Positions 1 to 64,000 of a stretch of 64,000 nt of DNA are shown here, piece after piece. The notes below the pieces were generated by a model. That model saw only the letters and a list, made by a program, of their open reading frames with translations. It was not told the origin of the DNA and made no database searches. The stretch comes from Allobacillus halotolerans. GTDB lineage: Bacteria > Bacillota > Bacilli > Bacillales > Alkalibacillaceae. The stretch covers positions 1 to 64,000 of the forward strand of contig NZ_JAHLZF010000008.1 of the NCBI RefSeq assembly GCF_018967645.1. Reading direction: 5' to 3'. The stretch's first letter is position 1, and the number at the start of each line of letters is the position of its first letter. The translations under genes and the position numbers were made by a program.

Positions 1-30
1 AGTGAAGAATTAAATCAAATATTAGTTTAA
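1..30 (+). CDS. C-terminal end of an unidentified protein (cut by window edge)
   Basis: The first 30 bases read as an open frame of nine codons ending in TAA (SEELNQILV-stop). A strong hairpin terminator starts six bases later, which is what one expects at the 3' end of a real plus-strand gene. Too little is present to name the family. The alternative is a chance open frame, but the terminator spacing argues for a gene end. Confidence 0.5.
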   Translation, partial: SEELNQILV

Positions 31-35
31 CTCAC

Positions 36-66
36 AAACCGCACTCAAACTAGAGTGCGGTTTATT
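36..66 (+). terminator. Intrinsic terminator of the upstream plus-strand gene
   Basis: A perfect 11-bp stem (AAACCGCACTC at 36-46 with GAGTGCGGTTT at 53-63) has a six-base loop and is followed by TTTATTT. It lies just after the stop at 30 and just before the first 21-bp repeat array. Confidence 0.8.
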
Positions 67-77
67 TGACGCTTACG

Positions 78-266
78 TTTGTCGAGCGGTTAGAACCGTT
101 TGTTGAGCGGTTCCATGCGTTTGTCGAGCGGTTCCATGCGTTTGTCGAGCGGTTCGACGCGTTTGTTGAGCGGTTCCACGCGTTTGTCGAGCGGTTCCAT
201 GCGTTTGTCGAGCGGTTCGGCGCGTTTGTTGAGCGGTTCCATGCGTTTGTCGAGCGGCTCGACGAC
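78..266. repeat. 21-bp minisatellite, array 1 (nine units)
   Basis: Nine tandem 21-bp units are built on TTTGTCGAGCGGTTCCATGC, with variation mainly at the C/T after TTTGT and in the last six bases. Because 21 is divisible by three, long frames stay open on both strands (heptads such as FVERFHA). These frames have no ribosome-binding site and fill the gap between two convergent terminators, so I read the array as non-coding. The core in reverse complement (AACCGCTCGACAAACG) is the same as that of the array at 40.9 kb. Confidence 0.95.
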
Positions 267-299
267 CAGCTAAGTGTCGATAAAAAACCAGTCAAACAG

Positions 300-331
300 A
301 AAAACCCGAGCGATTTAATCGTTCGGGTTTA
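300..331 (-). terminator. Intrinsic terminator of the carboxypeptidase gene
   Basis: A 14-bp stem with one G-U pair (AAACCCGAGCGATT at 302-315 with AATCGTTCGGGTTT at 317-330) is followed on the minus strand by a T-rich run. The hairpin and the flank CCAGTCAAACA are nearly repeated in the terminator downstream of murG at 23.16 kb. Confidence 0.85.
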
Positions 332-335
332 TGGC

Positions 336-1109
336 TTATTCAACTAAACCAAAAAATTTCTCAATCGTTTCACTTTGTTCATGGATGCTTGTTGCGATCT
401 CTTGACCAACGTATCGTAAATGCCACGGTTCATAATTGTATCCAGTAATATCACTCTTTCCTTTCGGATAACGGATCACAAAGCCGTGTTCATGCGCATT
501 TTCAGCAACCCATTGTCCTTCAGGAGTTTCTTCAAATGCTTCAACTAAGTCAAACGCAACGGAAGCTGTAGACACATCCATCGCAAGTCCTGTTTGATGT
601 TCGCTGTGTCCTGGCTTCGCAGAATACTGATCGGCATACTCTTTTCCGTTAACTTCGACACTGCGGTTATACAGATACTCTTGCGTTTCATATCTGCGGT
701 AACCCGAGACGGCCACTAATTCAATTCCGTCATCTTCAGCAGCTTCAAATAATTTTTCTAAAGCTAACGCTGCAGGCTCTCGTAAATGCTTCCGCTCTTG
801 ATTGACCGCTTGAAAGGCAACATCTGGTATCATCAAGTCTGGCGGTTCATATCCTTCTGGAAGTTTGCGCTCTTTATTCACGATGACTTGTACGGATTCT
901 GGTTCACCGACGACAGTGACACCATCCGAATTCACTTCACCCGAAACCGCTTCTGCATAATTCAATCCACTAATTGTGATTTTTTCTTTCTCGAACTGTT
1001 CTGTTTGCAACTCACTCAATGAATTTGCAGTTTTATCTTCGTTCATCGAACAACCTGCAAATAATAGTGCAAATAGAGATATAACGACCATTATGTAACC
1101 AAATCTCAT
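336..1109 (-). CDS. Lipoprotein D,D/L,D-carboxypeptidase, VanY/LdcB (YodJ-like) family
   Basis: The product is a 257-residue lipoprotein that should trim peptidoglycan stem peptides outside the membrane. The N-terminus is a lipoprotein signal with lipobox LFAGC (Cys20), followed by about 60 variable residues. The M15 zinc-peptidase core covers roughly residues 100-240. The zinc motifs are visible: GHSEHQTGLAMD (SxHxxGxAxD) and EPWHLRYVG (ExxHxR). Size, lipobox and motifs match B. subtilis YodJ and LdcB-type enzymes; whether the substrate is a D,D- or L,D-bond cannot be told from sequence. It stands alone, with a terminator right after the stop. Confidence 0.88.
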   Translation of the reverse strand: MRFGYIMVVISLFALLFAGCSMNEDKTANSLSELQTEQFEKEKITISGLNYAEAVSGEVNSDGVTVVGEPESVQVIVNKERKLPEGYEPPDLMIPDVAFQAVNQERKHLREPAALALEKLFEAAEDDGIELVAVSGYRRYETQEYLYNRSVEVNGKEYADQYSAKPGHSEHQTGLAMDVSTASVAFDLVEAFEETPEGQWVAENAHEHGFVIRYPKGKSDITGYNYEPWHLRYVGQEIATSIHEQSETIEKFFGLVE

Positions 1110-1155
1110 GTTGTACCCTCTTTACTAATCAAATTTAATTCTTTTTTATTGTAAC

Positions 1156-1185
1156 AAAAAAAGCTACTCGAAAGTAGCTTTTTTC
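1156..1185 (-). terminator. Bidirectional-looking terminator
   Basis: Stem GCTACT/AGTAGC (1163-1168, 1173-1178) is flanked by A6 and T6 runs, so it can act on both strands. It most likely ends nothing upstream on plus and separates the carboxypeptidase gene from the IDEAL-domain gene. Confidence 0.55.
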
Positions 1186-1192
1186 GTGAGTC

Positions 1193-1444
1193 TTATTCAT
1201 GAATGACATAGACTGCATACTGTTTACTCAATCGGTAAAATTCTTCTTCATTCTGACTGTCAATCGCAGCGTCAATTCGTTTTTCCAAATACTCTTTATT
1301 CCATTGATAAATTGCTTCATCCAAAATTAACCTTGCTGCTAATTTAATCTCATAATTCATGTCTTTCCTTGCCATTATCGGTAAGTGTCCATTGGAAAAA
1401 TGTAAACGTGATAGTTTATAGGAGCTAAATTGCTTTTTCATCAT
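1193..1444 (-). CDS. IDEAL-domain protein
   Basis: This is an 83-residue soluble protein. The C-terminal half (about residues 35-75) carries the IDEAL-type helix pattern ILDEAIYQWNKEYLEKRIDA followed by EEFYRLSKQY. The same module occurs at the C-terminus of YpiB-type proteins and as short free-standing proteins in Bacillales. Biochemical function is unknown. The start is well supported by an AAGGGGGC site seven bases upstream of two consecutive ATG codons; the first is used here. No neighbour on the same strand is close enough to suggest an operon. Confidence 0.8.
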   Translation of the reverse strand: MMKKQFSSYKLSRLHFSNGHLPIMARKDMNYEIKLAARLILDEAIYQWNKEYLEKRIDAAIDSQNEEEFYRLSKQYAVYVIHE

Positions 1445-1532
1445 GGTAATGCCCCCTTATCTCCTTTTTAATAGTTTACCCCAAAAACCACATGAATTGC
1501 AATAATTTTCTGACTATAACAAGTTTGAAAAA

Positions 1533-1559
1533 TCCCTGGCAATTCCATATTGCCAGGGA
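1533..1559 (-). terminator. Probable terminator downstream of wrbA
   Basis: A perfect 10-bp stem (TCCCTGGCAA with TTGCCAGGGA) has a seven-base loop and is followed on the minus strand by ATTTTTC. It lies about 120 bases after the wrbA stop. Confidence 0.6.
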
Positions 1560-1677
1560 AAAGTCCTCTGTTGGGAGAGAGGTGTATAATGAACTTCGCC
1601 ATTGCGAAAGGTTCATCTAAGCTGTATATCATATTCATTAGGATGATCTTCCCTGTTTATGGGGGTCATTCAAAACT

Positions 1678-2274
1678 TTATGAATGAATTTGTTTTGTAA
1701 TAGTATACGCTCTTTTCGCTTGATGTTTCACAGCTTTTTCAACATCATCTTGGAGATTTCCTTCTCCATCCACTGTCGAGCTTGTGCCATAAGGGTTTCC
1801 ACCAGCTGCGAAAACTTCTTCAGCGGAGTAACCTGGCGTTACAACAATCGCTCCCCAATGGAACATCGATGTATAAAGTGCCGTTAATGTTTGCTCCTGT
1901 CCACCATGTGGATTTTGAGCAGATGTCATTGCAGTTACGACTTTATTCACCAATTTTCCTTGAGCCCAAAGTCCTCCAGCTTCATCAAGTAATTGTTTAA
2001 CTTGAGCAGGCACATTTCCGAAACGTGTTGGTACACTGAAAACAAATCCGTCTGCCCAATCAAGATCGTCTGTACTCGCCTCTGGGACATCCTTGGTTTC
2101 TTCGTAATGTTTCTTCCAATTTGGATTACTTTCAATTGCTTCCATCGGTGCTGTTTCGCGAACTTTAAGTAATTTCACTTCTGCACCAGCTTCTTTTAAA
2201 GCTTCTTCAGCCCACTGTGCCAGTTGATAGTTAGCACCCGTGGAACTATAATAAATTACTGCAATTTTTGCCAT
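1678..2274 (-). CDS. wrbA: NAD(P)H:quinone oxidoreductase WrbA
   Basis: This 198-residue flavodoxin-fold enzyme should carry out two-electron reduction of quinones with NAD(P)H, using FMN. The N-terminal phosphate loop YYSSTGANYQLA is followed by the family-typical segments SVPTRFGNVPAQ (about residue 80), TSAQNPHGGQEQT and MFHWGAIVVTPGY. The length equals the usual WrbA length, and the start has an AAGGAG-type site. It is monocistronic between two hairpins. In related bacteria such enzymes belong to quinone and electrophile stress responses; no operator was recognised here. Confidence 0.95.
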   Translation of the reverse strand: MAKIAVIYYSSTGANYQLAQWAEEALKEAGAEVKLLKVRETAPMEAIESNPNWKKHYEETKDVPEASTDDLDWADGFVFSVPTRFGNVPAQVKQLLDEAGGLWAQGKLVNKVVTAMTSAQNPHGGQEQTLTALYTSMFHWGAIVVTPGYSAEEVFAAGGNPYGTSSTVDGEGNLQDDVEKAVKHQAKRAYTITKQIHS

Positions 2275-2317
2275 AAGGAAAAACTCCTTCCAGTACTTTT
2301 CTTCTCAAATAAAGCCT

Positions 2318-2352
2318 TCCCCGGAAACCGTTGGATTAAACGGATTCCAGGG
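2318..2352 (-). terminator. Possible terminator of azlCD
   Basis: An interrupted stem (CCC-GGAA-CCGTT against AACGG-TTCC-GGG) lies between azlD and wrbA. On the minus strand it is followed by a weak T-rich run (CTTTATTTG), so termination is uncertain. Confidence 0.4.
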
Positions 2353-2392
2353 AATCTTTATCTCAAGATATGAAAGGATAAAAAATAACTGA

Positions 2393-2686
2393 TTAGATGG
2401 TCAATAAATAAACGGTAACAATCGCACCAACGACTGAAAAAATAACGTTCACATTTAACAGTGCAATCGCAGCTGCTACAAGACCTCCTGTAATTCCGAT
2501 CCACGGAGCATCTTCAATGACAGTCATGATTCCTGGAAAAATCAATGCGCCTAGCGCAGCAAAAGGGATTGCATTCAGCCATTTATTTAGCCATGGCTTT
2601 AACGCAAGTCGGTCCATAATGAATGCTGGTATGAAGCGTGGTACCATAGTCACAATCGCCATACCGAGTATCGTCAGCATAGTCAT
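2393..2686 (-). CDS. azlD: AzlD-family small subunit of branched-chain amino acid exporter
   Basis: A 97-residue protein with three to four hydrophobic segments and the N-terminal MVPRFIPAFI pattern typical of AzlD. It pairs with AzlC to form an exporter for branched-chain amino acids and analogues (azaleucine resistance in B. subtilis). Its ATG overlaps the azlC stop (ATGA arrangement), which implies translational coupling. The LrpC/AzlB-type regulator found next to azlCD in B. subtilis is absent here. Confidence 0.9.
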   Translation of the reverse strand: MTMLTILGMAIVTMVPRFIPAFIMDRLALKPWLNKWLNAIPFAALGALIFPGIMTVIEDAPWIGITGGLVAAAIALLNVNVIFSVVGAIVTVYLLTI

Positions 2687-3417
2687 TGTGCATCATCCTC
2701 CTCCATCATTGGTATCGCAATTAAGCTGCCAACAACTGTAGCGAGAACAATCGCCCAACCTGTTTCAAGACCGACGAACTCACTGAACATATAATTAAGC
2801 AACATACTGACCACTGCAACTACACCAATTCGCCATTCTTTTTTGACGGAAGGAGCCAACAAGCCAATAAACATGGCATATAACGCAATGCCCATACTGT
2901 CACTCAGTTGCTTAGGGATGATCTCACCCAAAAGTGCCCCTGCAAAACTACCCGCAACCCAAGAAAAATAGGCCGTCAGAATTAAGGCTAAATAAAAAAA
3001 CTTACTATTTTCTTTATGCGCCTCTTTTTTATGTAATGCGGAAACAGCAAAGGTTTCATCCGTCAATCCGAGCGAAAGACCGAATTTCCACGGTACAGAA
3101 TAATGCTTTAGTTGGTTCATGAATGACATACTCATAATAAAATGCCTGAAATTCAAAACGAAAGTAGCCACGACGATTTGTAAAAACAATGCGCCTTGAG
3201 CTATCATATTCGCTGCCATAAACTGAGCTGCTCCTGCGAAAACAAGTACACTCATCATTGTTGTTTCAAAAATCGTCAATCCTGACTGGCTTGCTAGCAC
3301 ACCATAAGCGATAGCGATCGGCATATAACCGAGAAAAATAGGCATTCCTGCAACAGATCCTTGCTTAAATGCTGTGCCAATGGATTGTTGTGTTTGAACG
3401 ACTGCTTCTTCTTTCAC
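2683..3417 (-). CDS. azlC: AzlC-family branched-chain amino acid exporter, large subunit
   Basis: With the start used here the product has 244 residues. I chose the GTG at 3417 because GGGGGAG lies five bases upstream; the longer frame to 3483 has no such site and overlaps the preceding gene. The protein has an amphipathic N-terminus and six or more membrane segments, with the family segments GYMPIAIAYGVLA and NFRHFIMSMS. It works with AzlD. It follows the cobalamin-binding gene by only 25 bases, so the three may share a transcript. Confidence 0.92.
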   Translation of the reverse strand: MKEEAVVQTQQSIGTAFKQGSVAGMPIFLGYMPIAIAYGVLASQSGLTIFETTMMSVLVFAGAAQFMAANMIAQGALFLQIVVATFVLNFRHFIMSMSFMNQLKHYSVPWKFGLSLGLTDETFAVSALHKKEAHKENSKFFYLALILTAYFSWVAGSFAGALLGEIIPKQLSDSMGIALYAMFIGLLAPSVKKEWRIGVVAVVSMLLNYMFSEFVGLETGWAIVLATVVGSLIAIPMMEEDDAQ

Positions 3418-3442
3418 TAGGTCTCCCCCTATTTTCTTACAA

Positions 3443-4228
3443 TTAATCTGTGCCGAATATTTCCGGATGGAGTATTGGGGCAAGTTTTTTTAACCCTTCC
3501 AATAATCTTGGAGAAGGGCGACAATACAAGTGTTCTTCAAGAACATGAATACGGTCTTGTTGAATCGCTTCAAGTTGATTGGCACCTTTCCGCTTCTTAA
3601 TAATTTTTGGATTCATTTTAGCTTCTTGAACACCAACCCACACCATACAAATATCATCTGGATCTTTCTCTAGCACTTCTTCCCATTCAACTTGGATGCT
3701 GGCATCAGCATAGCTAGAGAATACGTTTTCTGCACCTGCCAATTCACTAATATAACTTAACCAATTTTTACGACCCGGTGTAAAAATCGGTTTTGGCCAC
3801 CATTCCCAGTAAATTCGTTTTTTCTTCGGCACTTCACGTGCTTTTTCTTTGTAAAAATTAATTGTTTCATGATAATGATTGTATACGCGTTGAGCCCGGT
3901 CTTCATACCCGGTCAACTTTCCCACTGTCAAAATATCTTCTCCAATTTCATTCAATGAATTTGGATCTAAAATAACATAAGGAAGATTTCGTTCTTTTAA
4001 TCCTTCTATATTTTTCTCCATACCTGGAACACTTAAAGAAGCTAACACCAAATCCGGCTGTAATCGTTCCACTGCATCCATATCGACACTCAAATCACGC
4101 CCTACTTTCGGAAGCTCATTCACCGCTTCCGGCCAATCAGAATCATCGTCCACACCGACCACTAAATCCATTAAATCCAAATAGGCCATAATTTCGGTGT
4201 TGCTCGGACAAATAGATACGATGCGCAT
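3443..4228 (-). CDS. Cobalamin-binding protein, BtuF-like fold without signal peptide
   Basis: The ATG at 4228 is preceded by TGGAGGGATG, giving 261 residues; the frame extends further upstream but without a ribosome site. The type III periplasmic-binding fold is recognisable from MRIVSICPSNTEI, PDLVLASLSVPG and the C-terminal RPSPRLLEGLKKLAPILHP. There is no signal peptide or lipobox, so the protein is predicted cytoplasmic, unlike ordinary BtuF. Such proteins are annotated as cobalamin-binding in Bacilli, but the ligand is not proven. No corrinoid ABC transporter genes or cobalamin riboswitch accompany it. Confidence 0.75.
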   Translation of the reverse strand: MRIVSICPSNTEIMAYLDLMDLVVGVDDDSDWPEAVNELPKVGRDLSVDMDAVERLQPDLVLASLSVPGMEKNIEGLKERNLPYVILDPNSLNEIGEDILTVGKLTGYEDRAQRVYNHYHETINFYKEKAREVPKKKRIYWEWWPKPIFTPGRKNWLSYISELAGAENVFSSYADASIQVEWEEVLEKDPDDICMVWVGVQEAKMNPKIIKKRKGANQLEAIQQDRIHVLEEHLYCRPSPRLLEGLKKLAPILHPEIFGTD

Positions 4229-4255
4229 GTTTTCATCCCTCCAGTAAATAAAAAG

Positions 4256-4280
4256 AAAAGACTGCTCCACACAGTCTTCA
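4256..4280 (-). terminator. Probable terminator of the chemoreceptor gene
   Basis: Stem AAGACTG/CAGTCTT (4258-4264, 4272-4278) is followed on the minus strand by TTTCTTTTTATTT. It sits between the chemoreceptor stop at 4295 and the next gene's ribosome site. Confidence 0.55.
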
Positions 4281-4294
4281 AATGTATTCATCTA

Positions 4295-6049
4295 TTATAA
4301 ACGAAATTTTTCTACTTTTCTATTTAATTCTCCAGCCAATTGATTTAAGTCGTTAGCAATCGTCGAAATTCCGTCCATTGAATGACTCGCTTGCTCAACG
4401 GAAGCCGCCGTTTCTTCGATCCCTGAAGCTGATTCTTCTGAAATGGAAGCAATTTCTTCCACTGAACCACTCATGTTCACACTTTCGTTTAAGACATCCT
4501 GTAGATTAGAAGTAATTTCTTGAATTTGTTGGCTCATCTGTGTAATGGCTTCATCAATTCCTTTGAATGTTTCTTGTGTAGAATGAATTTGTTTTGTTCC
4601 CTCCGTTACCTCTTTATATCCTGATTGCAACGATTCTGAGACAACGTTCGATTCTTTTTGGATGTTAGAAACGATTGATGTAATGTCACTGACTGAGTTT
4701 CCTACTTGTTCCGCAAGCTTTCTCACTTCATCTGCTACAACAGCAAATCCTTTACCATGCTCTCCCGCACGAGCCGCTTCAATTGCTGCATTTAATGCGA
4801 GTAAGTTCGTTTGGTCGGCAATATCTTTGATCACCTCAACCAACTGAGAGATTTCACCGGATTGTTTAGCAAGCCCGTTCACCTTAGTGACAGAATCTTC
4901 AACAATCGCATGAATTCGATTCATTTGAGCTACCGAGTCTGCCATTTTTTCCCTACCTGATACAGATAAGCGCATCACTTTTTCCGAGGTAGACGACATC
5001 TGCTCGCTATTTTCAACCGAATGGTTCATTCGCCCAACTAACTTTTCTGTCAGCTCAGATATTTGTGAAGCACTTTCAGCTTGTGTTTCCGAACCGGAGG
5101 ATAATTCTTCCATAGTTGAGGCGATTTGTTCGCTACCTTCTTTTAAAGACTCAGCTGCATGCTTCAATTCATCGGATTGACTGGTAATCGATTGGTTCGA
5201 GAAATTGACGTCATGAATGATTCCATGCAAACTCGCTTTCATCGAATTAATGGATTGAGCCAAATCGGCAATCTCATCTTTTCCTTTTACAGAAACATCT
5301 GTAACACTTAGGTTCCCTTTTGCCACTTCATTAGCAACAACCTGTACAGCATGTATATTTTTACGAATTCGTCGATTAACGACTATCAACAACAGAACAG
5401 CCATCATAACGGCTAAAACAATTCCGATCATTAGTGCGAGTTGCATTTGTTGAAACGAAGAACTCATTTCATTTTTTGACTGTTCAAATTCAGCTTGAAC
5501 CGACTCTGTTAATTGGGTGAGTAGTCCGACTGCATCTCGGCTTATGATCGTGGCTTTCATCCGGCTCGAAATGGCATCCTCCTCGTTTCGTCCTTCTACA
5601 TTAGGGATAATTTCTTCCTCAACTATTGCATTGATCTCTTGATTAATCGTCACTACTTGCGTTAACAAAGTCTCTTGCTCTTCATCTAAGTATTGGCGTA
5701 CATTTTCTTCTATGTTTTGAAAGGTTTGGTTTAATTCTTCATATTGACTGACATAGTCATTTGTTTTAAAGGTAATATAATCTCCAAGCAATCCATTTTT
5801 CGCCCGAAAAGCAGATTCCATGTTACCGATATCGATTGCGACACTTGTTTTTGTCTCTTGCTCATTCAGTTTTGTTTCGGATTGAGAAGAGAGTATGTAA
5901 ACAATTCCGGAAGCAACGACGAAAAAGAGCATAATCGTAATCACAATCCATGCATACTTTGCGCCGAGTGAAATCCCCCTTGTTTTAACTGGTTTCTTCT
6001 TTGATTTTTTGTAAGGTAGTCCCCTGTTCTTTTTTTGTTTTTCCACCAA
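4295..6049 (-). CDS. Methyl-accepting chemotaxis protein
   Basis: A 584-residue chemoreceptor. A lysine-rich cytoplasmic start is followed by a first membrane helix (about 29-51), an extracytoplasmic helical sensor of roughly 150 residues, and a second helix (about 203-226). A HAMP linker and a long coiled-coil signalling domain follow. The hairpin tip that contacts CheA/CheW is intact ([19 protein letters not shown] and [14 protein letters not shown]). The sensor is acidic and mostly alpha-helical, resembling four-helix-bundle ligand domains; no ligand can be assigned. The gene stands alone with its own terminator. Confidence 0.95.
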
Positions 6050-6070
6050 TCTCCCCTACTTTCTAAATCG

Positions 6071-7075
6071 TTATTTCTCTGGCTTGATATAAACTCTCCC
6101 GCCCCAAAGAGTTTGTAACTGTTGACGGATTTCTTGAAAGGAAGCTTTGTTATGTATGTCTTGTGCTTGATAGTAAACCGTCAGTTCTCTCGTTTTCTCC
6201 GTTTTTAAGCGGTCTACCTTTAATATCGGATAGAGGTTGAGATTTGATAGGTTAATTAAAAATTTTTTTACTATTTCATAATCTCGTAGCTTTTTTTCAT
6301 TCGTAAACATTACCGCAATGTTTTCATCATGATGGATTGTTTGCGTGTACGCTCGATGAATCAAGTCTGCATCGTTAAATGTCTCGATGGCTTGATTGAT
6401 TTCCGGTTCAGTCAATTGCTGCAAGAGGGTCCTTCCTAAATCCTGTAGTCGTATACCTGTCGGCCGCCTTTTCATTTGATTAAATAATAAAGCTCCTTCA
6501 ATTGCTTCCTTTTTCGACAACACATTTGCCATAATTTCCATTTGTTTTAAGCTTGCCCAACCTTCGCGCAAGAGAGATGTTGAATGTTGTATGTATTGCT
6601 GACGAAATCGTTTTTTTATGATTTGTCCCAAATCTCTTTGCCACGGAAACAATTTGTTATTCGTTTCTAATATGTATGTGTATAAGTTGTCCGGCTTTTG
6701 TAAGGTTGTAAAACGAATTGCCTCAAACGCCTTGATCAATCGGTTGACATCGTCTGTTTCATATATTTCTCGATAAGATTGGATGGCTTGACCTACAGGG
6801 TGGGGATATTTTTTTGTATATTGATTTCTTCTATAAAAATCAGCATAGACCATTCCTCGAATAATCGCCAGTTTTTTTTCACTATTATTCAAATATTTCG
6901 ACACCATTATAATCAACTGGCCTTGTTCACCTATGGTTACGGTGCTCGGTAGTTGATTTTCTCCATATAGCGAGGAATATGTCGCTGGAAGTTCATTCAC
7001 ATAGGTAAGATCGATCTGGTCAACTTGTAGACCTAGATCTATGCTTACCGATTGGATTTGCGAAAAATCGTTCAC
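6071..7075 (-). CDS. Short, divergent SpoVR-family protein
   Basis: The GTG at 7075 has AAAGGGAGG nine bases upstream, giving 334 residues, well below the roughly 470-510 of ordinary SpoVR. The hallmark HSTSLLREGWASLKQMEIM (about 160-180) corresponds to the family's H-x(6)-EGWAS motif. Upstream, KLFPWQRDLGQIIKKR resembles the conserved 'PWQR' region. SpoVR proteins act with the PrkA kinase and a DUF444 protein; in B. subtilis SpoVR is needed for spore cortex formation. Reduced relatives of both partners are encoded elsewhere in this window (25998-26753, 37503-39149). The assignment rests on motifs; the N-terminal domain is too diverged for me to align. Confidence 0.72.
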   Translation of the reverse strand: MNDFSQIQSVSIDLGLQVDQIDLTYVNELPATYSSLYGENQLPSTVTIGEQGQLIIMVSKYLNNSEKKLAIIRGMVYADFYRRNQYTKKYPHPVGQAIQSYREIYETDDVNRLIKAFEAIRFTTLQKPDNLYTYILETNNKLFPWQRDLGQIIKKRFRQQYIQHSTSLLREGWASLKQMEIMANVLSKKEAIEGALLFNQMKRRPTGIRLQDLGRTLLQQLTEPEINQAIETFNDADLIHRAYTQTIHHDENIAVMFTNEKKLRDYEIVKKFLINLSNLNLYPILKVDRLKTEKTRELTVYYQAQDIHNKASFQEIRQQLQTLWGGRVYIKPEK

Positions 7076-7208
7076 TGAAACTCGCCTCCCTTTTGTTACA
7101 TTTATATGAGCGTGTGTACACGTAAAATCAATTCTAAGCATTTTTTAAAAATAAGACTCTGTTAAAATCCATGATTGAACTTGTGATTTCACGATTGGTT
7201 TCTCCATG

Positions 7209-7461
7209 ATTTTTCGATGGCTTTGCGCAATTTTTCGATGGCTTCGTTTGATTTTTCGGCGGCTTCACTCGACTTTTCGACGGCTCCACGCGTTTTTTCG
7301 ACGGCTTCGCTCGGTGTTTCGACGGCTTCACTCGACTTTTCGATGGGTTCGCGCTGTTTTTCGACGGCTCCACTCGACTTTTCGACGGCTTCGCTCGGTG
7401 TTTCGACGGCTTCGCACATTTTTTCGACGGCTCCGCTCGGTTTTTCGACGGCTTCGCTCGA
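7209..7461. repeat. 21-bp minisatellite, array 2 (about twelve units)
   Basis: Twelve tandem 21-bp units are built on TTTTTCGACGGCTTCGCTCGG, with two or three alternating sequence variants and a rough higher-order pattern. It lies between the upstream region of the SpoVR-like gene and the terminator of the YhcN/YlaJ gene. All frames through it lack ribosome sites. The TTTnTCGA core relates it to arrays 1 and 3, and the whole unit is close to array 4. Confidence 0.93.
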
Positions 7462-7479
7462 ACCTTTAACAGAGCCAAA

Positions 7480-7516
7480 AATAAAAAAGAAACCAGCATT
7501 GCGCGAGCTGATTTCT
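7480..7516 (-). terminator. Intrinsic terminator of the YhcN/YlaJ-family gene
   Basis: Stem GAAACCAGC/GCTGATTTC (7489-7497, 7507-7515; one G-U pair) is followed on the minus strand by TTTTTTATTTTTGG. It lies 15 bases after the stop at 7530 and immediately precedes repeat array 2. Confidence 0.75.
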
Positions 7517-7529
7517 TTCTTCGATATGG

Positions 7530-8147
7530 TTAGTTACTATTTTCATGATCTGGAAAAACACGTCGAATCATATCATTCATTTCTTCGAATAATCCTTCGA
7601 CCGGTTCACCATTGTCAATACTTTCGGCGTAATCATTCAAAGATCCTGCGAAATCAGGATTCGCTGTAATATACACATCGTCAACCCGATTACTGGATGT
7701 TTGAACAATATCCGTAATTTGATCGTTTAATTGTTGTCCGACATCATTTTCGTTTCCATCGGTGTTCTGATTACTCCCTAAATCAACCGCAACATAAGCG
7801 TTTTGACCATCCGTCATGACGTTTGCATCCTCAACACCATCGACATTATTAACAATCCGTTCAGCAATTCCCTCGGCCATCTCAAAGTTATCTTGCTGAT
7901 TCCCAATACCAAAATCATCATCATTGGCATCGGTCCCTCGATGTATTCTGTCTTGGACACCATTTCCGTTTCTGCTATTGTTCATTTGAAACCCTTGACC
8001 TCGGCCATCCTGGTTGTTTGTATCATTATACCTTGTTTGTTCATAATTCGTTTGGCCGTCTTCATTCCCCATTCCAGTGTCATCTGTCTGACAAGCTGCA
8101 AGCAACATGACAATGGCGAAGAATGCCGCCATCAAATAGATACGCAT
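7530..8147 (-). CDS. YhcN/YlaJ-family sporulation lipoprotein
   Basis: A 205-residue lipoprotein starting at the ATG at 8147, seven bases after AAAGGAGGAG. An upstream in-frame ATG overlaps that ribosome site and is rejected. A signal with lipobox LLAAC is followed by an Asn/Asp/Gly-rich segment of about 65 residues. The YhcN/YlaJ domain follows (AEGIAERIVNNVDGVEDANV, then NAYVAVDLG). These proteins are made in the forespore and found in the spore coat or inner membrane; exact function is unknown. A sigma-G/F-type promoter lies directly upstream (8181-8209), consistent with forespore expression. Confidence 0.88.
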   Translation of the reverse strand: MRIYLMAAFFAIVMLLAACQTDDTGMGNEDGQTNYEQTRYNDTNNQDGRGQGFQMNNSRNGNGVQDRIHRGTDANDDDFGIGNQQDNFEMAEGIAERIVNNVDGVEDANVMTDGQNAYVAVDLGSNQNTDGNENDVGQQLNDQITDIVQTSSNRVDDVYITANPDFAGSLNDYAESIDNGEPVEGLFEEMNDMIRRVFPDHENSN

Positions 8148-8180
8148 AATAAAAACTCCTCCTTTCACGATATTACTCGT

Positions 8181-8209
8181 TAGTATGGAGTGAAAAGGAG
8201 GAAATATGC
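8181..8209 (-). promoter_or_regulatory. Sigma-G/sigma-F-type forespore promoter
   Basis: On the minus strand the sequence is GCATA, 17 bases, CATACTA. This matches the forespore consensus (-35 GHATR, -10 CATACTA) at the expected spacing. It lies 34 bases upstream of the lipoprotein start. Confidence 0.65.
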
Positions 8210-8281
8210 TTGATAGACGTTTTCCAATATCTTCTAATGTTCAGTTAGAGACCCTATACTGCGCTGCGTGTGTACTCCTTA

Positions 8282-8983
8282 TCAATACCGATGAAAAGAG
8301 ATCATTTTTTGAAGAGCAGAAGAAGTATCCGGCAATTCAATGTGATCGTGAACAACTTCATCAACAGTGGCTTCGTGCAATAAATCTCCATTTTCCATTA
8401 GCCACATTTTATCTGCCAATTCATGGATGACTTGCCAATCATGTGTGACAAAAACAATTGTAACTCCTCGGCTATTTAAGCGATTTAACCAGTTGAGCAT
8501 ATCGTGTTTGGCCGCTAAATCCACACCGACAAAAGGTTCGTCCAAAAACACGATTTTCGGTTGTTGGATCATACCGACAGTGAGATTTACTTTTCGTTTC
8601 ATTCCACCGCTTAGTTCATCGATTCGTTTATTCCAAAAATCTTTTAATTGTAAGGTTTCAATCATTTCATTCATGAAAGGATTCGTTTTGCTGCCTATCA
8701 TTTTTTGATAAAAACGAAGATGCTCCTTCACAGTCAAATTTTCAAATAACGCTAATTGCTGTGGAATATAACCGATTGCATTTTTTCCTGACAATGAATC
8801 ATCATAGGTAATGGTTCCGCTACTTGGCTGGATGATCCCGGCCATTAGCCGCATGAGCGTTGACTTCCCCGCTCCGTTTGGCCCAAAAATTGTCAGTCGG
8901 TCTCCCGGTTGAACGGTGGCAGAGACACTTTGGATTAAATCACTTTTTCCCTTTTGGTAGGAAACGCTATTCAACTGAAGCAT
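8282..8983 (-). CDS. ABC exporter ATP-binding protein
   Basis: 233 residues from the ATG at 8983, which follows GAGAGGTGAG. Walker A is GPNGAGKST, signature LSGGMKRKVNL, Walker B PKIVFLDEPFVGVD and the switch histidine is in FVTHDW. It is the third gene of an operon with two ABC-2 permeases and should power their export. The layout of one ATPase with two dissimilar ABC-2 permeases resembles the linearmycin-resistance transporter LnrLMN of B. subtilis, but gene order differs and the substrate is unknown. No two-component system is adjacent. Confidence 0.92.
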   Translation of the reverse strand: MLQLNSVSYQKGKSDLIQSVSATVQPGDRLTIFGPNGAGKSTLMRLMAGIIQPSSGTITYDDSLSGKNAIGYIPQQLALFENLTVKEHLRFYQKMIGSKTNPFMNEMIETLQLKDFWNKRIDELSGGMKRKVNLTVGMIQQPKIVFLDEPFVGVDLAAKHDMLNWLNRLNSRGVTIVFVTHDWQVIHELADKMWLMENGDLLHEATVDEVVHDHIELPDTSSALQKMISFHRY

Positions 8984-9006
8984 AATCTCACCTCTCTTTA
9001 AAATGG

Positions 9007-9990
9007 CTATACCAATAACCATGTTGGTATAAATAAATACATCCAGTCACTTTCAATGATTTTCCAATCGGCCAACAGAAAAATAACAAATGAAGCTACA
9101 CTATAACTGATCATCCAAGCATACATCGTCCATTTCTTTTTCACGATTTCAAAGAAAATAAAATAAATAAGCACCGTACCGAACGGGATTAAATATGCCC
9201 ACTTGACTACTGGTATTTCCATCAGTTGTGTAGCCATTAAAAAGATACTGTAAGTAATACCAAAAACTCCGATTAACCAAGTTAAGTAAAAGCGACCAGA
9301 TCGCTGAACCATTTGAAGTCGTTCTAACACTCCGTCAGCACGCCACTCATATAAAAATTGTGTAAAATAGCCAATCAGCATCGAAATATACAGCCATAAG
9401 AGGATAAACAGCAAGTGGTCTCCTGATTCATCTACTGTTGCTGACCTATCTTCAACACCACTGATATGCTCGAATTTCATTTCGAAAATCGGACGCGGTT
9501 CAAAATACCGCAATCCATATTCGTAAACTTCTTCCCAATCCGCTTCAGGTTTATATTGAGTAACAACCGATGCTGCTTCCGCACGAACCACTCGACTCAT
9601 CAATGCTGAAGCGAGCTTTTCTTTAAATAAGCCGTCTACATAGCTATTTTCAGTTCGATACCACGTAATGATCTCATCTGTTTGTCCAGATAAGATATTC
9701 GCTTCCATGTTGTCATTGAAAACAAAGATTGCTTCTGCCTCACCTGTTGACAATAAACGAAGATCCAACGTATCCATCCTGGAAACTTGAAAAGGTTCTT
9801 CATCGATTTCATTTAGCAATTCATCTGTAATCTCTTGGTCTGTCTGATCGACAACCGTAATCGGAACCGATACCTGACTCACCGTATCCTTGATTGTCGG
9901 ATAAATAACCAACCCGAATAGGATTGGAATGATGACGACTAACACCCAGGTCGTTTTTCTTTTCAAAATCGACTTCCATATCATAAACAT
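9007..9990 (-). CDS. ABC-2 type permease (second of pair)
   Basis: A 327-residue permease with one N-terminal membrane helix (about 13-33), a roughly 170-residue extracytoplasmic domain, and five or so C-terminal helices. This is the topology of ABC-2 exporters of the YhgE/LnrN type. The start ATG shares a base with the stop of the preceding gene (TGATG), which implies coupling. The ATPase start lies beyond its stop by 24 bases on the minus strand. It probably forms a heterodimer with the 396-residue permease encoded upstream. The exported compound is unknown; antibiotics or lipids are usual for the type. Confidence 0.85.
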   Translation of the reverse strand: MFMIWKSILKRKTTWVLVVIIPILFGLVIYPTIKDTVSQVSVPITVVDQTDQEITDELLNEIDEEPFQVSRMDTLDLRLLSTGEAEAIFVFNDNMEANILSGQTDEIITWYRTENSYVDGLFKEKLASALMSRVVRAEAASVVTQYKPEADWEEVYEYGLRYFEPRPIFEMKFEHISGVEDRSATVDESGDHLLFILLWLYISMLIGYFTQFLYEWRADGVLERLQMVQRSGRFYLTWLIGVFGITYSIFLMATQLMEIPVVKWAYLIPFGTVLIYFIFFEIVKKKWTMYAWMISYSVASFVIFLLADWKIIESDWMYLFIPTWLLV

Positions 9991-11180
9991 CAGCGTTGCA
10001 CCTTCTCTCTAGGCAACCCATTCAATAAAAGAATGATTCCAATACCGACCAGTATAAAAACCCATTCGACCCATGGCCACTGGTTATGCGCCAAAATAGA
10101 TACAAAGCCCGTATACAAGCTGCGTAGAGGCATCAGCCAAGTAGCTTGTAAAAATTCAGGGAGATAAGCTGGTGGAATAATGAAGCCATTTACAAAAAGG
10201 AATGCAATCGAAATAAGTATAAAAACAAACCACATACTTGCACGTTCCTTGATCAAACGACTAGTGACCATAAACAATCCAGCAAATATAACCGCCAAGC
10301 TAAACCATTGGAGGATATACAGCCAGCTAAATGACAAGTACGCTTCAAACTGACTAGATACAATCCATATCAACATACATAAATAGATCCAACTAAACGA
10401 AACATGAAACAAAAAAGTTGCCAATCGTTGTTTAGATTTGGTCACGGAAATCAATTGCAATCGCTCTTGAATGGCGTGGTTTTCCTTTGGTTGAAAAAGA
10501 CTCGCCAACAATATGTACGTAAGAAAATAAACAATCAATATACCGGTTAGGACGGCTTGGTGATTCCAGCTGAGTAAGCCACTTGAAGCTCCTTCACGCA
10601 TATCAAAAAGATCGTTTCTTCCTAATGCCAAAAAAGTAAAATGGATGGTATTTTGTTGGAGTACATCACTTCGCTCTTCTCCCTCTAAGTCGCTACTATA
10701 GAAATGGTGAACCGTGTTGACACCCGCTTGTGCTGAAGTGATATAAGATTGTCCACTTTCCAAAAACAATTGAGCCAACTGGGAACTAAATGGTACTTGA
10801 TCGTTCAAATAAATCGTTATATTTTCATTTTCACCGGAGCGGAGCTGTTCCGTAAAACCTTCTGGAATCTGGATAATTGCAGCTGCCTCTTTTGGATTTT
10901 GGATGTGTTCTTGAAGATTCGTTCCACCGTCTATAAAATGAATTTGTTCTGCCAATGTTTGATCGCCGGCCAGTTGATTGATGAGTGCCTTCGTTTCAAA
11001 CGTTTCATCTTCATCAATGATGACCATTTCAACTTCTTCAAGATCTTCTTGAACAGATGAATAAACCACGAACCCAACAACGATCAATAAAGCAACTGGT
11101 AATAATAACGTAACTAACAAAAGAGCCGGTGACTTCCAAAGTCGTTTCCATTCATTTATCCATAGATGATATAACAACAT
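9990..11180 (-). CDS. ABC-2 type permease (first of pair)
   Basis: A 396-residue permease that heads the exporter operon. A positively charged start (MLLYHLWINEWKRLWKSP) leads into one helix (about 17-40). An extracytoplasmic domain of about 170 residues follows, then five or six helices and a basic C-terminus. Length and topology match B. subtilis LnrM (YfiM), but I infer only the ABC-2 exporter class. A good vegetative promoter lies 34 bases upstream of the start, so the three genes form one transcript ending near 8282. No terminator was found after the ATPase gene. Confidence 0.85.
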   Translation of the reverse strand: MLLYHLWINEWKRLWKSPALLLVTLLLPVALLIVVGFVVYSSVQEDLEEVEMVIIDEDETFETKALINQLAGDQTLAEQIHFIDGGTNLQEHIQNPKEAAAIIQIPEGFTEQLRSGENENITIYLNDQVPFSSQLAQLFLESGQSYITSAQAGVNTVHHFYSSDLEGEERSDVLQQNTIHFTFLALGRNDLFDMREGASSGLLSWNHQAVLTGILIVYFLTYILLASLFQPKENHAIQERLQLISVTKSKQRLATFLFHVSFSWIYLCMLIWIVSSQFEAYLSFSWLYILQWFSLAVIFAGLFMVTSRLIKERASMWFVFILISIAFLFVNGFIIPPAYLPEFLQATWLMPLRSLYTGFVSILAHNQWPWVEWVFILVGIGIILLLNGLPREKVQR

Positions 11181-11213
11181 TCACCGCCCCTCTCTTTTTT
11201 GCAATATGGAACC

Positions 11214-11242
11214 ATTATAGTATATTTTCACTTCCCCGTTAA
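11214..11242 (-). promoter_or_regulatory. Vegetative (sigma-A) promoter of the ABC-2 exporter operon
   Basis: Minus strand: TTAACG (11237-11242), 17 bases, TATAAT (11214-11219). Spacing and -10 are ideal, and the start codon lies at 11180. Confidence 0.7.
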
Positions 11243-11308
11243 CTTTCGAAAAAATTCTGATCCGTTATTTTGAGTATCAGGAATATTTTATGAAGACAGA
11301 GCGCCTGA

Positions 11309-11458
11309 ATGCATAGAGTAATAATTCTGATTAATGATGAAGGCGCTCTAATTAATGTTGAAGCATTCCACATTAATGAAGAAGACGAGGAAATTAACAC
11401 CGCAGCATTGCAAAGTCGCCAACAGTTAGCGAAGGATTTCAACGTAACGGTAAACTAA
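11309..11458 (+). CDS. Possible 49-residue protein or remnant, unidentified
   Basis: This frame lies in the gap between the exporter operon and rsgI. It reads ATG-CAT-AGA and then a protein-like sequence: VIILINDEGALINVEAFHIN, an acidic stretch EEDEEI, and a Gln/Ala-rich helix ending DFNVTVN. Composition looks coding (hydrophobic strand, acidic loop, helix), unlike the antisense frames nearby. Against it, no clear Shine-Dalgarno site precedes the ATG and I saw no promoter. A short frame starting at 11290 (MKTERLNA-stop) overlaps the start, so it may be a decayed gene with a frameshift. Family not recognised. Confidence 0.4.
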   Translation: MHRVIILINDEGALINVEAFHINEEDEEINTAALQSRQQLAKDFNVTVN

Positions 11459-11460
11459 AA

Positions 11461-11500
11461 CCCGTACGAATGATTAAAACTCTTCAATCAATCATACGGG
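11461..11500 (-). terminator. Terminator downstream of rsgI
   Basis: A near-perfect 15-bp inverted repeat (CCCGTACGAATGATT with AATCAATCATACGGG) lies 43 bases after the rsgI stop. On the minus strand it is followed by TTTTAGTTT. Confidence 0.65.
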
Positions 11501-11542
11501 CGCTCTATAATGATCATCCTCGCTTGAGCTGTTAAATCATCA

Positions 11543-13036
11543 TTATTTACCGGATGGATTCCCTCGATTTGATGGGTGATCATCATCCTTATTTGATGGG
11601 TGATGATCTGAATGCTTAGCAGGTTTGTTCCCTTTTGACTTTGATGAATCAGTCCCTGTATGTTGGTTATTATTCTTCCCCTTTTTTGACGGATGGTTTT
11701 CTCCCTTTTTTGACGGATGACCTTTTCCCTTGTTAGATGGGTGATCATCTCCCTTATCGGAAGGGTGGTCACCCGAAAGATGAGGCGGGCCGTGTCCTCT
11801 TGAGTTAGAAGGATGGTCGTCGTCTTTTTCCGATGGATGACGCCCACCTTTATTTGGAGAATTATTTTCTTTACGATCTGAAGCATTCTCCCTCTTTTTG
11901 TTGGATGGGTGATCTCCCCCTTTACTGGATGGATGATCTTTTCCTTTATTTGACGGGTGATCTTCCCCTCTATTGGATGGATGATCTTTTCCTTTATTTG
12001 ACGGGTGGCCTTCCCCTTTATTAGATGGATGATCTTCTCCTTTTTCAGATGGATGGCGATCTCGATCAGCTTCATTTTTTTCTGCTGATTCATTATCTTC
12101 AAGCGATTCTGTTGATGAGTTATCTTGATTGTCCTGTTTCTTTTGCAGTCCAGGCGGAAGTGCTTTGTCTTCTTTTATTTTCTTCAATAATCCTGGTGGC
12201 AGCGAATCGGCATTTGAACGTTTAATAAATCGTTTCAACATCTCCACTTTTTGTTCATGATCTTCAGCTCTAAAACTTCTGCTTTTTCTTGTCGCTTTAC
12301 TCTCTCGCTCAGCATTTTCTTCATCCGTTGAAACATCCAAGTCAACAGGAGCAGCGCTTTCTCCTTCTTCATAGTACGTCTTCAATGTTTCACTGGCATA
12401 TGTTAAATTCATTGATTGATTTTTATGATGTGCCTGTTTACGAACATATTCCGGTATTGTAAACATGGCCACTTTAATATGATCGTTGTAGTCATTTAGT
12501 TTGTCGGAAATCTGTCCAAGCAGGTCGGTTTCGTCTTCATCATTCAAATAACTGATCCCTAGCATGACTTCATGCTCTTTTTTTAGGTAACCTAACTGAT
12601 CACTCTTTTGTATGATTGTCTCAGCCAAATCCACTACCGACTCATCCTGCCATGTCAGATCATTGATTAATGCAGTTCCTTCTTTATTCAAGCCTTTTAT
12701 ATCAATGACTTCATCATGATGATTGACCGTCAATTCGATACTTGGGTTAATATCGATGCTGACATAAGCTTCGGCTTTGTTTGGTTGACCCATCCAAGAA
12801 TATATCGGAAAAATAAGTAATAAAATAAGTGCAACTGCGGTGCTTATGCGTATGGATGGATGCTTGAATAAGTTATTAATCATCGATTGAGCGGATTGGC
12901 GCTCTTTGAATGGTGGTAAGATTGCTTCTTCCCCAATTTCAACATGATTGACAGGCTTTGTTTTCTGAAAATCACCCTCTTCAGTCAACACAATGGCATA
13001 TGACTTCCTTTTTTCGATCAATACACCCTTAATCAT
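11543..13036 (-). CDS. rsgI: Anti-sigma-I factor RsgI
   Basis: A 497-residue single-span membrane protein that restrains SigI. The N-terminal cytoplasmic RsgI domain (1-55, beginning MIKGVLIEKRKSYAIVLTEE) binds the sigma factor. A membrane helix occupies about 62-82. The outer juxtamembrane domain contains YVSIDINPSIEL; the Asn97-Pro98 bond is where RsgI proteins are known to self-cleave. The last 170 residues are a low-complexity tail of 8-residue units of the type HPSNKGKD, rich in His, Lys, Ser and Asp. It follows sigI by six bases and ends at a terminator. What the tail senses is unknown; cell-wall binding is a guess. Confidence 0.93.
   Translation of the reverse strand: MIKGVLIEKRKSYAIVLTEEGDFQKTKPVNHVEIGEEAILPPFKERQSAQSMINNLFKHPSIRISTAVALILLLIFPIYSWMGQPNKAEAYVSIDINPSIELTVNHHDEVIDIKGLNKEGTALINDLTWQDESVVDLAETIIQKSDQLGYLKKEHEVMLGISYLNDEDETDLLGQISDKLNDYNDHIKVAMFTIPEYVRKQAHHKNQSMNLTYASETLKTYYEEGESAAPVDLDVSTDEENAERESKATRKSRSFRAEDHEQKVEMLKRFIKRSNADSLPPGLLKKIKEDKALPPGLQKKQDNQDNSSTESLEDNESAEKNEADRDRHPSEKGEDHPSNKGEGHPSNKGKDHPSNRGEDHPSNKGKDHPSSKGGDHPSNKKRENASDRKENNSPNKGGRHPSEKDDDHPSNSRGHGPPHLSGDHPSDKGDDHPSNKGKGHPSKKGENHPSKKGKNNNQHTGTDSSKSKGNKPAKHSDHHPSNKDDDHPSNRGNPSGK
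11546..12055 (-). repeat. 24-bp coding repeat in the RsgI tail
   Basis: The region encodes about fifteen copies of an 8-residue unit (consensus D/G-HPSNKG-K/E, 24 bp), interrupted by two or three degenerate segments. Bases differ mostly at third positions and at the K/E/D position, so the protein sequence appears to be what is conserved. Confidence 0.85.
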
Positions 13037-13042
13037 TTCTGC

Positions 13043-13774
13043 TCACACCTCCTTTACATATTCTTTCAGATACATAAAATCTTCATTGAGTAATACGAAT
13101 ACAGCAAGAATGTATTTTCGGTTACGCTCAATCGTTTTTTTGCTGACGTCAACGAGAGGTAAAATCTTTTTGATCGGCAACCGCTTTTTTTCCATAACAT
13201 ATTGGCGAATTTCTGGTTGCCCATAGATCAACTTTGCAATTTTCTGCGCTTGTTTCTTCGTATCTTCATGCTTCGGTGAAAATTTCACCAATTCCGCAAA
13301 AGATAGCTTATATTCCTGTAATTTCTCATTATATTCTTCAATTTCAATCTGGCGGTTCCAAGCATGCTCGCTTTCGATAAATTGATTCGTTGAGAGTTCA
13401 GAAACGCTTTTTTCTTCCGTATACGCTTCATTCGATTGACCGGAATATTCAAGTGGAACGGTTTGACGATGATGCTTCTGTTGACGAATGTAATCAATTA
13501 CTTTTCTTGAAATCACCAGACGAGCGAAGGTAAAAAAAGAACTACCCTTCCCCTCATGGAACGAATCAATGGCTTCGTTAAAAGCAATTAAACCAATACT
13601 GAATTCATCGTCTTGCTCTTGATCAATATACCTTTTGCATACTCTCGACACACTGGTCGCGATGAAAGGCTGATAGTCTTCAATCAGGCGATGACGAATC
13701 TGTTCGTCTCCAGCTTGGGCTTGGAGAACCAGTTGCTCAAGGGTTGTGTCATCTCTCTTTTGACCTCTGAACAC
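13043..13774 (-). CDS. sigI: RNA polymerase sigma factor SigI
   Basis: A 243-residue sigma-70 family protein of the SigI type, directing a heat and envelope stress regulon in B. subtilis. Region 2 is recognisable (HRLIEDYQPFIATSVSRVCK, then DDEFSIGLIAFNEAIDSFHE and FFTFARLVISRKVIDYIRQQ). The C-terminus holds the SigI-specific DNA-binding helix region (VSKKTIERNRKYILAVFVLL). It is immediately followed by rsgI, as in B. subtilis and Clostridium. The start has only a modest site (GAGGGG-type), and a perfect inverted repeat lies just upstream. Confidence 0.93.
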   Translation of the reverse strand: MFRGQKRDDTTLEQLVLQAQAGDEQIRHRLIEDYQPFIATSVSRVCKRYIDQEQDDEFSIGLIAFNEAIDSFHEGKGSSFFTFARLVISRKVIDYIRQQKHHRQTVPLEYSGQSNEAYTEEKSVSELSTNQFIESEHAWNRQIEIEEYNEKLQEYKLSFAELVKFSPKHEDTKKQAQKIAKLIYGQPEIRQYVMEKKRLPIKKILPLVDVSKKTIERNRKYILAVFVLLNEDFMYLKEYVKEV

Positions 13775-13796
13775 CCCTCATCACTCCCAACTCCCT

Positions 13797-13813
13797 ATAG
13801 TTTTCGAAACTAT
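13797..13813. promoter_or_regulatory. Inverted repeat upstream of sigI
   Basis: ATAGTTT and AAACTAT are separated by three bases (perfect 7-bp arms), 23 bases upstream of sigI and touching the stop codon of the protease gene. It could be an operator for sigI or a short hairpin; there is no T-run. Confidence 0.3.
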
Positions 13814-14760
13814 TATTCACGATTAGACTGTTCTTCATCAGAATGTTCATTGATTTTCGGTAAAATGGTATCGCCTGTTTGTTTGAGTAGGGCTTCAATA
13901 GGAATGGCTAATCCGATTCGACCGTGTTCTGAATCTTCTTTTGTCGCATAAATCACACCGACAACCTGGCCATTTTCGGTGATGACAGGACTTCCGCTAT
14001 TCCCTTTATAAACAGGCGCATCAAGCATGTAAGCCTCTACGTCAATGGATACAGCATCTGTTTTTCCAATAACAGTTCCCTCATTGGCAATCCCGCTAAA
14101 CCGTAGCGGATTACCGATAAAATAAATCGGTTGATTCGTTAAATCTTCTGGTTCTTGATTGACCTCAAGATAAGGAAACTGATCTCCTTCTAAATCCAAC
14201 ACAGCTAAATCAATTTCTTCGTATGTATGCAAAACTTCAGCAGCATACGGACCTTTTTCATTCATATAAACCCATAACTGTTCACGGTCTTCAATGACGT
14301 GATGATTCGTAATCACATAACCTTCCGGATGAACGGAAAAGCCAGTACCCTTACTATTACCTGTATCCACTAACGCAATAGACTGCTTATACGCTTGCAT
14401 TTCTTCATCCAAGAGTAACGTTACGGACGTTTGCAGGAAGTCGATTGCAGGGATGGAAAAGATTCTTGGTAAAGCCGCTCCCAAATTGATGACCATAAAA
14501 ACAGCAATAAGCCAAAAAACCCATTTCGGAAATGGGCGTCTTGGCTTGCTGTCATCGACTGTTTGTTTTCGTTTTCCTCTATGCTCATGAATGATTTCAC
14601 GAATCTCATCTTCATGAAGTTCCTCATACAAATCTTGTTCATCTGCGGTTTCAGGAAGAGGTTTTTCATTCATTGAATTCTCTTCCTGGGAAGTGTGATC
14701 GTCTTCCGCTTGCGTTGGTCTATGATGATTTTGGTGATGATTTTGGTCTTTGTCACTCAT
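13813..14760 (-). CDS. Membrane-anchored trypsin-like (HtrA/DegP-type) serine protease without PDZ domain
   Basis: 315 residues. A hydrophilic His/Glu-rich cytoplasmic N-terminus of about 90 residues is followed by one membrane helix (PKWVFWLIAVFMVINLGAA, about 93-115). The protease domain faces outward. The catalytic triad is visible: His in ITNHHVI, Asp in EEIDLAVLDL, Ser in GNSGSPVIT. The sequence ends shortly after the protease domain, so the PDZ domain of HtrA is missing. The start has GAGGGA eight bases upstream. It precedes sigI on the same strand with a 39-base gap, so it may be co-transcribed with an envelope-stress regulator, but that is inference. Confidence 0.88.
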   Translation of the reverse strand: MSDKDQNHHQNHHRPTQAEDDHTSQEENSMNEKPLPETADEQDLYEELHEDEIREIIHEHRGKRKQTVDDSKPRRPFPKWVFWLIAVFMVINLGAALPRIFSIPAIDFLQTSVTLLLDEEMQAYKQSIALVDTGNSKGTGFSVHPEGYVITNHHVIEDREQLWVYMNEKGPYAAEVLHTYEEIDLAVLDLEGDQFPYLEVNQEPEDLTNQPIYFIGNPLRFSGIANEGTVIGKTDAVSIDVEAYMLDAPVYKGNSGSPVITENGQVVGVIYATKEDSEHGRIGLAIPIEALLKQTGDTILPKINEHSDEEQSNRE

Positions 14761-14786
14761 CGTTTTTCCCTCATTTGCAAAACGTC

Positions 14787-16802
14787 TTAGGAAACACTTT
14801 CCGGCTGCCTGCCATGTTGCATTTCATACATCTTAAAGTATTCGCCTTTTTCTTTCAATAACGTTCGGTGTGTCCCTTCTTCTAATATTTTACCATGTTT
14901 TAAAACAAAAATTTGATCGGCTTGTTGAATGGTTGATAAACGATGCGCAATGACCAATGTTGTCCTTCCTGTTTTTAAGATATCCAGCGCTTTCTGGATC
15001 ATTGTTTCCGTTTCTGTATCGATGTTTGCGGTTGCTTCATCTAAAATGAGGATGGCTGGATCAAACGCCAACGCTCTGGCAAACGATAACAGTTGTCGTT
15101 GACCTGTTGAAAATTCATTCCCCTTCTCCTTCACTGGTTCATCGTATTGAAGTGGGAGTTGTTCGATAAATGTATTTGCGCCGACAGCTTTTAACGCTTG
15201 AATCGCATCTTTTCGTGAAATAGATGGATCATTCATCGTAATATTAGAAAGTATCGTTCCTGTAAAAATGAATGGGTCCTGAAGAACAATCCCAATATGC
15301 TGCCGCGTTTCTTGTCTTGATCCGTGGGTGATATCCTTCCCATCAATCCGAATCACTCCATGTGTCGAGTCGTAAAAACGGAATAATAAATTCATGATTG
15401 TGCTTTTCCCTGAACCTGTATGTCCCACGAAGGCAACAGTATCTCCAGGATTTACATTAAACGATATATCTTTAAGCACATATTCGTCCTTTTCATAGGC
15501 AAACGAAACATGGTCGAATTGAATGGCCCCTTCATAGCGCGCTGAAGGTTTTTCTTCAACTTCTTCCCCTTCAACATTCAATAATTCAAACACCCGACTA
15601 CCGGAAACACGTGCTTGCTCTAATTGTGGCAGCTGGCTAATGATTTGTTCCACTGGTTCGAATAATCTGGTTAAATAATCGACGAATGCATACAACACAC
15701 CAGCCGTTACGATGCTTGTGGCATTTAAAGACGCACCCCCAAAGTACAAGATAAACACAACGAAGGATAAATTTCTGAGTAGGTCGACGAGGTTAAATGA
15801 TGAGTAAGACGTAAATGTGTTCATCCGTGTTTGGAAATCTCTTTTCTTTTCATTTAAGACCTCGAATTCACCCTTCATTCGCTCTGTCTGGTTGAAGGCT
15901 TGAATGATTGGCATGCCTTGGATGGATTCATTAATATTCGCATTGATTTGACTGTTTGTTTCACGGATGACTCGATTGTATTTTCCTCCCACTTTCTTAT
16001 ACACCTTCATCCAAACATATAAAATCGGCAAGAGAACAAGACAAATGGCCGCCAATTTTGCGTTCAATAAGAAAAGTGCAATAAATATGCCAGATATATA
16101 AATAAACCCAGATGCAAATACTTCTAACACCCGTTCATATAACTCTTTGATCGCTTCCGTATCATTTGTCACTCTTGATAATATGGTTCCCGCCGGTTGA
16201 TCGACAAAATAAGAGACCGGCAGCCGTTGAATATGTTCAAATGCATCACCGCGCATTTTTTGAACAATCCGATTCGATACATACTGCAGCAAGTACGTTT
16301 TGTAATACAAAAAGATCGATGCAATGAGGATGAGGCCCATATATAAGCCAAGCAGCCATAAAATCGGCTCAATTTCTCGTTTAAAAAATAGAAACACATC
16401 ATTAGGCGTCAGCTTCTCACCTGTTGTGTGCATTAAGCGATCTTGATATTCGAACTGAAATTGTCCATTATTGCTATCAACTAGCTTTGCATCTAAAGGC
16501 ACACGTTCATGTAAAAAGTAGAACGATAGGCCATCTTGAAACAATGTAAAAACTTGGGTTTCCCCCTCGCCATGAAGTCTTTCTAATTGAAGCCCATTGT
16601 AAGTGATCGCCGACTCATCTTCCGATTCCACATAATGATTGGCAACAGCTACAATATGGTCATCAATTAACTTCTTGGCGATAAATGGACCGGTCAACTC
16701 CAATGCAACCGCTATGATCAAACAAAAAAGGCCGATGAAAATTGTTTTCTTGAATTGCATCGCATACTCAACTAATCGTTTTTCTGTTGAGGGATTATTC
16801 AT
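14787..16802 (-). CDS. bmrD: Heterodimeric multidrug ABC exporter subunit BmrD
   Basis: 671 residues: a six-helix ABC exporter membrane domain plus nucleotide-binding domain. Walker A is GHTGSGKST, signature STGQRQLLSF, Walker B AILILDEATANID and the H-loop is in IAHRLST. About 100 extra residues between the first two helices form an extracytoplasmic domain, characteristic of BmrD (YheH, about 673 residues in B. subtilis). Its start overlaps the bmrC stop by eight bases. In the BmrC/BmrD pair this subunit carries the consensus catalytic glutamate (LDEAT), whereas the partner has LDDSL. Confidence 0.93.
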   Translation of the reverse strand: MNNPSTEKRLVEYAMQFKKTIFIGLFCLIIAVALELTGPFIAKKLIDDHIVAVANHYVESEDESAITYNGLQLERLHGEGETQVFTLFQDGLSFYFLHERVPLDAKLVDSNNGQFQFEYQDRLMHTTGEKLTPNDVFLFFKREIEPILWLLGLYMGLILIASIFLYYKTYLLQYVSNRIVQKMRGDAFEHIQRLPVSYFVDQPAGTILSRVTNDTEAIKELYERVLEVFASGFIYISGIFIALFLLNAKLAAICLVLLPILYVWMKVYKKVGGKYNRVIRETNSQINANINESIQGMPIIQAFNQTERMKGEFEVLNEKKRDFQTRMNTFTSYSSFNLVDLLRNLSFVVFILYFGGASLNATSIVTAGVLYAFVDYLTRLFEPVEQIISQLPQLEQARVSGSRVFELLNVEGEEVEEKPSARYEGAIQFDHVSFAYEKDEYVLKDISFNVNPGDTVAFVGHTGSGKSTIMNLLFRFYDSTHGVIRIDGKDITHGSRQETRQHIGIVLQDPFIFTGTILSNITMNDPSISRKDAIQALKAVGANTFIEQLPLQYDEPVKEKGNEFSTGQRQLLSFARALAFDPAILILDEATANIDTETETMIQKALDILKTGRTTLVIAHRLSTIQQADQIFVLKHGKILEEGTHRTLLKEKGEYFKMYEMQHGRQPESVS

Positions 16803-18546
16803 CCTGATTCCCTCCTTCCATTTGTTGTTTTTTGTATTGAGAATAATACCAGTTATTATTGTGCATTAATTCTTTATGACAGCCACGTTCAGTAACTTTT
16901 CCGTCTTTGAGCACGATAATTTCATCGGCATGTTTGACTGCGGATAATCGGTGTGCAGCAATTAATGTCGTTTTTCCTTTTCGTTCCTCTTTCAAATGTT
17001 GAATGATTTTGGCTTCAGTCTGACCGTCGACTGCCGATAACGAGTCATCTAGAATCAAAATCTCGGGATTTTTAATAAGTGCTCGCGCAAGTGATACCCG
17101 TTGTTTTTGGCCACCGGATAGTGTTACCCCACTCTCTCCGACGAGTGTGTCGAGTCCCTTCGGCAGTTCTTCAATATCCTTTTTTAACGAGGCCATCTCT
17201 AAAATTCGGTAGATCTCTGCATCGGTAGCATCCTCTTTTCCAAACAAAATATTTTCTCGAACTGTTTTAGAAAATAAAATATGGTCTTGGGGTACATAAC
17301 CAATCCAATGACGTGTTTGTTCTAACGCATAATCTTGAATTGGATTGTCATTGATACAGACACTTCCTTTATCACATGGTGGATATTCTCGTAATAGTTG
17401 GCGGAACAAAGTCGTTTTACCTGCACCTGTTTTCCCAACAATACCAACCGTTCCTCCTTGGTTGATGTGCAGGAAAACATCCTTCAAGCTAAAATCGGCT
17501 GCATTCGGATAGCGAAATGAAACATGATCAAATGTAATCTTTTCTACATGCTTAGCTTGAGTTGGATTCAAAGGATCCGTCACATCCGCTTTCTGGGATA
17601 ATAACTCTCCCGTACGATCTAAAGAAGCATTTCCTCGTTGCATGACATTGATCAGTTCGCCCACTGCGAACATTGGCCAAATCAACATGCCTAAAAAGAT
17701 ATTAAACGTGACTAGTTCGCCGATAGTTATGACACTTTGCATGACAAAAAAAGCTCCATAACCAATCCCAATCGTATAAGAAAGACCGACCAATACTTTG
17801 ATCGTTGGTTCAAAAAGCGCATCTAACTTCGCAACTAAAATGTTTCGTTGAAATACATCCTCTGCTTGTTCTTTAAACCGTTCGGTATCCTGGTTTTCTT
17901 GCACGAATGCTCGGATGACCCTAACACCTTGAATCGATTCGAGTGTATTATTATTCAAATCACTAAACGCCGACTGTGCGTCCATAAAACGCTCATGAAT
18001 TTTTTTGCCGTACTTTTGCATGATCAGTGCCATAATCGGTAAGGGAATGAGTGCAGCAAATGTTAGTTTCCAATTGATGACAACCGCCATGACACCAATA
18101 ATCAGTGCCATAAAAATAGTTGCATCGACTAACGTTAATATGCCGAAGCCTGCGGTCATATTCAGTGCCCGAAGATCATTCGTACTACGAGCCATCAAAT
18201 CTCCCGTTCGAAATCGTCCGTAAAAAGGCGATGTCATTCGCATAAAATGGTCCATTAGCTTTGAACGCATTTTCTTCTCTAATAATATCGCCCGTCCGAA
18301 TAATGTGTAGTCCCAATAGATCGATAACAAATAACTGACCACCAATATGGAGATAAACAGAACAACATAATAGGTGAAATCCTCCTGTGTGAGTCGGTTA
18401 TATTGAATTAAATCAATGACCCGACCGACGAGTATAGGCGGAATAACACCTAATATATTGACAACAATCAATGCCGAAATGGCTAACGTATATTTCAGCC
18501 ATTGCTCCTTAAAATACCATGATAATTTTTTGAATACGGAAATCAT
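16795..18546 (-). CDS. bmrC: Heterodimeric multidrug ABC exporter subunit BmrC
   Basis: 583 residues, matching BmrC (YheI, about 585). A six-helix membrane domain is followed by an ATPase domain with GKTGAGKTT, signature LSGGQKQRVSL and Walker B EILILDDSLSAVD. The Asp in place of the catalytic Glu marks the degenerate half of a heterodimer, as expected beside BmrD. The ATG follows a GGAGGGAATCA site. The gene lies downstream of a leader peptide and hairpin (18657-18872), so expression should depend on read-through. Confidence 0.93.
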   Translation of the reverse strand: MISVFKKLSWYFKEQWLKYTLAISALIVVNILGVIPPILVGRVIDLIQYNRLTQEDFTYYVVLFISILVVSYLLSIYWDYTLFGRAILLEKKMRSKLMDHFMRMTSPFYGRFRTGDLMARSTNDLRALNMTAGFGILTLVDATIFMALIIGVMAVVINWKLTFAALIPLPIMALIMQKYGKKIHERFMDAQSAFSDLNNNTLESIQGVRVIRAFVQENQDTERFKEQAEDVFQRNILVAKLDALFEPTIKVLVGLSYTIGIGYGAFFVMQSVITIGELVTFNIFLGMLIWPMFAVGELINVMQRGNASLDRTGELLSQKADVTDPLNPTQAKHVEKITFDHVSFRYPNAADFSLKDVFLHINQGGTVGIVGKTGAGKTTLFRQLLREYPPCDKGSVCINDNPIQDYALEQTRHWIGYVPQDHILFSKTVRENILFGKEDATDAEIYRILEMASLKKDIEELPKGLDTLVGESGVTLSGGQKQRVSLARALIKNPEILILDDSLSAVDGQTEAKIIQHLKEERKGKTTLIAAHRLSAVKHADEIIVLKDGKVTERGCHKELMHNNNWYYSQYKKQQMEGGNQDE

Positions 18547-18656
18547 TTGATTCCCTCCTTTTAAACCCCTTCTTAATTACTTAGGTAATTGCGACTTGCT
18601 GTGTTCGATTTTTAAAACATGCGCAAAAGTGTACTCAGCAACCTAATTTTTGACAC

Positions 18657-18688
18657 AAAAATGCCGTGGGGAATATAGCCCACGGCAT
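18657..18688 (-). terminator. Attenuator terminator between leader peptide and bmrC
   Basis: Minus strand: a perfect 10-bp stem ATGCCGTGGG/CCCACGGCAT with an eight-base loop, then TTTTTGTG. It lies about 110 bases before bmrC and about 100 after the leader stop. Upstream, GAATTG..TTAATC around the leader stop (18782-18794) can pair with 18705-18720, so alternative folds that depend on ribosome position are possible. Confidence 0.8.
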
Positions 18689-18788
18689 GCGCATTCGATT
18701 AAAAGATTAATCAACAATTCGATATTCTTTCATCTATTAGGCAACATAATAAAAATGAATTTACAAGATGATTAAGGATATGAATTGC

Positions 18789-18872
18789 TTAATCACGATC
18801 GACTCCAGCAAGGTCACGGACTTTTGTTGTACTATAAAATTTCACTTTGTTCATCTGTTTAATGGTTAACAT
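18789..18872 (-). CDS. 27-residue leader peptide of the bmrCD operon (BmrB-like)
   Basis: ATG at 18872 follows an excellent site (AAAGGAGGTCAGGGG). The peptide is MLTIKQMNKVKFYSTTKV followed by a nine-residue tail ending VDRD. It sits between a strong promoter and a perfect intrinsic terminator upstream of bmrC. In B. subtilis, bmrCD is preceded by the small gene bmrB, whose translation controls terminator formation when ribosome-targeting antibiotics stall it. The same architecture is seen here. I cannot verify sequence similarity to BmrB, so the name is given by position and layout. Confidence 0.75.
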   Translation of the reverse strand: MLTIKQMNKVKFYSTTKVRDLAGVDRD

Positions 18873-18906
18873 TCCCCTGACCTCCTTTAATTTGTTTGTT
18901 GATAAG

Positions 18907-18935
18907 AGTATAACCATTAAAAGTTAAGAATTCAA
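18907..18935 (-). promoter_or_regulatory. Vegetative promoter of the bmr leader and bmrCD
   Basis: Minus strand: TTGAAT (18930-18935), 17 bases, TATACT (18907-18912). It lies 35 bases upstream of the leader peptide start. Confidence 0.75.
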
Positions 18936-18987
18936 CTACTTTTTCAAAAAATATAAAAACTTCAACGATACCATTTAACGCCTTCCT

Positions 18988-19017
18988 TACATAAATCTCC
19001 GTTCAATTCACATACTA
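18988..19017 (+). promoter_or_regulatory. Possible sigma-G promoter of the gerA-type operon
   Basis: TACATA (18988-18993), 17 bases, CATACTA (19011-19017). The -10 is a perfect sigma-G match; the -35 fits only partly. It lies 30 bases upstream of the first germination gene, which is forespore-expressed in Bacillus. Confidence 0.5.
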
Positions 19018-19047
19018 CGTGGCAAAGGATAGCAAAGGGAGACTTTT

Positions 19048-20577
19048 ATGAAGCGGAAATCAATGAAGAAAAAACAACAAAGCCTATTTCCTTGTACATT
19101 GGAAGAATTGCAGACGGAACTCAAAGAAAAAGCGATGAACAATAACCCGGATTTTGTGATGAAAATCGTTGAAACGGAAAGTGAGCAACGAATTGGATTT
19201 TATTTTTTGTATACGATTGTTAAACCACAAGTATTATACGATCAAATTATTTCACCCGTACAAAAAGCCAAGATGACATTAGACATTCAATCCATCGATC
19301 ATATGATTGTGTTACCGGATTCAAAACAAAAAAGCAATTTAGATGAGATCGGACAACTTCTCATTCAAGGCTCTGTATGTATTTACATCGAAAACGATCA
19401 AATGAGCCTCTTGCACTCTGTACCGCTACAAGAACACCGTTCAATTGAACGTGCTGAAACAGAATCACTCATTTTCGGTCCACAAATTGCTTTTACGAAT
19501 TCCATTGGAACCAATTTAAATATGATTCGGAACATGGTCGACACACCTCATCTAAAAATCGAAAAGTTCATTATCGGCAATCGAATTCCGACCGAAGTTC
19601 AAATGATGTATATGGATGACATTGCAAATGACGAAAATGTGATTGAATTAAGAAATCGTCTCACTTCCTTGCGTACAGAAGATGTGATGAACAGCGCGGT
19701 ATTGAGTCAACAAATTGAAGATAATCCATATTCGATTTTCCCACAATTCATGGTCTCTGAATTGCCTGATCGATTTAGCTACAGTATAAAAGAAGGAAAA
19801 ATAGGTATTCTCGTTGATAACAGTCCTTCAGGAATTATCGCGCCCATTACATTTTCTAGCTTCTTTGAATCAACAGACGACATTTATGGACGATGGATTA
19901 TTGGTTTTTTTACACGCTTAATGCGCATGTTTGCCATGATTGTGTCCATTACATTAACACCGATCTATGTGGCCGCACTTACCTTCCATTATGAAGTGAT
20001 TCCAGAGGCACTGCTACTGTCACTCGGTGAATCACGTAATCGAGTTCCATTTCCACCATTGTTGGAAACTCTAATATTGGAAACGATGATGGAATTCATT
20101 CGGGAAGCCGGTGCTCGGTTGCCGACAAAGGTAGGCCAAACGATGGGTATCGTCGGAGGGATTGTCATCGGACAGGCAGTCGTCCAAGCTGGATTTACGA
20201 GTAATATCTTGATTATTCTTGTTGCACTCAGTGCACTCGCGTCCTTTACGACACCTGATTATGTCATGGGGTCTTCTTTACGGATTTTGCGTTTTCCAAT
20301 CATCATATTTGCCGGGTTTTTGGGATTCGTTGGGTTCTTTTTCATGTTAGCTTTTATCATTATTCATTTACTGAGACTTCGTTCTTTGCATCGCCCATAT
20401 ACAGCGCCAATCTATCCATTTCGTTTTACAGATTTTGACCAGTCACAAGTTCGCATTCCATTTGTTTTAAACAAGGAACGCCCCGTCTCCAATTTACCGA
20501 AAAAAACAGAGCGACAAGGGAGAAACTCTCACAACCACCCTTTGTTTAAGACAAGAGGAAAAGACATCGATGAATAG
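19048..20577 (+). CDS. Spore germination receptor A subunit (GerA/GerBA/GerKA family)
   Basis: 509 residues. A soluble N-terminal domain of about 280 residues precedes four to five membrane helices in the second half, the typical GerAA layout. Family signatures include IGNRIPTEVQMMYMDDIAND, PQFMVSELPDR and RVPFPPLLETLILETMMEFI. A hydrophilic C-terminal tail follows. The protein sits in the spore inner membrane with the B and C subunits and responds to nutrient germinants, probably as an ion channel. The ATG follows AAAGGGAGA. It is the first gene of a three-gene plus-strand operon. The germinant cannot be predicted, so no paralogue letter is given. Confidence 0.95.
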   Translation: MKRKSMKKKQQSLFPCTLEELQTELKEKAMNNNPDFVMKIVETESEQRIGFYFLYTIVKPQVLYDQIISPVQKAKMTLDIQSIDHMIVLPDSKQKSNLDEIGQLLIQGSVCIYIENDQMSLLHSVPLQEHRSIERAETESLIFGPQIAFTNSIGTNLNMIRNMVDTPHLKIEKFIIGNRIPTEVQMMYMDDIANDENVIELRNRLTSLRTEDVMNSAVLSQQIEDNPYSIFPQFMVSELPDRFSYSIKEGKIGILVDNSPSGIIAPITFSSFFESTDDIYGRWIIGFFTRLMRMFAMIVSITLTPIYVAALTFHYEVIPEALLLSLGESRNRVPFPPLLETLILETMMEFIREAGARLPTKVGQTMGIVGGIVIGQAVVQAGFTSNILIILVALSALASFTTPDYVMGSSLRILRFPIIIFAGFLGFVGFFFMLAFIIIHLLRLRSLHRPYTAPIYPFRFTDFDQSQVRIPFVLNKERPVSNLPKKTERQGRNSHNHPLFKTRGKDIDE

Positions 20578-20585
20578 GTGATCAA

Positions 20586-21698
20586 ATGAAGAACCCTCTT
20601 AATATTCCAGAGCATCTAAAATTTCGCGCAAGTTATTTATTCTTTATTTTATTCAATATTTTGATAGGTGTCGGTGTTGTTGCGTTGCCACGACGAGTTT
20701 TTCAACATGCAAAGCAAGATAGTTGGCTCGTGATCATCATTACTGCAGTAATCGCTCATTTACTATTGGCTATCATCATTTTTATTCTGAAAACTTATAA
20801 AGGTACAGACTTATACGGGATTTTACAGGAAACATTCGGCAATTGGTTGGCTAAGGTGTTTGGCTACTTGTTCATTGTTTATTTTTTCATTGTTTATTTA
20901 AGTGCACTTACTAAATATACCGAATTTATTGTGGTGTTCATTTTCCCGCAGCATTCAAGATTTATTATTGGCTTCTTGATGACAATTTTAATAGCTTACT
21001 GCATTTACGGAGGAATACGCGTCATTGTAGGAGTTTGTTTTCTCTTTTTCTTGCTGTCATTTTGGCTCAACGGGGTGCTGGCTGTTCCTGCTACCATGAT
21101 CGATACGAATAATTATTTCCCCTTATTTGAGATTGATCGAAATGGATTATTTAACGGCTTACTCGTTTCGGCCTATTCTTTTCTTGGGATTGAAGTTTTA
21201 TGGTATTTGTATCCCTACATCCGAAACAAAGAAAAAACGATGCTGTATAGTCAATTAGGCCTGTTTGCCACTGTGATTGCCCTATTAGGATATGTAATTA
21301 TTTCGATTGGCTTCTTTGCACCAAAGCAACTAGAATCACTGATTTGGCCAGGATTTGTCATGTTTAAAGTTATTTCTTTTTCTGTTTTTGAACGGCTTGA
21401 TATTTTTGCTGTTTCATTTTGGAAGTTTATCATCTTGCCGAACTTAATCTTATATGCATGGTTAATGACGCGTAGCTTAAAACGAATCAAACATATTAAG
21501 CAAAAACATTCAATCTGGGGCATTATTATTCTCTCTTCGATAGGATTGCACTTCATTGATACGCAGCGACAATTGGAGCATCTTTTGAAAATTGCCGACT
21601 ATTCTGGTTTATTCTTTACATTTTTATTTCCTATTCTCTTACTTCCTTTTGCAATCATTAAACGAATCAGGGGTGCTAAAAATGAAAAACAAAATTAA
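20586..21698 (+). CDS. Spore germination receptor B subunit (GerAB-type permease)
   Basis: 370 residues with about ten membrane helices, a member of the APC-superfamily germinant-binding subunits. The first helix carries the family pattern FNILIGVGVVALPRRV; later helices include YSFLGIEVLWYLYPYI. It should bind the small-molecule germinant within the spore inner membrane. It begins eight bases after the A subunit, with AGGTGA upstream. Its last 17 bases overlap the C-subunit gene, consistent with coupled synthesis. Confidence 0.95.
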   Translation: MKNPLNIPEHLKFRASYLFFILFNILIGVGVVALPRRVFQHAKQDSWLVIIITAVIAHLLLAIIIFILKTYKGTDLYGILQETFGNWLAKVFGYLFIVYFFIVYLSALTKYTEFIVVFIFPQHSRFIIGFLMTILIAYCIYGGIRVIVGVCFLFFLLSFWLNGVLAVPATMIDTNNYFPLFEIDRNGLFNGLLVSAYSFLGIEVLWYLYPYIRNKEKTMLYSQLGLFATVIALLGYVIISIGFFAPKQLESLIWPGFVMFKVISFSVFERLDIFAVSFWKFIILPNLILYAWLMTRSLKRIKHIKQKHSIWGIIILSSIGLHFIDTQRQLEHLLKIADYSGLFFTFLFPILLLPFAIIKRIRGAKNEKQN

Positions 21699-22830
21699 GA
21701 AATTTTTAATCATAGTTAGTACCTTCATGCTATTGACTGGCTGTGCTCAAGAACGCATTTTAGAACAATTGGGAATTATCACTGCGATCGGTCTTGACAA
21801 AGGAGAAGAGGAACGAGAAGTGTTCGGTTCTTTTGTAACCTACAAGTTTAGCCAGCAACTAAGCAATGAAAGTACCCCCATTTACTCATATGGAAGGACA
21901 GCTAGAGATGCTTATAACCAAGCTTTTTCAAAAACAGCAAAACAGTTGGTTACAGGACAATTAAGAGCCGTTCTTTATGGACCGGAGCTAGCAAAAGAAG
22001 GAATTTGGCCTCATTTAAATGGGCTGCAACGAAACCAGTTTGTTACCGATTTATTATATGTTACGGTAACGGATATGCCCGCAAAAGAAGTGCTTAGTGC
22101 ACAAATATATGAAGAAGCTCCTAATGTCGGTATATATATATATAAACTCCTGGATCAAGTGGTCGGTAAAGAACAAATTATTGATAGCAGTTTACATGAA
22201 TTCACTAAAAATTATATGAAAATCGGTGCCGATCCAATTACACCGGTTCTATCCAAAAAAGACGACCGTGTTATTGTCACAGGACTTGGCCTATTCCAAG
22301 ATGATCGACTCATGGAAATCATTGATTTAAGAGAGGCATTTTATGTCCGTTTGATTCTGGATGAATTTAAAGCTGGGGAACTACAGGTTGAGTTACCCAC
22401 AGAAAACTACCGACAATTTATGGAGGATTTCGATCCATCACCTGAGGAAGAATCCTTTGAAATGACAGTACAACAAGTCAGAAGTAGTTCTACTATTACG
22501 GTGAAAGAACCAGAAAATAACCGTTTTGGATTGGATATCAATTTCGAAGGCGAAATTAGAGAGCTTAATAAAGAGATAGATCTGGAAAGTGAAGAAGTCA
22601 TCCGCATGCTTGAAAAGGATCTCTCGAAAATAATTGAAGATAATATTACTAAAATTTTAGAAAAAACACAAGAACTGAATGTGGATTCTTTTGGTTTCGG
22701 AACCTTTTGGAATTCCACTTTTAAAGGAAATAAGAAATTGTCAGAGGAAGAATGGAGAAAAGAATATCCGAATTTCCAATTTGATGTCAATGTAAAAACA
22801 AAAATACTGCGACATGGAATTACGCAGTAA
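21682..22830 (+). CDS. Spore germination receptor C subunit lipoprotein (GerAC family)
   Basis: 382 residues from the ATG at 21682 (AGGGGTG upstream). The longer frame overlapping the B gene is rejected because the signal peptide begins here: basic start, hydrophobic stretch and lipobox LLTGC (Cys about 19). After the lipid anchor come the family's three mixed alpha/beta domains (QLGIITAIGLDKGEEE near the start; RHGITQ at the end). It is attached to the outer face of the inner spore membrane. No strong terminator follows within 300 bases. Confidence 0.95.
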   Translation: MKNKIKKFLIIVSTFMLLTGCAQERILEQLGIITAIGLDKGEEEREVFGSFVTYKFSQQLSNESTPIYSYGRTARDAYNQAFSKTAKQLVTGQLRAVLYGPELAKEGIWPHLNGLQRNQFVTDLLYVTVTDMPAKEVLSAQIYEEAPNVGIYIYKLLDQVVGKEQIIDSSLHEFTKNYMKIGADPITPVLSKKDDRVIVTGLGLFQDDRLMEIIDLREAFYVRLILDEFKAGELQVELPTENYRQFMEDFDPSPEEESFEMTVQQVRSSSTITVKEPENNRFGLDINFEGEIRELNKEIDLESEEVIRMLEKDLSKIIEDNITKILEKTQELNVDSFGFGTFWNSTFKGNKKLSEEEWRKEYPNFQFDVNVKTKILRHGITQ

Positions 22831-23157
22831 ACGATCATACTGTCGGTTTGATACTGATTTAGAGTGTTGTATTTTATTCTTGGAATCAGCACACGTAGAC
22901 ACCAGCAATCAACTAAATGTAGCTACGACTGCTAAAATTGGCTGTTGACTGATGAAGATTGACTGCTGACTGCTGAAGTTGGCTGACCCAAGCAAGAGTT
23001 AGCCTATTAATTGCTAGACCTATTGCCATATAACTTTTTAAATTGAAGAAAGCAGCCACGCAGCCCGCGGTATAGAAGACACTGCGATGTATCGTAGATG
23101 TCGCCTTATACCCTATGGGTGCAAGCGAAGTGTTTTGATGGACCGCCAGTCAAACAA
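22831..23157. other. Intergenic region with short direct repeats and a possible long hairpin
   Basis: About 330 bases without a supported gene. 22940-22990 holds degenerate repeats of GACTGCTGAAGTTGGCTGAC type. 23068-23111 can fold as a long imperfect hairpin (outer arms GGTATA/TATACC, inner GCGAT/GTCGC). Neither has a T-run. I see no promoter or open frame worth calling. Confidence 0.35.
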
Positions 23158-23199
23158 AAATCCCGAGCGATTTATGAACATCTAAATCGTTCGGGATTT
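23158..23199 (-). terminator. Intrinsic terminator of murG
   Basis: A 17-bp stem with one G-U pair (23158-23174 with 23183-23199; core TCCCGAGCGATTTA) is followed on the minus strand by TTTTTG. It is nearly the same hairpin and flank as the terminator at 300-331. Confidence 0.85.
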
Positions 23200-23243
23200 C
23201 ATTTCTTCTGTAATTTTTAATTCAAACTCTTCCCATGTGAAGT

Positions 23244-24317
23244 TTATTTTTTCATCGTTTCTTTGATCAATTGGATGACATCATCTTTTGTCTTCCTCGG
23301 TTCAAACTTTGCCATTTCATCTTTGTAAGAAAAACGATCGTGATATAATTCGTTCACGTGATTGACTAATCGCTCACCGTCAAGGTTTTCCTCTTGTAAC
23401 ACAGCAGCGAAGCCTTGCTTTTCAAATGACTCTGCGTTTAATAATTGATCTCCACGACTAGCTTGTAAAGATAAGGGGATTAATAACATCGGTTTTCGCA
23501 GAGCTAAAAACTCAAAAATGGAGTTGGCACCAGCTCTTGAAATAACGATATCACTCATAGCCAACAAATCCTTTAATCCATCTGTGACGTATTCATATTG
23601 AACATAGCCTTCCTGGTGAATGGATGAATCAATATTGCCTTTACCACATAAGTGGATAATCTGAAACTTTTCTGTTAATGTTTTCAATTCCCCTCTAATC
23701 GCTTCATTCATTTTAACGGAGCCGACACTTCCGCCCATCACCATCAGGACAGGTTTTGCTTGGGTGAATCCAGTTAATTCATATGCGCGCTCCCGACTTC
23801 CTTGAAAAAGTTCTTCACGGATAATCGCGCCGACATACTTTGCTTTCTCTTCCGGTAAATACTTCACTGTCTCTGGAAAATTCGTCAATACAAAACGCGC
23901 AAATTTTGAGGCGATTTTATTGGCAAGCCCAGGGGTAAGATCTGACTCATGTATGATGGCCGGTACTTTTTGAAATTTCGATGCGATCACAACGGGAACT
24001 GAAACAAAACCACCTTTTGAGAAAACAATGGAAGGTTTTACTTTTTTAATTAATCGATTGGATTGATAAACACCTTTCATGACTTTAAACGGATCTTTGA
24101 TATTTTCTTTGGACAAGTATCTCCGAAGCTTTCCGGTGGAAATGGCATGGTAGGTTACTCCAGACAACCCTTCGATTAGCTCACGTTCAATCCCCTCATA
24201 CGAACCAACATAATGAACGTCATATCCCTCTTTTAAAAATTCGGGAATTAGTGCCAGATTAACGACGACATGGCCAGCCGTCCCACCTCCGGTAAATAAG
24301 ATCGTTTGTTTCCCCAC
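23244..24317 (-). CDS. murG: MurG-family N-acetylglucosaminyltransferase, stand-alone
   Basis: 357 residues from a GTG that follows AAAGGATGG; an ATG seven codons upstream overlaps that site. MurG transfers GlcNAc from UDP-GlcNAc to lipid I on the inner membrane face, making lipid II. The N-terminal glycine loop TGGGTAGHV and the C-terminal donor-site segment SRAGANSIFEFLALRKPMLLIPL are present. The gene is outside any mur/fts (dcw) cluster, flanked by germination and nucleoside-transport genes. Stand-alone and second murG copies are known in Firmicutes; whether this is the only copy cannot be told. A TATAAT box lies upstream (24381-24386). Confidence 0.9.
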   Translation of the reverse strand: MGKQTILFTGGGTAGHVVVNLALIPEFLKEGYDVHYVGSYEGIERELIEGLSGVTYHAISTGKLRRYLSKENIKDPFKVMKGVYQSNRLIKKVKPSIVFSKGGFVSVPVVIASKFQKVPAIIHESDLTPGLANKIASKFARFVLTNFPETVKYLPEEKAKYVGAIIREELFQGSRERAYELTGFTQAKPVLMVMGGSVGSVKMNEAIRGELKTLTEKFQIIHLCGKGNIDSSIHQEGYVQYEYVTDGLKDLLAMSDIVISRAGANSIFEFLALRKPMLLIPLSLQASRGDQLLNAESFEKQGFAAVLQEENLDGERLVNHVNELYHDRFSYKDEMAKFEPRKTKDDVIQLIKETMKK

Positions 24318-24483
24318 TGATTCCCATCCTTTCTGCATTTATGTCTTCTAACAGCTTAAACTAATTTTTATACTTTAATCATTATACTATTCTACGATCA
24401 CTTTTCCATAGGGATTCATTATTTCATACGGCCAACTTTTACTCTGCAAGTGGTTTTGAATAAACAACCGTACCCAATTCATC

Positions 24484-24523
24484 TCCATCCTGCCTTTACC
24501 TAAGGATGGAATTTTTCTTTTTT
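24484..24523 (+). terminator. Orphan plus-strand intrinsic terminator
   Basis: Stem TCCATCCT/AGGATGGA (24484-24491, 24503-24510) is followed by ATTTTTCTTTTTT, so it works on the plus strand. No plus-strand gene ends here: murG and nupC are both on minus. A weak -10 (TATACT, 24383-24388) lies upstream, so a short untranslated transcript is possible. Confidence 0.6.
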
Positions 24524-24540
24524 ATTGAAGGAAATACTAA

Positions 24541-24580
24541 AATACTGCATCTACAATAGATTACATGTAGATGCAGTATT
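24541..24580 (-). terminator. Intrinsic terminator of the nucleoside transporter gene
   Basis: A perfect 14-bp stem (AATACTGCATCTAC with GTAGATGCAGTATT) has a 12-base loop and is followed on minus by TTAGTATTT. It lies ten bases after the stop. Confidence 0.75.
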
Positions 24581-24589
24581 GTGAAAGCT

Positions 24590-25777
24590 TTAAACAAATA
24601 ATCCAGCAATTGTTGCAGATAGGACAGATGCAAGGGTCGCACCAATCAATAACTTCATTCCGAAACGCGATACAATTTTTCCTTTTTCAGAACTGATTCC
24701 AGCAACAGTACCGGCGATAATACCGATGGAGCTAAAGTTCGCAAAGCTTGTCAAGAATACAGAAACAATGGCTTTTGTTTTTGCAGAAAACTGTGCGGAA
24801 ATTTCTCCAAATTGGGCCATGGCAACAAATTCATTAGTAATGATTTTTGTCCCCATTAAACTACCTGCATTGATGACTTCATCCATCGGTACACCCATTA
24901 GGAAGACAAGTGGAGAAAGAATATAACCTAGAATTTGTTCTAAGGTAACTCCATTGAATATACCTCCGATGATCCAATTGACAAGTTCTAGAGATGCTAA
25001 GAATGCAATTAACATCGCAGCAACGATTAAAGCAATCTTACCACCATCTAATGCACCGTTTGCCATCGCTTCAAATACACTTTTCGCACCGGAAACATTC
25101 TTCACGTCAACTTCATCGTCTTCTTCATCCGTTTTCACAGGCGCAATAATTGAAGCAATGATCAACGCACTGAACATGTTCAATGGTAATGCGACCAACA
25201 CATACTGTGGTGGAATCATTGTCATGTAAGCACCCACAATGGAAGCTGATACAGAACCCATAGCAGAAGCACTGACGATATATAGACGATTATCCGTCAA
25301 TCGGTGAAATTGTGATTTGATACCAAGCAAAGCCTCTGATTGACCGAAAAACAAACTGTTTACCGCATTAAAGGACTCGATTTTTGGTAAGCCTGTAATC
25401 TTTGACAAGATAGCTCCGACATATTTAATGATAAACGGTAAAATTTTTATATACGTTAATACGGATAGGATCGTAGCGAAAAAGATAATAATCATTAAGA
25501 CATCAAAAAGAAATACTTGATCACCCGATATCTCAATCCCTCCGATAACAAATTCTGCACCGGACCGACCGAATGAAATTAATTTATTAAATAGGTCAGA
25601 AATCCATAAGATGATTGTTTCACCGAACGACGTGTTAAACATAAACCATGTAATAATTACCTGTGAAACTAACATTATCCCTATACCTTTGAATGGGATG
25701 TATTTTTTATCATTTGATAATAACCATGCCAACCCTAACACGAGAGCTATTGCGACAATGGCTAATAAAATTCCCAT
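24590..25777 (-). CDS. nupC: Concentrative nucleoside transporter (NupC/CNT family)
   Basis: 395 residues with about ten hydrophobic segments, matching NupC/NupG of B. subtilis (393-397). CNT signatures are the SLFFGQSEALLGIK segment and the ITNEFVAMAQFGEIS segment in the second half. It imports nucleosides with a proton or sodium ion. A GGAGGAG site precedes the ATG. It is monocistronic with its own terminator. No purine riboswitch was recognised upstream. Which nucleosides it takes cannot be told from the sequence. Confidence 0.9.
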   Translation of the reverse strand: MGILLAIVAIALVLGLAWLLSNDKKYIPFKGIGIMLVSQVIITWFMFNTSFGETIILWISDLFNKLISFGRSGAEFVIGGIEISGDQVFLFDVLMIIIFFATILSVLTYIKILPFIIKYVGAILSKITGLPKIESFNAVNSLFFGQSEALLGIKSQFHRLTDNRLYIVSASAMGSVSASIVGAYMTMIPPQYVLVALPLNMFSALIIASIIAPVKTDEEDDEVDVKNVSGAKSVFEAMANGALDGGKIALIVAAMLIAFLASLELVNWIIGGIFNGVTLEQILGYILSPLVFLMGVPMDEVINAGSLMGTKIITNEFVAMAQFGEISAQFSAKTKAIVSVFLTSFANFSSIGIIAGTVAGISSEKGKIVSRFGMKLLIGATLASVLSATIAGLFV

Positions 25778-25997
25778 ATTTGTCTCCTCCTCTATGATGA
25801 AACGAAAAAAGATTATAAACTATTTTTTAATGTACCAAGAATTATACCTGTAAGCAATAGATATGGAAGACAAAAATCGGTTTTATTCAATCATTTACAT
25901 CCTTTATTACCAAAAACTCAACTTAGAGGTTAGTTTATGCAATTTTTTGTCTAATACACTCAATATGGCTGACTTTTCTGCAACGGACTAGCCATTG

Positions 25998-26753
25998 TTA
26001 GACCATAAAATACTCCGATGAGATGTAAGGTGAAGCGGAGAATTGCCTAGAAATCTCTTCGCCAAGAAAACTTGGTGACAATCCTTGTTTTCGAATTTCG
26101 CGCAGCGTGTAATAATGCCCTTTCGATGCATACTCATTCAGATGGTGAAGTATTGCGCTACACTCAATGGTTGAAATTTTTCCGTCACTGATGTGTTCGA
26201 TGGAAAAATGAAAAGAAGTGGTATCATGATTTAACAATTCTTTTAATTGCTTGAGAGGATGCATAATAGAAGTAGCCCCTTCAATAGCTGGTAAGCTCAA
26301 CTGATTGGACCAAGAAAAAATCGATTCACGATGGTAAAGGAAAAACATTGGATCGTTAAAATTTTTAAGGAAAGTTAATCGTCTTAGAGAGTACAGATAA
26401 TCACCCATTGAATGAGAACAATCGATCAAGATGATTTTCACCAATTGATTTTGCCTTAATTCAGTCGTTAATGGAAAGCGGTAAGTGACTGCTTCTTCGA
26501 AAGGAATCCGTTTGCTTTCTGACTTCAATAATGTTTTTTTACTATTGAATACCTTTCGTAAAAGGGTATTCGTCATTCTTTCAAGCTTCTCTAATTCTCG
26601 AATTAAATCATGCATTCTAAAAGAATAAACAGGCGTGCGTGGTGAAGAAAAACCACTTCCGCGTTTTGTCTTTTCTTTATTTGTTGAATCAATTTCATTT
26701 CCATGGAAAATGATTGGGACATTCGTCATCCATTTCTCATGTTCGTTAAACAA
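25998..26753 (-). CDS. Short, divergent DUF444 (YhbH/YeaH-like) protein with VWA-type site
   Basis: 251 residues against roughly 390-430 for YhbH/YeaH. The TTG start follows AGGAGAGGTG by seven bases. Three blocks align in order with DUF444. First is VYSFRMHDLIRELEKLER (about 42-59). Second is the metal-ion site LIDCSHSMGD (110-119) with the downstream FLYHRES and GATSIMHPLKQL. Third is EHISDGKISTIECSAILHHL (187-206). The long Gly/Lys-rich N-terminal region of YhbH is missing. DUF444 proteins work with PrkA and SpoVR; short relatives of both lie in this window. The gene sits right behind the appC terminator. Confidence 0.65.
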   Translation of the reverse strand: MFNEHEKWMTNVPIIFHGNEIDSTNKEKTKRGSGFSSPRTPVYSFRMHDLIRELEKLERMTNTLLRKVFNSKKTLLKSESKRIPFEEAVTYRFPLTTELRQNQLVKIILIDCSHSMGDYLYSLRRLTFLKNFNDPMFFLYHRESIFSWSNQLSLPAIEGATSIMHPLKQLKELLNHDTTSFHFSIEHISDGKISTIECSAILHHLNEYASKGHYYTLREIRKQGLSPSFLGEEISRQFSASPYISSEYFMV

Positions 26754-26774
26754 TCAATCACCTCTCCTACAAAA

Positions 26775-26809
26775 AACTCGCTCATTAATATGTAATTAAT
26801 GAGCGAGTT
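26775..26809 (-). terminator. Intrinsic terminator of the app operon
   Basis: A perfect 15-bp stem (AACTCGCTCATTAAT with ATTAATGAGCGAGTT) has a five-base loop and is followed on minus by TTTTTTG. It sits six bases after the appC stop and directly before the ribosome site of the DUF444-like gene. Confidence 0.9.
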
Positions 26810-26814
26810 ATGAG

Positions 26815-27723
26815 TTAACGATAAGATTTTGGATTCAAAGCATCTTTAATTCCTTCACCGATAAAGTTAATCGACAGGATCGTCAATACTAAAACGATGC
26901 CAGGTGGTGCCCAAATCCATGGCATATGTTGCAATACATCCGATTCCTGGGAAGCCTTTAACATATTTCCCCAACTTGGTGTTGATGAAGGTACACCGAA
27001 ACCAAGGTAACTTAAACCGGATTCTACTACAATCATATTTGCAAAAAGAATGGTTGATTGAACAATAATTGTAGATAAAATGTTTGGTAGTAAGTGTTTA
27101 GTAATAACTTTAAACGGGTTCGTTCCAATCGAGACTGCCGCTAACACATACTCATTTTCTTTCTCCGTCAATACTTTACTACGAACAAGACGAGCAACAC
27201 CGCCCCAACTTAGTACACTAATGACAAGGATTAAAACCCAAACACCATCTACTTCTCCGAATAAAATTGCACTTAGTACGATTACGAAAACTAAGAATGG
27301 AAAGTTCAAAACGAAATCCGTAAAACGCATTAAGATACTATCAATCTTTCCTCCGAAATACCCGGCGATTGAACCGACGATTGTTCCGAAAATAGTAACT
27401 GCCACAGTACAGGCCATTCCGACTAGCAATGAAACTCGTCCACCATATAATAGTCTCGTAAAGACATCACGGCCACTTTTATCTGTTCCAAACCAATGAT
27501 CAGCAGATGGAGGTAGCTCCATTTGACCGATATTAACAAGACTTATATCTGCTGTCGTAATATAAGGTGCCAAAAATGAAATGATAATGATAAATAATAA
27601 ATAAGCTAAACTGATCATAGCCAATTTATTCTTAACAAATTTTCTTCTGGCTATCGCCCATGGCGACATATTTTTTTGTGGCTTTGGTGTAGCGTTAGTA
27701 ATAGTATTGGTTTCCACAGCCAC
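26815..27723 (-). CDS. appC: Oligopeptide ABC transporter permease AppC
   Basis: 302 residues, with a hydrophilic start and six membrane helices. The family loop that contacts the ATPases is present as EYVLAAVSIGTNPFKVITKH. It forms the translocation channel with AppB. The operon order D-F-A-B-C is that of the B. subtilis app operon rather than opp (A-B-C-D-F), which is why the app symbols are used. It begins five bases after appB and ends at a strong terminator. Confidence 0.9.
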   Translation of the reverse strand: MAVETNTITNATPKPQKNMSPWAIARRKFVKNKLAMISLAYLLFIIIISFLAPYITTADISLVNIGQMELPPSADHWFGTDKSGRDVFTRLLYGGRVSLLVGMACTVAVTIFGTIVGSIAGYFGGKIDSILMRFTDFVLNFPFLVFVIVLSAILFGEVDGVWVLILVISVLSWGGVARLVRSKVLTEKENEYVLAAVSIGTNPFKVITKHLLPNILSTIIVQSTILFANMIVVESGLSYLGFGVPSSTPSWGNMLKASQESDVLQHMPWIWAPPGIVLVLTILSINFIGEGIKDALNPKSYR

Positions 27724-27728
27724 TCCTC

Positions 27729-28694
27729 CTAATCTATGCGAATTCTCGGATCCACTATTCCATATAGCAAATCTGCGACTAAGTTTCCTATTAATACAAG
27801 TAACGAGAAGAACATTGTTAATGTCATCAATACGGAGTAATCACGGTTGTTCACTGAGTTTAAAAATAATGTTCCTATCCCAGGATACGTAAATATTGCT
27901 TCTGTGATGACCGCACCGTTAACAATAGTTACAATGTCGAATCCTAAAAACGTTATTAGAGGTATTAAGGAATTTCTTAAAATATGACTGTTATAGATTT
28001 TCGATTCTGAAGTACCTTTTGCTCTTGCTGTTCGGACAAAATCTTTTCGACTACTTTCAATGATATCGTTACGTAAAAACTGAGTGTAACTAGCGGTACT
28101 TAATGCACCAAGTACGATTGCAGGTGCTAACACATAATGGAATCGACTAATCCAGTATTCTAATGTACCTGGCTGAAGTCCAATTTCATGTGAACCACCA
28201 AACGGAATCCACCCTAACTTAAAAGAGAAGAAATAAATTATGACGACCCCAGCAATATAGTTTGGAACTGCTAAGCCAAAATAATTTAACCCGCCGATGA
28301 AATGATCTAATTTTGAGTAAGCTTTTCTCCCTGCAGTCATTCCCATTGCGAAAGCAAAGATATATGTAATGACAATCGAACTTATACCCAGAAACAACGT
28401 GTTCAGCATTCGAGATTTAACGAGTTCTGAGACTTGTACTTTGTACTGTGTAGATTTACCAAAGTCTCCTTGTACAAAATTGGTAACCCAAGTCCAATAT
28501 TGAACATGAATTGGATCGTTATATCCTAATTTTTCTCTCATTTCCTCAATGTACTCTGGATCAGAATTCGTTGGATCAATTTCTCCACCAAGTGGATCCC
28601 CTGGCATAAACATTGCCAGGGAAAACACTACAATGGAGATAAGGAGTAGCATTGGAATCATGCCTAGTAATCTTCGGAGTGTATATTTTAACAT
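27729..28694 (-). CDS. appB: Oligopeptide ABC transporter permease AppB
   Basis: 321 residues, six membrane helices. The N-terminal MLKYTLRRLLGMIPMLLLIS is typical of OppB/DppB/AppB permeases, and RTARAKGTSESKIYNSHILR is the ATPase-coupling (EAA) loop. The segment EAIFTYPGIGTL near the end is also a family hallmark. It partners AppC and follows appA by 36 bases. Confidence 0.92.
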   Translation of the reverse strand: MLKYTLRRLLGMIPMLLLISIVVFSLAMFMPGDPLGGEIDPTNSDPEYIEEMREKLGYNDPIHVQYWTWVTNFVQGDFGKSTQYKVQVSELVKSRMLNTLFLGISSIVITYIFAFAMGMTAGRKAYSKLDHFIGGLNYFGLAVPNYIAGVVIIYFFSFKLGWIPFGGSHEIGLQPGTLEYWISRFHYVLAPAIVLGALSTASYTQFLRNDIIESSRKDFVRTARAKGTSESKIYNSHILRNSLIPLITFLGFDIVTIVNGAVITEAIFTYPGIGTLFLNSVNNRDYSVLMTLTMFFSLLVLIGNLVADLLYGIVDPRIRID

Positions 28695-28730
28695 GTAAAT
28701 TCTCCTTATCGTTTCATACTAACGGATGGT

Positions 28731-30524
28731 TTACTTATCTGCTCCGTCTGTAACAAACCAGTTCATAGCGTTGTTGAATCCTGTTACATCATATTCAAGT
28801 CCGCCTACACGTTCGTTGACAGCGTAAACTTCTTCAAGCTCACCAATGATTAAAGCAGGAGCTTCTTCGTTTACAAGTTTCTGCCATTCAGTGTATACGT
28901 CTTTACGTTTGTCTTTATCATCACCCACAACTTCTACATCAAGTGCATCTTCTAGAAGTTGGTCAGCTTCTTCATTGTTGAAACGTGGGTAGTTCCATAG
29001 TTGATCAGATGCCCATAGTGCAGTTGGGTCTGGATCAGCACCGACACTCCATCCACCGAAGAATGCTTCGATTGCAGGATCATCGTTTTCAATCATTTCA
29101 TAATAGTTTTGTACTTCTACCATTTCTAATTCAGATTTGACACCGACAGCTTCCCACTGCTGAACAAGTGCTTGTGCACGAGTTTCAAATGATGGGTTAC
29201 CCGTATCATAGTGAGAGAATGATAAGACAAACTCATTTCCTTCAGGGTCTTCTACGAATCCATCACCGTTCGTATCTTCATAACCTGCTTCAGCTAGCAA
29301 TTCTTTAGCTTTTTCAGTAGAGTATTCGTATTGTTTCAAGTCATCGTTATCTGCAGCAATCCAGTGAGACGTAGGGATTGGTGCGTTAAGTGTTTTACCA
29401 TAACCACCGAAGAATGTTTCGATCCACTGTTCACGGTCGATTGCATGCCATAGTGCTTGACGTAACTTTTTGTTACTATATTTTTCCTTATCTTCAACGA
29501 TTTCTCCAGCTTCTTTATCAAATACACCTAGCTTGAATCCTACATAGTAGTAAGAAACACCTGGGTAAGTAATAACAGAAACGTTGTCTAAAGCGTCTGC
29601 TTCTTTACCTTGAGTTGGGTGAACTGGAACCATGTCAACTTCGCCGTTCTCAAGTGCACCAATTACAGAAGTGTTGGCTACAACACGAACTGTCAGCCCA
29701 TCTAAGTGTGGCTCGCCTTGCCAGTAATCTTCGTTCTTTTCTAACTCATAATATTCACCAGCAGATGTATTTTTTACTTTGAAAGGTCCTGTTCCAACGA
29801 TTTCAGTCATAGAAGGAGCGGATTCTTCCATCTCAGCAACTTCGATTCCTTCGAATGCTGTCTGGTTCATTGGGTTTGTCCATAGGTTCAATAGGTTGTT
29901 TACACGCGCTTTATCAAAAGTAATTTCAATTTCATAATCACTCTTAACATTCAAACCTGAAATTTCTTCAGCATTACCTTCACGGAAATCAGCAGCACCT
30001 TCGATCGTTTGAACGTTTGCCCAACGAGGTCCTGTATAATCAGGGTGTGCTAGCGTTTCGATTGCGAATACCCAGTCATTAACAGTTAATTCGTCACCGT
30101 TATGCCATTTTACGCCTTCTTTAATCGTGAAATTATATGTTTTTTGATCTTCTGTTTCCCATTCCGCTAAGTGAGGAATTGGATTGAATTCTTCATCATA
30201 TTCAATGAATCCTTCTTGAACAAACTGGTTGATCTCAGCTTCAGTAGATGATCTATAGAAGTTGATATCAAGTGGACCAGATGGTTCTGAGTCAATTGCA
30301 TAAATCAATGTTCCTCCATCAACTGGTTCACCATCACCAGAAGCCTCTTCTGAACCTTCTTCCGAGGACTCTTCCTCTGTACCTTCTTCTGAGGATTCAT
30401 CAGAAGATTCTTCTTCTGTACCCTCATCTTCATTGCCTTGCTCTTCACTATCATCCCCGCCACAAGCAGCTAGGAACATTGCAAGAACAAGCATCATGGC
30501 AACTAGCCAATAAGATTTCTTCAT
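28731..30524 (-). CDS. appA: Oligopeptide-binding lipoprotein AppA
   Basis: 597 residues from the ATG at 30524 (GGGGGAAAG upstream). A lipoprotein signal with lipobox LAAC (Cys21) is followed by about 50 residues almost entirely of Glu, Ser, Asp and Gly, then a family 5 solute-binding domain. Recognisable segments are GGTLIYAIDSEP, TYNFTIKEGVKWHNGDELT and RQALWHAIDREQW. The B. subtilis protein is shorter; the acidic linker accounts for most of the difference and suits a high-salt exterior. It delivers oligopeptides to AppBC. In B. subtilis App can replace Opp for larger peptides. Confidence 0.92.
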   Translation of the reverse strand: MKKSYWLVAMMLVLAMFLAACGGDDSEEQGNEDEGTEEESSDESSEEGTEEESSEEGSEEASGDGEPVDGGTLIYAIDSEPSGPLDINFYRSSTEAEINQFVQEGFIEYDEEFNPIPHLAEWETEDQKTYNFTIKEGVKWHNGDELTVNDWVFAIETLAHPDYTGPRWANVQTIEGAADFREGNAEEISGLNVKSDYEIEITFDKARVNNLLNLWTNPMNQTAFEGIEVAEMEESAPSMTEIVGTGPFKVKNTSAGEYYELEKNEDYWQGEPHLDGLTVRVVANTSVIGALENGEVDMVPVHPTQGKEADALDNVSVITYPGVSYYYVGFKLGVFDKEAGEIVEDKEKYSNKKLRQALWHAIDREQWIETFFGGYGKTLNAPIPTSHWIAADNDDLKQYEYSTEKAKELLAEAGYEDTNGDGFVEDPEGNEFVLSFSHYDTGNPSFETRAQALVQQWEAVGVKSELEMVEVQNYYEMIENDDPAIEAFFGGWSVGADPDPTALWASDQLWNYPRFNNEEADQLLEDALDVEVVGDDKDKRKDVYTEWQKLVNEEAPALIIGELEEVYAVNERVGGLEYDVTGFNNAMNWFVTDGADK

Positions 30525-30561
30525 TTTCTTTCCCCCTGTTTTTTGAATATTAATTGACTTC

Positions 30562-31587
30562 TTAATCATAAAGGATGCAAGCTACGTGATGACCTGGCTT
30601 CACCTCCTTTAAAGTTGGCCTAATTTCTGAGCATTCCTCTTTAGCCATCGGACACCTCGTATGGAACGGACATCCGCTTGGTGGATTAGAAGGGCTTGGT
30701 ACGTCACCTTCCAATACGATCCTTTCCTTTTTCATCTTTGGATTAGGATGAGGTATGGCAGAAATTAATGCCTGCGTATAAGGATGAAGTGGTTCATTGT
30801 AAATCGATTCGTTATCGGCCAATTCCACTAGGTTTCCAAGATACATAACTCCGATTCGATCACTCATATGCTTTACAACACTTAGGTCGTGCGCGATAAA
30901 TAAATATGTAAGATCAAATTCATCCTGGAGATCCATTAATAGATTCAAAACTTGTGATTGTACCGAAACATCTAATGCTGAAACAGGCTCATCAGCGATG
31001 ATAAATTTCGGGTTCAAAGCAAGCGCTCGGGCAATCCCAATCCTTTGCCGTTGTCCACCTGAAAATTCATGTGCATATTTGTCATAAGCATCTTGTGGAA
31101 GGCCGACTCGTGTCAACAAGTTCCTTACTTCTTCTTCAATTTCTTTTTTACTTTTACCTGTATTATAGTTACGGATCGGTTCGGCAACGATTTCACCGAC
31201 ATTCTGCATTGGATTCAACGATGCATAGGGATCTTGGAATACCATTTGAAAGTCTTGTCTTTTTTTGCGAAGTTTATTACCAGCTAGATTAGTAATGTTT
31301 TCGCCATCGAAAATAATTTCCCCTTCAGTTGGTTTCAACAAGCGTAGGAGTGTTCGACCAGCTGTCGATTTCCCACACCCCGATTCACCGACAAGTCCAA
31401 ATGTTTCTCCCTTTTTAATATTGAAACTAATGTCATCGACGGCTTTCACATGTCCTACTGTTCTTCTGAAAAATCCACCTTTAATTGGATAATAGGTTTT
31501 AAGATTTTTGACCTCGAGAATATTTTCTTTTGCGTCACGTTGTTCTTTTCTAACTTCCGCATTTGTGAATGTCTCAGTTGTCGCCAT
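30562..31587 (-). CDS. appF: Oligopeptide ABC transporter ATPase AppF
   Basis: 341 residues. Walker A is GESGCGKST, signature [15 protein letters not shown], Walker [14 protein letters not shown] and the H-loop is in [10 protein letters not shown]. The C-terminal oligopeptide-transporter extension carries the Cys-rich [15 protein letters not shown] segment typical of OppF/DppF. Its ATG overlaps the appD stop by one base. It forms the ATPase heterodimer with AppD. Confidence 0.93.
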
Positions 31588-32609
31588 TACGCATTCGCCC
31601 TTTCTTTTGGTCGGCTTTCATCGTATAAGATACATGCCACTTCGTGACCGTCTTTCACTTCGCCAAGTAATGGTGTAATCGTCGTGCATTCCGGCATTGC
31701 TCTTGCACAACGGTCGGCAAATTTACATCCTACCCGCGGCATGTTTTTTAACGATGGTACGATTCCTGGAATGGAACCGAGTCGTTCTTGTTTTTCAGCC
31801 ATTTTCGGAATGGAATCAATCAATTTTTCTGTATATGGATGTTTTGGATTTTCAAACAGCTCTTCTACAGTGGTTTTCTCAACAATCTCTCCAGCATACA
31901 TAACAATTACATCATCACACATTTCAGCAACTACACCTAGATCGTGGGTGATAAGTACAATTGCCATGTCATTAATTGATTGAACTTCTTTTAAAAGATC
32001 AAGAATCTGTGCTTGAACAGTTACATCAAGTGCTGTTGTAGGTTCATCAGCAATCAGTAATTGCGGTTGGCAAGCAATAGCCATTGCAATCATGACACGC
32101 TGTCTCATACCGCCTGATAATTGGTGTGGATATTCCTGAACGACATCGTCAGGTCTTGAAATGCCTACACTCCGAAGTAATGAAACAGATTTTTGTCGTG
32201 CTTCCTTCTTTGAAATTTTGAAATGATTAAACAAAACTTCTTCGAGTTGGAAACCGATTGTAAAGACTGGGTTTAATGCAGTCATTGGTTCCTGGAAAAT
32301 CATTGATATATCTTTGCCGCGAATCTTATTCATTTCTTTATCGTTATAGTTGGTAATATCTTTTCCATCTAAAAGAATTTGTCCACCTTTTATTTTGCCG
32401 ATTCCTTTCGGTAGTAAATGCATAATCGATAATGACATGACACTTTTACCACAACCGGATTCTCCTACAACACCAACGATTTTGCCACGATCGACAGTAA
32501 ATGAAACATCATCTACGGCGTTGTAGTACTCCCCGTCAATCGGAAAAGCCGTTTCCAAATTCTTTACTTCTAGAAGTGGGGCTTTATTTTCTTTAGTATG
32601 TTCGCTCAT
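31587..32609 (-). CDS. appD: Oligopeptide ABC transporter ATPase AppD
   Basis: 340 residues from the ATG at 32609, six bases after AGAGGTG; a GTG three codons upstream overlaps that site. Walker A is GESGCGKSV, signature [15 protein letters not shown], Walker [13 protein letters not shown]. The C-terminal extension has [14 protein letters not shown], as in OppD/DppD. First gene of the operon. A possible promoter (TTGAAA, 15 bases, TATAAT; 32720-32746) and a cre-like palindrome (32904-32917) lie upstream in an AT-rich 460-base region. Confidence 0.93.
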
Positions 32610-32903
32610 CGAAAGCACCTCTGTTGTTTTAGAATAATTCAGAATCTTAACTATAAAAAAATACTTAAAATGGAATAACAGACATATATGTACAATAAAT
32701 GAAATTGGTTAATAAATATATTATACATAATCAGCTATAATTTCAAGAGTTTTTTAAAATATTTAATTTCAATGTTTATTTAAACTATGTAAATCATCAG
32801 AATATTAAGTTGTTATTACAAGTTTGTTTCATTATATCATGAATAATGTAAATTACGAAGGTTATTTTTCATTTTTTCTAACTATTTTCAACATTTATAT
32901 TTG

Positions 32904-32917
32904 TGAAAACGTTTTCT
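32904..32917. promoter_or_regulatory. Candidate catabolite-responsive element (cre)
   Basis: TGAAAACGTTTTCT fits the CcpA-site consensus TGWNANCGNTNWCA except for the last base, and its core GAAAACGTTTTC is a perfect palindrome. It is about 180 bases upstream of the best promoter candidate for the app operon. The rest of the 32618-33076 gap is AT-rich with no supported gene. Confidence 0.45.
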
Positions 32918-33076
32918 ATTTGCATTCTTATTGCATTTAACATCTCTATAACCATCGTATTAATAGGATAGGAGTCCATGCACAATAACTAAAATATCAT
33001 GATTCATAAGCTGTAAAAATTGTTCGCGAGGAAGTTTTAATATCGGAATATACTGTATTATTTGAGCAAAAAATAA

Positions 33077-33105
33077 CACCTACTCCGTAATTTTAGGAGT
33101 AGGTG
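33077..33105 (-). terminator. Intrinsic terminator of odhAB
   Basis: A perfect 10-bp stem (CACCTACTCC/GGAGTAGGTG) with a nine-base loop is followed on minus by TTATTTTTTG, 35 bases after the odhB stop. Confidence 0.85.
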
Positions 33106-33139
33106 CCATGTTCAAAGTATTAGCTATTTAACTTTTTTA

Positions 33140-34414
33140 TTATCCTTCTAATAGTAGATCATAAGGATCTTCAATCATTTCTTTGACACGAACCAAGAAC
33201 TGAACAGCTTCTCTTCCGTCAATGATTCTGTGATCATAAGAAAGTGCCAAGTACATCATTGGGCGGACTTCAATTGAGTCATCTGGCATAACGACAGGAC
33301 GTTTTTGAATCGTGTGCATCCCTAAAATACCTACTTGAGGTGAGTTCAAGATTGGTGTGGATAGCAAGGATCCAAAAATACCACCATTTGTGATTGTGAA
33401 TGAACCTCCACTTAGATCGTCTAATGTCAGTTTTCCATCACGAGCTTTTTTCGCCAAGTCCCCAACTTCTTTTTCAATTCCTGCAAAGCTTAAACGATCG
33501 GCATCTCTAACAACAGGAACAACTAGTCCTTCTTCTGTAGATACAGCCATACCTATGTCATAAAACTTCTTCTTCACGACTTCTTTGCCTTGGATTTCAG
33601 AGTTGACTAATGGAAACTCTTTCAAAGCGCCAACAACAGCTTTTGTAAAGAAGGACATAAAGCCTAGTTTGACACCGTGTTTGTCCAAGAATTCATCTTT
33701 ACGCTCACTGCGAAGCTTCATAATATTCGTCATGTCAACTTCGTTAAACGTTGTTAACATTGCCGCTTCTTGTTGAACTTCAACTAAACGCTTAGCAATC
33801 GTTTGACGACGGCGAGACAGCTTCTCACGCTCAACCGGTTTGTCGAATTCTGTTTTCTCGCTGCTTTCTTCTTTCTTCGAAGACTTCGCTTTGCTGCCTT
33901 CTGCTTTCTGGCTTGCTGCTGCTTCCACGTCTTCTTTGGAAATTCGTCCTACTGGATCTTTTGGTTTAATGTCATTTAAGTCAATTCCAAGTTCACGCGC
34001 ACGTTTACGTGTTGCTGGAGAAGCAACTGGCTGGTCTGTTGAGTCTGCTTGTTCTTTTTCTTCTTTAGCAGGTTCTGCTTTCTTTTCTTCCGCTGGCTCT
34101 TCAGTAGATGCTTCTTCTTTCTTTTCTTCCTTCTCTACTGTTTCTTCACTGGATTCTGATGAACTACCACCTGCTTCACCGTTCTCATCAATTTTAGCAA
34201 TAACGTCTCCTACTTCAACGTCGTCGCCTTCTTCTACAAGAACTTCTGCAAGAACACCTGTAAAGTCAGAGTTAACTTCAACGTTTACTTTGTCTGTTTC
34301 TAATTCAAGGATGGCGTCTCCCTTTTCTACTTTTTCACCTTTTTGGACTAACCATTCGGCTACTGTACCTTCAGTAATCGATTCAGCTAATTCCGGTACA
34401 ACGATTTCCTTCAC
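33140..34414 (-). CDS. odhB: 2-oxoglutarate dehydrogenase E2, dihydrolipoamide succinyltransferase
   Basis: 424 residues; the GTG start has AAAGGAGG upstream. Domains in order: a lipoyl domain (1-75, lipoylated Lys42 in ETDKVNV); an acidic Glu/Ser/Ala linker (about 78-130); a peripheral-subunit-binding domain (SPATRKRARELGIDLNDIKP); a second charged linker; and the acyltransferase core. The core ends with the catalytic segment SYDHRIIDGREAV. It transfers succinyl to CoA in the TCA cycle complex with OdhA and the E3 subunit. E3 is not encoded here. It lies 15 bases behind odhA and ends at a strong terminator. Confidence 0.96.
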   Translation of the reverse strand: MKEIVVPELAESITEGTVAEWLVQKGEKVEKGDAILELETDKVNVEVNSDFTGVLAEVLVEEGDDVEVGDVIAKIDENGEAGGSSSESSEETVEKEEKKEEASTEEPAEEKKAEPAKEEKEQADSTDQPVASPATRKRARELGIDLNDIKPKDPVGRISKEDVEAAASQKAEGSKAKSSKKEESSEKTEFDKPVEREKLSRRRQTIAKRLVEVQQEAAMLTTFNEVDMTNIMKLRSERKDEFLDKHGVKLGFMSFFTKAVVGALKEFPLVNSEIQGKEVVKKKFYDIGMAVSTEEGLVVPVVRDADRLSFAGIEKEVGDLAKKARDGKLTLDDLSGGSFTITNGGIFGSLLSTPILNSPQVGILGMHTIQKRPVVMPDDSIEVRPMMYLALSYDHRIIDGREAVQFLVRVKEMIEDPYDLLLEG

Positions 34415-34429
34415 GTCATTTTCCTCCTT

Positions 34430-37258
34430 TTAGTCAAGCTTAAGTGCTTCTTCAATGATTTGACTTTGTTCTGCTTTGTGAATGTTTGGATCACCAACGG
34501 CAGGTGAAGAACGATCAGGTCTACCTACATATAAGAGATTCTGTTTCTTCTTCATAATATCACGAATTCTGTCGTTGACGAATTCCCAGCTTCCCATATT
34601 CTTCGGCTCTTCTTGAACCCATACAATATCTTCAACATTTTTGTATTTTTTCAGAAGTTCTTTCAGTCGGTCTTCTGGGAATGGATAAATTTGTTCTAAT
34701 CTGACACAATGCAAGCTTTCTGTATTGTCCATGTCCTCTAAAGCTTCTTCAAGGTCGACCATAACTTTTCCGCTACCGATGACTAATCGTTTCACGGACT
34801 CAGGATTATCCCCTGTTTCTTTATGCTCTAAGACAGGCTGGAACTTTCCTTCGCTCAGCTCAGTGCCATCAACGGCAACACGCTGATTACGAATGAGACT
34901 CTTAGGCGTCATCAAAATCAACGGACGAGCGTTTTCTTTTCCAACAATCGCAGCTTGCCTTCTTAATAAATGGAAGTATTGACCGGCAGTCGTCACATTC
35001 GCCACCGTCCAGTTATTTTCTGCTGATAGTTGCAAGTAACGTTCCAAACGTGCACTGGAGTGCTCTGGTCCTTGACCTTCATATCCGTGTGGTAGAAGCA
35101 TAACAAGGCTTGCAATTTGTCCCCATTTAGCTCGACCAGATGAAATGAATTGATCAAAGATTACTTGTGCCACATTCGAGAAATCTCCATACTGTGCTTC
35201 CCATAAGACAAGTGTATCGTCGGTTTGCACACTATAGCCATATTCAAACCCTAAAACCGCTACCTCTGACAATGGGCTGTTATATAAGCTAAAGGAAGCA
35301 TCCACGCCTTCAATACCGTGCATTGGGCTGTACTTTTCATTTGTTTTAACGTCGCGCAAAACGAGATGGCGGTGCGCAAATGTTCCACGCTCGGAATCTT
35401 GACCGGTCATTCGGATTGGTGTACCGTCTTTCAAAATTGTTCCAAAAGCAAGCGCTTCACCAAGAGCCCAATCGACTTTTTGCCCTTCTTCTAATGCATT
35501 CTCACGACGTCTAAGAATTTTTTCAAGTTTTTTGAAGCCAGTAAAACCTTCCGGACGTTTTAACATATCTTCATTTACTTGGTTTAGGACATCCTTATTC
35601 ACTTTTGTTTCAATCGAATCGAGCTCATCTGCAACTCCTTCAGGTAAGGCTGGCACATAAGTTTCATGGATTTCATGCTCTTTCATGCCATTATAAATAT
35701 CCCGAAGTTTTTGAATGGCATCCTCTTTATATTTCATTTGCTCTTCTTCGGAAAGTACTTTTTCTTCTACTAGACGTTTCGCATAAACTTCATACGCTGT
35801 ATCATGCGCATCGATTTCCTGGTATAACAATGGCTGAGTACCACGAGGTTCATCCATTTCGTTATGACCATAACGTCTGTAACCGACTAAATCGATAACG
35901 ACGTCTTTTTGGAACTCTTTACGGTATTGATAAGCAAATTCAACCGCACGAATACAAGCGACCGGATCATCTGCGTTAACGTGTAAAACAGGCATTTCAA
36001 AGCCTTTCGCCAAGTCAGATGCATATTTTGTTGAACGACCTTCTACTTTATCGGTTGTAAAACCGACAAGGTTGTTGGCGATAATATGGACGGCTCCACC
36101 CGTTTTATAACCGTGTAGTTGCGCAAGGTTAAGGGTTTCTGCGACAACACCTTCACCGATAAATGCTGCATCTCCGTGGATTTGTACAGAGAATGATTTA
36201 TTGAAGTCTGGTTTCGCTTCGCCTTTATTTGACCGCTCATCTTGTACGGCACGTGTATATCCTTCAACAATCGGATTGATGAATTCCAAGTGAGAAGGGT
36301 TGTGTCCTAATGTGATCTTCGTTTTTGATTCATCTTGTTTAAAGTTTCCACCAAAGTGGTATTTAACGTCTCCTGTCCAACCATAATTAATCCCTGTTGA
36401 ACCTTCTGAAGGTACTAATTCTTTATTTGGAGAATGAGCAAATTCAGAAAAAATCCTGTCATACGGTTTTCCAAGAATATGAGCCAAGACGTTTAAACGA
36501 CCACGGTGAGCCATGCCCATCATGATGTGTTCAACGGAGTCTTTGTTACTATTTTTAACAAGGTGGTCGAGCATCGGAACCATAACATCAAGGCCTTCAA
36601 TCGAGAAACGTTTTTGAGCAACAAACGTTTTCTGTAAGAATGCCTCAAATCCCTCTACTTCACCTAGTCGTTTTAGTAAATCTTTTTTATCTTCATCTGA
36701 AAAGTCAATTTCAAAAGTTCCTGTTTCAACCTGCTGATAAAGCCATTCGCGCTCTTCATCATCTGGAATATGGTTGAATTCATAGGAGGTTTTTCCTAAA
36801 TACTTTTCTTTCAAATGCTCGATATATTCGTAACCATTATTAATTCCTTTGTGTTCATGACCTGCTAGCAACTTAACATCGATCTTTTTCAAGTCTTCGT
36901 TTGTTAAATTATAACTCTCAAGGTCGATTAGCGAATCATGCGATTGATCATGACCGCCAACTGGATAAATATCTGCACCAAGATGACCATGTCGACGAAT
37001 GGCCTCAACTAACTTCATTGCACTTGTCAACTTTTTCAAGTCAGTAAATGAAGTGGCGCCTCCTGACTGCGGTGCTACTTGGCCACCATCATCGGCATCC
37101 ATCCATTCCGGTGCCCCGTATTGTTCAAAAATATGACGCAGTGATTCATCTACTGCATCCGGGTCGTCTAAAAACAGTTCATATTGCTCTTCAACATAGC
37201 CCATATTGGGACCGTGAAAAGCTTCCCAAATACGATTGCTAGACCCATCCATAGCCAC
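34430..37258 (-). CDS. odhA: 2-oxoglutarate dehydrogenase E1 component
   Basis: I place the start at the GTG at 37258, eight bases after GGGGG; this gives 942 residues against about 944 in B. subtilis. The frame extends 19 codons further without a ribosome site. The N-terminal segment AFHGPNMGYVEEQYELFLDD is the family start. The thiamine diphosphate core includes the GMAHRGRLNVLAHILGKP and HGDAAFIGEGVVAETLNL segments; SSARLERYLQL and the transketolase-like C-terminus follow. It decarboxylates 2-oxoglutarate and succinylates the E2 lipoyl group. The promoter at 37415-37443 should drive odhAB. Confidence 0.96.
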   Translation of the reverse strand: MAMDGSSNRIWEAFHGPNMGYVEEQYELFLDDPDAVDESLRHIFEQYGAPEWMDADDGGQVAPQSGGATSFTDLKKLTSAMKLVEAIRRHGHLGADIYPVGGHDQSHDSLIDLESYNLTNEDLKKIDVKLLAGHEHKGINNGYEYIEHLKEKYLGKTSYEFNHIPDDEEREWLYQQVETGTFEIDFSDEDKKDLLKRLGEVEGFEAFLQKTFVAQKRFSIEGLDVMVPMLDHLVKNSNKDSVEHIMMGMAHRGRLNVLAHILGKPYDRIFSEFAHSPNKELVPSEGSTGINYGWTGDVKYHFGGNFKQDESKTKITLGHNPSHLEFINPIVEGYTRAVQDERSNKGEAKPDFNKSFSVQIHGDAAFIGEGVVAETLNLAQLHGYKTGGAVHIIANNLVGFTTDKVEGRSTKYASDLAKGFEMPVLHVNADDPVACIRAVEFAYQYRKEFQKDVVIDLVGYRRYGHNEMDEPRGTQPLLYQEIDAHDTAYEVYAKRLVEEKVLSEEEQMKYKEDAIQKLRDIYNGMKEHEIHETYVPALPEGVADELDSIETKVNKDVLNQVNEDMLKRPEGFTGFKKLEKILRRRENALEEGQKVDWALGEALAFGTILKDGTPIRMTGQDSERGTFAHRHLVLRDVKTNEKYSPMHGIEGVDASFSLYNSPLSEVAVLGFEYGYSVQTDDTLVLWEAQYGDFSNVAQVIFDQFISSGRAKWGQIASLVMLLPHGYEGQGPEHSSARLERYLQLSAENNWTVANVTTAGQYFHLLRRQAAIVGKENARPLILMTPKSLIRNQRVAVDGTELSEGKFQPVLEHKETGDNPESVKRLVIGSGKVMVDLEEALEDMDNTESLHCVRLEQIYPFPEDRLKELLKKYKNVEDIVWVQEEPKNMGSWEFVNDRIRDIMKKKQNLLYVGRPDRSSPAVGDPNIHKAEQSQIIEEALKLD

Positions 37259-37414
37259 GATTACTACCCCCATCAATTTTGGACTGTTCATCCAATTGTC
37301 CTTAATGATTTTCATGTCGTTTATCCGCTCGAATATCCATTACACGTTTACCCGTAGATTAGGATTTACAAACTAACTGGAAGTCCGAGTGGAAAACGGC
37401 TTTATCCTCCAACT

Positions 37415-37443
37415 AGTATATATGATAACTGCTTAAGAGTGAA
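37415..37443 (-). promoter_or_regulatory. Vegetative promoter of odhAB
   Basis: Minus strand: TTCACT (37438-37443), 17 bases, TATACT (37415-37420). An inverted repeat TGAGTC...GACTCA (37449-37477) lies just upstream of the -35; it could be a regulator site or a weak hairpin behind the preceding gene. Confidence 0.6.
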
Positions 37444-37502
37444 GGATTTGAGTCGAAATTTCACTACTTTTGACTCAGCCTTTCAATGTTCAGAAAATTA
37501 AA

Positions 37503-39149
37503 TTAACTGTGCGTATAATTTTTAATAATTTTTTCCAAATTAGTTTGAAATTGAAGTTCTTTTTTTGAAAGTTTCGGCAATAATTTCCGTTCATACCAAT
37601 CACTTAAGTTACCATATTTATACACCCATAGTTTTATACTCTTCCGACAGACGTATTCTCTCACTTTTTCCGGTAAATCTTTGAGCTGAACCGTCATATT
37701 TTGTCGAACGAAGTTTTCATGAATAACGGTTAGAAATTCGTCATCGTTTCTATTATCTCGATTGAGGTAATCTTGTGTAATCCTTTCTACGAATTCTTCC
37801 TCCTGCTCAGCGAACTTCCTTAAAAGAAAGCGTTCAAGTTGCATGTAGAAATATCGCTTCCCTTGCTTGATTGCTGTTTGAAATTTTTCTTTTTCTGTCG
37901 CATGCAGTCTTAGATCAGTATTCACTTCGTGTGAGAGTAAGTCGAGTAACTGTTCAGCAGTCACGATCCCTTTCCGACTCGTCATTACAATTGAAAGGAT
38001 ATGAAAGATAATCCTAGAATCTAACCCTTCCATACCTTCTTCATTGAATTCTTGTTTCAACGATTCATAAGGAGGTAGCTTATGTTGATAAAGCGAAATT
38101 TTTTCAAGCTTCGTGATCTCTTGCCGGCTCGAATGCATTCTGGAATAAATAACGGTAGCAGCAAGTGATTCTAAAGCAAATGGTTGAATACGTGATAAGT
38201 CTTTTTCCGTTAATTTTGTTTCATATAATCTCACCTCTTCACTGAGATCTAGATTATAAGGAACACGTTGGAGAATCATTCGGCTCGTCAAAGGCTTATT
38301 TTCCGATGACGTCATAATTTGTTGAAAATCTTCAGGATTACTATGACCAATAATGATTAAGTCACTATGAATCATTGCTTGGCGGGAAATTTTATATTGC
38401 TGTTCTTCTGTGACAGATAGCAATGGATAGAGCAATTTTGGCGATAGCTTAAACAGTTCTTGCAATTCCAAAATGCCCTGATTTCCTACTTGAAGTTCTC
38501 CGTCATATCGGTAAGCGTATGGGTGGGATTGCGATCCATAAGTTGTAATTGTCGAAAAATCCACCTCTCCCATTAAATCAGAAATTTCTTGTACTTGTGG
38601 ATCGCCTGGTAGGAAAGTGCCAATTCCTCTTCGTTCATTTTCTGAAATTGTCATTCGTTCGACAGGAATTTTTCGCCAGTCACCCTCCCATTCGACGGTA
38701 AGTTTATGTAAATTTAATGGTGAGAGCTCACCACGAACTTCGTAGCCAGTAACACGTTTAATTGTATTTCGAATAGGTATTGGCAGTGCATGAAGTGGAT
38801 TTTCATTGAGTGGACAACCCAAAATTCGATAAACTGCTCCTTGGTCTGTGGTCGAAAAGTCACTCAATGCTTTTTTGAGAAATTGGACTAACGTTGATTT
38901 CCCACTTCCAGGCGGGCCGACCAGCACGAGCATCCTTTTACGGACATCATAACCTTTTGCTGCAGGACGGAAATAACGGTCGATTAACTGTTGCAACAAT
39001 TCATTCATGCCAAAGAGCTGTCGATGTTTATTCTTTTTCATCGCATCCTGAATCGCCAAATAAAGCCGCTCATGACTCGTCCGCGGAATAATGTTTCCTT
39101 GCAATATTTCTTCAACATATGTTTCTAATGTAAGCGAATCTGTTGTCAT
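37503..39149 (-). CDS. Short, divergent PrkA-family protein (AAA/kinase)
   Basis: 548 residues against about 631 for B. subtilis PrkA; the ATG follows GAAGGAGG. Walker A GPPGSGKSTLV (78-88) replaces the usual PrkA loop. The segments that follow match PrkA in order: GEVDFSTITTYGSQSHPYAY, then GNQGILELQELFKLSPKLLY and YPLLSVTEEQQYKI, then LIIIGHSNPEDFQ and SRMILQRVPYNLDLSEEVRL. PrkA is an AAA protein described as a Ser/Thr kinase or protease acting with DUF444 and SpoVR proteins in sporulation or stress. The size and divergence suggest a second, reduced paralogue. No partner is adjacent, but relatives of both lie 11 kb and 30 kb away on the same strand. Confidence 0.78.
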   Translation of the reverse strand: MTTDSLTLETYVEEILQGNIIPRTSHERLYLAIQDAMKKNKHRQLFGMNELLQQLIDRYFRPAAKGYDVRKRMLVLVGPPGSGKSTLVQFLKKALSDFSTTDQGAVYRILGCPLNENPLHALPIPIRNTIKRVTGYEVRGELSPLNLHKLTVEWEGDWRKIPVERMTISENERRGIGTFLPGDPQVQEISDLMGEVDFSTITTYGSQSHPYAYRYDGELQVGNQGILELQELFKLSPKLLYPLLSVTEEQQYKISRQAMIHSDLIIIGHSNPEDFQQIMTSSENKPLTSRMILQRVPYNLDLSEEVRLYETKLTEKDLSRIQPFALESLAATVIYSRMHSSRQEITKLEKISLYQHKLPPYESLKQEFNEEGMEGLDSRIIFHILSIVMTSRKGIVTAEQLLDLLSHEVNTDLRLHATEKEKFQTAIKQGKRYFYMQLERFLLRKFAEQEEEFVERITQDYLNRDNRNDDEFLTVIHENFVRQNMTVQLKDLPEKVREYVCRKSIKLWVYKYGNLSDWYERKLLPKLSKKELQFQTNLEKIIKNYTHS

Positions 39150-39263
39150 CGTAAGCCTCCTTCAATAAAGACTCTTCTATACTTTATTCCATGCGAATCG
39201 TTTCTTTTCATGAATAGTGTAAAGAATTTCACGAACTTTATTTGACTTTTCTTTGGGTTATAG

Positions 39264-39292
39264 TTCACAACTGAATAAATTTCAGCTATAAT
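39264..39292 (+). promoter_or_regulatory. Vegetative promoter of the 26-residue membrane peptide gene
   Basis: TTCACA (39264-39269), 17 bases, TATAAT (39287-39292). It lies 40 bases upstream of the small ATG. Confidence 0.75.
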
Positions 39293-39331
39293 CAAATCAT
39301 AAAGTATGCTTAAAGAAGAGGTGGATGCTAC

Positions 39332-39412
39332 ATGAATCTCGCACTAATTATTGGCGTATGTATTACATTTCTTGTTTCAATCTTCGCATCAGGTTATGAA
39401 GCAAAACGCTAA
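39332..39412 (+). CDS. 26-residue single-span membrane peptide
   Basis: ATG at 39332 follows AAGAGGTGG by seven bases. The peptide starts MNLALIIGVCITFLVSIF and ends ASGYEAKR: one hydrophobic helix with a short charged C-terminus. A near-consensus promoter lies upstream and a perfect 15-bp terminator begins 18 bases after the stop, so this is a complete small transcription unit. I do not recognise the family. Such peptides often regulate membrane complexes or transporters, but nothing here says which. Its divergent neighbour is the PrkA-like gene. Confidence 0.75.
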   Translation: MNLALIIGVCITFLVSIFASGYEAKR

Positions 39413-39430
39413 TTTCCATTATGAAAAAAT

Positions 39431-39473
39431 ACACCAGCCATCGAAATTGATTCGATGGCTGGTGTTTTTATTT
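39431..39473. terminator. Shared terminator of the small peptide gene and trmL
   Basis: A perfect 15-bp stem (ACACCAGCCATCGAA with TTCGATGGCTGGTGT) with a five-base loop has T-runs on both sides (TTTTTATTT on plus, ATTTTTTC on minus). It can end both convergent transcripts. Confidence 0.9.
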
Positions 39474-39476
39474 GCC

Positions 39477-39950
39477 TTACGTTAAATTCGGAAAACCTTG
39501 TTGGCGGAGTGCTTCATATACGATAATTGCTGCCGTATTTGACAAATTAAGTGACCGCACCTTGTCATTCATGTGAATCCGCAAACAGCGATCTTCTTTT
39601 CCTTCGAGCAATGTTGTCGGAATTCCGTCCGTTTCCCTTCCGAATACGAAGAATATCTCTTCTTCCCGATCACTGAAATCATAATCAGTATAATGTTTGG
39701 TGCCAAAGTTTTCTATATAATAATAACTGCCTGTCGGGAAAGTTTCGTATAATTCTTCAATCGAATCATAGTAGTGAATATTTACGTCATGCCAATAATC
39801 CAATCCAGCCCGCTTCAGCATTTTATCTTCAGTTGAAAATCCAAGTGGACGAATCAAATGCAACTCCGTCCCTGTTGCAAGCACCGTCCGAGCAATATTT
39901 CCTGTATTCGCTGGAATCTCTGGTTGATATAAAACAATATGTAACCCCAT
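39477..39950 (-). CDS. trmL: tRNA (cytidine/uridine-34 2'-O)-methyltransferase TrmL
   Basis: 157 residues, the usual size of this SPOUT-class enzyme (YibK/CspR). It methylates the wobble ribose of tRNA-Leu species with SAM. The start YQPEIPANTGNIARTVLATG and the C-terminal knot segment RIHMNDKVRSLNLSNTAAII are family hallmarks. The ATG follows AAGAGGTG. Monocistronic, ending in the shared hairpin. Confidence 0.95.
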   Translation of the reverse strand: MGLHIVLYQPEIPANTGNIARTVLATGTELHLIRPLGFSTEDKMLKRAGLDYWHDVNIHYYDSIEELYETFPTGSYYYIENFGTKHYTDYDFSDREEEIFFVFGRETDGIPTTLLEGKEDRCLRIHMNDKVRSLNLSNTAAIIVYEALRQQGFPNLT

Positions 39951-40054
39951 AATATATACACCTCTTAAGCTTAGTTGAACGGAAATATTATATCATAATT
40001 TATGTTGTAATTATCAGTGGTAATTATTTTTGTTCAAAGCGCCCAACACAACTT

Positions 40055-40576
40055 TTATTGTACATCCACATTCTCAATTGCTAGAAGTTTCTCTTTACGG
40101 TCCAATCCTCCACGATATCCTGTTAATTTTTTATTCGCACCAATCACCCGATGACATGGAACGATAATGGATAATGGATTTTTATTAATCGCACCGCCAA
40201 CCGCTCGGACCGCTTTTGGGTTGTCGATCTTTTGTGCAATTTCTTTATACGTCGCGGTTTCACCATAAGGAATGGAACAAAGTGCCTTCCACACCTTTTG
40301 TTGAAAAGGAGTTCCAAATAATACCATTGGCGTCGTAAAAGATTTATTTTGATGGAAAAAATATTGGTTGAGTTCCTCGATCGTCTGCTGGAACGCTTGA
40401 TCATCTGTATGCAAAGGGACTTTTGGTAGATTTCTATTTTTCCATTGATCAATCCAGTCCATTTTTTCCTCTAAAGAGCCGTGTTCAATAAAATATAGCG
40501 TGTTTGCCTGTCCACCTAATACAAGTTTGCCAATTGGCGAATCAATTTCTCGAATGACCAAGGAATTAGCTGACAT
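40055..40576 (-). CDS. ogt: Methylated-DNA-protein-cysteine methyltransferase
   Basis: 173 residues from the ATG at 40576, six bases after AAGGGGG; the longer upstream frame has no site. The one-use DNA repair protein removes alkyl groups from O6-alkylguanine onto its active cysteine in IVPCHRVIG. Upstream, the helix-turn-helix segment GTPFQQKVWKALCSIPYGET is intact. Length agrees with B. subtilis Ogt (about 165). No ada-type regulator is adjacent. Confidence 0.95.
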   Translation of the reverse strand: MSANSLVIREIDSPIGKLVLGGQANTLYFIEHGSLEEKMDWIDQWKNRNLPKVPLHTDDQAFQQTIEELNQYFFHQNKSFTTPMVLFGTPFQQKVWKALCSIPYGETATYKEIAQKIDNPKAVRAVGGAINKNPLSIIVPCHRVIGANKKLTGYRGGLDRKEKLLAIENVDVQ

Positions 40577-40701
40577 TTTCATCCCCCTTCCGTATAGTCG
40601 CCACTTCAAAATAAAAATTAAGAGGCTGGGATTTACGCATACATACAATCAGCATAGCCGAAATCTCGACTACCACTTCGGAAAAATAATTCGCTAATGA
40701 A

Positions 40702-40747
40702 AAATCCGAACCGATTCGCATATTTATGAATCGCCGTTCGGATTTTT
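40702..40747 (-). terminator. Terminator downstream of array 3 (queG transcript)
   Basis: Stem AATCCGAAC/GTTCGGATT with a continued inner pairing GATTC/GAATC is flanked by A and T runs. On minus it ends TTTTTC. It lies about 540 bases after the queG stop, so array 3 may be part of a long 3' untranslated region. Confidence 0.75.
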
Positions 40748-40872
40748 TACTAAACTGTCTTTGATCTTGTCGCTTTCGATTTGAATGGCCTTTCGTTGTA
40801 ATCTCCGCGTACGTCAAAGAATTTGCAGGAGACCAGCCATCGAATGAGGCGTGACGCCCGGTGAACATGTGG

Positions 40873-41250
40873 AGCCGCTCGATAAACACTGCGAGCCGCT
40901 CGACAAATGCCGCCAACCGCTCGATAAACGCTGCCAACCGCTCGACAAACGACGACAACCGCTCGACAAACGACGACAACCGCTCGATAAACGACGACAA
41001 CCGCTCGATAAACGACGACAACCGCTCGACAAACGACGACAACCGCTCGATAAACGACGACAACCGCTCGATAAACACTGCCAACCGCTCGATAAACACT
41101 GCCAACCGCTCGACAAACGACGACAACCGCTCAATAAACGCCGCGAACCGCTCGACAAATGCCGACAACCGCTCAACAAACGCCGGCGAAACGCTCGACA
41201 AATGCCGCCAACCGCTCGATAAACGTATCGAGCCGCCCGACAAATGTGGC
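40873..41250. repeat. 21-bp minisatellite, array 3 (about eighteen units)
   Basis: About eighteen 21-bp units of the type AACCGCTCGAYAAACGACGAC; the variable part is the last five bases (ACGAC, ACTGC, ACGCC). One length change near 41187 shifts the frame of the last units. It is the inverted counterpart of array 1: in translation both give the same NRSTN heptad. It fills the gap between the queG stop (41284) and the terminator at 40702-40747. Six-frame translations give long but sourceless frames. Confidence 0.95.
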
Positions 41251-41283
41251 GACTCGTTCCTTCTTCTGGCGCAGTCTCTTTTA

Positions 41284-42429
41284 TTATATCGCACGTTCTT
41301 GTTTTGTTAATGCTATGCCTTTGTTCATTTCTTCCAAAACATCTTCATCTGTCTCTTTTTTCATCGCTGCTTCAATCAGCTCTTTTGCTTCCATTGTTCC
41401 AATTTTACCAATTGCCCATGCAGCAGTTCCTCGAATGACTGGTCGTGGATCTTTGTGCATTAAGTCATTCAACGTATCAACTGCTGTTTCGTCGCGGTAA
41501 TGCGCTAAGGCAATAATGGCGTTCCGCTGTAAAGGTTTTTTACCACGCCAAGAGCCGGCCATGTAGCCGAATTTTTCTCTGAATTCTCGATTCGATATTG
41601 TCAACAGTGGTATCAAACGCGGTTTCACCAGTTCAGGGTCTGGTTCCAGTTCTTCATGCAAATGAAAATCCATTCCTTTATTTTTCGGACAAACTAGCTG
41701 ACATGTATCACAGCCATAGAGACGATTGCCTAGTTTTGAACGGAATTCATCAGGTAGAAAGCTTTTCGTCAATGTTTGAAACGCGATACAGCGAGAGGCG
41801 TTCAATTGACCTCCCTCAACTAAAGCTCCAGTCGGGCAAGCATCGACACAAATATTGCAATCACCGCACCCATCCTCGACGGGTTGATCTGGCTCAAATG
41901 GGATGTTGGTAATGAGTTCGCCTAAGTAAACATAGGAACCGTATTCTTCAGTTATTAAAGCACAGTTTTTCCCGACAAATCCAACGCCCGCACGTTCAGC
42001 AACTGCACGATCATGCAATTCACCGGTGTCAACCATCGCTTTTGTCGCGACACCTTCGACCTTCTGATGTAAAAATTCTTCCAATAAACGTAATTTTTCT
42101 CGCAAAACATCATGATAATCTTTACCCCAAGAAGCTCTGGCAAAAAAGCCGCGTCGATCTCCTTTACGGCTTTTCGGCGCATCTTTCATTCTTGAAGGAT
42201 AAGCAATCGCAATCGATATAATCGACTGTGCTTTTGGTAACAGCTTGGTAGGAGTGGTCCGCTCTTCAATCGAACCCTTTTCAAATCCTGACTGATAACC
42301 GAGCGATTGTTGAACTAATAATCGTTGCTTCAACGTATCGAAAGTATCCGCAGAAGCAAATCCGATCTTTTGGATGTTTACTTCAGCCCCGTATTCTAGT
42401 AATTCTTGTTTCAATTGATTAAAGTCCAT
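41284..42429 (-). CDS. queG: Epoxyqueuosine reductase QueG
   Basis: 381 residues from the ATG at 42429 (AAAGGAGGA upstream). The enzyme performs the last step of queuosine synthesis in tRNA, using cobalamin and two [4Fe-4S] clusters. The cluster ligands are visible: CGDCNICVDACPTGAL, the isolated Cys in ASRCIAFQT, and GCDTCQLVCPKN. The N-terminal half holds the cobalamin domain (GKNCALITEEYGSYVYLGEL). The C-terminus has HEAT-like repeats. Other queuosine genes are not nearby. A cobalamin-binding protein gene is in this window but about 37 kb away. Confidence 0.95.
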   Translation of the reverse strand: MDFNQLKQELLEYGAEVNIQKIGFASADTFDTLKQRLLVQQSLGYQSGFEKGSIEERTTPTKLLPKAQSIISIAIAYPSRMKDAPKSRKGDRRGFFARASWGKDYHDVLREKLRLLEEFLHQKVEGVATKAMVDTGELHDRAVAERAGVGFVGKNCALITEEYGSYVYLGELITNIPFEPDQPVEDGCGDCNICVDACPTGALVEGGQLNASRCIAFQTLTKSFLPDEFRSKLGNRLYGCDTCQLVCPKNKGMDFHLHEELEPDPELVKPRLIPLLTISNREFREKFGYMAGSWRGKKPLQRNAIIALAHYRDETAVDTLNDLMHKDPRPVIRGTAAWAIGKIGTMEAKELIEAAMKKETDEDVLEEMNKGIALTKQERAI

Positions 42430-42471
42430 GACCACTCCTCCTTTCTATTATCATTTGAATTTATTCGCTTT

Positions 42472-44151
42472 TCACATGGTTAACTCACGAAGCCGGTTAA
42501 GCGCACTAGCTAGTTCCATCCGTCGTGGACGAGCTAGCTCACCCGGATGCTCATTTGTATTCTTTTGGGTGAAACTTAAACCTTTTTCATCTATTTGATG
42601 TTCAATCCAATCCAGCCACTCGGAGATGGATTTCTGTTCATTTGTTTTCTTTAACGCCATATATTTTAACACATTTGCAATCATTCTGGTTTGGGAAACA
42701 TCGACAATTTGTTCAACTAAACTGAGGTCAATCGGATTTTTCCCGAATAAAATGGTATCCTTACCCTTTGCTTGGACTTTTGGTTTATGACCGAGCATTG
42801 ATTGCAGTCCACCTAAGTTTGGTACGCGATTTTGTTGGAATTCCAATGGTTTGGCACTACCTAAAGGCTCTCCAGCTATATCCTTCGCTTTGTTCGTCAC
42901 ATTCTTCGGATAATATTGATCCATCATAATGACCTCATCCGCAACTTGGAAATAATCTCCGGATCCTCCCATGACTAGAATCGTTGAAATGCCTTTCTCA
43001 TCAAATAAAGATTTCACTCGATGCACAAATGGTGTGATCGGCTCCTTTTCTTTTGCGACTAATTGCTGCATGCGTTGATCTCGAATCATAAAATTCGTTG
43101 CGGTTGTATCTTCGTCAATTAGAAGTGTATTCGCTCCCGTTTCCAATGCTTCTACAACGTTAGCTGCTTGTGACGTACTTCCACTCGCATTTTCTGTCGA
43201 AAAATTTGCAGTTGATGAACCGTTTGGCAGGTCATTGATAAATGGTGAAATATCCACGCCTGTAATGCTTCGCCCGTCTTCTGCGCGGATTTTTGTCGCT
43301 GTTGGATCGGTTAAAACAAACTCTCGTCCGTCACCAGCAATATGTTCATAGACACCTTCTTCAAGTGCTTGTAATAACGTACTTTTTCCATGGAAACCAC
43401 CACCGACGATTAACGTAATCCCTTTTTTAATTGCCATGCCTTTGATGGGTTTACTCCGATGTGGAAGTTGAACGGAGACCTCATTTTCTGTCGGGCTTTG
43501 AAAAGGGATGGCATTATTCATCGGCTTCGTACTAACACCGCTCTTTCTCGGAAGAATGGAACCGTTCGCAACAAAAGCAATCCAACCTTCTTCATGCATT
43601 TTTTGCCGCAAAGCATCATGTTGATCAGCCAGATGGATCGCTTCAATCACTTTTTTCTTATCCAATGAAAGTACGGACTGTTTCGCGATCTTCGTCAATG
43701 CATCGAAAAATAATTTTTCTGCTTCCTTCCCGTTGATTCGTCGCCCATTAGCTGGTAATCCAATGGATAGACAAATGGTCCCCTGATTTGGTGTCAGTTG
43801 GACGGCCGCTCGTTCTAAAATCACTTGATCAGGAGCGTCGATTTCAACTTTTCCGCTTTTCCCGCTTCCACGTACCGCTATTTTCGACTGCTTAATAGCA
43901 CGATTCACGGAACGATTCATAACATCTTCCACATAAATTTTTCTTCGTTTCGTCTCAAACCAGCTACTTTCAATGCCTAACTGTTCTTTTGAGAAAATCA
44001 ACCGAATTTTCGATGGTGCCGCAAAAGGATCACCCTGTACGTAATCAATAGCGAGTTGAAACTCAGGAAAAGTATAAGTGTTGGCAATATCTTTATAAGC
44101 TTTATAGCTCTTTTGATTGATTCGCTGTAAATGTTGTCGTAATTGTTGCAT
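42472..44151 (-). CDS. ABC-class ATPase of the COG3044 family
   Basis: 559 residues from the ATG at 44151 (GGAGG eight bases upstream). The N-terminal part (DYVQGDPFAAPSKIRLIF) and the P-loop domain match the predicted ABC-class ATPase family. Walker A is GGGFHGKSTLLQAL; an unusual signature region is SGSTSQAANVVEAL; Walker B is NTLLIDEDTTATNFMIRD. There is no membrane domain or permease partner. A trypanosome relative binds RNA in editing complexes, so a nucleic-acid role is possible, but the bacterial function is unknown. The gene begins 15 bases after the TVP38 gene, implying an operon. Confidence 0.85.
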   Translation of the reverse strand: MQQLRQHLQRINQKSYKAYKDIANTYTFPEFQLAIDYVQGDPFAAPSKIRLIFSKEQLGIESSWFETKRRKIYVEDVMNRSVNRAIKQSKIAVRGSGKSGKVEIDAPDQVILERAAVQLTPNQGTICLSIGLPANGRRINGKEAEKLFFDALTKIAKQSVLSLDKKKVIEAIHLADQHDALRQKMHEEGWIAFVANGSILPRKSGVSTKPMNNAIPFQSPTENEVSVQLPHRSKPIKGMAIKKGITLIVGGGFHGKSTLLQALEEGVYEHIAGDGREFVLTDPTATKIRAEDGRSITGVDISPFINDLPNGSSTANFSTENASGSTSQAANVVEALETGANTLLIDEDTTATNFMIRDQRMQQLVAKEKEPITPFVHRVKSLFDEKGISTILVMGGSGDYFQVADEVIMMDQYYPKNVTNKAKDIAGEPLGSAKPLEFQQNRVPNLGGLQSMLGHKPKVQAKGKDTILFGKNPIDLSLVEQIVDVSQTRMIANVLKYMALKKTNEQKSISEWLDWIEHQIDEKGLSFTQKNTNEHPGELARPRRMELASALNRLRELTM

Positions 44152-44165
44152 CCATATTTCCTCCA

Positions 44166-44831
44166 TTATCCTGTTTTCGATTCACTACGTTTTTCTACTT
44201 TTTCCATGATTGTCCGTCTCCATAATAACGGAATAATAACGATTAAGAAATACAAAATAGCGACCGAGGCCATTTTGACCGGACTGCCGCTGACAATACT
44301 TGAACCCAATAAGTTATAGACAATCGTTCCAGGAATAATCCCTATTGTCGTAGCTTTCAAGAAATCAGTTAATCGAACTTTTGAAATCCCTGCTGAGTAG
44401 CTGATCAAATCAAAGTTGACGATTGGCATTAACCGGAGAACCAGTATATACATAAACCCCTTCTCTTCAAACCGGTTGCTTAAATCTTCTAACTTTCCCT
44501 TCAGTTTGGCATTAATGGCCCGTTGCCCAAACCTCCTTGCGACGATAAAAGCTGTAAAAGCACCGGCAACCGAGCCGATTAATGCAAAAATAAAGCCAAA
44601 GAGCGCACCAAACGCAAGTCCGCCAGCTATCGAAAAAATAGATGCTGGAAAGAGGACGAACGGTCTAACTGCATATAAGACAATATAAAACAACGGAGCT
44701 AACCAACCGGCTTGATAGATAAATGTCCGAATGGTTTCCGGTGATATTGTTAATAAACGTTGATTGAATGAATATATAAATAATATAAATAGGAGTACGA
44801 GAATTATTTGTACAACATGTCTCTTTTTCAT
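44166..44831 (-). CDS. TVP38/TMEM64-family (VTT domain) membrane protein
   Basis: 221 residues from the ATG at 44831 (GGAAGGGTG upstream). One N-terminal helix is followed by the VTT domain: AVRPFVLFPASIFSIAGG and the GSVAGAFTAFIVARRFG segment, then VLRLMPIVNFDLISYSAG with re-entrant-type hydrophobic segments. Relatives in the DedA superfamily move or flip lipids such as undecaprenyl phosphate or phosphatidylserine, but no member of this subgroup is firmly assigned. First gene of a two-gene operon with the COG3044 ATPase. Confidence 0.88.
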   Translation of the reverse strand: MKKRHVVQIILVLLFILFIYSFNQRLLTISPETIRTFIYQAGWLAPLFYIVLYAVRPFVLFPASIFSIAGGLAFGALFGFIFALIGSVAGAFTAFIVARRFGQRAINAKLKGKLEDLSNRFEEKGFMYILVLRLMPIVNFDLISYSAGISKVRLTDFLKATTIGIIPGTIVYNLLGSSIVSGSPVKMASVAILYFLIVIIPLLWRRTIMEKVEKRSESKTG

Positions 44832-44956
44832 CTGGCACCCTTCCAATCCCTTTTGTTCGTTGAATTCCCTTTGTCAATAATCCTCAACCATTTAGTTGTA
44901 ACATTTCCACCTAAGCTACGTCTAATATTGCAAATGAGACGATGGGGGTCATTCAT

Positions 44957-45901
44957 TTGATAAGATATTCTTTAAAATTATTTCTGATTGGATTTGCTGT
45001 ATTTATCACTGCTTGTTCAAGTGATTCACCTTCAGCTTTAAACGACGCAGATACCGATATGGCAGAAGATGCAAGTTACAAAATGGCAAACGATGAAGCT
45101 ACCGAAGAAAAAGCTCTCGGTTTTGAGGGCGAAGCAGAAGAAAGTCACGAGCAAGAAATTGCGCAAGAAGACGAGCAAGTTGTAAAAAATCAGCTTCCTG
45201 ATGTACAAATGATTATTTATACAGGTCACATACAAGTAGAAGTTGATGATCTGACAACGATGAATGAGACGATCCGAACGAAAGTTGCCAAGCTCGGCGG
45301 GTATGTCGTCAGTTCTGAAGAATACGTATCAGGAGAAGGCGAACGCCGACATGGGCGAATCCAACTACGTATACCGCAAGAGCATTATGAAGAAATGATG
45401 CAATTCACAGAAGAGAACTCGGCTAAAGTGATGGAAAAAGTTTCGAATGGTCAGGACGTAAGTGAGGAGTACGTTGACTTAGAATCAAGGCTTCGCTCAA
45501 AAGAGGCTGTGGAAGAAAGATTGCTCACATTTATGGACCAAGCAAAAAAGACAGAAGATTTATTGAAAATATCCAACGATTTATCTGCTGTTCAAGAAGA
45601 CATTGAACGAATTAAAGGACGCATGGATTATCTGGACAATCAAGTTGCATTCTCAACGATCACGATTAATATTCAAGAAAACCAAGTGAAAGTTTCCGAA
45701 TTACAAGGTAGGGACGACTTAAATACCGGAGAAAAAGCTCAAAGTTTATTTATGAATACAGTTAATTTCCTCATTACAATCGGTTCAGGATTCGTAGTCT
45801 TTTTAGTTGGACTTTCACCTATTTTAATTCCACTCCTGATTGCTGGAGGGTTCATTTGGTGGAAAGTACGCACGAAGAAGAGAAGTCACTCAAACGAGTA
45901 A
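44957..45901 (+). CDS. DUF4349 lipoprotein
   Basis: 314 residues if the TTG at 44957 is used (GGGGGTC seven bases upstream); an ATG at 44942 overlaps that site. Lipobox FITAC is followed by about 70 acidic residues. The DUF4349 domain then begins IIYTGHIQVEVDDL and runs through a long coiled-coil region (about 170-240). A membrane helix close to the C-terminus (VVFLVGLSPILIPLLIAGG) and a basic tail complete it. Anchored at both ends, it should lie in the envelope; function unknown. A 16-base palindrome (AGAAGACTAGTCTTCT, 45905-45920) follows the stop but has no T-run. Confidence 0.8.
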   Translation: MIRYSLKLFLIGFAVFITACSSDSPSALNDADTDMAEDASYKMANDEATEEKALGFEGEAEESHEQEIAQEDEQVVKNQLPDVQMIIYTGHIQVEVDDLTTMNETIRTKVAKLGGYVVSSEEYVSGEGERRHGRIQLRIPQEHYEEMMQFTEENSAKVMEKVSNGQDVSEEYVDLESRLRSKEAVEERLLTFMDQAKKTEDLLKISNDLSAVQEDIERIKGRMDYLDNQVAFSTITINIQENQVKVSELQGRDDLNTGEKAQSLFMNTVNFLITIGSGFVVFLVGLSPILIPLLIAGGFIWWKVRTKKRSHSNE

Positions 45902-45930
45902 ATCAGAAGACTAGTCTTCTACCGTCGTGA

Positions 45931-46115
45931 TCGATTGAGCGGCTGGAGGTAGTTAATCGACGGGTTGACGTTATTTTTCAGCGGCTTTGCATGATTTATC
46001 AACGGGTTCACGCAGTTTTTCGGCGGCTTTGCACGATTTATCGGCGGGTTCACGCAGTTTTTCGGCGGCTTTGCACGATTTATCGACGGGTTCCAGCAAT
46101 TTTTCAACGGCTTCA
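45931..46115. repeat. 21/42-bp minisatellite, array 4 (about nine units)
   Basis: Nine 21-bp units alternate between two variants, TTTTTCGGCGGCTTTGCACGA and TTATCGACGGGTTCACGCAG plus one base, making a 42-bp higher-order repeat. It lies between convergent genes, after the DUF4349 stop and before the methyltransferase terminator. The units are closest to array 2. Frames through it have no ribosome sites. Confidence 0.92.
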
Positions 46116-46119
46116 CATA

Positions 46120-46160
46120 AAAAGCAGCTTACACGATTGATAAACGGGTAAGCTGCTTTT
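46120..46160 (-). terminator. Intrinsic terminator of the methyltransferase gene
   Basis: A perfect 13-bp stem (AAAAGCAGCTTAC with GTAAGCTGCTTTT) encloses a 15-base loop; it stands between array 4 and the stop at 46165. Confidence 0.75.
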
Positions 46161-46164
46161 CTGC

Positions 46165-46743
46165 TTATTCATCAGCTGGTAATTCAGCCAGTACGCCATA
46201 ATGATTTTCACTAACTGAAACTTCCTTCAAATCAAAACCAATCTCTTCGACTTTTTTCATTAAATCACTCTCAGGAATACGAATGTGAAGCGGAGGGCCT
46301 GATTCGGTCTCTTTTGCTTTCCAGTCCAATAACAGTGCTTTACCGCCAGGTTTTAAGATCCGTTTTATTTCCGATAAGGTTTGATCTAAATCATCGACTT
46401 CATGTAACACAAAAGCCGCGAGTACTTTATTGACCGATTCATCCGGTTGTTCGATTTTTTCCAACCGGCTAAGTAAATAACGAACGTTTGATAAATCTTC
46501 CGCTTCAATATTTACACGCAGTTGATCCAGCATCGCCTGCTGCGCATCTACTGCTGTAACCATCTCGGTTGTTTGCTTGGCAATTGGAATGGTGAAAAAT
46601 CCATTTCCACATCCTAAGTCAGCCACTTTATCTTTCTCTTGTAAATCAAGATCCAAAAGCACTTTTTCAGGTGGTAATGCTTTTCTTCGTTCCTCACTCA
46701 TTAAAAAATGTGCGTGATCGGCATGAAACTGATGTTCACTCAA
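46165..46743 (-). CDS. Class I SAM-dependent methyltransferase
   Basis: 192 residues. The SAM-binding loop VADLGCGNGFFTIPIAKQ (about 40-57), the acidic residue in TAVDAQQAM and the post-motif LKPGGKALLLDWK identify a class I methyltransferase of the UbiE/type-11 kind. The substrate is unknown. Monocistronic, with its own terminator. Confidence 0.85.
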   Translation of the reverse strand: MSEHQFHADHAHFLMSEERRKALPPEKVLLDLDLQEKDKVADLGCGNGFFTIPIAKQTTEMVTAVDAQQAMLDQLRVNIEAEDLSNVRYLLSRLEKIEQPDESVNKVLAAFVLHEVDDLDQTLSEIKRILKPGGKALLLDWKAKETESGPPLHIRIPESDLMKKVEEIGFDLKEVSVSENHYGVLAELPADE

Positions 46744-46889
46744 AACAACACCCCATTATATAAAATTCTATTGTTTCCTCTATTATATTGCCTTTACTTA
46801 CTTCAATCTAAACATCATCGAGGATTTCATGTTTCTAACAGTTCAAGCAACCAAAGAAGCCAGGAACATTCCATTCCTGACTTCAATGA

Positions 46890-47858
46890 TTAATCTATAT
46901 GTTTTTCAATAAACGTATATAGTGTATCTAAGTATTCTTCTTCATACATAACGATTGCCTCTCCGTGGCTCGCTTCGTCAAAAATATGAATTTCCGCTTC
47001 ACTATGAGTATTTTCATAAAGTTCTTGAGCCATCGATGTCGGTACGAAGGTATCTTTGCCACCATGTAAATATAAAATCGGTAGCTCTGCATGTTCTACT
47101 TGGTTTAAAGCTGATGCATCATATAAAGAGTAATTAGCCCGCATTTCCGTGATCTTACTTGTAATTGGCAATAACGGAAAGTCCGGAAGATTGAACATTT
47201 GCTCCATTTGATAATCGAATAAATCGTATGTACTAGAAAATGGACTATCAGCGACGACTGCTTTTACATTGGATGGCAGCTCTTCACCGCTCGTCATTAA
47301 TACGGTTGACCCACCCATTGATAAGCCGTGCAATATAATTTCCGTGTCCGGTCCTTGCATGGCAATAATCTCATCGATCCAATCCAAGTAATCAAGCCGA
47401 TCATGCCAACCGAACCCTATGTATTCGCCTTCACTTTCACCATGTCCTCGCAAATCTGCTGTAAAGATATTGTATCCTAAGTCTTCATAATAATATTGTC
47501 CGTAAAGCGCCATATCTCTCGCTTTACCTAAGTACCCGTGTGCAAAAACGACTGTCTTATTTGTCGGCTCTTCCGCTTCCAAATAATAGCCTCGAAGTGA
47601 TAGCCCATCAAATGATTCGATTTCCATTGGCTTAAAATCCGATTGGCTAAACCAACTCCTCCAAGACCCCGTCAGAAATACATCCATTGTTTCTGCAGAT
47701 ACGACTAAATCCTCGTTGTCTTGCAAGTATGTTTTCACCTCTCGTTTAATCGCTAGGTTATAGAAAAAATTACTTGCCACGATACTAGCTGTGACGAGTA
47801 GGGTGAAAACGACCAACCCACTAATAAACCAACGTTTTCTTCTTTTTGTTTTGAACAC
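46890..47858 (-). CDS. Membrane-anchored alpha/beta hydrolase
   Basis: 322 residues from the GTG at 47858, seven bases after AGAGGGG; a TTG nine codons upstream lacks a site. A basic N-terminus and one membrane helix (about 9-31) anchor the enzyme with its domain outside. The nucleophile elbow is LHGLSMGGSTV, the acid is in GGKDTFVP and the histidine in DEASHGEA. The closest type I know is the B. subtilis YqkD group; esterase or peptidase activity is plausible but the substrate is unknown. A weak hairpin (46856-46884) follows the stop. Confidence 0.87.
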   Translation of the reverse strand: MFKTKRRKRWFISGLVVFTLLVTASIVASNFFYNLAIKREVKTYLQDNEDLVVSAETMDVFLTGSWRSWFSQSDFKPMEIESFDGLSLRGYYLEAEEPTNKTVVFAHGYLGKARDMALYGQYYYEDLGYNIFTADLRGHGESEGEYIGFGWHDRLDYLDWIDEIIAMQGPDTEIILHGLSMGGSTVLMTSGEELPSNVKAVVADSPFSSTYDLFDYQMEQMFNLPDFPLLPITSKITEMRANYSLYDASALNQVEHAELPILYLHGGKDTFVPTSMAQELYENTHSEAEIHIFDEASHGEAIVMYEEEYLDTLYTFIEKHID

Positions 47859-48092
47859 TTCTCGTCCCCTCTCTATTGTTGTCAATCTTAGCTGTAGTTC
47901 TATTATACAGAAAATTCTACAATTTTAATAGAGTGAATTTTGGGATATACATGAAAATATTGAGAAAGTGAGTCGCATATGGTCGATGGTAGTTCGAGAA
48001 TAATTGATTCATAAGCAGTTAGATAAACAGTTACATAATGAATTCAGACTCTCTGGAAACTCTCGGTCAGTCTGATTAGTCTTTTTGTTTTT

Positions 48093-48854
48093 TTACGTAT
48101 TAATTAAAAAATTCATATTCTCATTTTCGTTTAGTTTCTCAAAGTCTTCGTTTTTGGATAATTGTGTGTATAGGTCTTCCGGGGACATCCATAGAAAGTC
48201 ATTTTCGATCTCGTAATCTGCACCATAATAATAAGCCAACCAAACTAGTTTCGAACAATAAATATATTCCCACGGGTCGGTCAGATCCTGGGTAGATAAA
48301 TAAGAGTACTTCGGAGATGGATTTCCCTCATCCAAGTTTTTCTTGTACTCTTTTTCATAATTGATTGCATAGTCTGCAGCTTTCTCACCCATTTCGCTAC
48401 TCACAGGTCGAAAATGAGCATGCTCAGGGTGTTTCATCTTGAATTGTTCGATCGTGTCTTTCACAATGGCCGGTGTACCTCCAGGCGATTCGATCAACTC
48501 ATTTTGATTGATAACAATCGCTGAATGACCAACAAACCCAGTCAACTTCTCGTTTACATTGTCGCTAGCGACAAGTATATCGCCTGGCAAATATTCAGTT
48601 GGTTCGTCTCGCTGAGCTGTTAACCAATAATGGAAAACAACGTCTTTTCGTTCTCGCCAACTACTTTCTGTCATAACGATCGTTAAAACACTGGCTGAAG
48701 TGTTAACCAAATAAATCTCCTGACCGTTGAAAATCGATGCCTTATATTGACCATCTAAGTAAAATCGAAAATTATTAAAAACTGTTGGTTGCTTCATTTG
48801 GATGCGTACCCACTGATCTGCCGTTTCAATATGAAGATCATTCACTTTACTCAT
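48093..48854 (-). CDS. Permuted papain-fold (YiiX/YebB/NlpC-P60-like) hydrolase with extra N-terminal domain
   Basis: About 253 residues; the ATG at 48854 follows GGAGGGG at short distance, and an ATG eight codons upstream lacks a site. The second half shows the circularly permuted papain-like order: PGDILVASD, then FVGHSAIVINQNELIES (catalytic His region) and later YIYCSKLVWLAYYYGAD (catalytic Cys). Relatives cleave amide or ester bonds, for example in cell wall or lipids. The first 85 residues form a beta-rich domain I do not recognise. No signal peptide is visible. No operon partner. Confidence 0.7.
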   Translation of the reverse strand: MSKVNDLHIETADQWVRIQMKQPTVFNNFRFYLDGQYKASIFNGQEIYLVNTSASVLTIVMTESSWRERKDVVFHYWLTAQRDEPTEYLPGDILVASDNVNEKLTGFVGHSAIVINQNELIESPGGTPAIVKDTIEQFKMKHPEHAHFRPVSSEMGEKAADYAINYEKEYKKNLDEGNPSPKYSYLSTQDLTDPWEYIYCSKLVWLAYYYGADYEIENDFLWMSPEDLYTQLSKNEDFEKLNENENMNFLINT

Positions 48855-49036
48855 CACCCCTCCATCAATATTATTCATCGATGGTTAGGTGCGTGAGTAG
48901 AGACAACGGAATTTAATGCGTCCGAAACTTGATGAATTAGATAGAAGGAAATAAAATTTGTTAATGATATTTTTTATGCAATGTTTGACAACGTATGGTT
49001 TTATTTTATTATGCCATCCGAGGTCCGTCATTGGGG

Positions 49037-49555
49037 TTATAGATTTTCTTTTTTAGCGGATAGCTTTTTGGCTTGTTTCAAATAATATCCCATGGTTACC
49101 AGCATAAGAAGGACGACACTGAAACTGAAAATCGAAACAAATATATTCAACTTCGTCTGAAAAGAAATATTCAAAAAGGCCAGAAACAAGTTCACTAAAG
49201 TCAAGATGCCAAGCATTTTACTGATTGAATAATAATGTTGAATTTTTGACGCGTAATCTGAAAAAATATTGAATGGTCCATCTTCTGTTTTTTTACGAAA
49301 AATTGCCCAATTCATTGCATAGGTAATCAATTCAACGTTACTATCCTTCATAATTTGAAAATATTCCTCGTTTTCTTCATCCGTATTATTTCCAACATAT
49401 TGGATTCGGTAGATATATTTACCCGCTTCTCCTTCTTCAAAGGTGTATTTTGTCAATGAATACTTCACGAGATGGTAGCCCTTTTGAGCCATCTCATTTA
49501 ACCACTTTTCTTCTTTTTCATAATTAATAAAGATCCTTCGTTTTATCATCGTCAT
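49037..49555 (-). CDS. DUF2812 membrane protein, PadR partner
   Basis: 172 residues from the ATG that follows GGAGG by nine bases, inside the 3' end of padR (32-base overlap). A soluble N-terminal domain (EEKWLNEMAQKGYHL, then YRIQYVGN) is the DUF2812 signature, followed by two membrane helices (about 108-125 and 135-155). DUF2812 proteins are regularly encoded with PadR regulators and are thought to act as membrane partners or sensors; the function is unproven. Confidence 0.82.
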   Translation of the reverse strand: MTMIKRRIFINYEKEEKWLNEMAQKGYHLVKYSLTKYTFEEGEAGKYIYRIQYVGNNTDEENEEYFQIMKDSNVELITYAMNWAIFRKKTEDGPFNIFSDYASKIQHYYSISKMLGILTLVNLFLAFLNISFQTKLNIFVSIFSFSVVLLMLVTMGYYLKQAKKLSAKKENL

Positions 49556-49877
49556 TGATCGAAACCTCCAATTTTTCGGTGCCATTTTGAAGTAATTCCT
49601 GTAATCGTTTTAGCTCTTTTTTCAATAGGATGAGGCCTTTTTCAGTCAATAAATATTCTTTTCGTCGTGTTTTGAGATCTTCATTAACTAACTCGATCAA
49701 TTCTTTTTGAACTAATGATTTGATTGCACCATATAGCGTTCCAGGTCCTAATTGAATTCTCTTGTTCGTAATCTCCTCAACCTCCTGAATAATTCCATAA
49801 CCATGAAGCGGTTTCCTGACAGCTAATAAAATATAAAACACCGTCTCAGTCAATGGAGGTTCTAGTTGATTAGTCAA
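49524..49877 (-). CDS. PadR-family transcriptional regulator
   Basis: 117 residues from a TTG seven bases after TAGGAGTG. The winged-helix domain is clear: TETVFYILLAVRKPLHGYGI, then RIQLGPGTLYGAIKSLVQKE and TRRKEYLLTEKGLILLKKEL. PadR proteins repress their own operon and small-molecule response genes. Two copies of an inverted repeat lie over the operon promoter, which supports autoregulation. It is the first gene of the two-gene operon. Confidence 0.93.
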   Translation of the reverse strand: MTNQLEPPLTETVFYILLAVRKPLHGYGIIQEVEEITNKRIQLGPGTLYGAIKSLVQKELIELVNEDLKTRRKEYLLTEKGLILLKKELKRLQELLQNGTEKLEVSINDDDKTKDLY

Positions 49878-49896
49878 TTTCTTTCACTCCTAACTA

Positions 49897-49953
49897 TATC
49901 GTCTGACGATACACTGTATATTTATTATATCGCCTCACGATACAGTTAGTCAA
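49897..49953 (-). promoter_or_regulatory. padR promoter with two operator-like inverted repeats
   Basis: Minus strand: TTGACT (49948-49953), 18 bases, TATAAT (49924-49929). TATCG-CCTCA-CGATA (49928-49942) fills the spacer, and TATCGTCTGACGATA (49897-49911) lies downstream of the -10. The centres are 31 bases (about three turns) apart. A regulator bound to either would block transcription. Confidence 0.7.
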
Positions 49954-49972
49954 CATTTTTTTCCAAAAATAA

Positions 49973-50003
49973 AAACGGTACCTACTATAGCCTAGTACCG
50001 TTT
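49973..50003 (-). terminator. Intrinsic terminator downstream of the DUF1028 gene
   Basis: Stem AAACGGTAC/GTACCGTTT with a 13-base loop is followed on minus by TTATTTTTGG. It lies about 180 bases after the DUF1028 stop; that stretch is AT-rich without a supported gene. Confidence 0.75.
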
Positions 50004-50181
50004 GATACAATCTTAAATTTGGCAAGTTTTCGGATTTCCGCTCTGATTAAAAATCATAATATACCTGATTATCGTAAATGTTCAGCCGACAGATCAATCC
50101 AAAAGTTTACTATTCAACTGTTTTATAATTTTACGATTGAATCATATACTCATAAACTTCCAAATCAATTTTTCCTTGTTC

Positions 50182-51003
50182 TTATTCACGCTCTTCAAAA
50201 TTCTCCGTATGAATATAGTTCGTCAATCCTTCATAAAATGATTGATCATCAACTGATGAATTTGTTAAATAACCTTGTTTCACCAATACTTCAGCTATCT
50301 TTTGCTTTCGTTCTGAATCAATTGGAACGATGTTTCCTTCTTTCGTTCGGTTGAAATATAACTGATATAATCGGTAAATTCGTGTCAATTCTTTAATTGG
50401 TGATGTGTGCTCGTCGACACGAAGATCCAACATCCGGTCATTATACCCACCGTATCCACCTTTTTCTTTTTCAATTAAAATAGCAGCCGATTGCATACCA
50501 CGTTTATCGCCACCTGCTTGCTGTGCAGCCTCTAAAGCGGCCAACAATCGCTCAGCTAGTGGTTTCCTTTCCGTCGATTCAAACGTATCTGCCAACGCGG
50601 TAACCGTTTCTTCACTGACTAAGATATTTCCTTGAGCAGCATAATTTTTGCCTGATTTGCCGCCAGCCCAATCGTAGCAATCATCTCCAGTAAAAGTAGC
50701 TGAACGTCCACTAAAATCGACCACTCCAACTTGTCGAAGCGATGCATCTGGATCGTCTTTTACCAATTCATCCAACACTTCTTGTGGCGTTTTTCCTTCC
50801 TCCATCATTTGTAGTCCTCTAGGTCCATAGCTTGTGTTTGCCAACGATTGTGTGGCAACTGCACCTACATTTGCTTTCACCCATGGAACGACAGCTCCGA
50901 CTCCTAAAAATTTTGATTGTGTGGCTACACCAATTTCGCCTGTTTTCGGATCCAACCCAACAATGGAATATGTAGCAACTAAATTATCTTTTGTTTTACC
51001 CAT
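50182..51003 (-). CDS. DUF1028 family protein (Ntn-hydrolase-like)
   Basis: 273 residues from the ATG at 51003 (AAAGGAG nine bases upstream). The whole DUF1028 domain is present: TYSIVGLDPKTGEIGVATQS, then GAVVPWVKANVGAVATQSLA and YAAQGNILVSEETVTALADT. The fold is related to Ntn hydrolases, and members are suspected peptidases or amidases, often near amino-acid catabolism genes. A C-terminal segment of about 60 residues (EHTSPIKELTRIYRLYQLYF) resembles the peptidoglycan-binding-like tail found in some members. No operon partner; function unknown. Confidence 0.88.
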   Translation of the reverse strand: MGKTKDNLVATYSIVGLDPKTGEIGVATQSKFLGVGAVVPWVKANVGAVATQSLANTSYGPRGLQMMEEGKTPQEVLDELVKDDPDASLRQVGVVDFSGRSATFTGDDCYDWAGGKSGKNYAAQGNILVSEETVTALADTFESTERKPLAERLLAALEAAQQAGGDKRGMQSAAILIEKEKGGYGGYNDRMLDLRVDEHTSPIKELTRIYRLYQLYFNRTKEGNIVPIDSERKQKIAEVLVKQGYLTNSSVDDQSFYEGLTNYIHTENFEERE

Positions 51004-51076
51004 ACATCCCAACTCCTTTTGTTCAACACCATTTTCTATTTTATCAAAATTTTTAAACGTTTAGTTATAAAATGAA

Positions 51077-51114
51077 AAATCATTCCTCTACTCATTGTGT
51101 TTGAGGAATGATTT
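51077..51114 (-). terminator. Intrinsic terminator of the FMN reductase gene
   Basis: A perfect 12-bp stem (AAATCATTCCTC/GAGGAATGATTT) is followed on minus by TTCATTTTAT, nine bases after the stop. Confidence 0.8.
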
Positions 51115-51122
51115 CTGATTAA

Positions 51123-51683
51123 TTATTTTTGATTAACTAGTTGTTTACGCAATAACTTTAACGCTCCAGACCAAGCATTCACTTGATCAAGCATCATGTT
51201 AATATTTGTTAAATGAAGCTCCTGTGGCTTGAATGTTGTGTAATTCTCAAAGTCAACAAATAGGGAAAGTGTTGGATGTGCACGAACATCAGCAACGGAA
51301 AGCTCTCCTAGAATGCCACGCAAATGCTCTGCCGCACGCGCACCACCTGTTGAACCGTAGCTGACAATTCCTGCCGCTTTGTTGTTCCATGGCTCGCGGG
51401 CTAAATCCAAAGCATTTTTCAATGAAGCTGAAATGCTGTGATTATATTCTTGAACGATGAATACAAAGCCATCCAATTCATCCAACTTTTCATTCCACTT
51501 GGCGATTCCTTCAGATTCACCTTCACCCATTAGTGGCAACTGATAATCTTTTATATCAACGATTTCATAGTTTGCATCTTTGCGTTCGTCTGCAATCCCT
51601 TTCACCCACTCGGCTACTTGCGGGCTGACACGACCTTCTCTTGTACTTCCTACGATAATTCCAATGTTTAAGTTTTCACTCAT
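51123..51683 (-). CDS. NAD(P)H-dependent FMN reductase / quinone reductase
   Basis: 186 residues, flavodoxin-like fold of the FMN_red family. The phosphate loop is VGSTREGRVS, followed by DIKDYQLPLMGE, VQEYNHSISASLKNALDLAR and GSTGGARAAEHLR, as in YieF/ChrR and Bacillus azoreductase-like proteins. It should reduce quinones, azo compounds or flavin with NAD(P)H. It begins 41 bases after catE on the same strand, so both are probably read from the catE promoter, a combination that suits detoxification of catechols and quinones. Confidence 0.9.
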   Translation of the reverse strand: MSENLNIGIIVGSTREGRVSPQVAEWVKGIADERKDANYEIVDIKDYQLPLMGEGESEGIAKWNEKLDELDGFVFIVQEYNHSISASLKNALDLAREPWNNKAAGIVSYGSTGGARAAEHLRGILGELSVADVRAHPTLSLFVDFENYTTFKPQELHLTNINMMLDQVNAWSGALKLLRKQLVNQK

Positions 51684-51724
51684 TATGAATTCCTCCTATG
51701 TTGGTTGTAGTGATTTATGATAAA

Positions 51725-52576
51725 TTAAATTACTAGCAAAACACGATTTCCTGATGGGTCAACAGACACCCAGTATTCTCCTTCTTGTGAAACAGCTGTA
51801 CCGATTTTTTCTAATCGATTAACTGCTTCTTTGCGCGAGTCTTCTGATGGATACTTCACGGTGAATGCTTTTAGACCGGCGCCATTTTCTGGCATGGATG
51901 GAGCCCCAACGCCATTCCATGTGTTAATTGCGATGTGATGATGGTAGTCTTCGGTTGAAAGAAACAGTGCTTGAGCACCAAACCGGTTCACCACATTGAA
52001 GCCTAGACCCTTCACATAAAATTCTTCTGCAGTTTGCATTTCAGAAACATGTAGGTGAAGATGTCCCATAACCGTATCGGACGGCATCCCCTGCCACAGT
52101 TCATTCTGAGAAGCATGTTTTAATAATTCATCGAAATCGAGTGGATCGACCGTCATATGAACCATTTCACCATTCCATGTCCATTCAGCTGGATCACGGT
52201 CGTAATACACTTCAATTCCATTGCCATCCGGGTCATTGAAGTAAAGTGCTTCGCTGACATCGTGATCAGAAGAACCAATAGGTATATTATTTCTGGAAAT
52301 ATGAACCACAAAATTCGCTAAATCCGCTTTCGTCGGCAGCAAAATGGCAAAGTGATACAAACCAGCTGTTCTTCCTTGCTTCGGTGTTACCCCTGAAGGT
52401 TGTTCAATGGTTAAGATTGCCGTCTCTCCATTAGCTGTTAAATTGGCAGTTGATGAAGTCTTGTCTAAAATATCAAACCCCAAAATCTTTTGATAGAATT
52501 CGATTGAACGATTTATATCGGTAACTTTAAGCTGAACATGCTCCACGAATGTGGCAGGCTGTTGATGAAATTTCAT
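51725..52576 (-). CDS. catE: Catechol-2,3-dioxygenase CatE-like (two VOC domains)
   Basis: 283 residues from the ATG at 52576 (AGGAGGAAATATA upstream); B. subtilis CatE has about 285. Two glyoxalase/extradiol (VOC) domains are visible: VEHVQLKVTDINRSIEFYQK (first) and MGHLHLHVSEMQTAEEFYVK (second), with metal ligands in the latter (His, and EGEYWVSVDPSGN near the end). It should open catechol rings with Fe(II). In B. subtilis catE is induced by quinones through YodB and CatR. Here an inverted repeat overlaps the start of transcription. Confidence 0.85.
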   Translation of the reverse strand: MKFHQQPATFVEHVQLKVTDINRSIEFYQKILGFDILDKTSSTANLTANGETAILTIEQPSGVTPKQGRTAGLYHFAILLPTKADLANFVVHISRNNIPIGSSDHDVSEALYFNDPDGNGIEVYYDRDPAEWTWNGEMVHMTVDPLDFDELLKHASQNELWQGMPSDTVMGHLHLHVSEMQTAEEFYVKGLGFNVVNRFGAQALFLSTEDYHHHIAINTWNGVGAPSMPENGAGLKAFTVKYPSEDSRKEAVNRLEKIGTAVSQEGEYWVSVDPSGNRVLLVI

Positions 52577-52654
52577 TATATTTCCTCCTAAACAAACCAT
52601 CGAGACGAAGTTAGGCAAAACGCTCGATGGATGAAGTGGTTGTAAAGTCACTTT

Positions 52655-52702
52655 AAGTTACTTTCTGTAAGTTAGTATATTTAAGTAAATAAAATTTGTC
52701 AA
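52655..52702 (-). promoter_or_regulatory. catE promoter with operator-like inverted repeat
   Basis: Minus strand: TTGACA (52697-52702), 17 bases, TATACT (52674-52679), a near-perfect vegetative promoter. AACTTACAGAAAGTAACTT (52655-52673) directly follows the -10; its TTAC/GTAA arms make it a plausible repressor site for a MarR/DUF24-type quinone sensor, which is not encoded here. Confidence 0.65.
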
Positions 52703-52937
52703 CACAAGTATACCAATAAAGTTATTCGATCCAGTTAGTTAGATGCATATGATAGCTGATTATCGGGCTACTTATTTCTGGGTTATACCATTATCGCGGA
52801 TATCCTTAAAATCGATTCTTATTAGAGTTATAAAACCCATTTTAATCAGTATACTTCCAATAAATCATTATTCTCTTAATTATTGCTTTACTTCCGATAA
52901 TGATACATATCGAAAGTATAAAGCCGACAATCCAAAA

Positions 52938-52977
52938 AAATACCGCTTCAGGTCATCTAAACACTGAAGCAGTATTT
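52938..52977 (-). terminator. Intrinsic terminator of the ABC transporter operon
   Basis: A 14-bp stem with one mismatch (AAATACCGCTTCAG with CTGAAGCAGTATTT) is followed on minus by TTTTGG, 13 bases after the stop. Confidence 0.8.
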
Positions 52978-52990
52978 TCATTTACTATTA

Positions 52991-53935
52991 CTATTGATTA
53001 ACGATATCTCTTTTATTAAAAAAGATCCAAGCAAGCGCGACAAACACGACAAAGTAGACAATAAGCATGGTTATTGAAAAGCCCAATGTCATGCCTTCAA
53101 TCAATACATTTCCAGTTTCATACATTTTCAAGTCCAAATTCGCAAACAATAAATATTTGGACCAATCGTATTGAGAAAAGATTCCTGTAATTATACTTCC
53201 ACCCATCAACAAGAAGATTCCAACACCGATGGCAATGGAGCTATTTTTAAAGATTGTTGAAATCATAAAAGCAAGTGTCGTCATCATAATTAAGTTGACG
53301 ATTCGATAACCATATTCAGACATGACTTCACCGACAATTGGTACATATTCGAATCCGTCCCCTGTCATGATGACAGTGCTTGGGTTAAAGCCTTCAAACC
53401 CGAAAAAGATCGCCCCGCCTAACATCGAAACCAGGAATAGGAAAATCATTGTAAGTAATGCAAAGACAAAAATGGCCATGAATTTGCTGAGTAAAATCAC
53501 GTTTCTTGATATAGGTCGAATTAACAATAATTTAATTGTTCCCCATTGGTATTCGTTTGATATAATGCTCGAGCCAATGATGATGGTTAAGAGACTCACA
53601 ATGGCTACGAGTCCTACATTTTCTAACGTATATTGCCAAGCGCCATAATTCAGTGGTCGAATATCATTTTCCAATAAATATTCGTTTTTCATGATCTGTT
53701 CGTCATTAAATGAATAACCAAACTCTTCGTTATCTTTCTGGAGTGTTTCATTTTCTTCCTGTAGTTCTTCTTGCCAATTGTCTGTGTAGTTAGTCGGTTG
53801 AACATCGTCAATGGATGACATGATAATGGCCCCACCAATTGCGATTAAACCAAGAATAATGTACATCACCCAAGTAGATTTACGAATATAAATTTTAAAA
53901 AGTTCATTATATAAAAGACTGAAGAAATTACTCAA
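52991..53935 (-). CDS. ABC-2 type permease
   Basis: 314 residues with one helix near the N-terminus (about 19-39), an acidic outer loop of about 65 residues, and five C-terminal helices. The segment SSIISNEYQWGTIKLLLIRP is the cytoplasmic coupling region of this permease class, which includes bacitracin- and lantibiotic-type exporters. The gene overlaps the ATPase gene by eight bases. Substrate unknown. Confidence 0.85.
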   Translation of the reverse strand: MSNFFSLLYNELFKIYIRKSTWVMYIILGLIAIGGAIIMSSIDDVQPTNYTDNWQEELQEENETLQKDNEEFGYSFNDEQIMKNEYLLENDIRPLNYGAWQYTLENVGLVAIVSLLTIIIGSSIISNEYQWGTIKLLLIRPISRNVILLSKFMAIFVFALLTMIFLFLVSMLGGAIFFGFEGFNPSTVIMTGDGFEYVPIVGEVMSEYGYRIVNLIMMTTLAFMISTIFKNSSIAIGVGIFLLMGGSIITGIFSQYDWSKYLLFANLDLKMYETGNVLIEGMTLGFSITMLIVYFVVFVALAWIFFNKRDIVNQ

Positions 53936-54851
53936 TGATATTCCCCCCTGTCAACTCAAGGAATTGATCTTCCAAGGATGGTTTGACGCCCGTAATACCG
54001 TAAACAGTAAGCCCGGCTTCGACAAGCTTGTTGACAACTTGCGGAATTGATTCACGCGGCATGAGTGAAACAAGCTGGCTACCTTCTTTTTCACCCTGCA
54101 ACTCCAGACTGCTCAAAACATCGATTGCCGCCTCGATTTCTTTGACATCCAATATAACCTTGATCTCTGTTTCTTCCGTTTCTTCACTGACTTCCTTCAC
54201 GGATTGCTCGGTGATTAACTCACCATGTTTGATAATCCCAATCCGATCACACATCAGCTCAATCTCTGACAACAAGTGACTGGAGATCATCACTGCCACA
54301 TTGTCCTCTACGGCCAATCTTCGGATGTAATCGCGAATTTCACGGATACCAGCCGGGTCTAATCCATTTGTCGGTTCATCGAGAATCAACACAGCGGGTT
54401 TATGTAAAATTGCTTGTGCAATCCCTAACCGCTGGCGCATTCCTAATGAATACTTGCTGACCTTTTCATCTATTGCTTGATCAAGTCCAACAAGTGAAAC
54501 GACTTCCTCTACACGTCCTTTCGGCACATCCTCATACATGCGAGCAAAGTGACGTAAATTTTGGCGCCCCGTCATAAACGGATACATCTCCGGATTTTCA
54601 ACGATTGCTCCCAAGTTACGGGCAGCATCCTTGTATTCTTTTTCAATACTTTTTCCCAAGACCTTGATTTCTCCCTCGGTCATGTCCATCAACCCAACGA
54701 TCATACGGATGGTTGTCGTTTTCCCTGCGCCATTCGGTCCGATAAAGCCATACACTTCTCCTTGGCGGACTGTTAAGTTAACATCTTTGATGATTTCTTT
54801 GTTTTTAATTTTCTTTCGGACATTCGTCAGTTCCAATGCAACGTTACTCAT
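53928..54851 (-). CDS. ABC transporter ATP-binding protein (BcrA/DrrA type)
   Basis: 307 residues from the ATG at 54851 (GGGGAGAGG upstream). Walker A is GPNGAGKTTTIRM, signature YSLGMRQRLGIAQAI, Walker B AVLILDEPTNGLDPAGI. A C-terminal extension of about 90 residues (NIIE end) is typical of DrrA/BcrA ATPases. It pairs with the ABC-2 permease encoded downstream. Likely an exporter for peptide antibiotic or similar; no sensor kinase pair is adjacent. Confidence 0.92.
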   Translation of the reverse strand: MSNVALELTNVRKKIKNKEIIKDVNLTVRQGEVYGFIGPNGAGKTTTIRMIVGLMDMTEGEIKVLGKSIEKEYKDAARNLGAIVENPEMYPFMTGRQNLRHFARMYEDVPKGRVEEVVSLVGLDQAIDEKVSKYSLGMRQRLGIAQAILHKPAVLILDEPTNGLDPAGIREIRDYIRRLAVEDNVAVMISSHLLSEIELMCDRIGIIKHGELITEQSVKEVSEETEETEIKVILDVKEIEAAIDVLSSLELQGEKEGSQLVSLMPRESIPQVVNKLVEAGLTVYGITGVKPSLEDQFLELTGGNIIE

Positions 54852-55076
54852 AACCTCTCCCCTTACACATTTCATTCTTCTTCATAGACGATTGAAACAT
54901 TCGAAGGTTTCGAATCATCAAACATTATCATTTTACCATAATGTGGTTCATTTAAAGATGGTATTTCAAAAATCTTATTCGTTTACCTCAAACAGGTTAC
55001 TTCTAGATAATTAATGAAATGTGTTAATCTTTAGGAGGATGAAAATGCTAAACTACATAGATACGAGGTGGAAACA

Positions 55077-56150
55077 ATGTCCATGGAAAAGTACAGAATA
55101 AACCCAGCCAACGGGTTGGAGTTCGGCATTTATACATTAGGGGACCATATTCCAAATCCGCACACAGGCGAACGGGTTTCCAACCAACAACGAATCAATG
55201 AAATTATTGAATTTGCTCAGCTCGCTGAACAAGCGGGGATTGATTTTTTTAGTGTTGGAGAAAGTCACCAAGAATACTTCACGACGCAAGCGCATTCGGT
55301 CGTATTGGGGGCAATCGCTCAAGCAACGGAAAAAATAAAAATAGCCAGTTCTTCGACAATCATCAGCACACTTGATCCTGTACGTGTTTATGAGGATTTC
55401 TCGACCATCGATCTACTATCCGATGGCCGTACCGAGATTATTGCCGGACGAGCATCACGCGTAGGTAATTTTGAATTACTCGGCTATAGCCTCCGAGACT
55501 ACGAAGCTCTCTATGAAGAAAAATTCGATTTACTCCGTTTGATTAATGAAAACGAAGTGGTCAATTGGGAAGGGGAATATCGTGCACCACTACGGGATGC
55601 GAAAGTCATTCCTCGACCAAAAGAGGGTTGGTTACCGATTTGGCGTGCGGTCGGCGGGCCTCCGGGAAGTGCCATGAAAGCCGGACGTGCCGGGGTGCCA
55701 ATGTTTTTGGCGACGCTTGGTGGGCCAGCAACTTCTTTTAAACATTCCATCGATGTTTACCGCGAGGCTGCAGCCAACAATGGTCATAATCCAAATGACC
55801 TCCCAGTTGCGACTGCGGGATTGTTTAATGTGGCAGAAACTACACAAAAAGCGATGCAAGAAGTCTATCCGCATATCAATGAAGGCATGAAAGTGACCAA
55901 TGGACAAGGATTTCCGAAGCAGCATTTCGCCCAAGGTGCCGACAAACGAGATGTACTAAATGTCGGGAGCCCGCAAGAAATCATTGAGAAAATCTTATAC
56001 CAGCATGAGATGTTTGGCCATCAGCGTTATATCGCCCAAATGGACTTCGGTGGTGTCACACTCGATCAACTGAAAGAAAAAGTCGACATCATTGGGAATG
56101 AAATTATGCCAGCCATCAAAAAATATACATCGAAGCGAACGGAGGAATAA
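55077..56150 (+). CDS. LLM-class flavin-dependent oxidoreductase (luciferase-like)
   Basis: 357 residues; the ATG at 55077 follows GAGGTGG. The bacterial-luciferase TIM barrel is recognisable from LEFGIYTLGDHIPNP, FFSVGESHQEYFTTQAHSVV, the SSSTIISTLDPVRVYEDFST segment and AGRASRVGNFELLGY. Such enzymes use reduced FMN and oxygen to oxidise a substrate, or F420 in other phyla. The next gene, five bases away, is an NADPH-FMN reductase that can supply FMNH2, so the two probably form a two-component monooxygenase. The substrate is unknown. Confidence 0.9.
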   Translation: MSMEKYRINPANGLEFGIYTLGDHIPNPHTGERVSNQQRINEIIEFAQLAEQAGIDFFSVGESHQEYFTTQAHSVVLGAIAQATEKIKIASSSTIISTLDPVRVYEDFSTIDLLSDGRTEIIAGRASRVGNFELLGYSLRDYEALYEEKFDLLRLINENEVVNWEGEYRAPLRDAKVIPRPKEGWLPIWRAVGGPPGSAMKAGRAGVPMFLATLGGPATSFKHSIDVYREAAANNGHNPNDLPVATAGLFNVAETTQKAMQEVYPHINEGMKVTNGQGFPKQHFAQGADKRDVLNVGSPQEIIEKILYQHEMFGHQRYIAQMDFGGVTLDQLKEKVDIIGNEIMPAIKKYTSKRTEE

Positions 56151-56154
56151 ACCT

Positions 56155-56721
56155 ATGGAGATCGTCGCACTATCCGGTTCCATTGTCGGTTCGAAAACAC
56201 GAACGGCTATGGACTACACGGTGCAATCACTGAATGAAAAGTACCCGGAACATACGGTGACACTGATCGATTTAGCCGATTACGATATTCAATTCAGCGA
56301 TGGACGAAATTACTTGGATTACGATGGGGATACAAAATACATTACGCAAACCATCATGAATGCCGATGCGATTATTTTTGGTACACCCATTTTTCAAGCA
56401 TCCATCCCAGCAACATTGAAAAACGTCTTTGACCTATTGCCCGTTGACGCGTTGCGGGATAAGGTGGTTAGTATGTTGGCAACCGCCGGCACACCAAAGC
56501 ACTATCTGATTCCTGAGCATCATTTAAAACCAATTTTAGGGTACATGAAGGCTCAAGTCGTTCAATCCTATGTATTTATTGAAGAGAAAGACTTTGCACA
56601 GAAACAAATCATCAATGATGATGTTTTTTTCCGAATCGACCGGCTCGTTGAAGACACGATGATTCTAGCCGAAACGTATCAAAAGATGAAAGAAGAAGAA
56701 GACAAGAAATACGATTTTTGA
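56155..56721 (+). CDS. NADPH-dependent FMN reductase (partner of the LLM enzyme)
   Basis: 188 residues from the ATG at 56155 (GGAGG nine bases upstream). The flavodoxin-like start ALSGSIVGSKTRTAMDY, the FGTPIFQASIPATLKNVFDL segment and MLATAGTPKHYL are typical of SsuE/MsuE-type FMN reductases. It should pass FMNH2 to the LLM enzyme encoded five bases upstream. A shared hairpin ends the transcript. Confidence 0.88.
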   Translation: MEIVALSGSIVGSKTRTAMDYTVQSLNEKYPEHTVTLIDLADYDIQFSDGRNYLDYDGDTKYITQTIMNADAIIFGTPIFQASIPATLKNVFDLLPVDALRDKVVSMLATAGTPKHYLIPEHHLKPILGYMKAQVVQSYVFIEEKDFAQKQIINDDVFFRIDRLVEDTMILAETYQKMKEEEDKKYDF

Positions 56722-56732
56722 TCGATGAAATA

Positions 56733-56768
56733 AAAACGGTGGCCGAGTACGAATATGGTCACCGTTTT
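56733..56768. terminator. Terminator of the LLM/FMN-reductase operon
   Basis: Stem AAAACGGTGGCC with GGTCACCGTTTT (56733-56744, 56757-56768; one mismatch) is followed by ATTTT on plus. A-rich sequence on the other side allows it to serve the convergent small membrane-protein gene too. Confidence 0.75.
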
Positions 56769-56780
56769 ATTTTCATTTGG

Positions 56781-57131
56781 TCAAGATGATGAATGCTTTA
56801 GGTGAACGAGCCCTTTCGCAATGAGTGCACCAAACAACCCAATGACACTGTAGATTACGACATTCACCAAAATGGCCAACACATACAAAATCATACTTAG
56901 AAATCCTGCAGTAAATATCATTGCTGGCCCCATCCAAACATTTTTAAACAAAAAATAACTGATGACACCGACGAAGAATGAAACCGTTGGGTAAATTAAC
57001 ATAAAAAATTGAAATTCGTTTATTTCCAATCGAAAGAATAAATCGATCAAGCCAACAAGCCCAAAGACAATGGCTATACTCCCAATCATCCATATGCGCT
57101 TCTCACTTGATTTTTGGTTGACCTCTCCCAC
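56781..57131 (-). CDS. Small four-helix membrane protein, DUF2651-like
   Basis: 116 residues with four hydrophobic helices (about 13-31, 42-61, 66-87, 89-108) and short charged ends. The stretch YPTVSFFVGVISYFLFKNVW resembles the DUF2651 (YbeF) family, to which I assign it with reservation. Function unknown. It converges on the LLM operon and lies next to a decayed permease fragment. Confidence 0.6.
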   Translation of the reverse strand: MGEVNQKSSEKRIWMIGSIAIVFGLVGLIDLFFRLEINEFQFFMLIYPTVSFFVGVISYFLFKNVWMGPAMIFTAGFLSMILYVLAILVNVVIYSVIGLFGALIAKGLVHLKHSSS

Positions 57132-57205
57132 GAAATGCCTCCTTCACTTAGTAATTAACGAAATCTTAAATTCACTATAAACGTTTATCCCTGGAAGGTA
57201 AAATT

Positions 57206-57430
57206 TTGTTTCCTACTTACATAACAACCAGGATCGGATCAACGGAGCTTGAATTTCACCATTTTGCTATTCCAATCATGAATGTTTTTAGTGTTCTCAA
57301 GGAAATTTTGGCCGGCGTCATAAACGTTGAACATCTCGCCATCTTCTTCGTTAGTAACTTGATTGTCACGATTGTTATTTTTATTGTTGCGAGAATTTTG
57401 TTCTTAAAAGATAAGTGGGTGATGAATTAG
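57206..57430 (+). pseudogene. C-terminal remnant of an ABC-2 (NatB-like) permease
   Basis: A 74-codon open frame whose product reads like the last part of a NatB/YhaP-type permease. HHFAIPIMNVFSVLKEILAG matches the P-x-x-N-x5-KE-x-LxG pattern before the last helix, and a membrane helix and basic end (LFLKDKWVMN) follow. There is no ribosome site or promoter in front, and the 600 or so upstream residues of a full permease are absent. A strong terminator still follows. The likeliest reading is a deletion that left the 3' end of an exporter gene. Confidence 0.55.
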
Positions 57431-57440
57431 AGCTCCAAAA

Positions 57441-57471
57441 AAACGCACAGGATAAATTTTCCTGTGCGTTT
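57441..57471. terminator. Bidirectional terminator
   Basis: A perfect 12-bp stem (AAACGCACAGGA/TCCTGTGCGTTT) has an A-run before it, so on minus it ends the response-regulator transcript (TTTTTTTGG). It also follows the permease remnant on plus. Confidence 0.8.
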
Positions 57472-57485
57472 ACCTATGTAAAAGG

Positions 57486-58169
57486 TTACGCTGAGACGAA
57501 CCGATAGCCCATCCCACGAACGGTATGAATACGCTTCGGATTGCTCGGATCTTCTTCTATTTTTTTACGAAGTTTCTTGATATGAGCATCGATGGTTCTG
57601 TCCATTACTGTTTGATCAGCAAAAGGATAGAGCTGGTTAATCAAATCCTCCCTCGTCACAACGACATTGGGATTCTCCATAAGATAAAAGAGTAATTGAA
57701 ACTCATGCTTGGTTAAGGGTAGTTTTTCATCAAACAACAGCACTTCGCCTTTACGTGGCTTAATGCACAATCCATCATGAATAATCTTCTGACAGAATTG
57801 ACCGGTGCGTCTTAAAACTGCCTCGACATGAGCCATCAATTCTTCTGGGACAAATGGTTTCACCAAATAATCATCTGCTCCCAATTTCAACCCATTGATT
57901 TTATCTTCCGTACTCGACTTTGCTGATAACATAATAATCGACACTTCATTCTGCTCTTGCTTACGGACCCACTGGCAAACTTCTTCACCAGATAATTTAG
58001 GTAACATCAGATCAAGAATAATCATACAAGGATGCTCTCTCAAGAAAACTTCCTTCGCCTCTTCCCCATCTGCTGCTTCAACGACAAAATATCCGTTTTC
58101 TAACAAAGCATTTTTAACTAACTTTCGATTGACCGGATCGTCTTCAACTACCAAAATGGTTTGGCTCAA
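57486..58169 (-). CDS. OmpR/PhoB-family response regulator, no adjacent kinase
   Basis: About 227 residues; a TTG at 58169 is best spaced from GAGGTG, though an ATG two codons upstream is possible. The receiver has the acidic pocket VVEDD, phosphoacceptor Asp in MIILDLMLPKLSG and Lys in LVKPF. The winged-helix DNA-binding domain is intact (LTKHEFQLLFYLMENP, then DRTIDAHIKKLRKKIEEDP and VRGMGYRF). No histidine kinase gene is adjacent. It follows the ResA-like gene by 36 bases on the same strand, with a TATAAT box in the gap. Confidence 0.9.
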   Translation of the reverse strand: MSQTILVVEDDPVNRKLVKNALLENGYFVVEAADGEEAKEVFLREHPCMIILDLMLPKLSGEEVCQWVRKQEQNEVSIIMLSAKSSTEDKINGLKLGADDYLVKPFVPEELMAHVEAVLRRTGQFCQKIIHDGLCIKPRKGEVLLFDEKLPLTKHEFQLLFYLMENPNVVVTREDLINQLYPFADQTVMDRTIDAHIKKLRKKIEEDPSNPKRIHTVRGMGYRFVSA

Positions 58170-58205
58170 CAGCATTCACCTCAAGCTCATTATAACGAAG
58201 GAGCC

Positions 58206-58784
58206 TTACTCAATCTTCCCTAATGCTTGCATCATGAAATCGTGATTCATCGCACCTTGTACGACATATGCTGTACGACCTTCTGAATCAATGATATAGG
58301 AGGTTGGATAGGCATTAATTTGAAAGTGATTCGCCACTTCTCCTTCTGTATCCATCAATACAGGAAAAGTCATTTCAAACTCCTCGACAAAATCTTGGAC
58401 GCCTTCTACGCTGTCTTCTGTATTGGTCATATTAATAGCCAAAATTTCTACGTTTTGATCTTCATCGTCATAAAGCTTTTGAAAATCAGGAATTTCAGCT
58501 CGGCAAGGTGGACACCAGGTTGCCCAAAAATTTAAAATGACCGGTTGACCACGATAGTCTGACAAACGTACTGTCTCTCCATCGATTGTTTCCAACTGAA
58601 CATCCGGTGCATATTGTCCTTGTTTAATGCCAGTTCCTACCTTTTGGTTAGGTTCATCGAGTTCAGGATAAATCACTGCCCGATCGTCTCCCTCACTGGC
58701 CGAATCATCTGAGGCAATGACAAAATCGTAAAGTGCATAGCCTAGCATCAATACAACGACAGCAAGTAAAATCCATTTTTTCAT
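58206..58784 (-). CDS. ResA/TlpA-like membrane-anchored thioredoxin
   Basis: 192 residues from the ATG at 58784 (GGAGG nine bases upstream). One N-terminal helix anchors it (about 4-22), then an acidic linker and a thioredoxin domain with active site ATWCPPCRAE. The segment VILNFWATWCPPC and the cis-proline region NAYPTSYIIDSEGR are intact. It is encoded 15 bases after ccdA, which supplies electrons across the membrane, so it probably reduces disulphides outside, as ResA does for apocytochrome c. No cytochrome maturation genes are near, so the target is open. Confidence 0.88.
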   Translation of the reverse strand: MKKWILLAVVVLMLGYALYDFVIASDDSASEGDDRAVIYPELDEPNQKVGTGIKQGQYAPDVQLETIDGETVRLSDYRGQPVILNFWATWCPPCRAEIPDFQKLYDDEDQNVEILAINMTNTEDSVEGVQDFVEEFEMTFPVLMDTEGEVANHFQINAYPTSYIIDSEGRTAYVVQGAMNHDFMMQALGKIE

Positions 58785-58799
58785 TGATAACAACCTCCA

Positions 58800-59558
58800 T
58801 TAACCTAGATTTTCCATCCAAGTACCTTCGATTAAATCAAGCAAGTAGCTAGAAATCAGTGGCATCCAGCCGAAGAACAACACGAGTCCCATAGCAATCA
58901 TGAATACTGCGCCGACTTTCATGATGATTCCACTATATTTAACAATCCATCTCGTTGAACCAAGAAAGAACGTCAAAATAATAAATGGAATGATGAAACC
59001 AAGTACATACATGACCGTATAAAATATGCCTTGTCCTGGATTACTTGCCGCAAGCAATAAAATTGATCCGAAAATTGGTCCAATACATGGCGTCCATCCG
59101 GCTGCGAAACCAAGACCAATAAAAAACGTTCCCAAAAACCCTGCTGGTCTTTTTGAAAAATGCATTCGTTTTTCTCTCATTAATGTTGGTATATTGATCC
59201 AACCAGCAACGAAAAAGCCCATGAAAATAATGAACACACCGGCAATTCGCTGAATAAGCAATCCGGATTCACCGACAAGCAACTGTTGAGCCCACTGCCC
59301 TAAGAAGGATGCACTCGCGCCTAGTGCGATGAAGACAAGCGAGACACCCGCTAGGAAGAAAAATGAATGGCTGAGTAACTGCTTACGAATTTTACTCGTT
59401 TGATTCCCTTGCAACTCTTTTACGCTAACTCCTGTTATATATGAAAGATAAGCTGGAAAAATCGGCAACACACAAGGAGACAAAAATGACAACGCCCCTG
59501 CGCCAATGGCCATAATCATTCCGACCAATAAAAATGTATCTGTTTCAATTCCGCCCAT
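58800..59558 (-). CDS. ccdA: CcdA-type thiol:disulphide electron transporter
   Basis: 252 residues, six membrane helices. The two redox cysteines are in FLSPCVLPIFPAYLSYITG and FAAGWTPCIGPIFGS, the defining CcdA/DsbD-beta motifs. It moves electrons from cytoplasmic thioredoxin to outer thioredoxin-like proteins such as the ResA-like one encoded next. The start shares a base with the preceding stop (TAATG). In B. subtilis ccdA is followed by a CheY-like gene (yneI); here a full response regulator lies two genes down. Confidence 0.93.
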   Translation of the reverse strand: MGGIETDTFLLVGMIMAIGAGALSFLSPCVLPIFPAYLSYITGVSVKELQGNQTSKIRKQLLSHSFFFLAGVSLVFIALGASASFLGQWAQQLLVGESGLLIQRIAGVFIIFMGFFVAGWINIPTLMREKRMHFSKRPAGFLGTFFIGLGFAAGWTPCIGPIFGSILLLAASNPGQGIFYTVMYVLGFIIPFIILTFFLGSTRWIVKYSGIIMKVGAVFMIAMGLVLFFGWMPLISSYLLDLIEGTWMENLG

Positions 59559-60205
59559 TAATTATCCCTCTTTCTGCGATGCAATAAAATTAGTGCAAAC
59601 ATCCCTACAAAAAACGTACCAATAAACCATGGTTTCATCAGATAATCGAAGACGGTGACGAATGGTTGCATAAAAGTAAGCCCCATCATACCGACTGACC
59701 ATCCAACTAGCATGATCAATATAAGTAGATCAATCGATACCTTCCCTTGAATCCAATAAAAAACAATCAACAACAACCCAGATAATACGATTTGACTAAT
59801 CGCATATGATTCATCCATGACAGTGAACTGCATGAATTCAAAGAGAAAAGTGCTTATCAAAAATACCGGAATAAACGTCATAATCAATGGTATGACCTGT
59901 AATTTTTTCCGATAGGATTGAATGGCTAAAGTAATCACACTGAATAAAGCAGCCAGATAAAAGGCCTCTGCACTACTAGGATAAGCCAAAACTGCCATTG
60001 GGTCAGTGATAAAGAGTGACAGATTTAGAAGAATTTTCGCTATCCATATGTAAATAACAAAATTAACAATTTGTGAAGTCAATTCATCGATCTGCTTCTT
60101 CTTTTCCTTTTTTGGGAGATCCGTCATCAAGTAATAGACGGCCAGCGCGACAACCATAGAAATCACAATCATCGCAATCGCATATATTTTTGTAGTTAAA
60201 ACCAT
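59558..60205 (-). CDS. Integral membrane protein, first gene of the ccdA operon
   Basis: 215 residues from the ATG at 60205 (TTGGAGGAG six bases upstream); the longer frame runs back to the edge of the 52-bp repeats and is rejected. About seven hydrophobic helices and a short basic end (LLHRRKRDN). The stop overlaps the ccdA start, so the two are translationally coupled and the product probably serves the same thiol-redox or cytochrome-related task. I do not recognise the family. Confidence 0.7.
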   Translation of the reverse strand: MVLTTKIYAIAMIVISMVVALAVYYLMTDLPKKEKKKQIDELTSQIVNFVIYIWIAKILLNLSLFITDPMAVLAYPSSAEAFYLAALFSVITLAIQSYRKKLQVIPLIMTFIPVFLISTFLFEFMQFTVMDESYAISQIVLSGLLLIVFYWIQGKVSIDLLILIMLVGWSVGMMGLTFMQPFVTVFDYLMKPWFIGTFFVGMFALILLHRRKRDN

Positions 60206-60309
60206 GTCTGCTCCTCCAACGAAACGTCTACTATTAAGTATATAGTGACTCTGTGAAAATTTGATGAAACGATAGGATTTATTTTTATAATCATTACGAA
60301 AACCTAGCT

Positions 60310-60672
60310 GGGGCGCTCTATACACCCGAATGAGCGTGATTTCTTCTCGGAAAGTCCTATAGAAACGTTCTATTCTCCCGAACGAGCGCGATTTCTTCTC
60401 GGAAAGTCCTATAGAGACGGTCTATACACTCGAATGAGCGCTGTTTCTTCTCGGAAAGTCTTATAGAGACGTTCTATTCTCTCGAACGAGCACGATTTCT
60501 TCTCGGAAAGTCCTATAGAGGCGCTCTATACTCCCGAATGAGCGTCAGTTCTTCCCGGAAAGTCCTATAGAGACGTTCTATTCACTCGAACGAGCACGAT
60601 TTCTTCTCGGAAAGTCCTATAGAGACGTTCTATTCTCCCGAACGAGCGTCGTTTCTTCTCGGAAAGTCTTAT
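60310..60672. repeat. 52-bp tandem repeat (seven units)
   Basis: The motif GGAAAGTC recurs at 60349, 60401, 60453, 60505, 60557, 60609 and 60661, an exact 52-bp period. Each unit contains ATAGA-GACGT-TCTAT (a small hairpin), a CGAACGAGC/CGAATGAGC block and TTTCTTCTCGGAAAG. Units differ by a few bases, with alternation between GACGTTC and GGCGCTC forms. It fills the gap between the ccdA operon start and the MATE terminator. Since 52 is not a multiple of three, it cannot code for a repeat protein. Confidence 0.95.
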
Positions 60673-60713
60673 ATATAAACAACCGATTCAACCTCAATCA
60701 ATAAAAAAGCGTA

Positions 60714-60760
60714 AAAAAACCGCCCAATCTTAGAATAGCAAACGCTACGCAGTTGGGCGA
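60714..60760 (-). terminator. Intrinsic terminator of the MarR/MATE operon
   Basis: Stem CGCCCAA/TTGGGCG (60721-60727, 60753-60759) with an inner AGC..GCT pairing is followed on minus by GTTTTTTTACG, 22 bases after the MATE stop. Confidence 0.8.
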
Positions 60761-60781
60761 TTAATTGAACTTATATATGAC

Positions 60782-62173
60782 CTAACTCATCACAGGTACA
60801 TTCTTCTTTTCTGAATCCTCGTCTTTTCCTTTTACCAACATTGGAGCTCGGTCTCGGTATAATAAGTATACGGCTAACACGACCGCTAACAGATCTGATA
60901 TCGGAAATGCTAACCATACGCCAATTACACCGAAGTATGGTGGAAGGATTAATACGAGCGGAATGAGAATCAATAGCTGTCTAGACAATGAAAGGATTAA
61001 TGCTTGCTTCGGTTTTCCTAAAGCTTGGTATAATCCTCCAGCTACAATTTGTACGCCGACGACGAAGAATACGGCAAATAAAATTCGCATCGCTGTTGAA
61101 CCTTCTTCAATAACTTCCGGATTTGCCGTAAAAATACGTAAAAACGGTCCTGGGATTGCTAGTAATATAATCGTGATAGAGGTAGCACTGATCGTTACAA
61201 CCTTTAGCGTTAACCATATGGTTTCTCTCATTCGGTCATAATTTTGTGCCCCATAATTGTAACCGACAATCGGCATCATCCCCTGCATGACAGCCATAAT
61301 TGGAAGTGCCATAATCATGACAATACGCTGGATGATTCCATAAATACCTACATAAAACTCGGTTCCATATTCGATGAGCATCGCATTAACAGCGATCACC
61401 AAAATGCTTCCTGCCGATTGTTGAATAAACGCCGGCATACCAACGGATAATGTTTCTTTAACAATTGCCGATTTCAACTTCATATTTTCAAAAAAGAATT
61501 TCAACGAACTTTTGCCTCGTGCGTAATAATTAAAGATCATACCGAAAACAGCTGCTTGAGAGATTACTGTCGCAATCGCTGCTCCTTGCACACCCATATT
61601 CAAGCCAAAAATGAAAATTGGATCAAGTGCAATATTAATCGCAGCAGGGATAATCATCAAGACCATTGCAAATCTGGCATTCCCTTCCGCACGCACGAGA
61701 TTGTTCGCCGCGAAACCACTGGCAAAGAAAAATGTTCCAAGTAATATTGGGAACATATAATCCATGGCATACCCGATGGTTGATGGTGTTGCACCAAATA
61801 GGACAAGTAATGGTTCAAGTGTGAATAACGCAATCAATATTCCTGCCACACTGACTAAGAGAATCAATGTAATGATATTGCCGAATATGAGATTTGCTTC
61901 TTCTGGCTTTTGAGCTCCAAGGCGTCTGGAAATAACGGACGAACCACCGACACCGAGTGCTGCAGCGACAGCCAACATAATCATCATCATCGGAAACGCT
62001 ACCGTCGTTCCAGCAACCGCTTCAATTCCGACACCGTAGGAAATAAAAACCGTATCTACGACATTATATAAAGTCATGACAAACATGCCAATTAACGCAG
62101 GTACAGATAAATTACGAAGCAGTGTCGAAATCTTTTCGGTACCTAGCTGCTCTGTTTGTTGTTTTGGCTCCAT
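60782..62173 (-). CDS. MATE-family multidrug efflux transporter
   Basis: 463 residues with twelve membrane helices in two similar halves: LRNLSVPALIGMFVMTLYNV at the start of the first, KETLSVGMPAFIQQSAGSIL in the second. The family segment AVAAALGVGGSSVISRRLGA is intact. It exports drugs or metabolites against sodium or protons. The ATG follows the marR stop directly (TAGATG), so the pair is coupled, and MarR probably controls it. Confidence 0.92.
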   Translation of the reverse strand: MEPKQQTEQLGTEKISTLLRNLSVPALIGMFVMTLYNVVDTVFISYGVGIEAVAGTTVAFPMMMIMLAVAAALGVGGSSVISRRLGAQKPEEANLIFGNIITLILLVSVAGILIALFTLEPLLVLFGATPSTIGYAMDYMFPILLGTFFFASGFAANNLVRAEGNARFAMVLMIIPAAINIALDPIFIFGLNMGVQGAAIATVISQAAVFGMIFNYYARGKSSLKFFFENMKLKSAIVKETLSVGMPAFIQQSAGSILVIAVNAMLIEYGTEFYVGIYGIIQRIVMIMALPIMAVMQGMMPIVGYNYGAQNYDRMRETIWLTLKVVTISATSITIILLAIPGPFLRIFTANPEVIEEGSTAMRILFAVFFVVGVQIVAGGLYQALGKPKQALILSLSRQLLILIPLVLILPPYFGVIGVWLAFPISDLLAVVLAVYLLYRDRAPMLVKGKDEDSEKKNVPVMS

Positions 62174-62620
62174 CTACTTCACTCCTTCCTCTTGTATAAG
62201 TAAATTACTTTTCATTCGTTGTAACCATTTCAGGAACAAAGCTGCTTCCTCTTCAGAAAATCCGTCCATTAATTCATTCTCTTGCACGTTTAGATTTTCC
62301 CAGAGATCTTGATCAAGCTTTCTGCCTTTTTCATTGATCGTAATAATTTTTGAACGTTTATCTACTTTACTATCCGACTTCTCAACTAAGTCTTTCATTA
62401 ATAGCGAGTCTATAATCCCTGTCATCGTCGAGCCTTTTATATATAAATATTGCTGCAATTCCACTTGTGATAACGGACCATTCTCAACGAGTAAAAAAAG
62501 AACCTTAGATTGTGCAACCGTTAATCCGTGGACAGCGAGTTGATCGTTATATTGATTTTCCAACAAATGAGCTACCATTCCTACCTGGTAGACTAGCTTT
62601 TCTTGCATATTCCTCACCAA
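62174..62620 (-). CDS. MarR-family transcriptional regulator
   Basis: 148 residues; the TTG at 62620 is seven bases after GGGAGG, with a GTG next to it as alternative. The winged helix is clear: GLTVAQSKVLFLLVENGPLS, then GSTMTGIIDSLLMKDLVEKS and DKRSKIITINEKGRKL. MarR regulators usually repress their own operon and a linked exporter and are released by small ligands. Inverted AAGATA/TATCTT half-sites lie just upstream. Confidence 0.92.
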   Translation of the reverse strand: MVRNMQEKLVYQVGMVAHLLENQYNDQLAVHGLTVAQSKVLFLLVENGPLSQVELQQYLYIKGSTMTGIIDSLLMKDLVEKSDSKVDKRSKIITINEKGRKLDQDLWENLNVQENELMDGFSEEEAALFLKWLQRMKSNLLIQEEGVK

Positions 62621-62652
62621 ATTACTTACCTCCCTAACTAAATAACAAAGAA

Positions 62653-62699
62653 TATCTTACCTTTTTTGCACGTTAAAAACAAGATATAAGTTTTATCTT
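62653..62699 (-). promoter_or_regulatory. marR promoter region with inverted half-sites
   Basis: TATCTT (62653-62658), AAGATA (62681-62686) and TATCTT (62694-62699) form two inverted pairs. On minus, a weak promoter TTGTTT, 17 bases, TAAGAT lies between them. A MarR dimer bound here would block the operon. Confidence 0.45.
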
Positions 62700-62749
62700 T
62701 TTAGGTGCCTAACAATCTTAGTGAATAATGTCCGATTTTTTTCACTAAA

Positions 62750-62782
62750 AAAGCAATGTAGCCATAAAAATTACATTGCTTT
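62750..62782 (-). terminator. Intrinsic terminator of the interrupted membrane-protein gene
   Basis: A perfect 11-bp stem (AAAGCAATGTA/TACATTGCTTT) is followed on minus by TTTTAG. Its first arm includes the last codons of the membrane-protein frame at 62771. Confidence 0.8.
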
Positions 62783-62944
62783 CTTCTCTTCAATTTCTTT
62801 GAATAAAGATTTACCTAAAATCAGCCATTGAATGATAAATAACAAAAGAACCGTGATTGCCATTCCATTTAAGAACACACTCACCCACGTCTGAACCGCT
62901 TCTTGACCGATGACAAACGTTCTCTCTGTAAAAAATAAAAACAT
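62771..62944 (-). pseudogene. 3' part of a membrane-protein gene next to the TnpB element
   Basis: The frame runs from the element boundary near 62955 to TAA at 62771: FLFFTERTFVIGQEAVQTW, a hydrophobic helix (VLLLFIIQWLILG) and an acidic/basic end LFKEIEEKKAM. It remains open back into the element end with no ribosome site before its only ATG (62944), and a strong terminator follows. I read it as the C-terminal remnant of a transporter-like gene cut by the insertion. A self-contained 57-residue protein is less likely. Family not recognised. Confidence 0.6.
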
Positions 62945-62954
62945 ACCAAATTTG

Positions 62955-63110
62955 ATACTCCCACCCCTGAAGGGGCAAGCCCAAACTAACGTTTGAGTAG
63001 GATTCTTAAGTGATGAACCGTTTCCGTCCGTTTCCGGTAGAAACCACCCTTAAGCTTAAGGGTGTATCAGCACCCCGTCCTAAGACAGTGCAATATAGCA
63101 TCTTAGGCTG
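62955..63110 (-). ncRNA. Candidate omega RNA (reRNA) of TnpB
   Basis: TnpB guide RNAs cover the 3' end of tnpB and the element's right end, with the guide copied from flanking DNA. This stretch has the expected structured right end with two hairpins. The guide would start at the boundary and read AATTTGGTATGTTTTTAT from the neighbouring gene. Assignment is by position and structure only. Confidence 0.5.
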
Positions 63111-64000
63111 ATGCACTTTTACCATGCATCAGAGGTGCATGAATAATATTCATGGCACCCACTCTGTCTCTATGAGTTGAAAAACCGCAGTTTTTACAGT
63201 GATATTGTCTATCCGCAGCTTTGTTCCTTTCAGAACAAGATGGACACTTTTGAGACGTATAAGCAGGGTCAACATACTCAACTGCAATACCAATGAGATT
63301 CGCTTTATATTCAATAAAGTTCGCTAATCGATAAAAAGACCAAGAATGTAGGTTTTGATTGTTTTTTCGGCTTGTTCTTGCCGTCTGTCGAATGTTCTTA
63401 AGTTTTTCTAAACGAATGACAGAAACATCGTTTTTGATAGCAAAATCAACTATCGCACGACTTATTTGATGGTCTTGGTTTTTCATCCACCGTTGCTCTT
63501 TATCATGAATAGTGCGAATCGCTTTGATTTTTTTAGCTTTCCCTAATGATTTGCGTTTTTTTCGAAAATAACGCTTTTTGAATTTGTTCATGCGGCCATT
63601 ACCGAAGAACTTTGTTTGACCGCCTTCTGTAACGGCAACAGCCGGGACTTTTAATCCCAAATCGACACCCATCAATTGGTGTCCGTTAATGGGTTTGGTC
63701 GGAATAGTCACCGAAATTTGCGCTATCCATTTGTGAGATTTTTGGGTGATGCGTAGAGTCCCACGCTTCCCTTTCATTAATTCTTGGAAACGATTGTTCT
63801 TTTCGTTCCATTGCACTCGAATCGGAATTCTTTTAGATCTACCATCAACAAATAAAGGCACAGAAATTTCACGTTCGCTAACTGAATAGTTTTGATTATT
63901 CCATATACAAACGGGTTTTTTTAGGATAGGAATCATAGCGTATCCAGTCTTTTTAGACTTAGTGAACACGCTTTTCGCATCTTTGATAGCTTGGTTTTTC
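63103..64000 (-). CDS. tnpB: RNA-guided endonuclease TnpB (partial, N-terminus outside window)
   Basis: The frame is open from the window edge to the stop at 63103 (about 298 residues). The RuvC nuclease is complete: Asp in MGVDLGLKVPAVAVT, Glu in VIRLEKLKNIR and Asp in STHRDRVGAMNI. The zinc finger has CPSC and CKNC pairs. An internal GTG at 63969 is not the start, since the frame continues upstream (KNQAIKDAKS). TnpB cuts DNA matching its guide and helps the element persist. Typical length is 370-410 residues, so about 80-100 are missing. Catalytic residues look functional. Confidence 0.92.
   Translation of the reverse strand, partial: KNQAIKDAKSVFTKSKKTGYAMIPILKKPVCIWNNQNYSVSEREISVPLFVDGRSKRIPIRVQWNEKNNRFQELMKGKRGTLRITQKSHKWIAQISVTIPTKPINGHQLMGVDLGLKVPAVAVTEGGQTKFFGNGRMNKFKKRYFRKKRKSLGKAKKIKAIRTIHDKEQRWMKNQDHQISRAIVDFAIKNDVSVIRLEKLKNIRQTARTSRKNNQNLHSWSFYRLANFIEYKANLIGIAVEYVDPAYTSQKCPSCSERNKAADRQYHCKNCGFSTHRDRVGAMNIIHAPLMHGKSASA

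Follow-up and report, generated by a model that had tools for sequence, protein, structure and literature searches.

The window analysed here comprises 64,000 nucleotides of DNA from Allobacillus halotolerans, a salt-loving relative of Bacillus, and the whole study was computational. Two genes on its minus strand encode the subunits of an ABC exporter. bmrC (16795-18546, minus strand) encodes a protein of 583 amino acids whose first match among solved structures is B. subtilis YheI/BmrC (E 5.5e-228; best other molecule 3.7e-128). bmrD (14787-16802, minus strand) encodes a protein of 671 amino acids that first matches B. subtilis YheH/BmrD (E 1.4e-209; best other molecule 7.2e-135), which confirms the identity given to this gene pair in a preliminary description of the DNA. 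The bmrC sequence is 92% identical to the copy in A. saliphilus and 91% identical to that in A. salarius. On the plus strand, divergent spore germination genes of the gerA/gerB/gerC type (Pfam GerA, Spore_permease, and Spore_GerAC) occupy 19048-22830.

The leader region of bmrC lies on the minus strand and carries a ribosome site, a 27-codon reading frame, and an intrinsic terminator, followed by bmrC itself, all of which had been recognized in the preliminary description. A promoter-like site, TTGAAT-17-TATACT (18907-18935, minus strand), is also present there and in the sister loci L009 (spacer 16) and L010 (spacer 17). The term near-consensus, under which it was first listed, is generous for 9 of 12 consensus matches. 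Sites of such quality were found 16 times against 19.7 expected from shuffles; because they are no commoner than in shuffled sequence, the match alone means little, and promoter quality was dropped as evidence. The leader frame, uORF1 (18789-18872, minus strand), begins with an ATG at 18872, is preceded by the ribosome site AAAGGAGGTCAGGGGA, and encodes the peptide MLTIKQMNKVKFYSTTKVRDLAGVDRD. The terminator (18661-18688, minus strand) consists of a 10-pair stem with 7 G-C pairs and a T-run. Its stem is identical in L009 and L010, where the loop is variable, and terminator-like sites in the scanned 6 kb number 9 against 4.6 expected. With the leader stop at 18789 and the terminator start at 18688, the terminator lies outside the leader coding sequence, about 100 bases away from it, and 114 bases separate the terminator hairpin from the bmrC start (18546). 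The minus strand of 18650-18900 folds more stably than 199 of 200 shuffled versions (z -2.78).

Four further elements are located between the promoter-like site and the terminator or within the latter, all on the minus strand. Segment 1 (18874-18884) is the ribosome-site region of the leader and is a partner of segment 2 (18810-18822), which corresponds to leader codons 17-21. Segment 2 has an alternative partner in segment 3 (18677-18684), the sequence CGUGGGCU, which belongs to the terminator (5′ arm and loop) and pairs with AGUCCGUG of segment 2. The fourth element is a spacer hairpin, whose 5′ arm GATTAAGCAATTC (18782-18794) includes the leader stop codon and whose 3′ arm lies at 18705-18720. 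The pattern formed by the ribosome site and segment 2 occurs only once in the genome of the window.

For the family comparison, 129 regions upstream of bmrC were taken from the window, named GTDB genomes, the family, the class, and the genus Bacillus, some of them being duplicates (L001, L009-L029, L039, L041-L044, L047, and L049-L149). Paralogues, or bmrD, of the genome of the window itself (L002-L008), two sequences that are not orthologues (L030 and L031), and duplicate contigs (L032-L038, L040, L045, L046, and L048) were left out. In the class, 236 of 398 genomes had a match, and upstream regions were read from 69 plus the window (29 loci and 40 regions). In the genus Bacillus, 43 of 44 genomes had a match and 32 were read (12 loci and 20 regions); G089, G183, and G259 are common to the two sets. 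Of the 129 regions, 121 contain a candidate leader frame that has a ribosome site and lies before a terminator. Removal of sequences more than 75% identical left a non-redundant set of 84 loci, and the exclusion of eight more that were unclear by eye left 76. The loci set aside by eye before counting were L055, L090, L104, L119-L122, L125, and L148, of which L125 had no candidate. Leaders in the 76 loci are 18-42 codons long (median 27). The space between leader and bmrC holds one terminator-like hairpin in 17 loci, two in 48, and three in 11. Such tandem arrangements thus occur in 59 of the 76, and the second hairpin in several of them resembles GCGTATACGTCAYGAACGTATACGC or GCACATTTGGCCACGGTCAAATGTGC; the window has one hairpin. 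A strict DNA pattern was of little use for finding the switch, as it matched only 3 of 22 family genomes.

The three segments were assigned from a repeated arrangement of complementary sequences. In nearer relatives such as L011, L021, and L028, the ribosome site continues into GGAGGTCACG, its complement CGTGACC is located in the distal leader codons, and the 5′ arm of the terminator repeats the ribosome-site sequence (GGTCACG or GTCGCG). GGTCACG is present at the ribosome site in 14 of 76 loci, and other loci have different yet complementary sequences. The pairing between segments 1 and 2 (1:2) has a native mean duplex energy of -18.96 kcal/mol compared with -13.66 (sd 0.34) when partners are swapped between loci, and the best of 2000 swaps was -14.73, so that none reached the native value (0/2000). 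The pairing between segments 2 and 3 (2:3) behaves in the same way, with a native mean of -14.55 kcal/mol compared with -11.74 (sd 0.31) and a best swap of -12.74 (0/2000). Co-variation in both pairings was maintained at stricter redundancy cut-offs (58-68 loci; 0/5000 permutations) and after the eight unclear loci were restored (84 loci; 0/5000), and that of 1:2 was also maintained when the reading frame was picked blind to pairing (0/5000). At the level of single loci, p < 0.05 was reached by 1:2 in 62 of 76 and by 2:3 in 36 of 76. In the window, the 1:2 duplex has an energy of -16.2 kcal/mol (p 0.020 against shuffled leaders). The window 2:3 duplex, AGUCCGUG (18822-18815) with CGUGGGCU (18684-18677), has 8 pairs including 3 wobble pairs; tested with the terminator arm alone, it scores no better than shuffled sequence (p 0.318). 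The same holds for the B. subtilis group under the same restriction (L060, L086, and L087; p 0.45-0.61).

The influence of translation on these pairings was modelled by folding transcripts that stop at the terminator loop; the ribosome was absent, early in the leader, or at the leader end, and was taken to cover 13 bases counted from the first base of its P site. Across 76 loci, the mean proportion of the terminator arm paired upstream was 0.61 with an early ribosome, 0.41 with none, and 0.25 with a late one. When leader codons were shuffled in the same loci, the values were 0.48, 0.47, and 0.25, and native and shuffled leaders differed with Wilcoxon values of 8.8e-10 and 1.7e-10. Upstream pairing was higher with an early than with a late ribosome in 72 of 76 loci, and higher than with no ribosome in 62 of 76. 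The corresponding values were 0.61 (early), 0.19 (none), and 0.21 (late) for the window and 0.74, 0.43, and 0.46 for B. subtilis L078. The sister loci L009 and L010 gave weaker contrasts, ranking 12/20 and 6/20 against shuffles for the early-minus-late difference. In modelled nascent RNA of the window without a ribosome, 1:2 forms at 0.87 and 2:3 at 0.0, and with a ribosome at codons 4-13 the value of 2:3 rises to 0.93-0.94. Mutually exclusive folds, which the preliminary description had proposed to look for, are thus predicted in nascent RNA; in the completed window RNA, the terminator is dominant at every ribosome position tested (0.89) and 2:3 is 0.0, unlike L021, in which the terminator drops to 0.39. 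This dominance means that the model needs kinetic control, with the outcome set while RNA polymerase makes the hairpin. A NusG-type pause motif (TTNTTT) between leader and terminator was found in 21 of 76 loci against 15.1 (sd 3.0) in shuffles, which is not a clear enrichment, and the motif is absent from the window.

The preliminary description had noted a different pairing, namely that of the leader-stop region with the sequence beyond it. The two arms can indeed pair (18794-18782 with 18720-18705), and both are present in the three Allobacillus genomes with one A-U to G-U change. As an antiterminator, this pairing was ruled out, since the hairpin forms in modelled nascent RNA with and without ribosomes, at 0.89 with no ribosome, 0.98 with a ribosome at codons 4-13, 0.96 at codon 16, 0.88 at codon 19, and 0.62 at codon 22. 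It is read here as a constant spacer. In the model, the switch lies in segment 2, with 1:2 as the predicted anti-antiterminator and 2:3 as the predicted antiterminator, and their mutual exclusion with the terminator is supported in the family by co-variation and folding and in the window by predicted folding.

Taken together, these data point to a ribosome-controlled transcription attenuator of bmrCD, in which the sensor is the position of the ribosome and not a specific peptide, with a probability of roughly 0.8. In this mechanism, segment 1 would pair with segment 2 when no ribosome is on the leader, the terminator would form, and transcription would stop. A freely moving ribosome would cover segment 2, and the terminator would form again. 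A ribosome slowed or held by a drug in roughly the first 13 codons would cover segment 1 and free segment 2, which could then pair with segment 3 before the 3′ arm of the terminator is made, so that RNA polymerase would enter bmrCD. The leader-stop hairpin would serve as a spacer that draws segments 2 and 3 close together. The parts, their conservation, and the family co-variation of 1:2 and 2:3 are apparent from sequence comparison, and the dependence of the fold on ribosome position is predicted by the folding model. That a drug-held ribosome would induce read-through is inferred from B. subtilis, as reported in the available text of PMC4191407.

An unlikely but still credible alternative is sequence-specific arrest by the nascent peptide, as in leaders of the tlrB/erm type, in which a drug would hold the ribosome at a fixed motif such as K9-V10-K11 and the terminator would stay open. 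tlrB acts through arrest at an RYR motif, according to the available text of PMC6851288, and the KVK codons (9-11) of the window leader, a +X+ macrolide motif, are kept in all three Allobacillus genomes and lie where a ribosome held on the leader would free segment 2. The three genomes are too close for this conservation to be meaningful. At residue 3, K, R, or N is found in 54 of 76 leaders compared with 18 of 51 ordinary genes, and the window leader has T; this weak N-terminal bias may be connected with early arrest, as in the MIN frame of vmlR. Against arrest, first-leader peptides otherwise differ between genera, and no conserved stall peptide was found in the 76 loci. The +X+ motif is not enriched (14 of 76 leaders compared with a shuffled mean of 17.5), and of the 31 of 76 leaders that contain GTGAC, 25 read it as GTG-AC and 6, including that of the window, use another frame. 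Substitutions in the B. subtilis group also reveal no peptide constraint (16 silent to 31 replacing). Hence, the arrest motif common to relatives by which a tlrB/erm-type peptide would be recognized was not found. The position, ribosome site, and architecture of uORF1 are conserved across the family and its peptide is not. The leader-peptide attenuator proposed ahead of bmrCD in the preliminary description is supported, without the fixed stall site: in 76 loci, the leader keeps its position, its ribosome site, and its terminator, and the alternative pairings co-vary.

Two further explanations are very improbable. In one, the small frame has arisen by chance and the terminator does no more than shield bmrCD from transcription coming from upstream, which would agree with a promoter-like site of a quality expected by chance and with the fact that intergenic terminators are common; because the GerA gene is divergent, the bmrC strand has no upstream gene from which to be shielded, and the recurrence of a leader with a ribosome site and a terminator in 121 of 129 regions, with 1:2 and 2:3 co-varying, speaks against it. 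A ligand-binding riboswitch or protein-binding leader, to which a structured 5′ leader with a terminator would also correspond, is just as improbable, because the co-varying structure contains a ribosome site and an open frame and an Rfam search, the only aptamer search, gave no family at gathering score (three matches of 21, 18.9, and 14.9 bits against thresholds of 50, 80, and 45).

The positional attenuator can be compared with three known systems of B. subtilis. The authors of the bmr study describe the operon as the first case of leader-peptide attenuation demonstrated for a multidrug ABC transporter, and they report that lincomycin control depends on the terminator, on the leader region being translated, and on a ribosomal drug site free of methylation (PMC4191407). 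The window shares with bmrBCD the exporter genes, a leader frame before an intrinsic terminator, and alternative structures (PMC4191407, available text), and B. subtilis L078 shows the pairing of segments 1 and 2 as well. The genes downstream in the window are BmrC/BmrD genes, their control being inferred, and a translatable leader followed by a terminator precedes bmrC. The two systems differ in that the published 54-codon frame of B. subtilis contains the terminator (PMC4191407, same portion), whereas the window leader ends 100 bases before it, and in that a second mini-ORF is found in B. subtilis and not in the window. Since doubt attaches to the published B. subtilis frame itself, a terminator inside the leader was not counted among the defining features. 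The window holds a variant of the bmrBCD attenuator with a single terminator, a short antiterminator, a long spacer hairpin, and no second mini-ORF. In the vmlR leader, a ribosome held on a short upstream frame also blocks an anti-antiterminator, so that an antiterminator forms and the terminator is avoided; unlike the window, the vmlR frame has 3 codons (MIN), its ribosome site is described as single-stranded and upstream of the first stem-loop, and vmlR itself has its ribosome site covered by another hairpin (PMC9226507, accessible sections). The tlrB (yxjB) leader resembles the window in having a leader peptide and a terminator, and differs in requiring the RYR arrest motif and NusG-dependent pausing (PMC6851288, accessible sections), whereas no conserved motif and no clearly enriched pause motif were found in the bmrCD leaders.

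The B. subtilis leader itself was examined in L078, whose BmrC is 100% identical to the solved B. subtilis protein over 102 residues. The published bmrB is a 53-residue (54-codon) frame with a GTG start 281 bases before bmrC; it was identified by its nucleotides 136 and 140, which are both C, as in the terminator mutant described in the available text of PMC4191407. No ribosome site was seen before this GTG in L078. A 23-codon frame in another register begins with an ATG 16 bases upstream of the GTG, extends from 297 to 225 bases before bmrC, and has a strong ribosome site (GGAAGGAGGGTTTGCT) and the architecture of the family; its ribosome site pairs with its own distal codons at -20.8 kcal/mol. 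In the 12 genomes of the B. subtilis group, including L078, the ATG with its ribosome site is kept in all 12 and the GTG in 7, the GTG position being taken at a fixed distance that may fail for the most distant genome (L089). The bmrB frame has at least 50 codons in 5 of the 12 and is shorter in 7. The silent-to-replacing counts (16:31 and 13:34) and codon positions did not tell the two frames apart. No fluorescence was detected from BmrB-GFP fused in frame on the chromosome, a plasmid version was fluorescent, and the bmrB start-codon mutant also had four changes in the 5′-UTR that removed alternative starts or ribosome sites (PMC4191407, available text). The silent chromosomal fusion and the additional 5′-UTR changes fit the 23-codon frame, and fluorescence from the plasmid argues that the published 54-codon frame is translated to some extent. 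Comparison of sequences suggests that the published leader may have been read in the wrong frame, the 23-codon frame being the better fit to the family architecture. If this reassignment is right, the published start-codon, rare-codon, and truncation mutants would need re-reading, and the sensor would be a generic gauge of ribosome progress over roughly the first dozen codons. Such a gauge would be consistent with the fact that lincomycin, erythromycin, and chloramphenicol all act as inducers.

Many loci contain a second mini-ORF with a ribosome site, beyond the terminator and directly before bmrC, and from this position it is expected in the read-through RNA. By the strict C-terminal motif [LIMVPFY][EDN][GSDN][GD]-stop, it was found in 49 of 76 loci and in none of 20 shuffles; an earlier count with a narrower start range gave 43 of 76. 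A relaxed motif, with the first position dropped, detected it in 54 of 76, and 20 shuffles gave at most 1 of 76. It has 16-36 codons, counted from the most downstream start, and ends 16-57 bases before bmrC. The conserved C terminus can be summarized as E/D-G/S-G-stop, with LEGG, LESG, LEGD, PESG, IDGG, and LDDG as typical ends. Several codons are used for each motif residue, an indication that the peptide rather than the RNA is conserved. In B. subtilis L078, the mini-ORF encodes MKTNTEARAVRAKLDEKSCKEKIEGG and extends from 98 to 17 bases before bmrC. It was not found in the window by either motif or in L009 and L010 by the strict motif, and many of the other loci without it belong to more distant relatives. 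Control of the bmrC ribosome site through folding around the mini-ORF was rejected, as the site was unpaired at 0.53 when free and at 0.50 with a ribosome at the mini-ORF stop (n = 40; 14 of 54 loci were excluded because a ribosome at the stop would cover the bmrC ribosome site). Slow termination or arrest at its own stop codon is our guess for its action. Pfam and NCBIfam gave no family for the four small peptides tried, with one Pfam match below the cut-off (15.3 of 25 bits). A description of the 23-codon frame or of the second mini-ORF was not found in the literature searched, which is weak evidence of absence since most subscription journals lay outside its scope.

From these observations, it can be hypothesized, with about even odds, that bmrCD operons of Bacillaceae carry two leader peptides. 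The first would be positional, the 54-codon bmrB of B. subtilis being wrong and the 23-codon frame being translated with its ribosome site as segment 1. The second mini-ORF would be an undescribed nascent-chain regulator of pump synthesis, and Allobacillus would have lost it. The mini-ORF, whose C terminus is conserved across genera and which is present in a model organism, is a candidate new peptide for ribosome arrest or termination control. L013, L014, and L024 carry an insertion of about 250 bases that follows the terminators and precedes the second mini-ORF; the inserted sequences are related (near CTTTCGGTGGACGCTTTCCG) and have the appearance of a small mobile repeat. In L041 and L042, the second mini-ORF is seemingly duplicated: one copy ends in RLEGG and the other in RTEGG, and another reading frame separates them.
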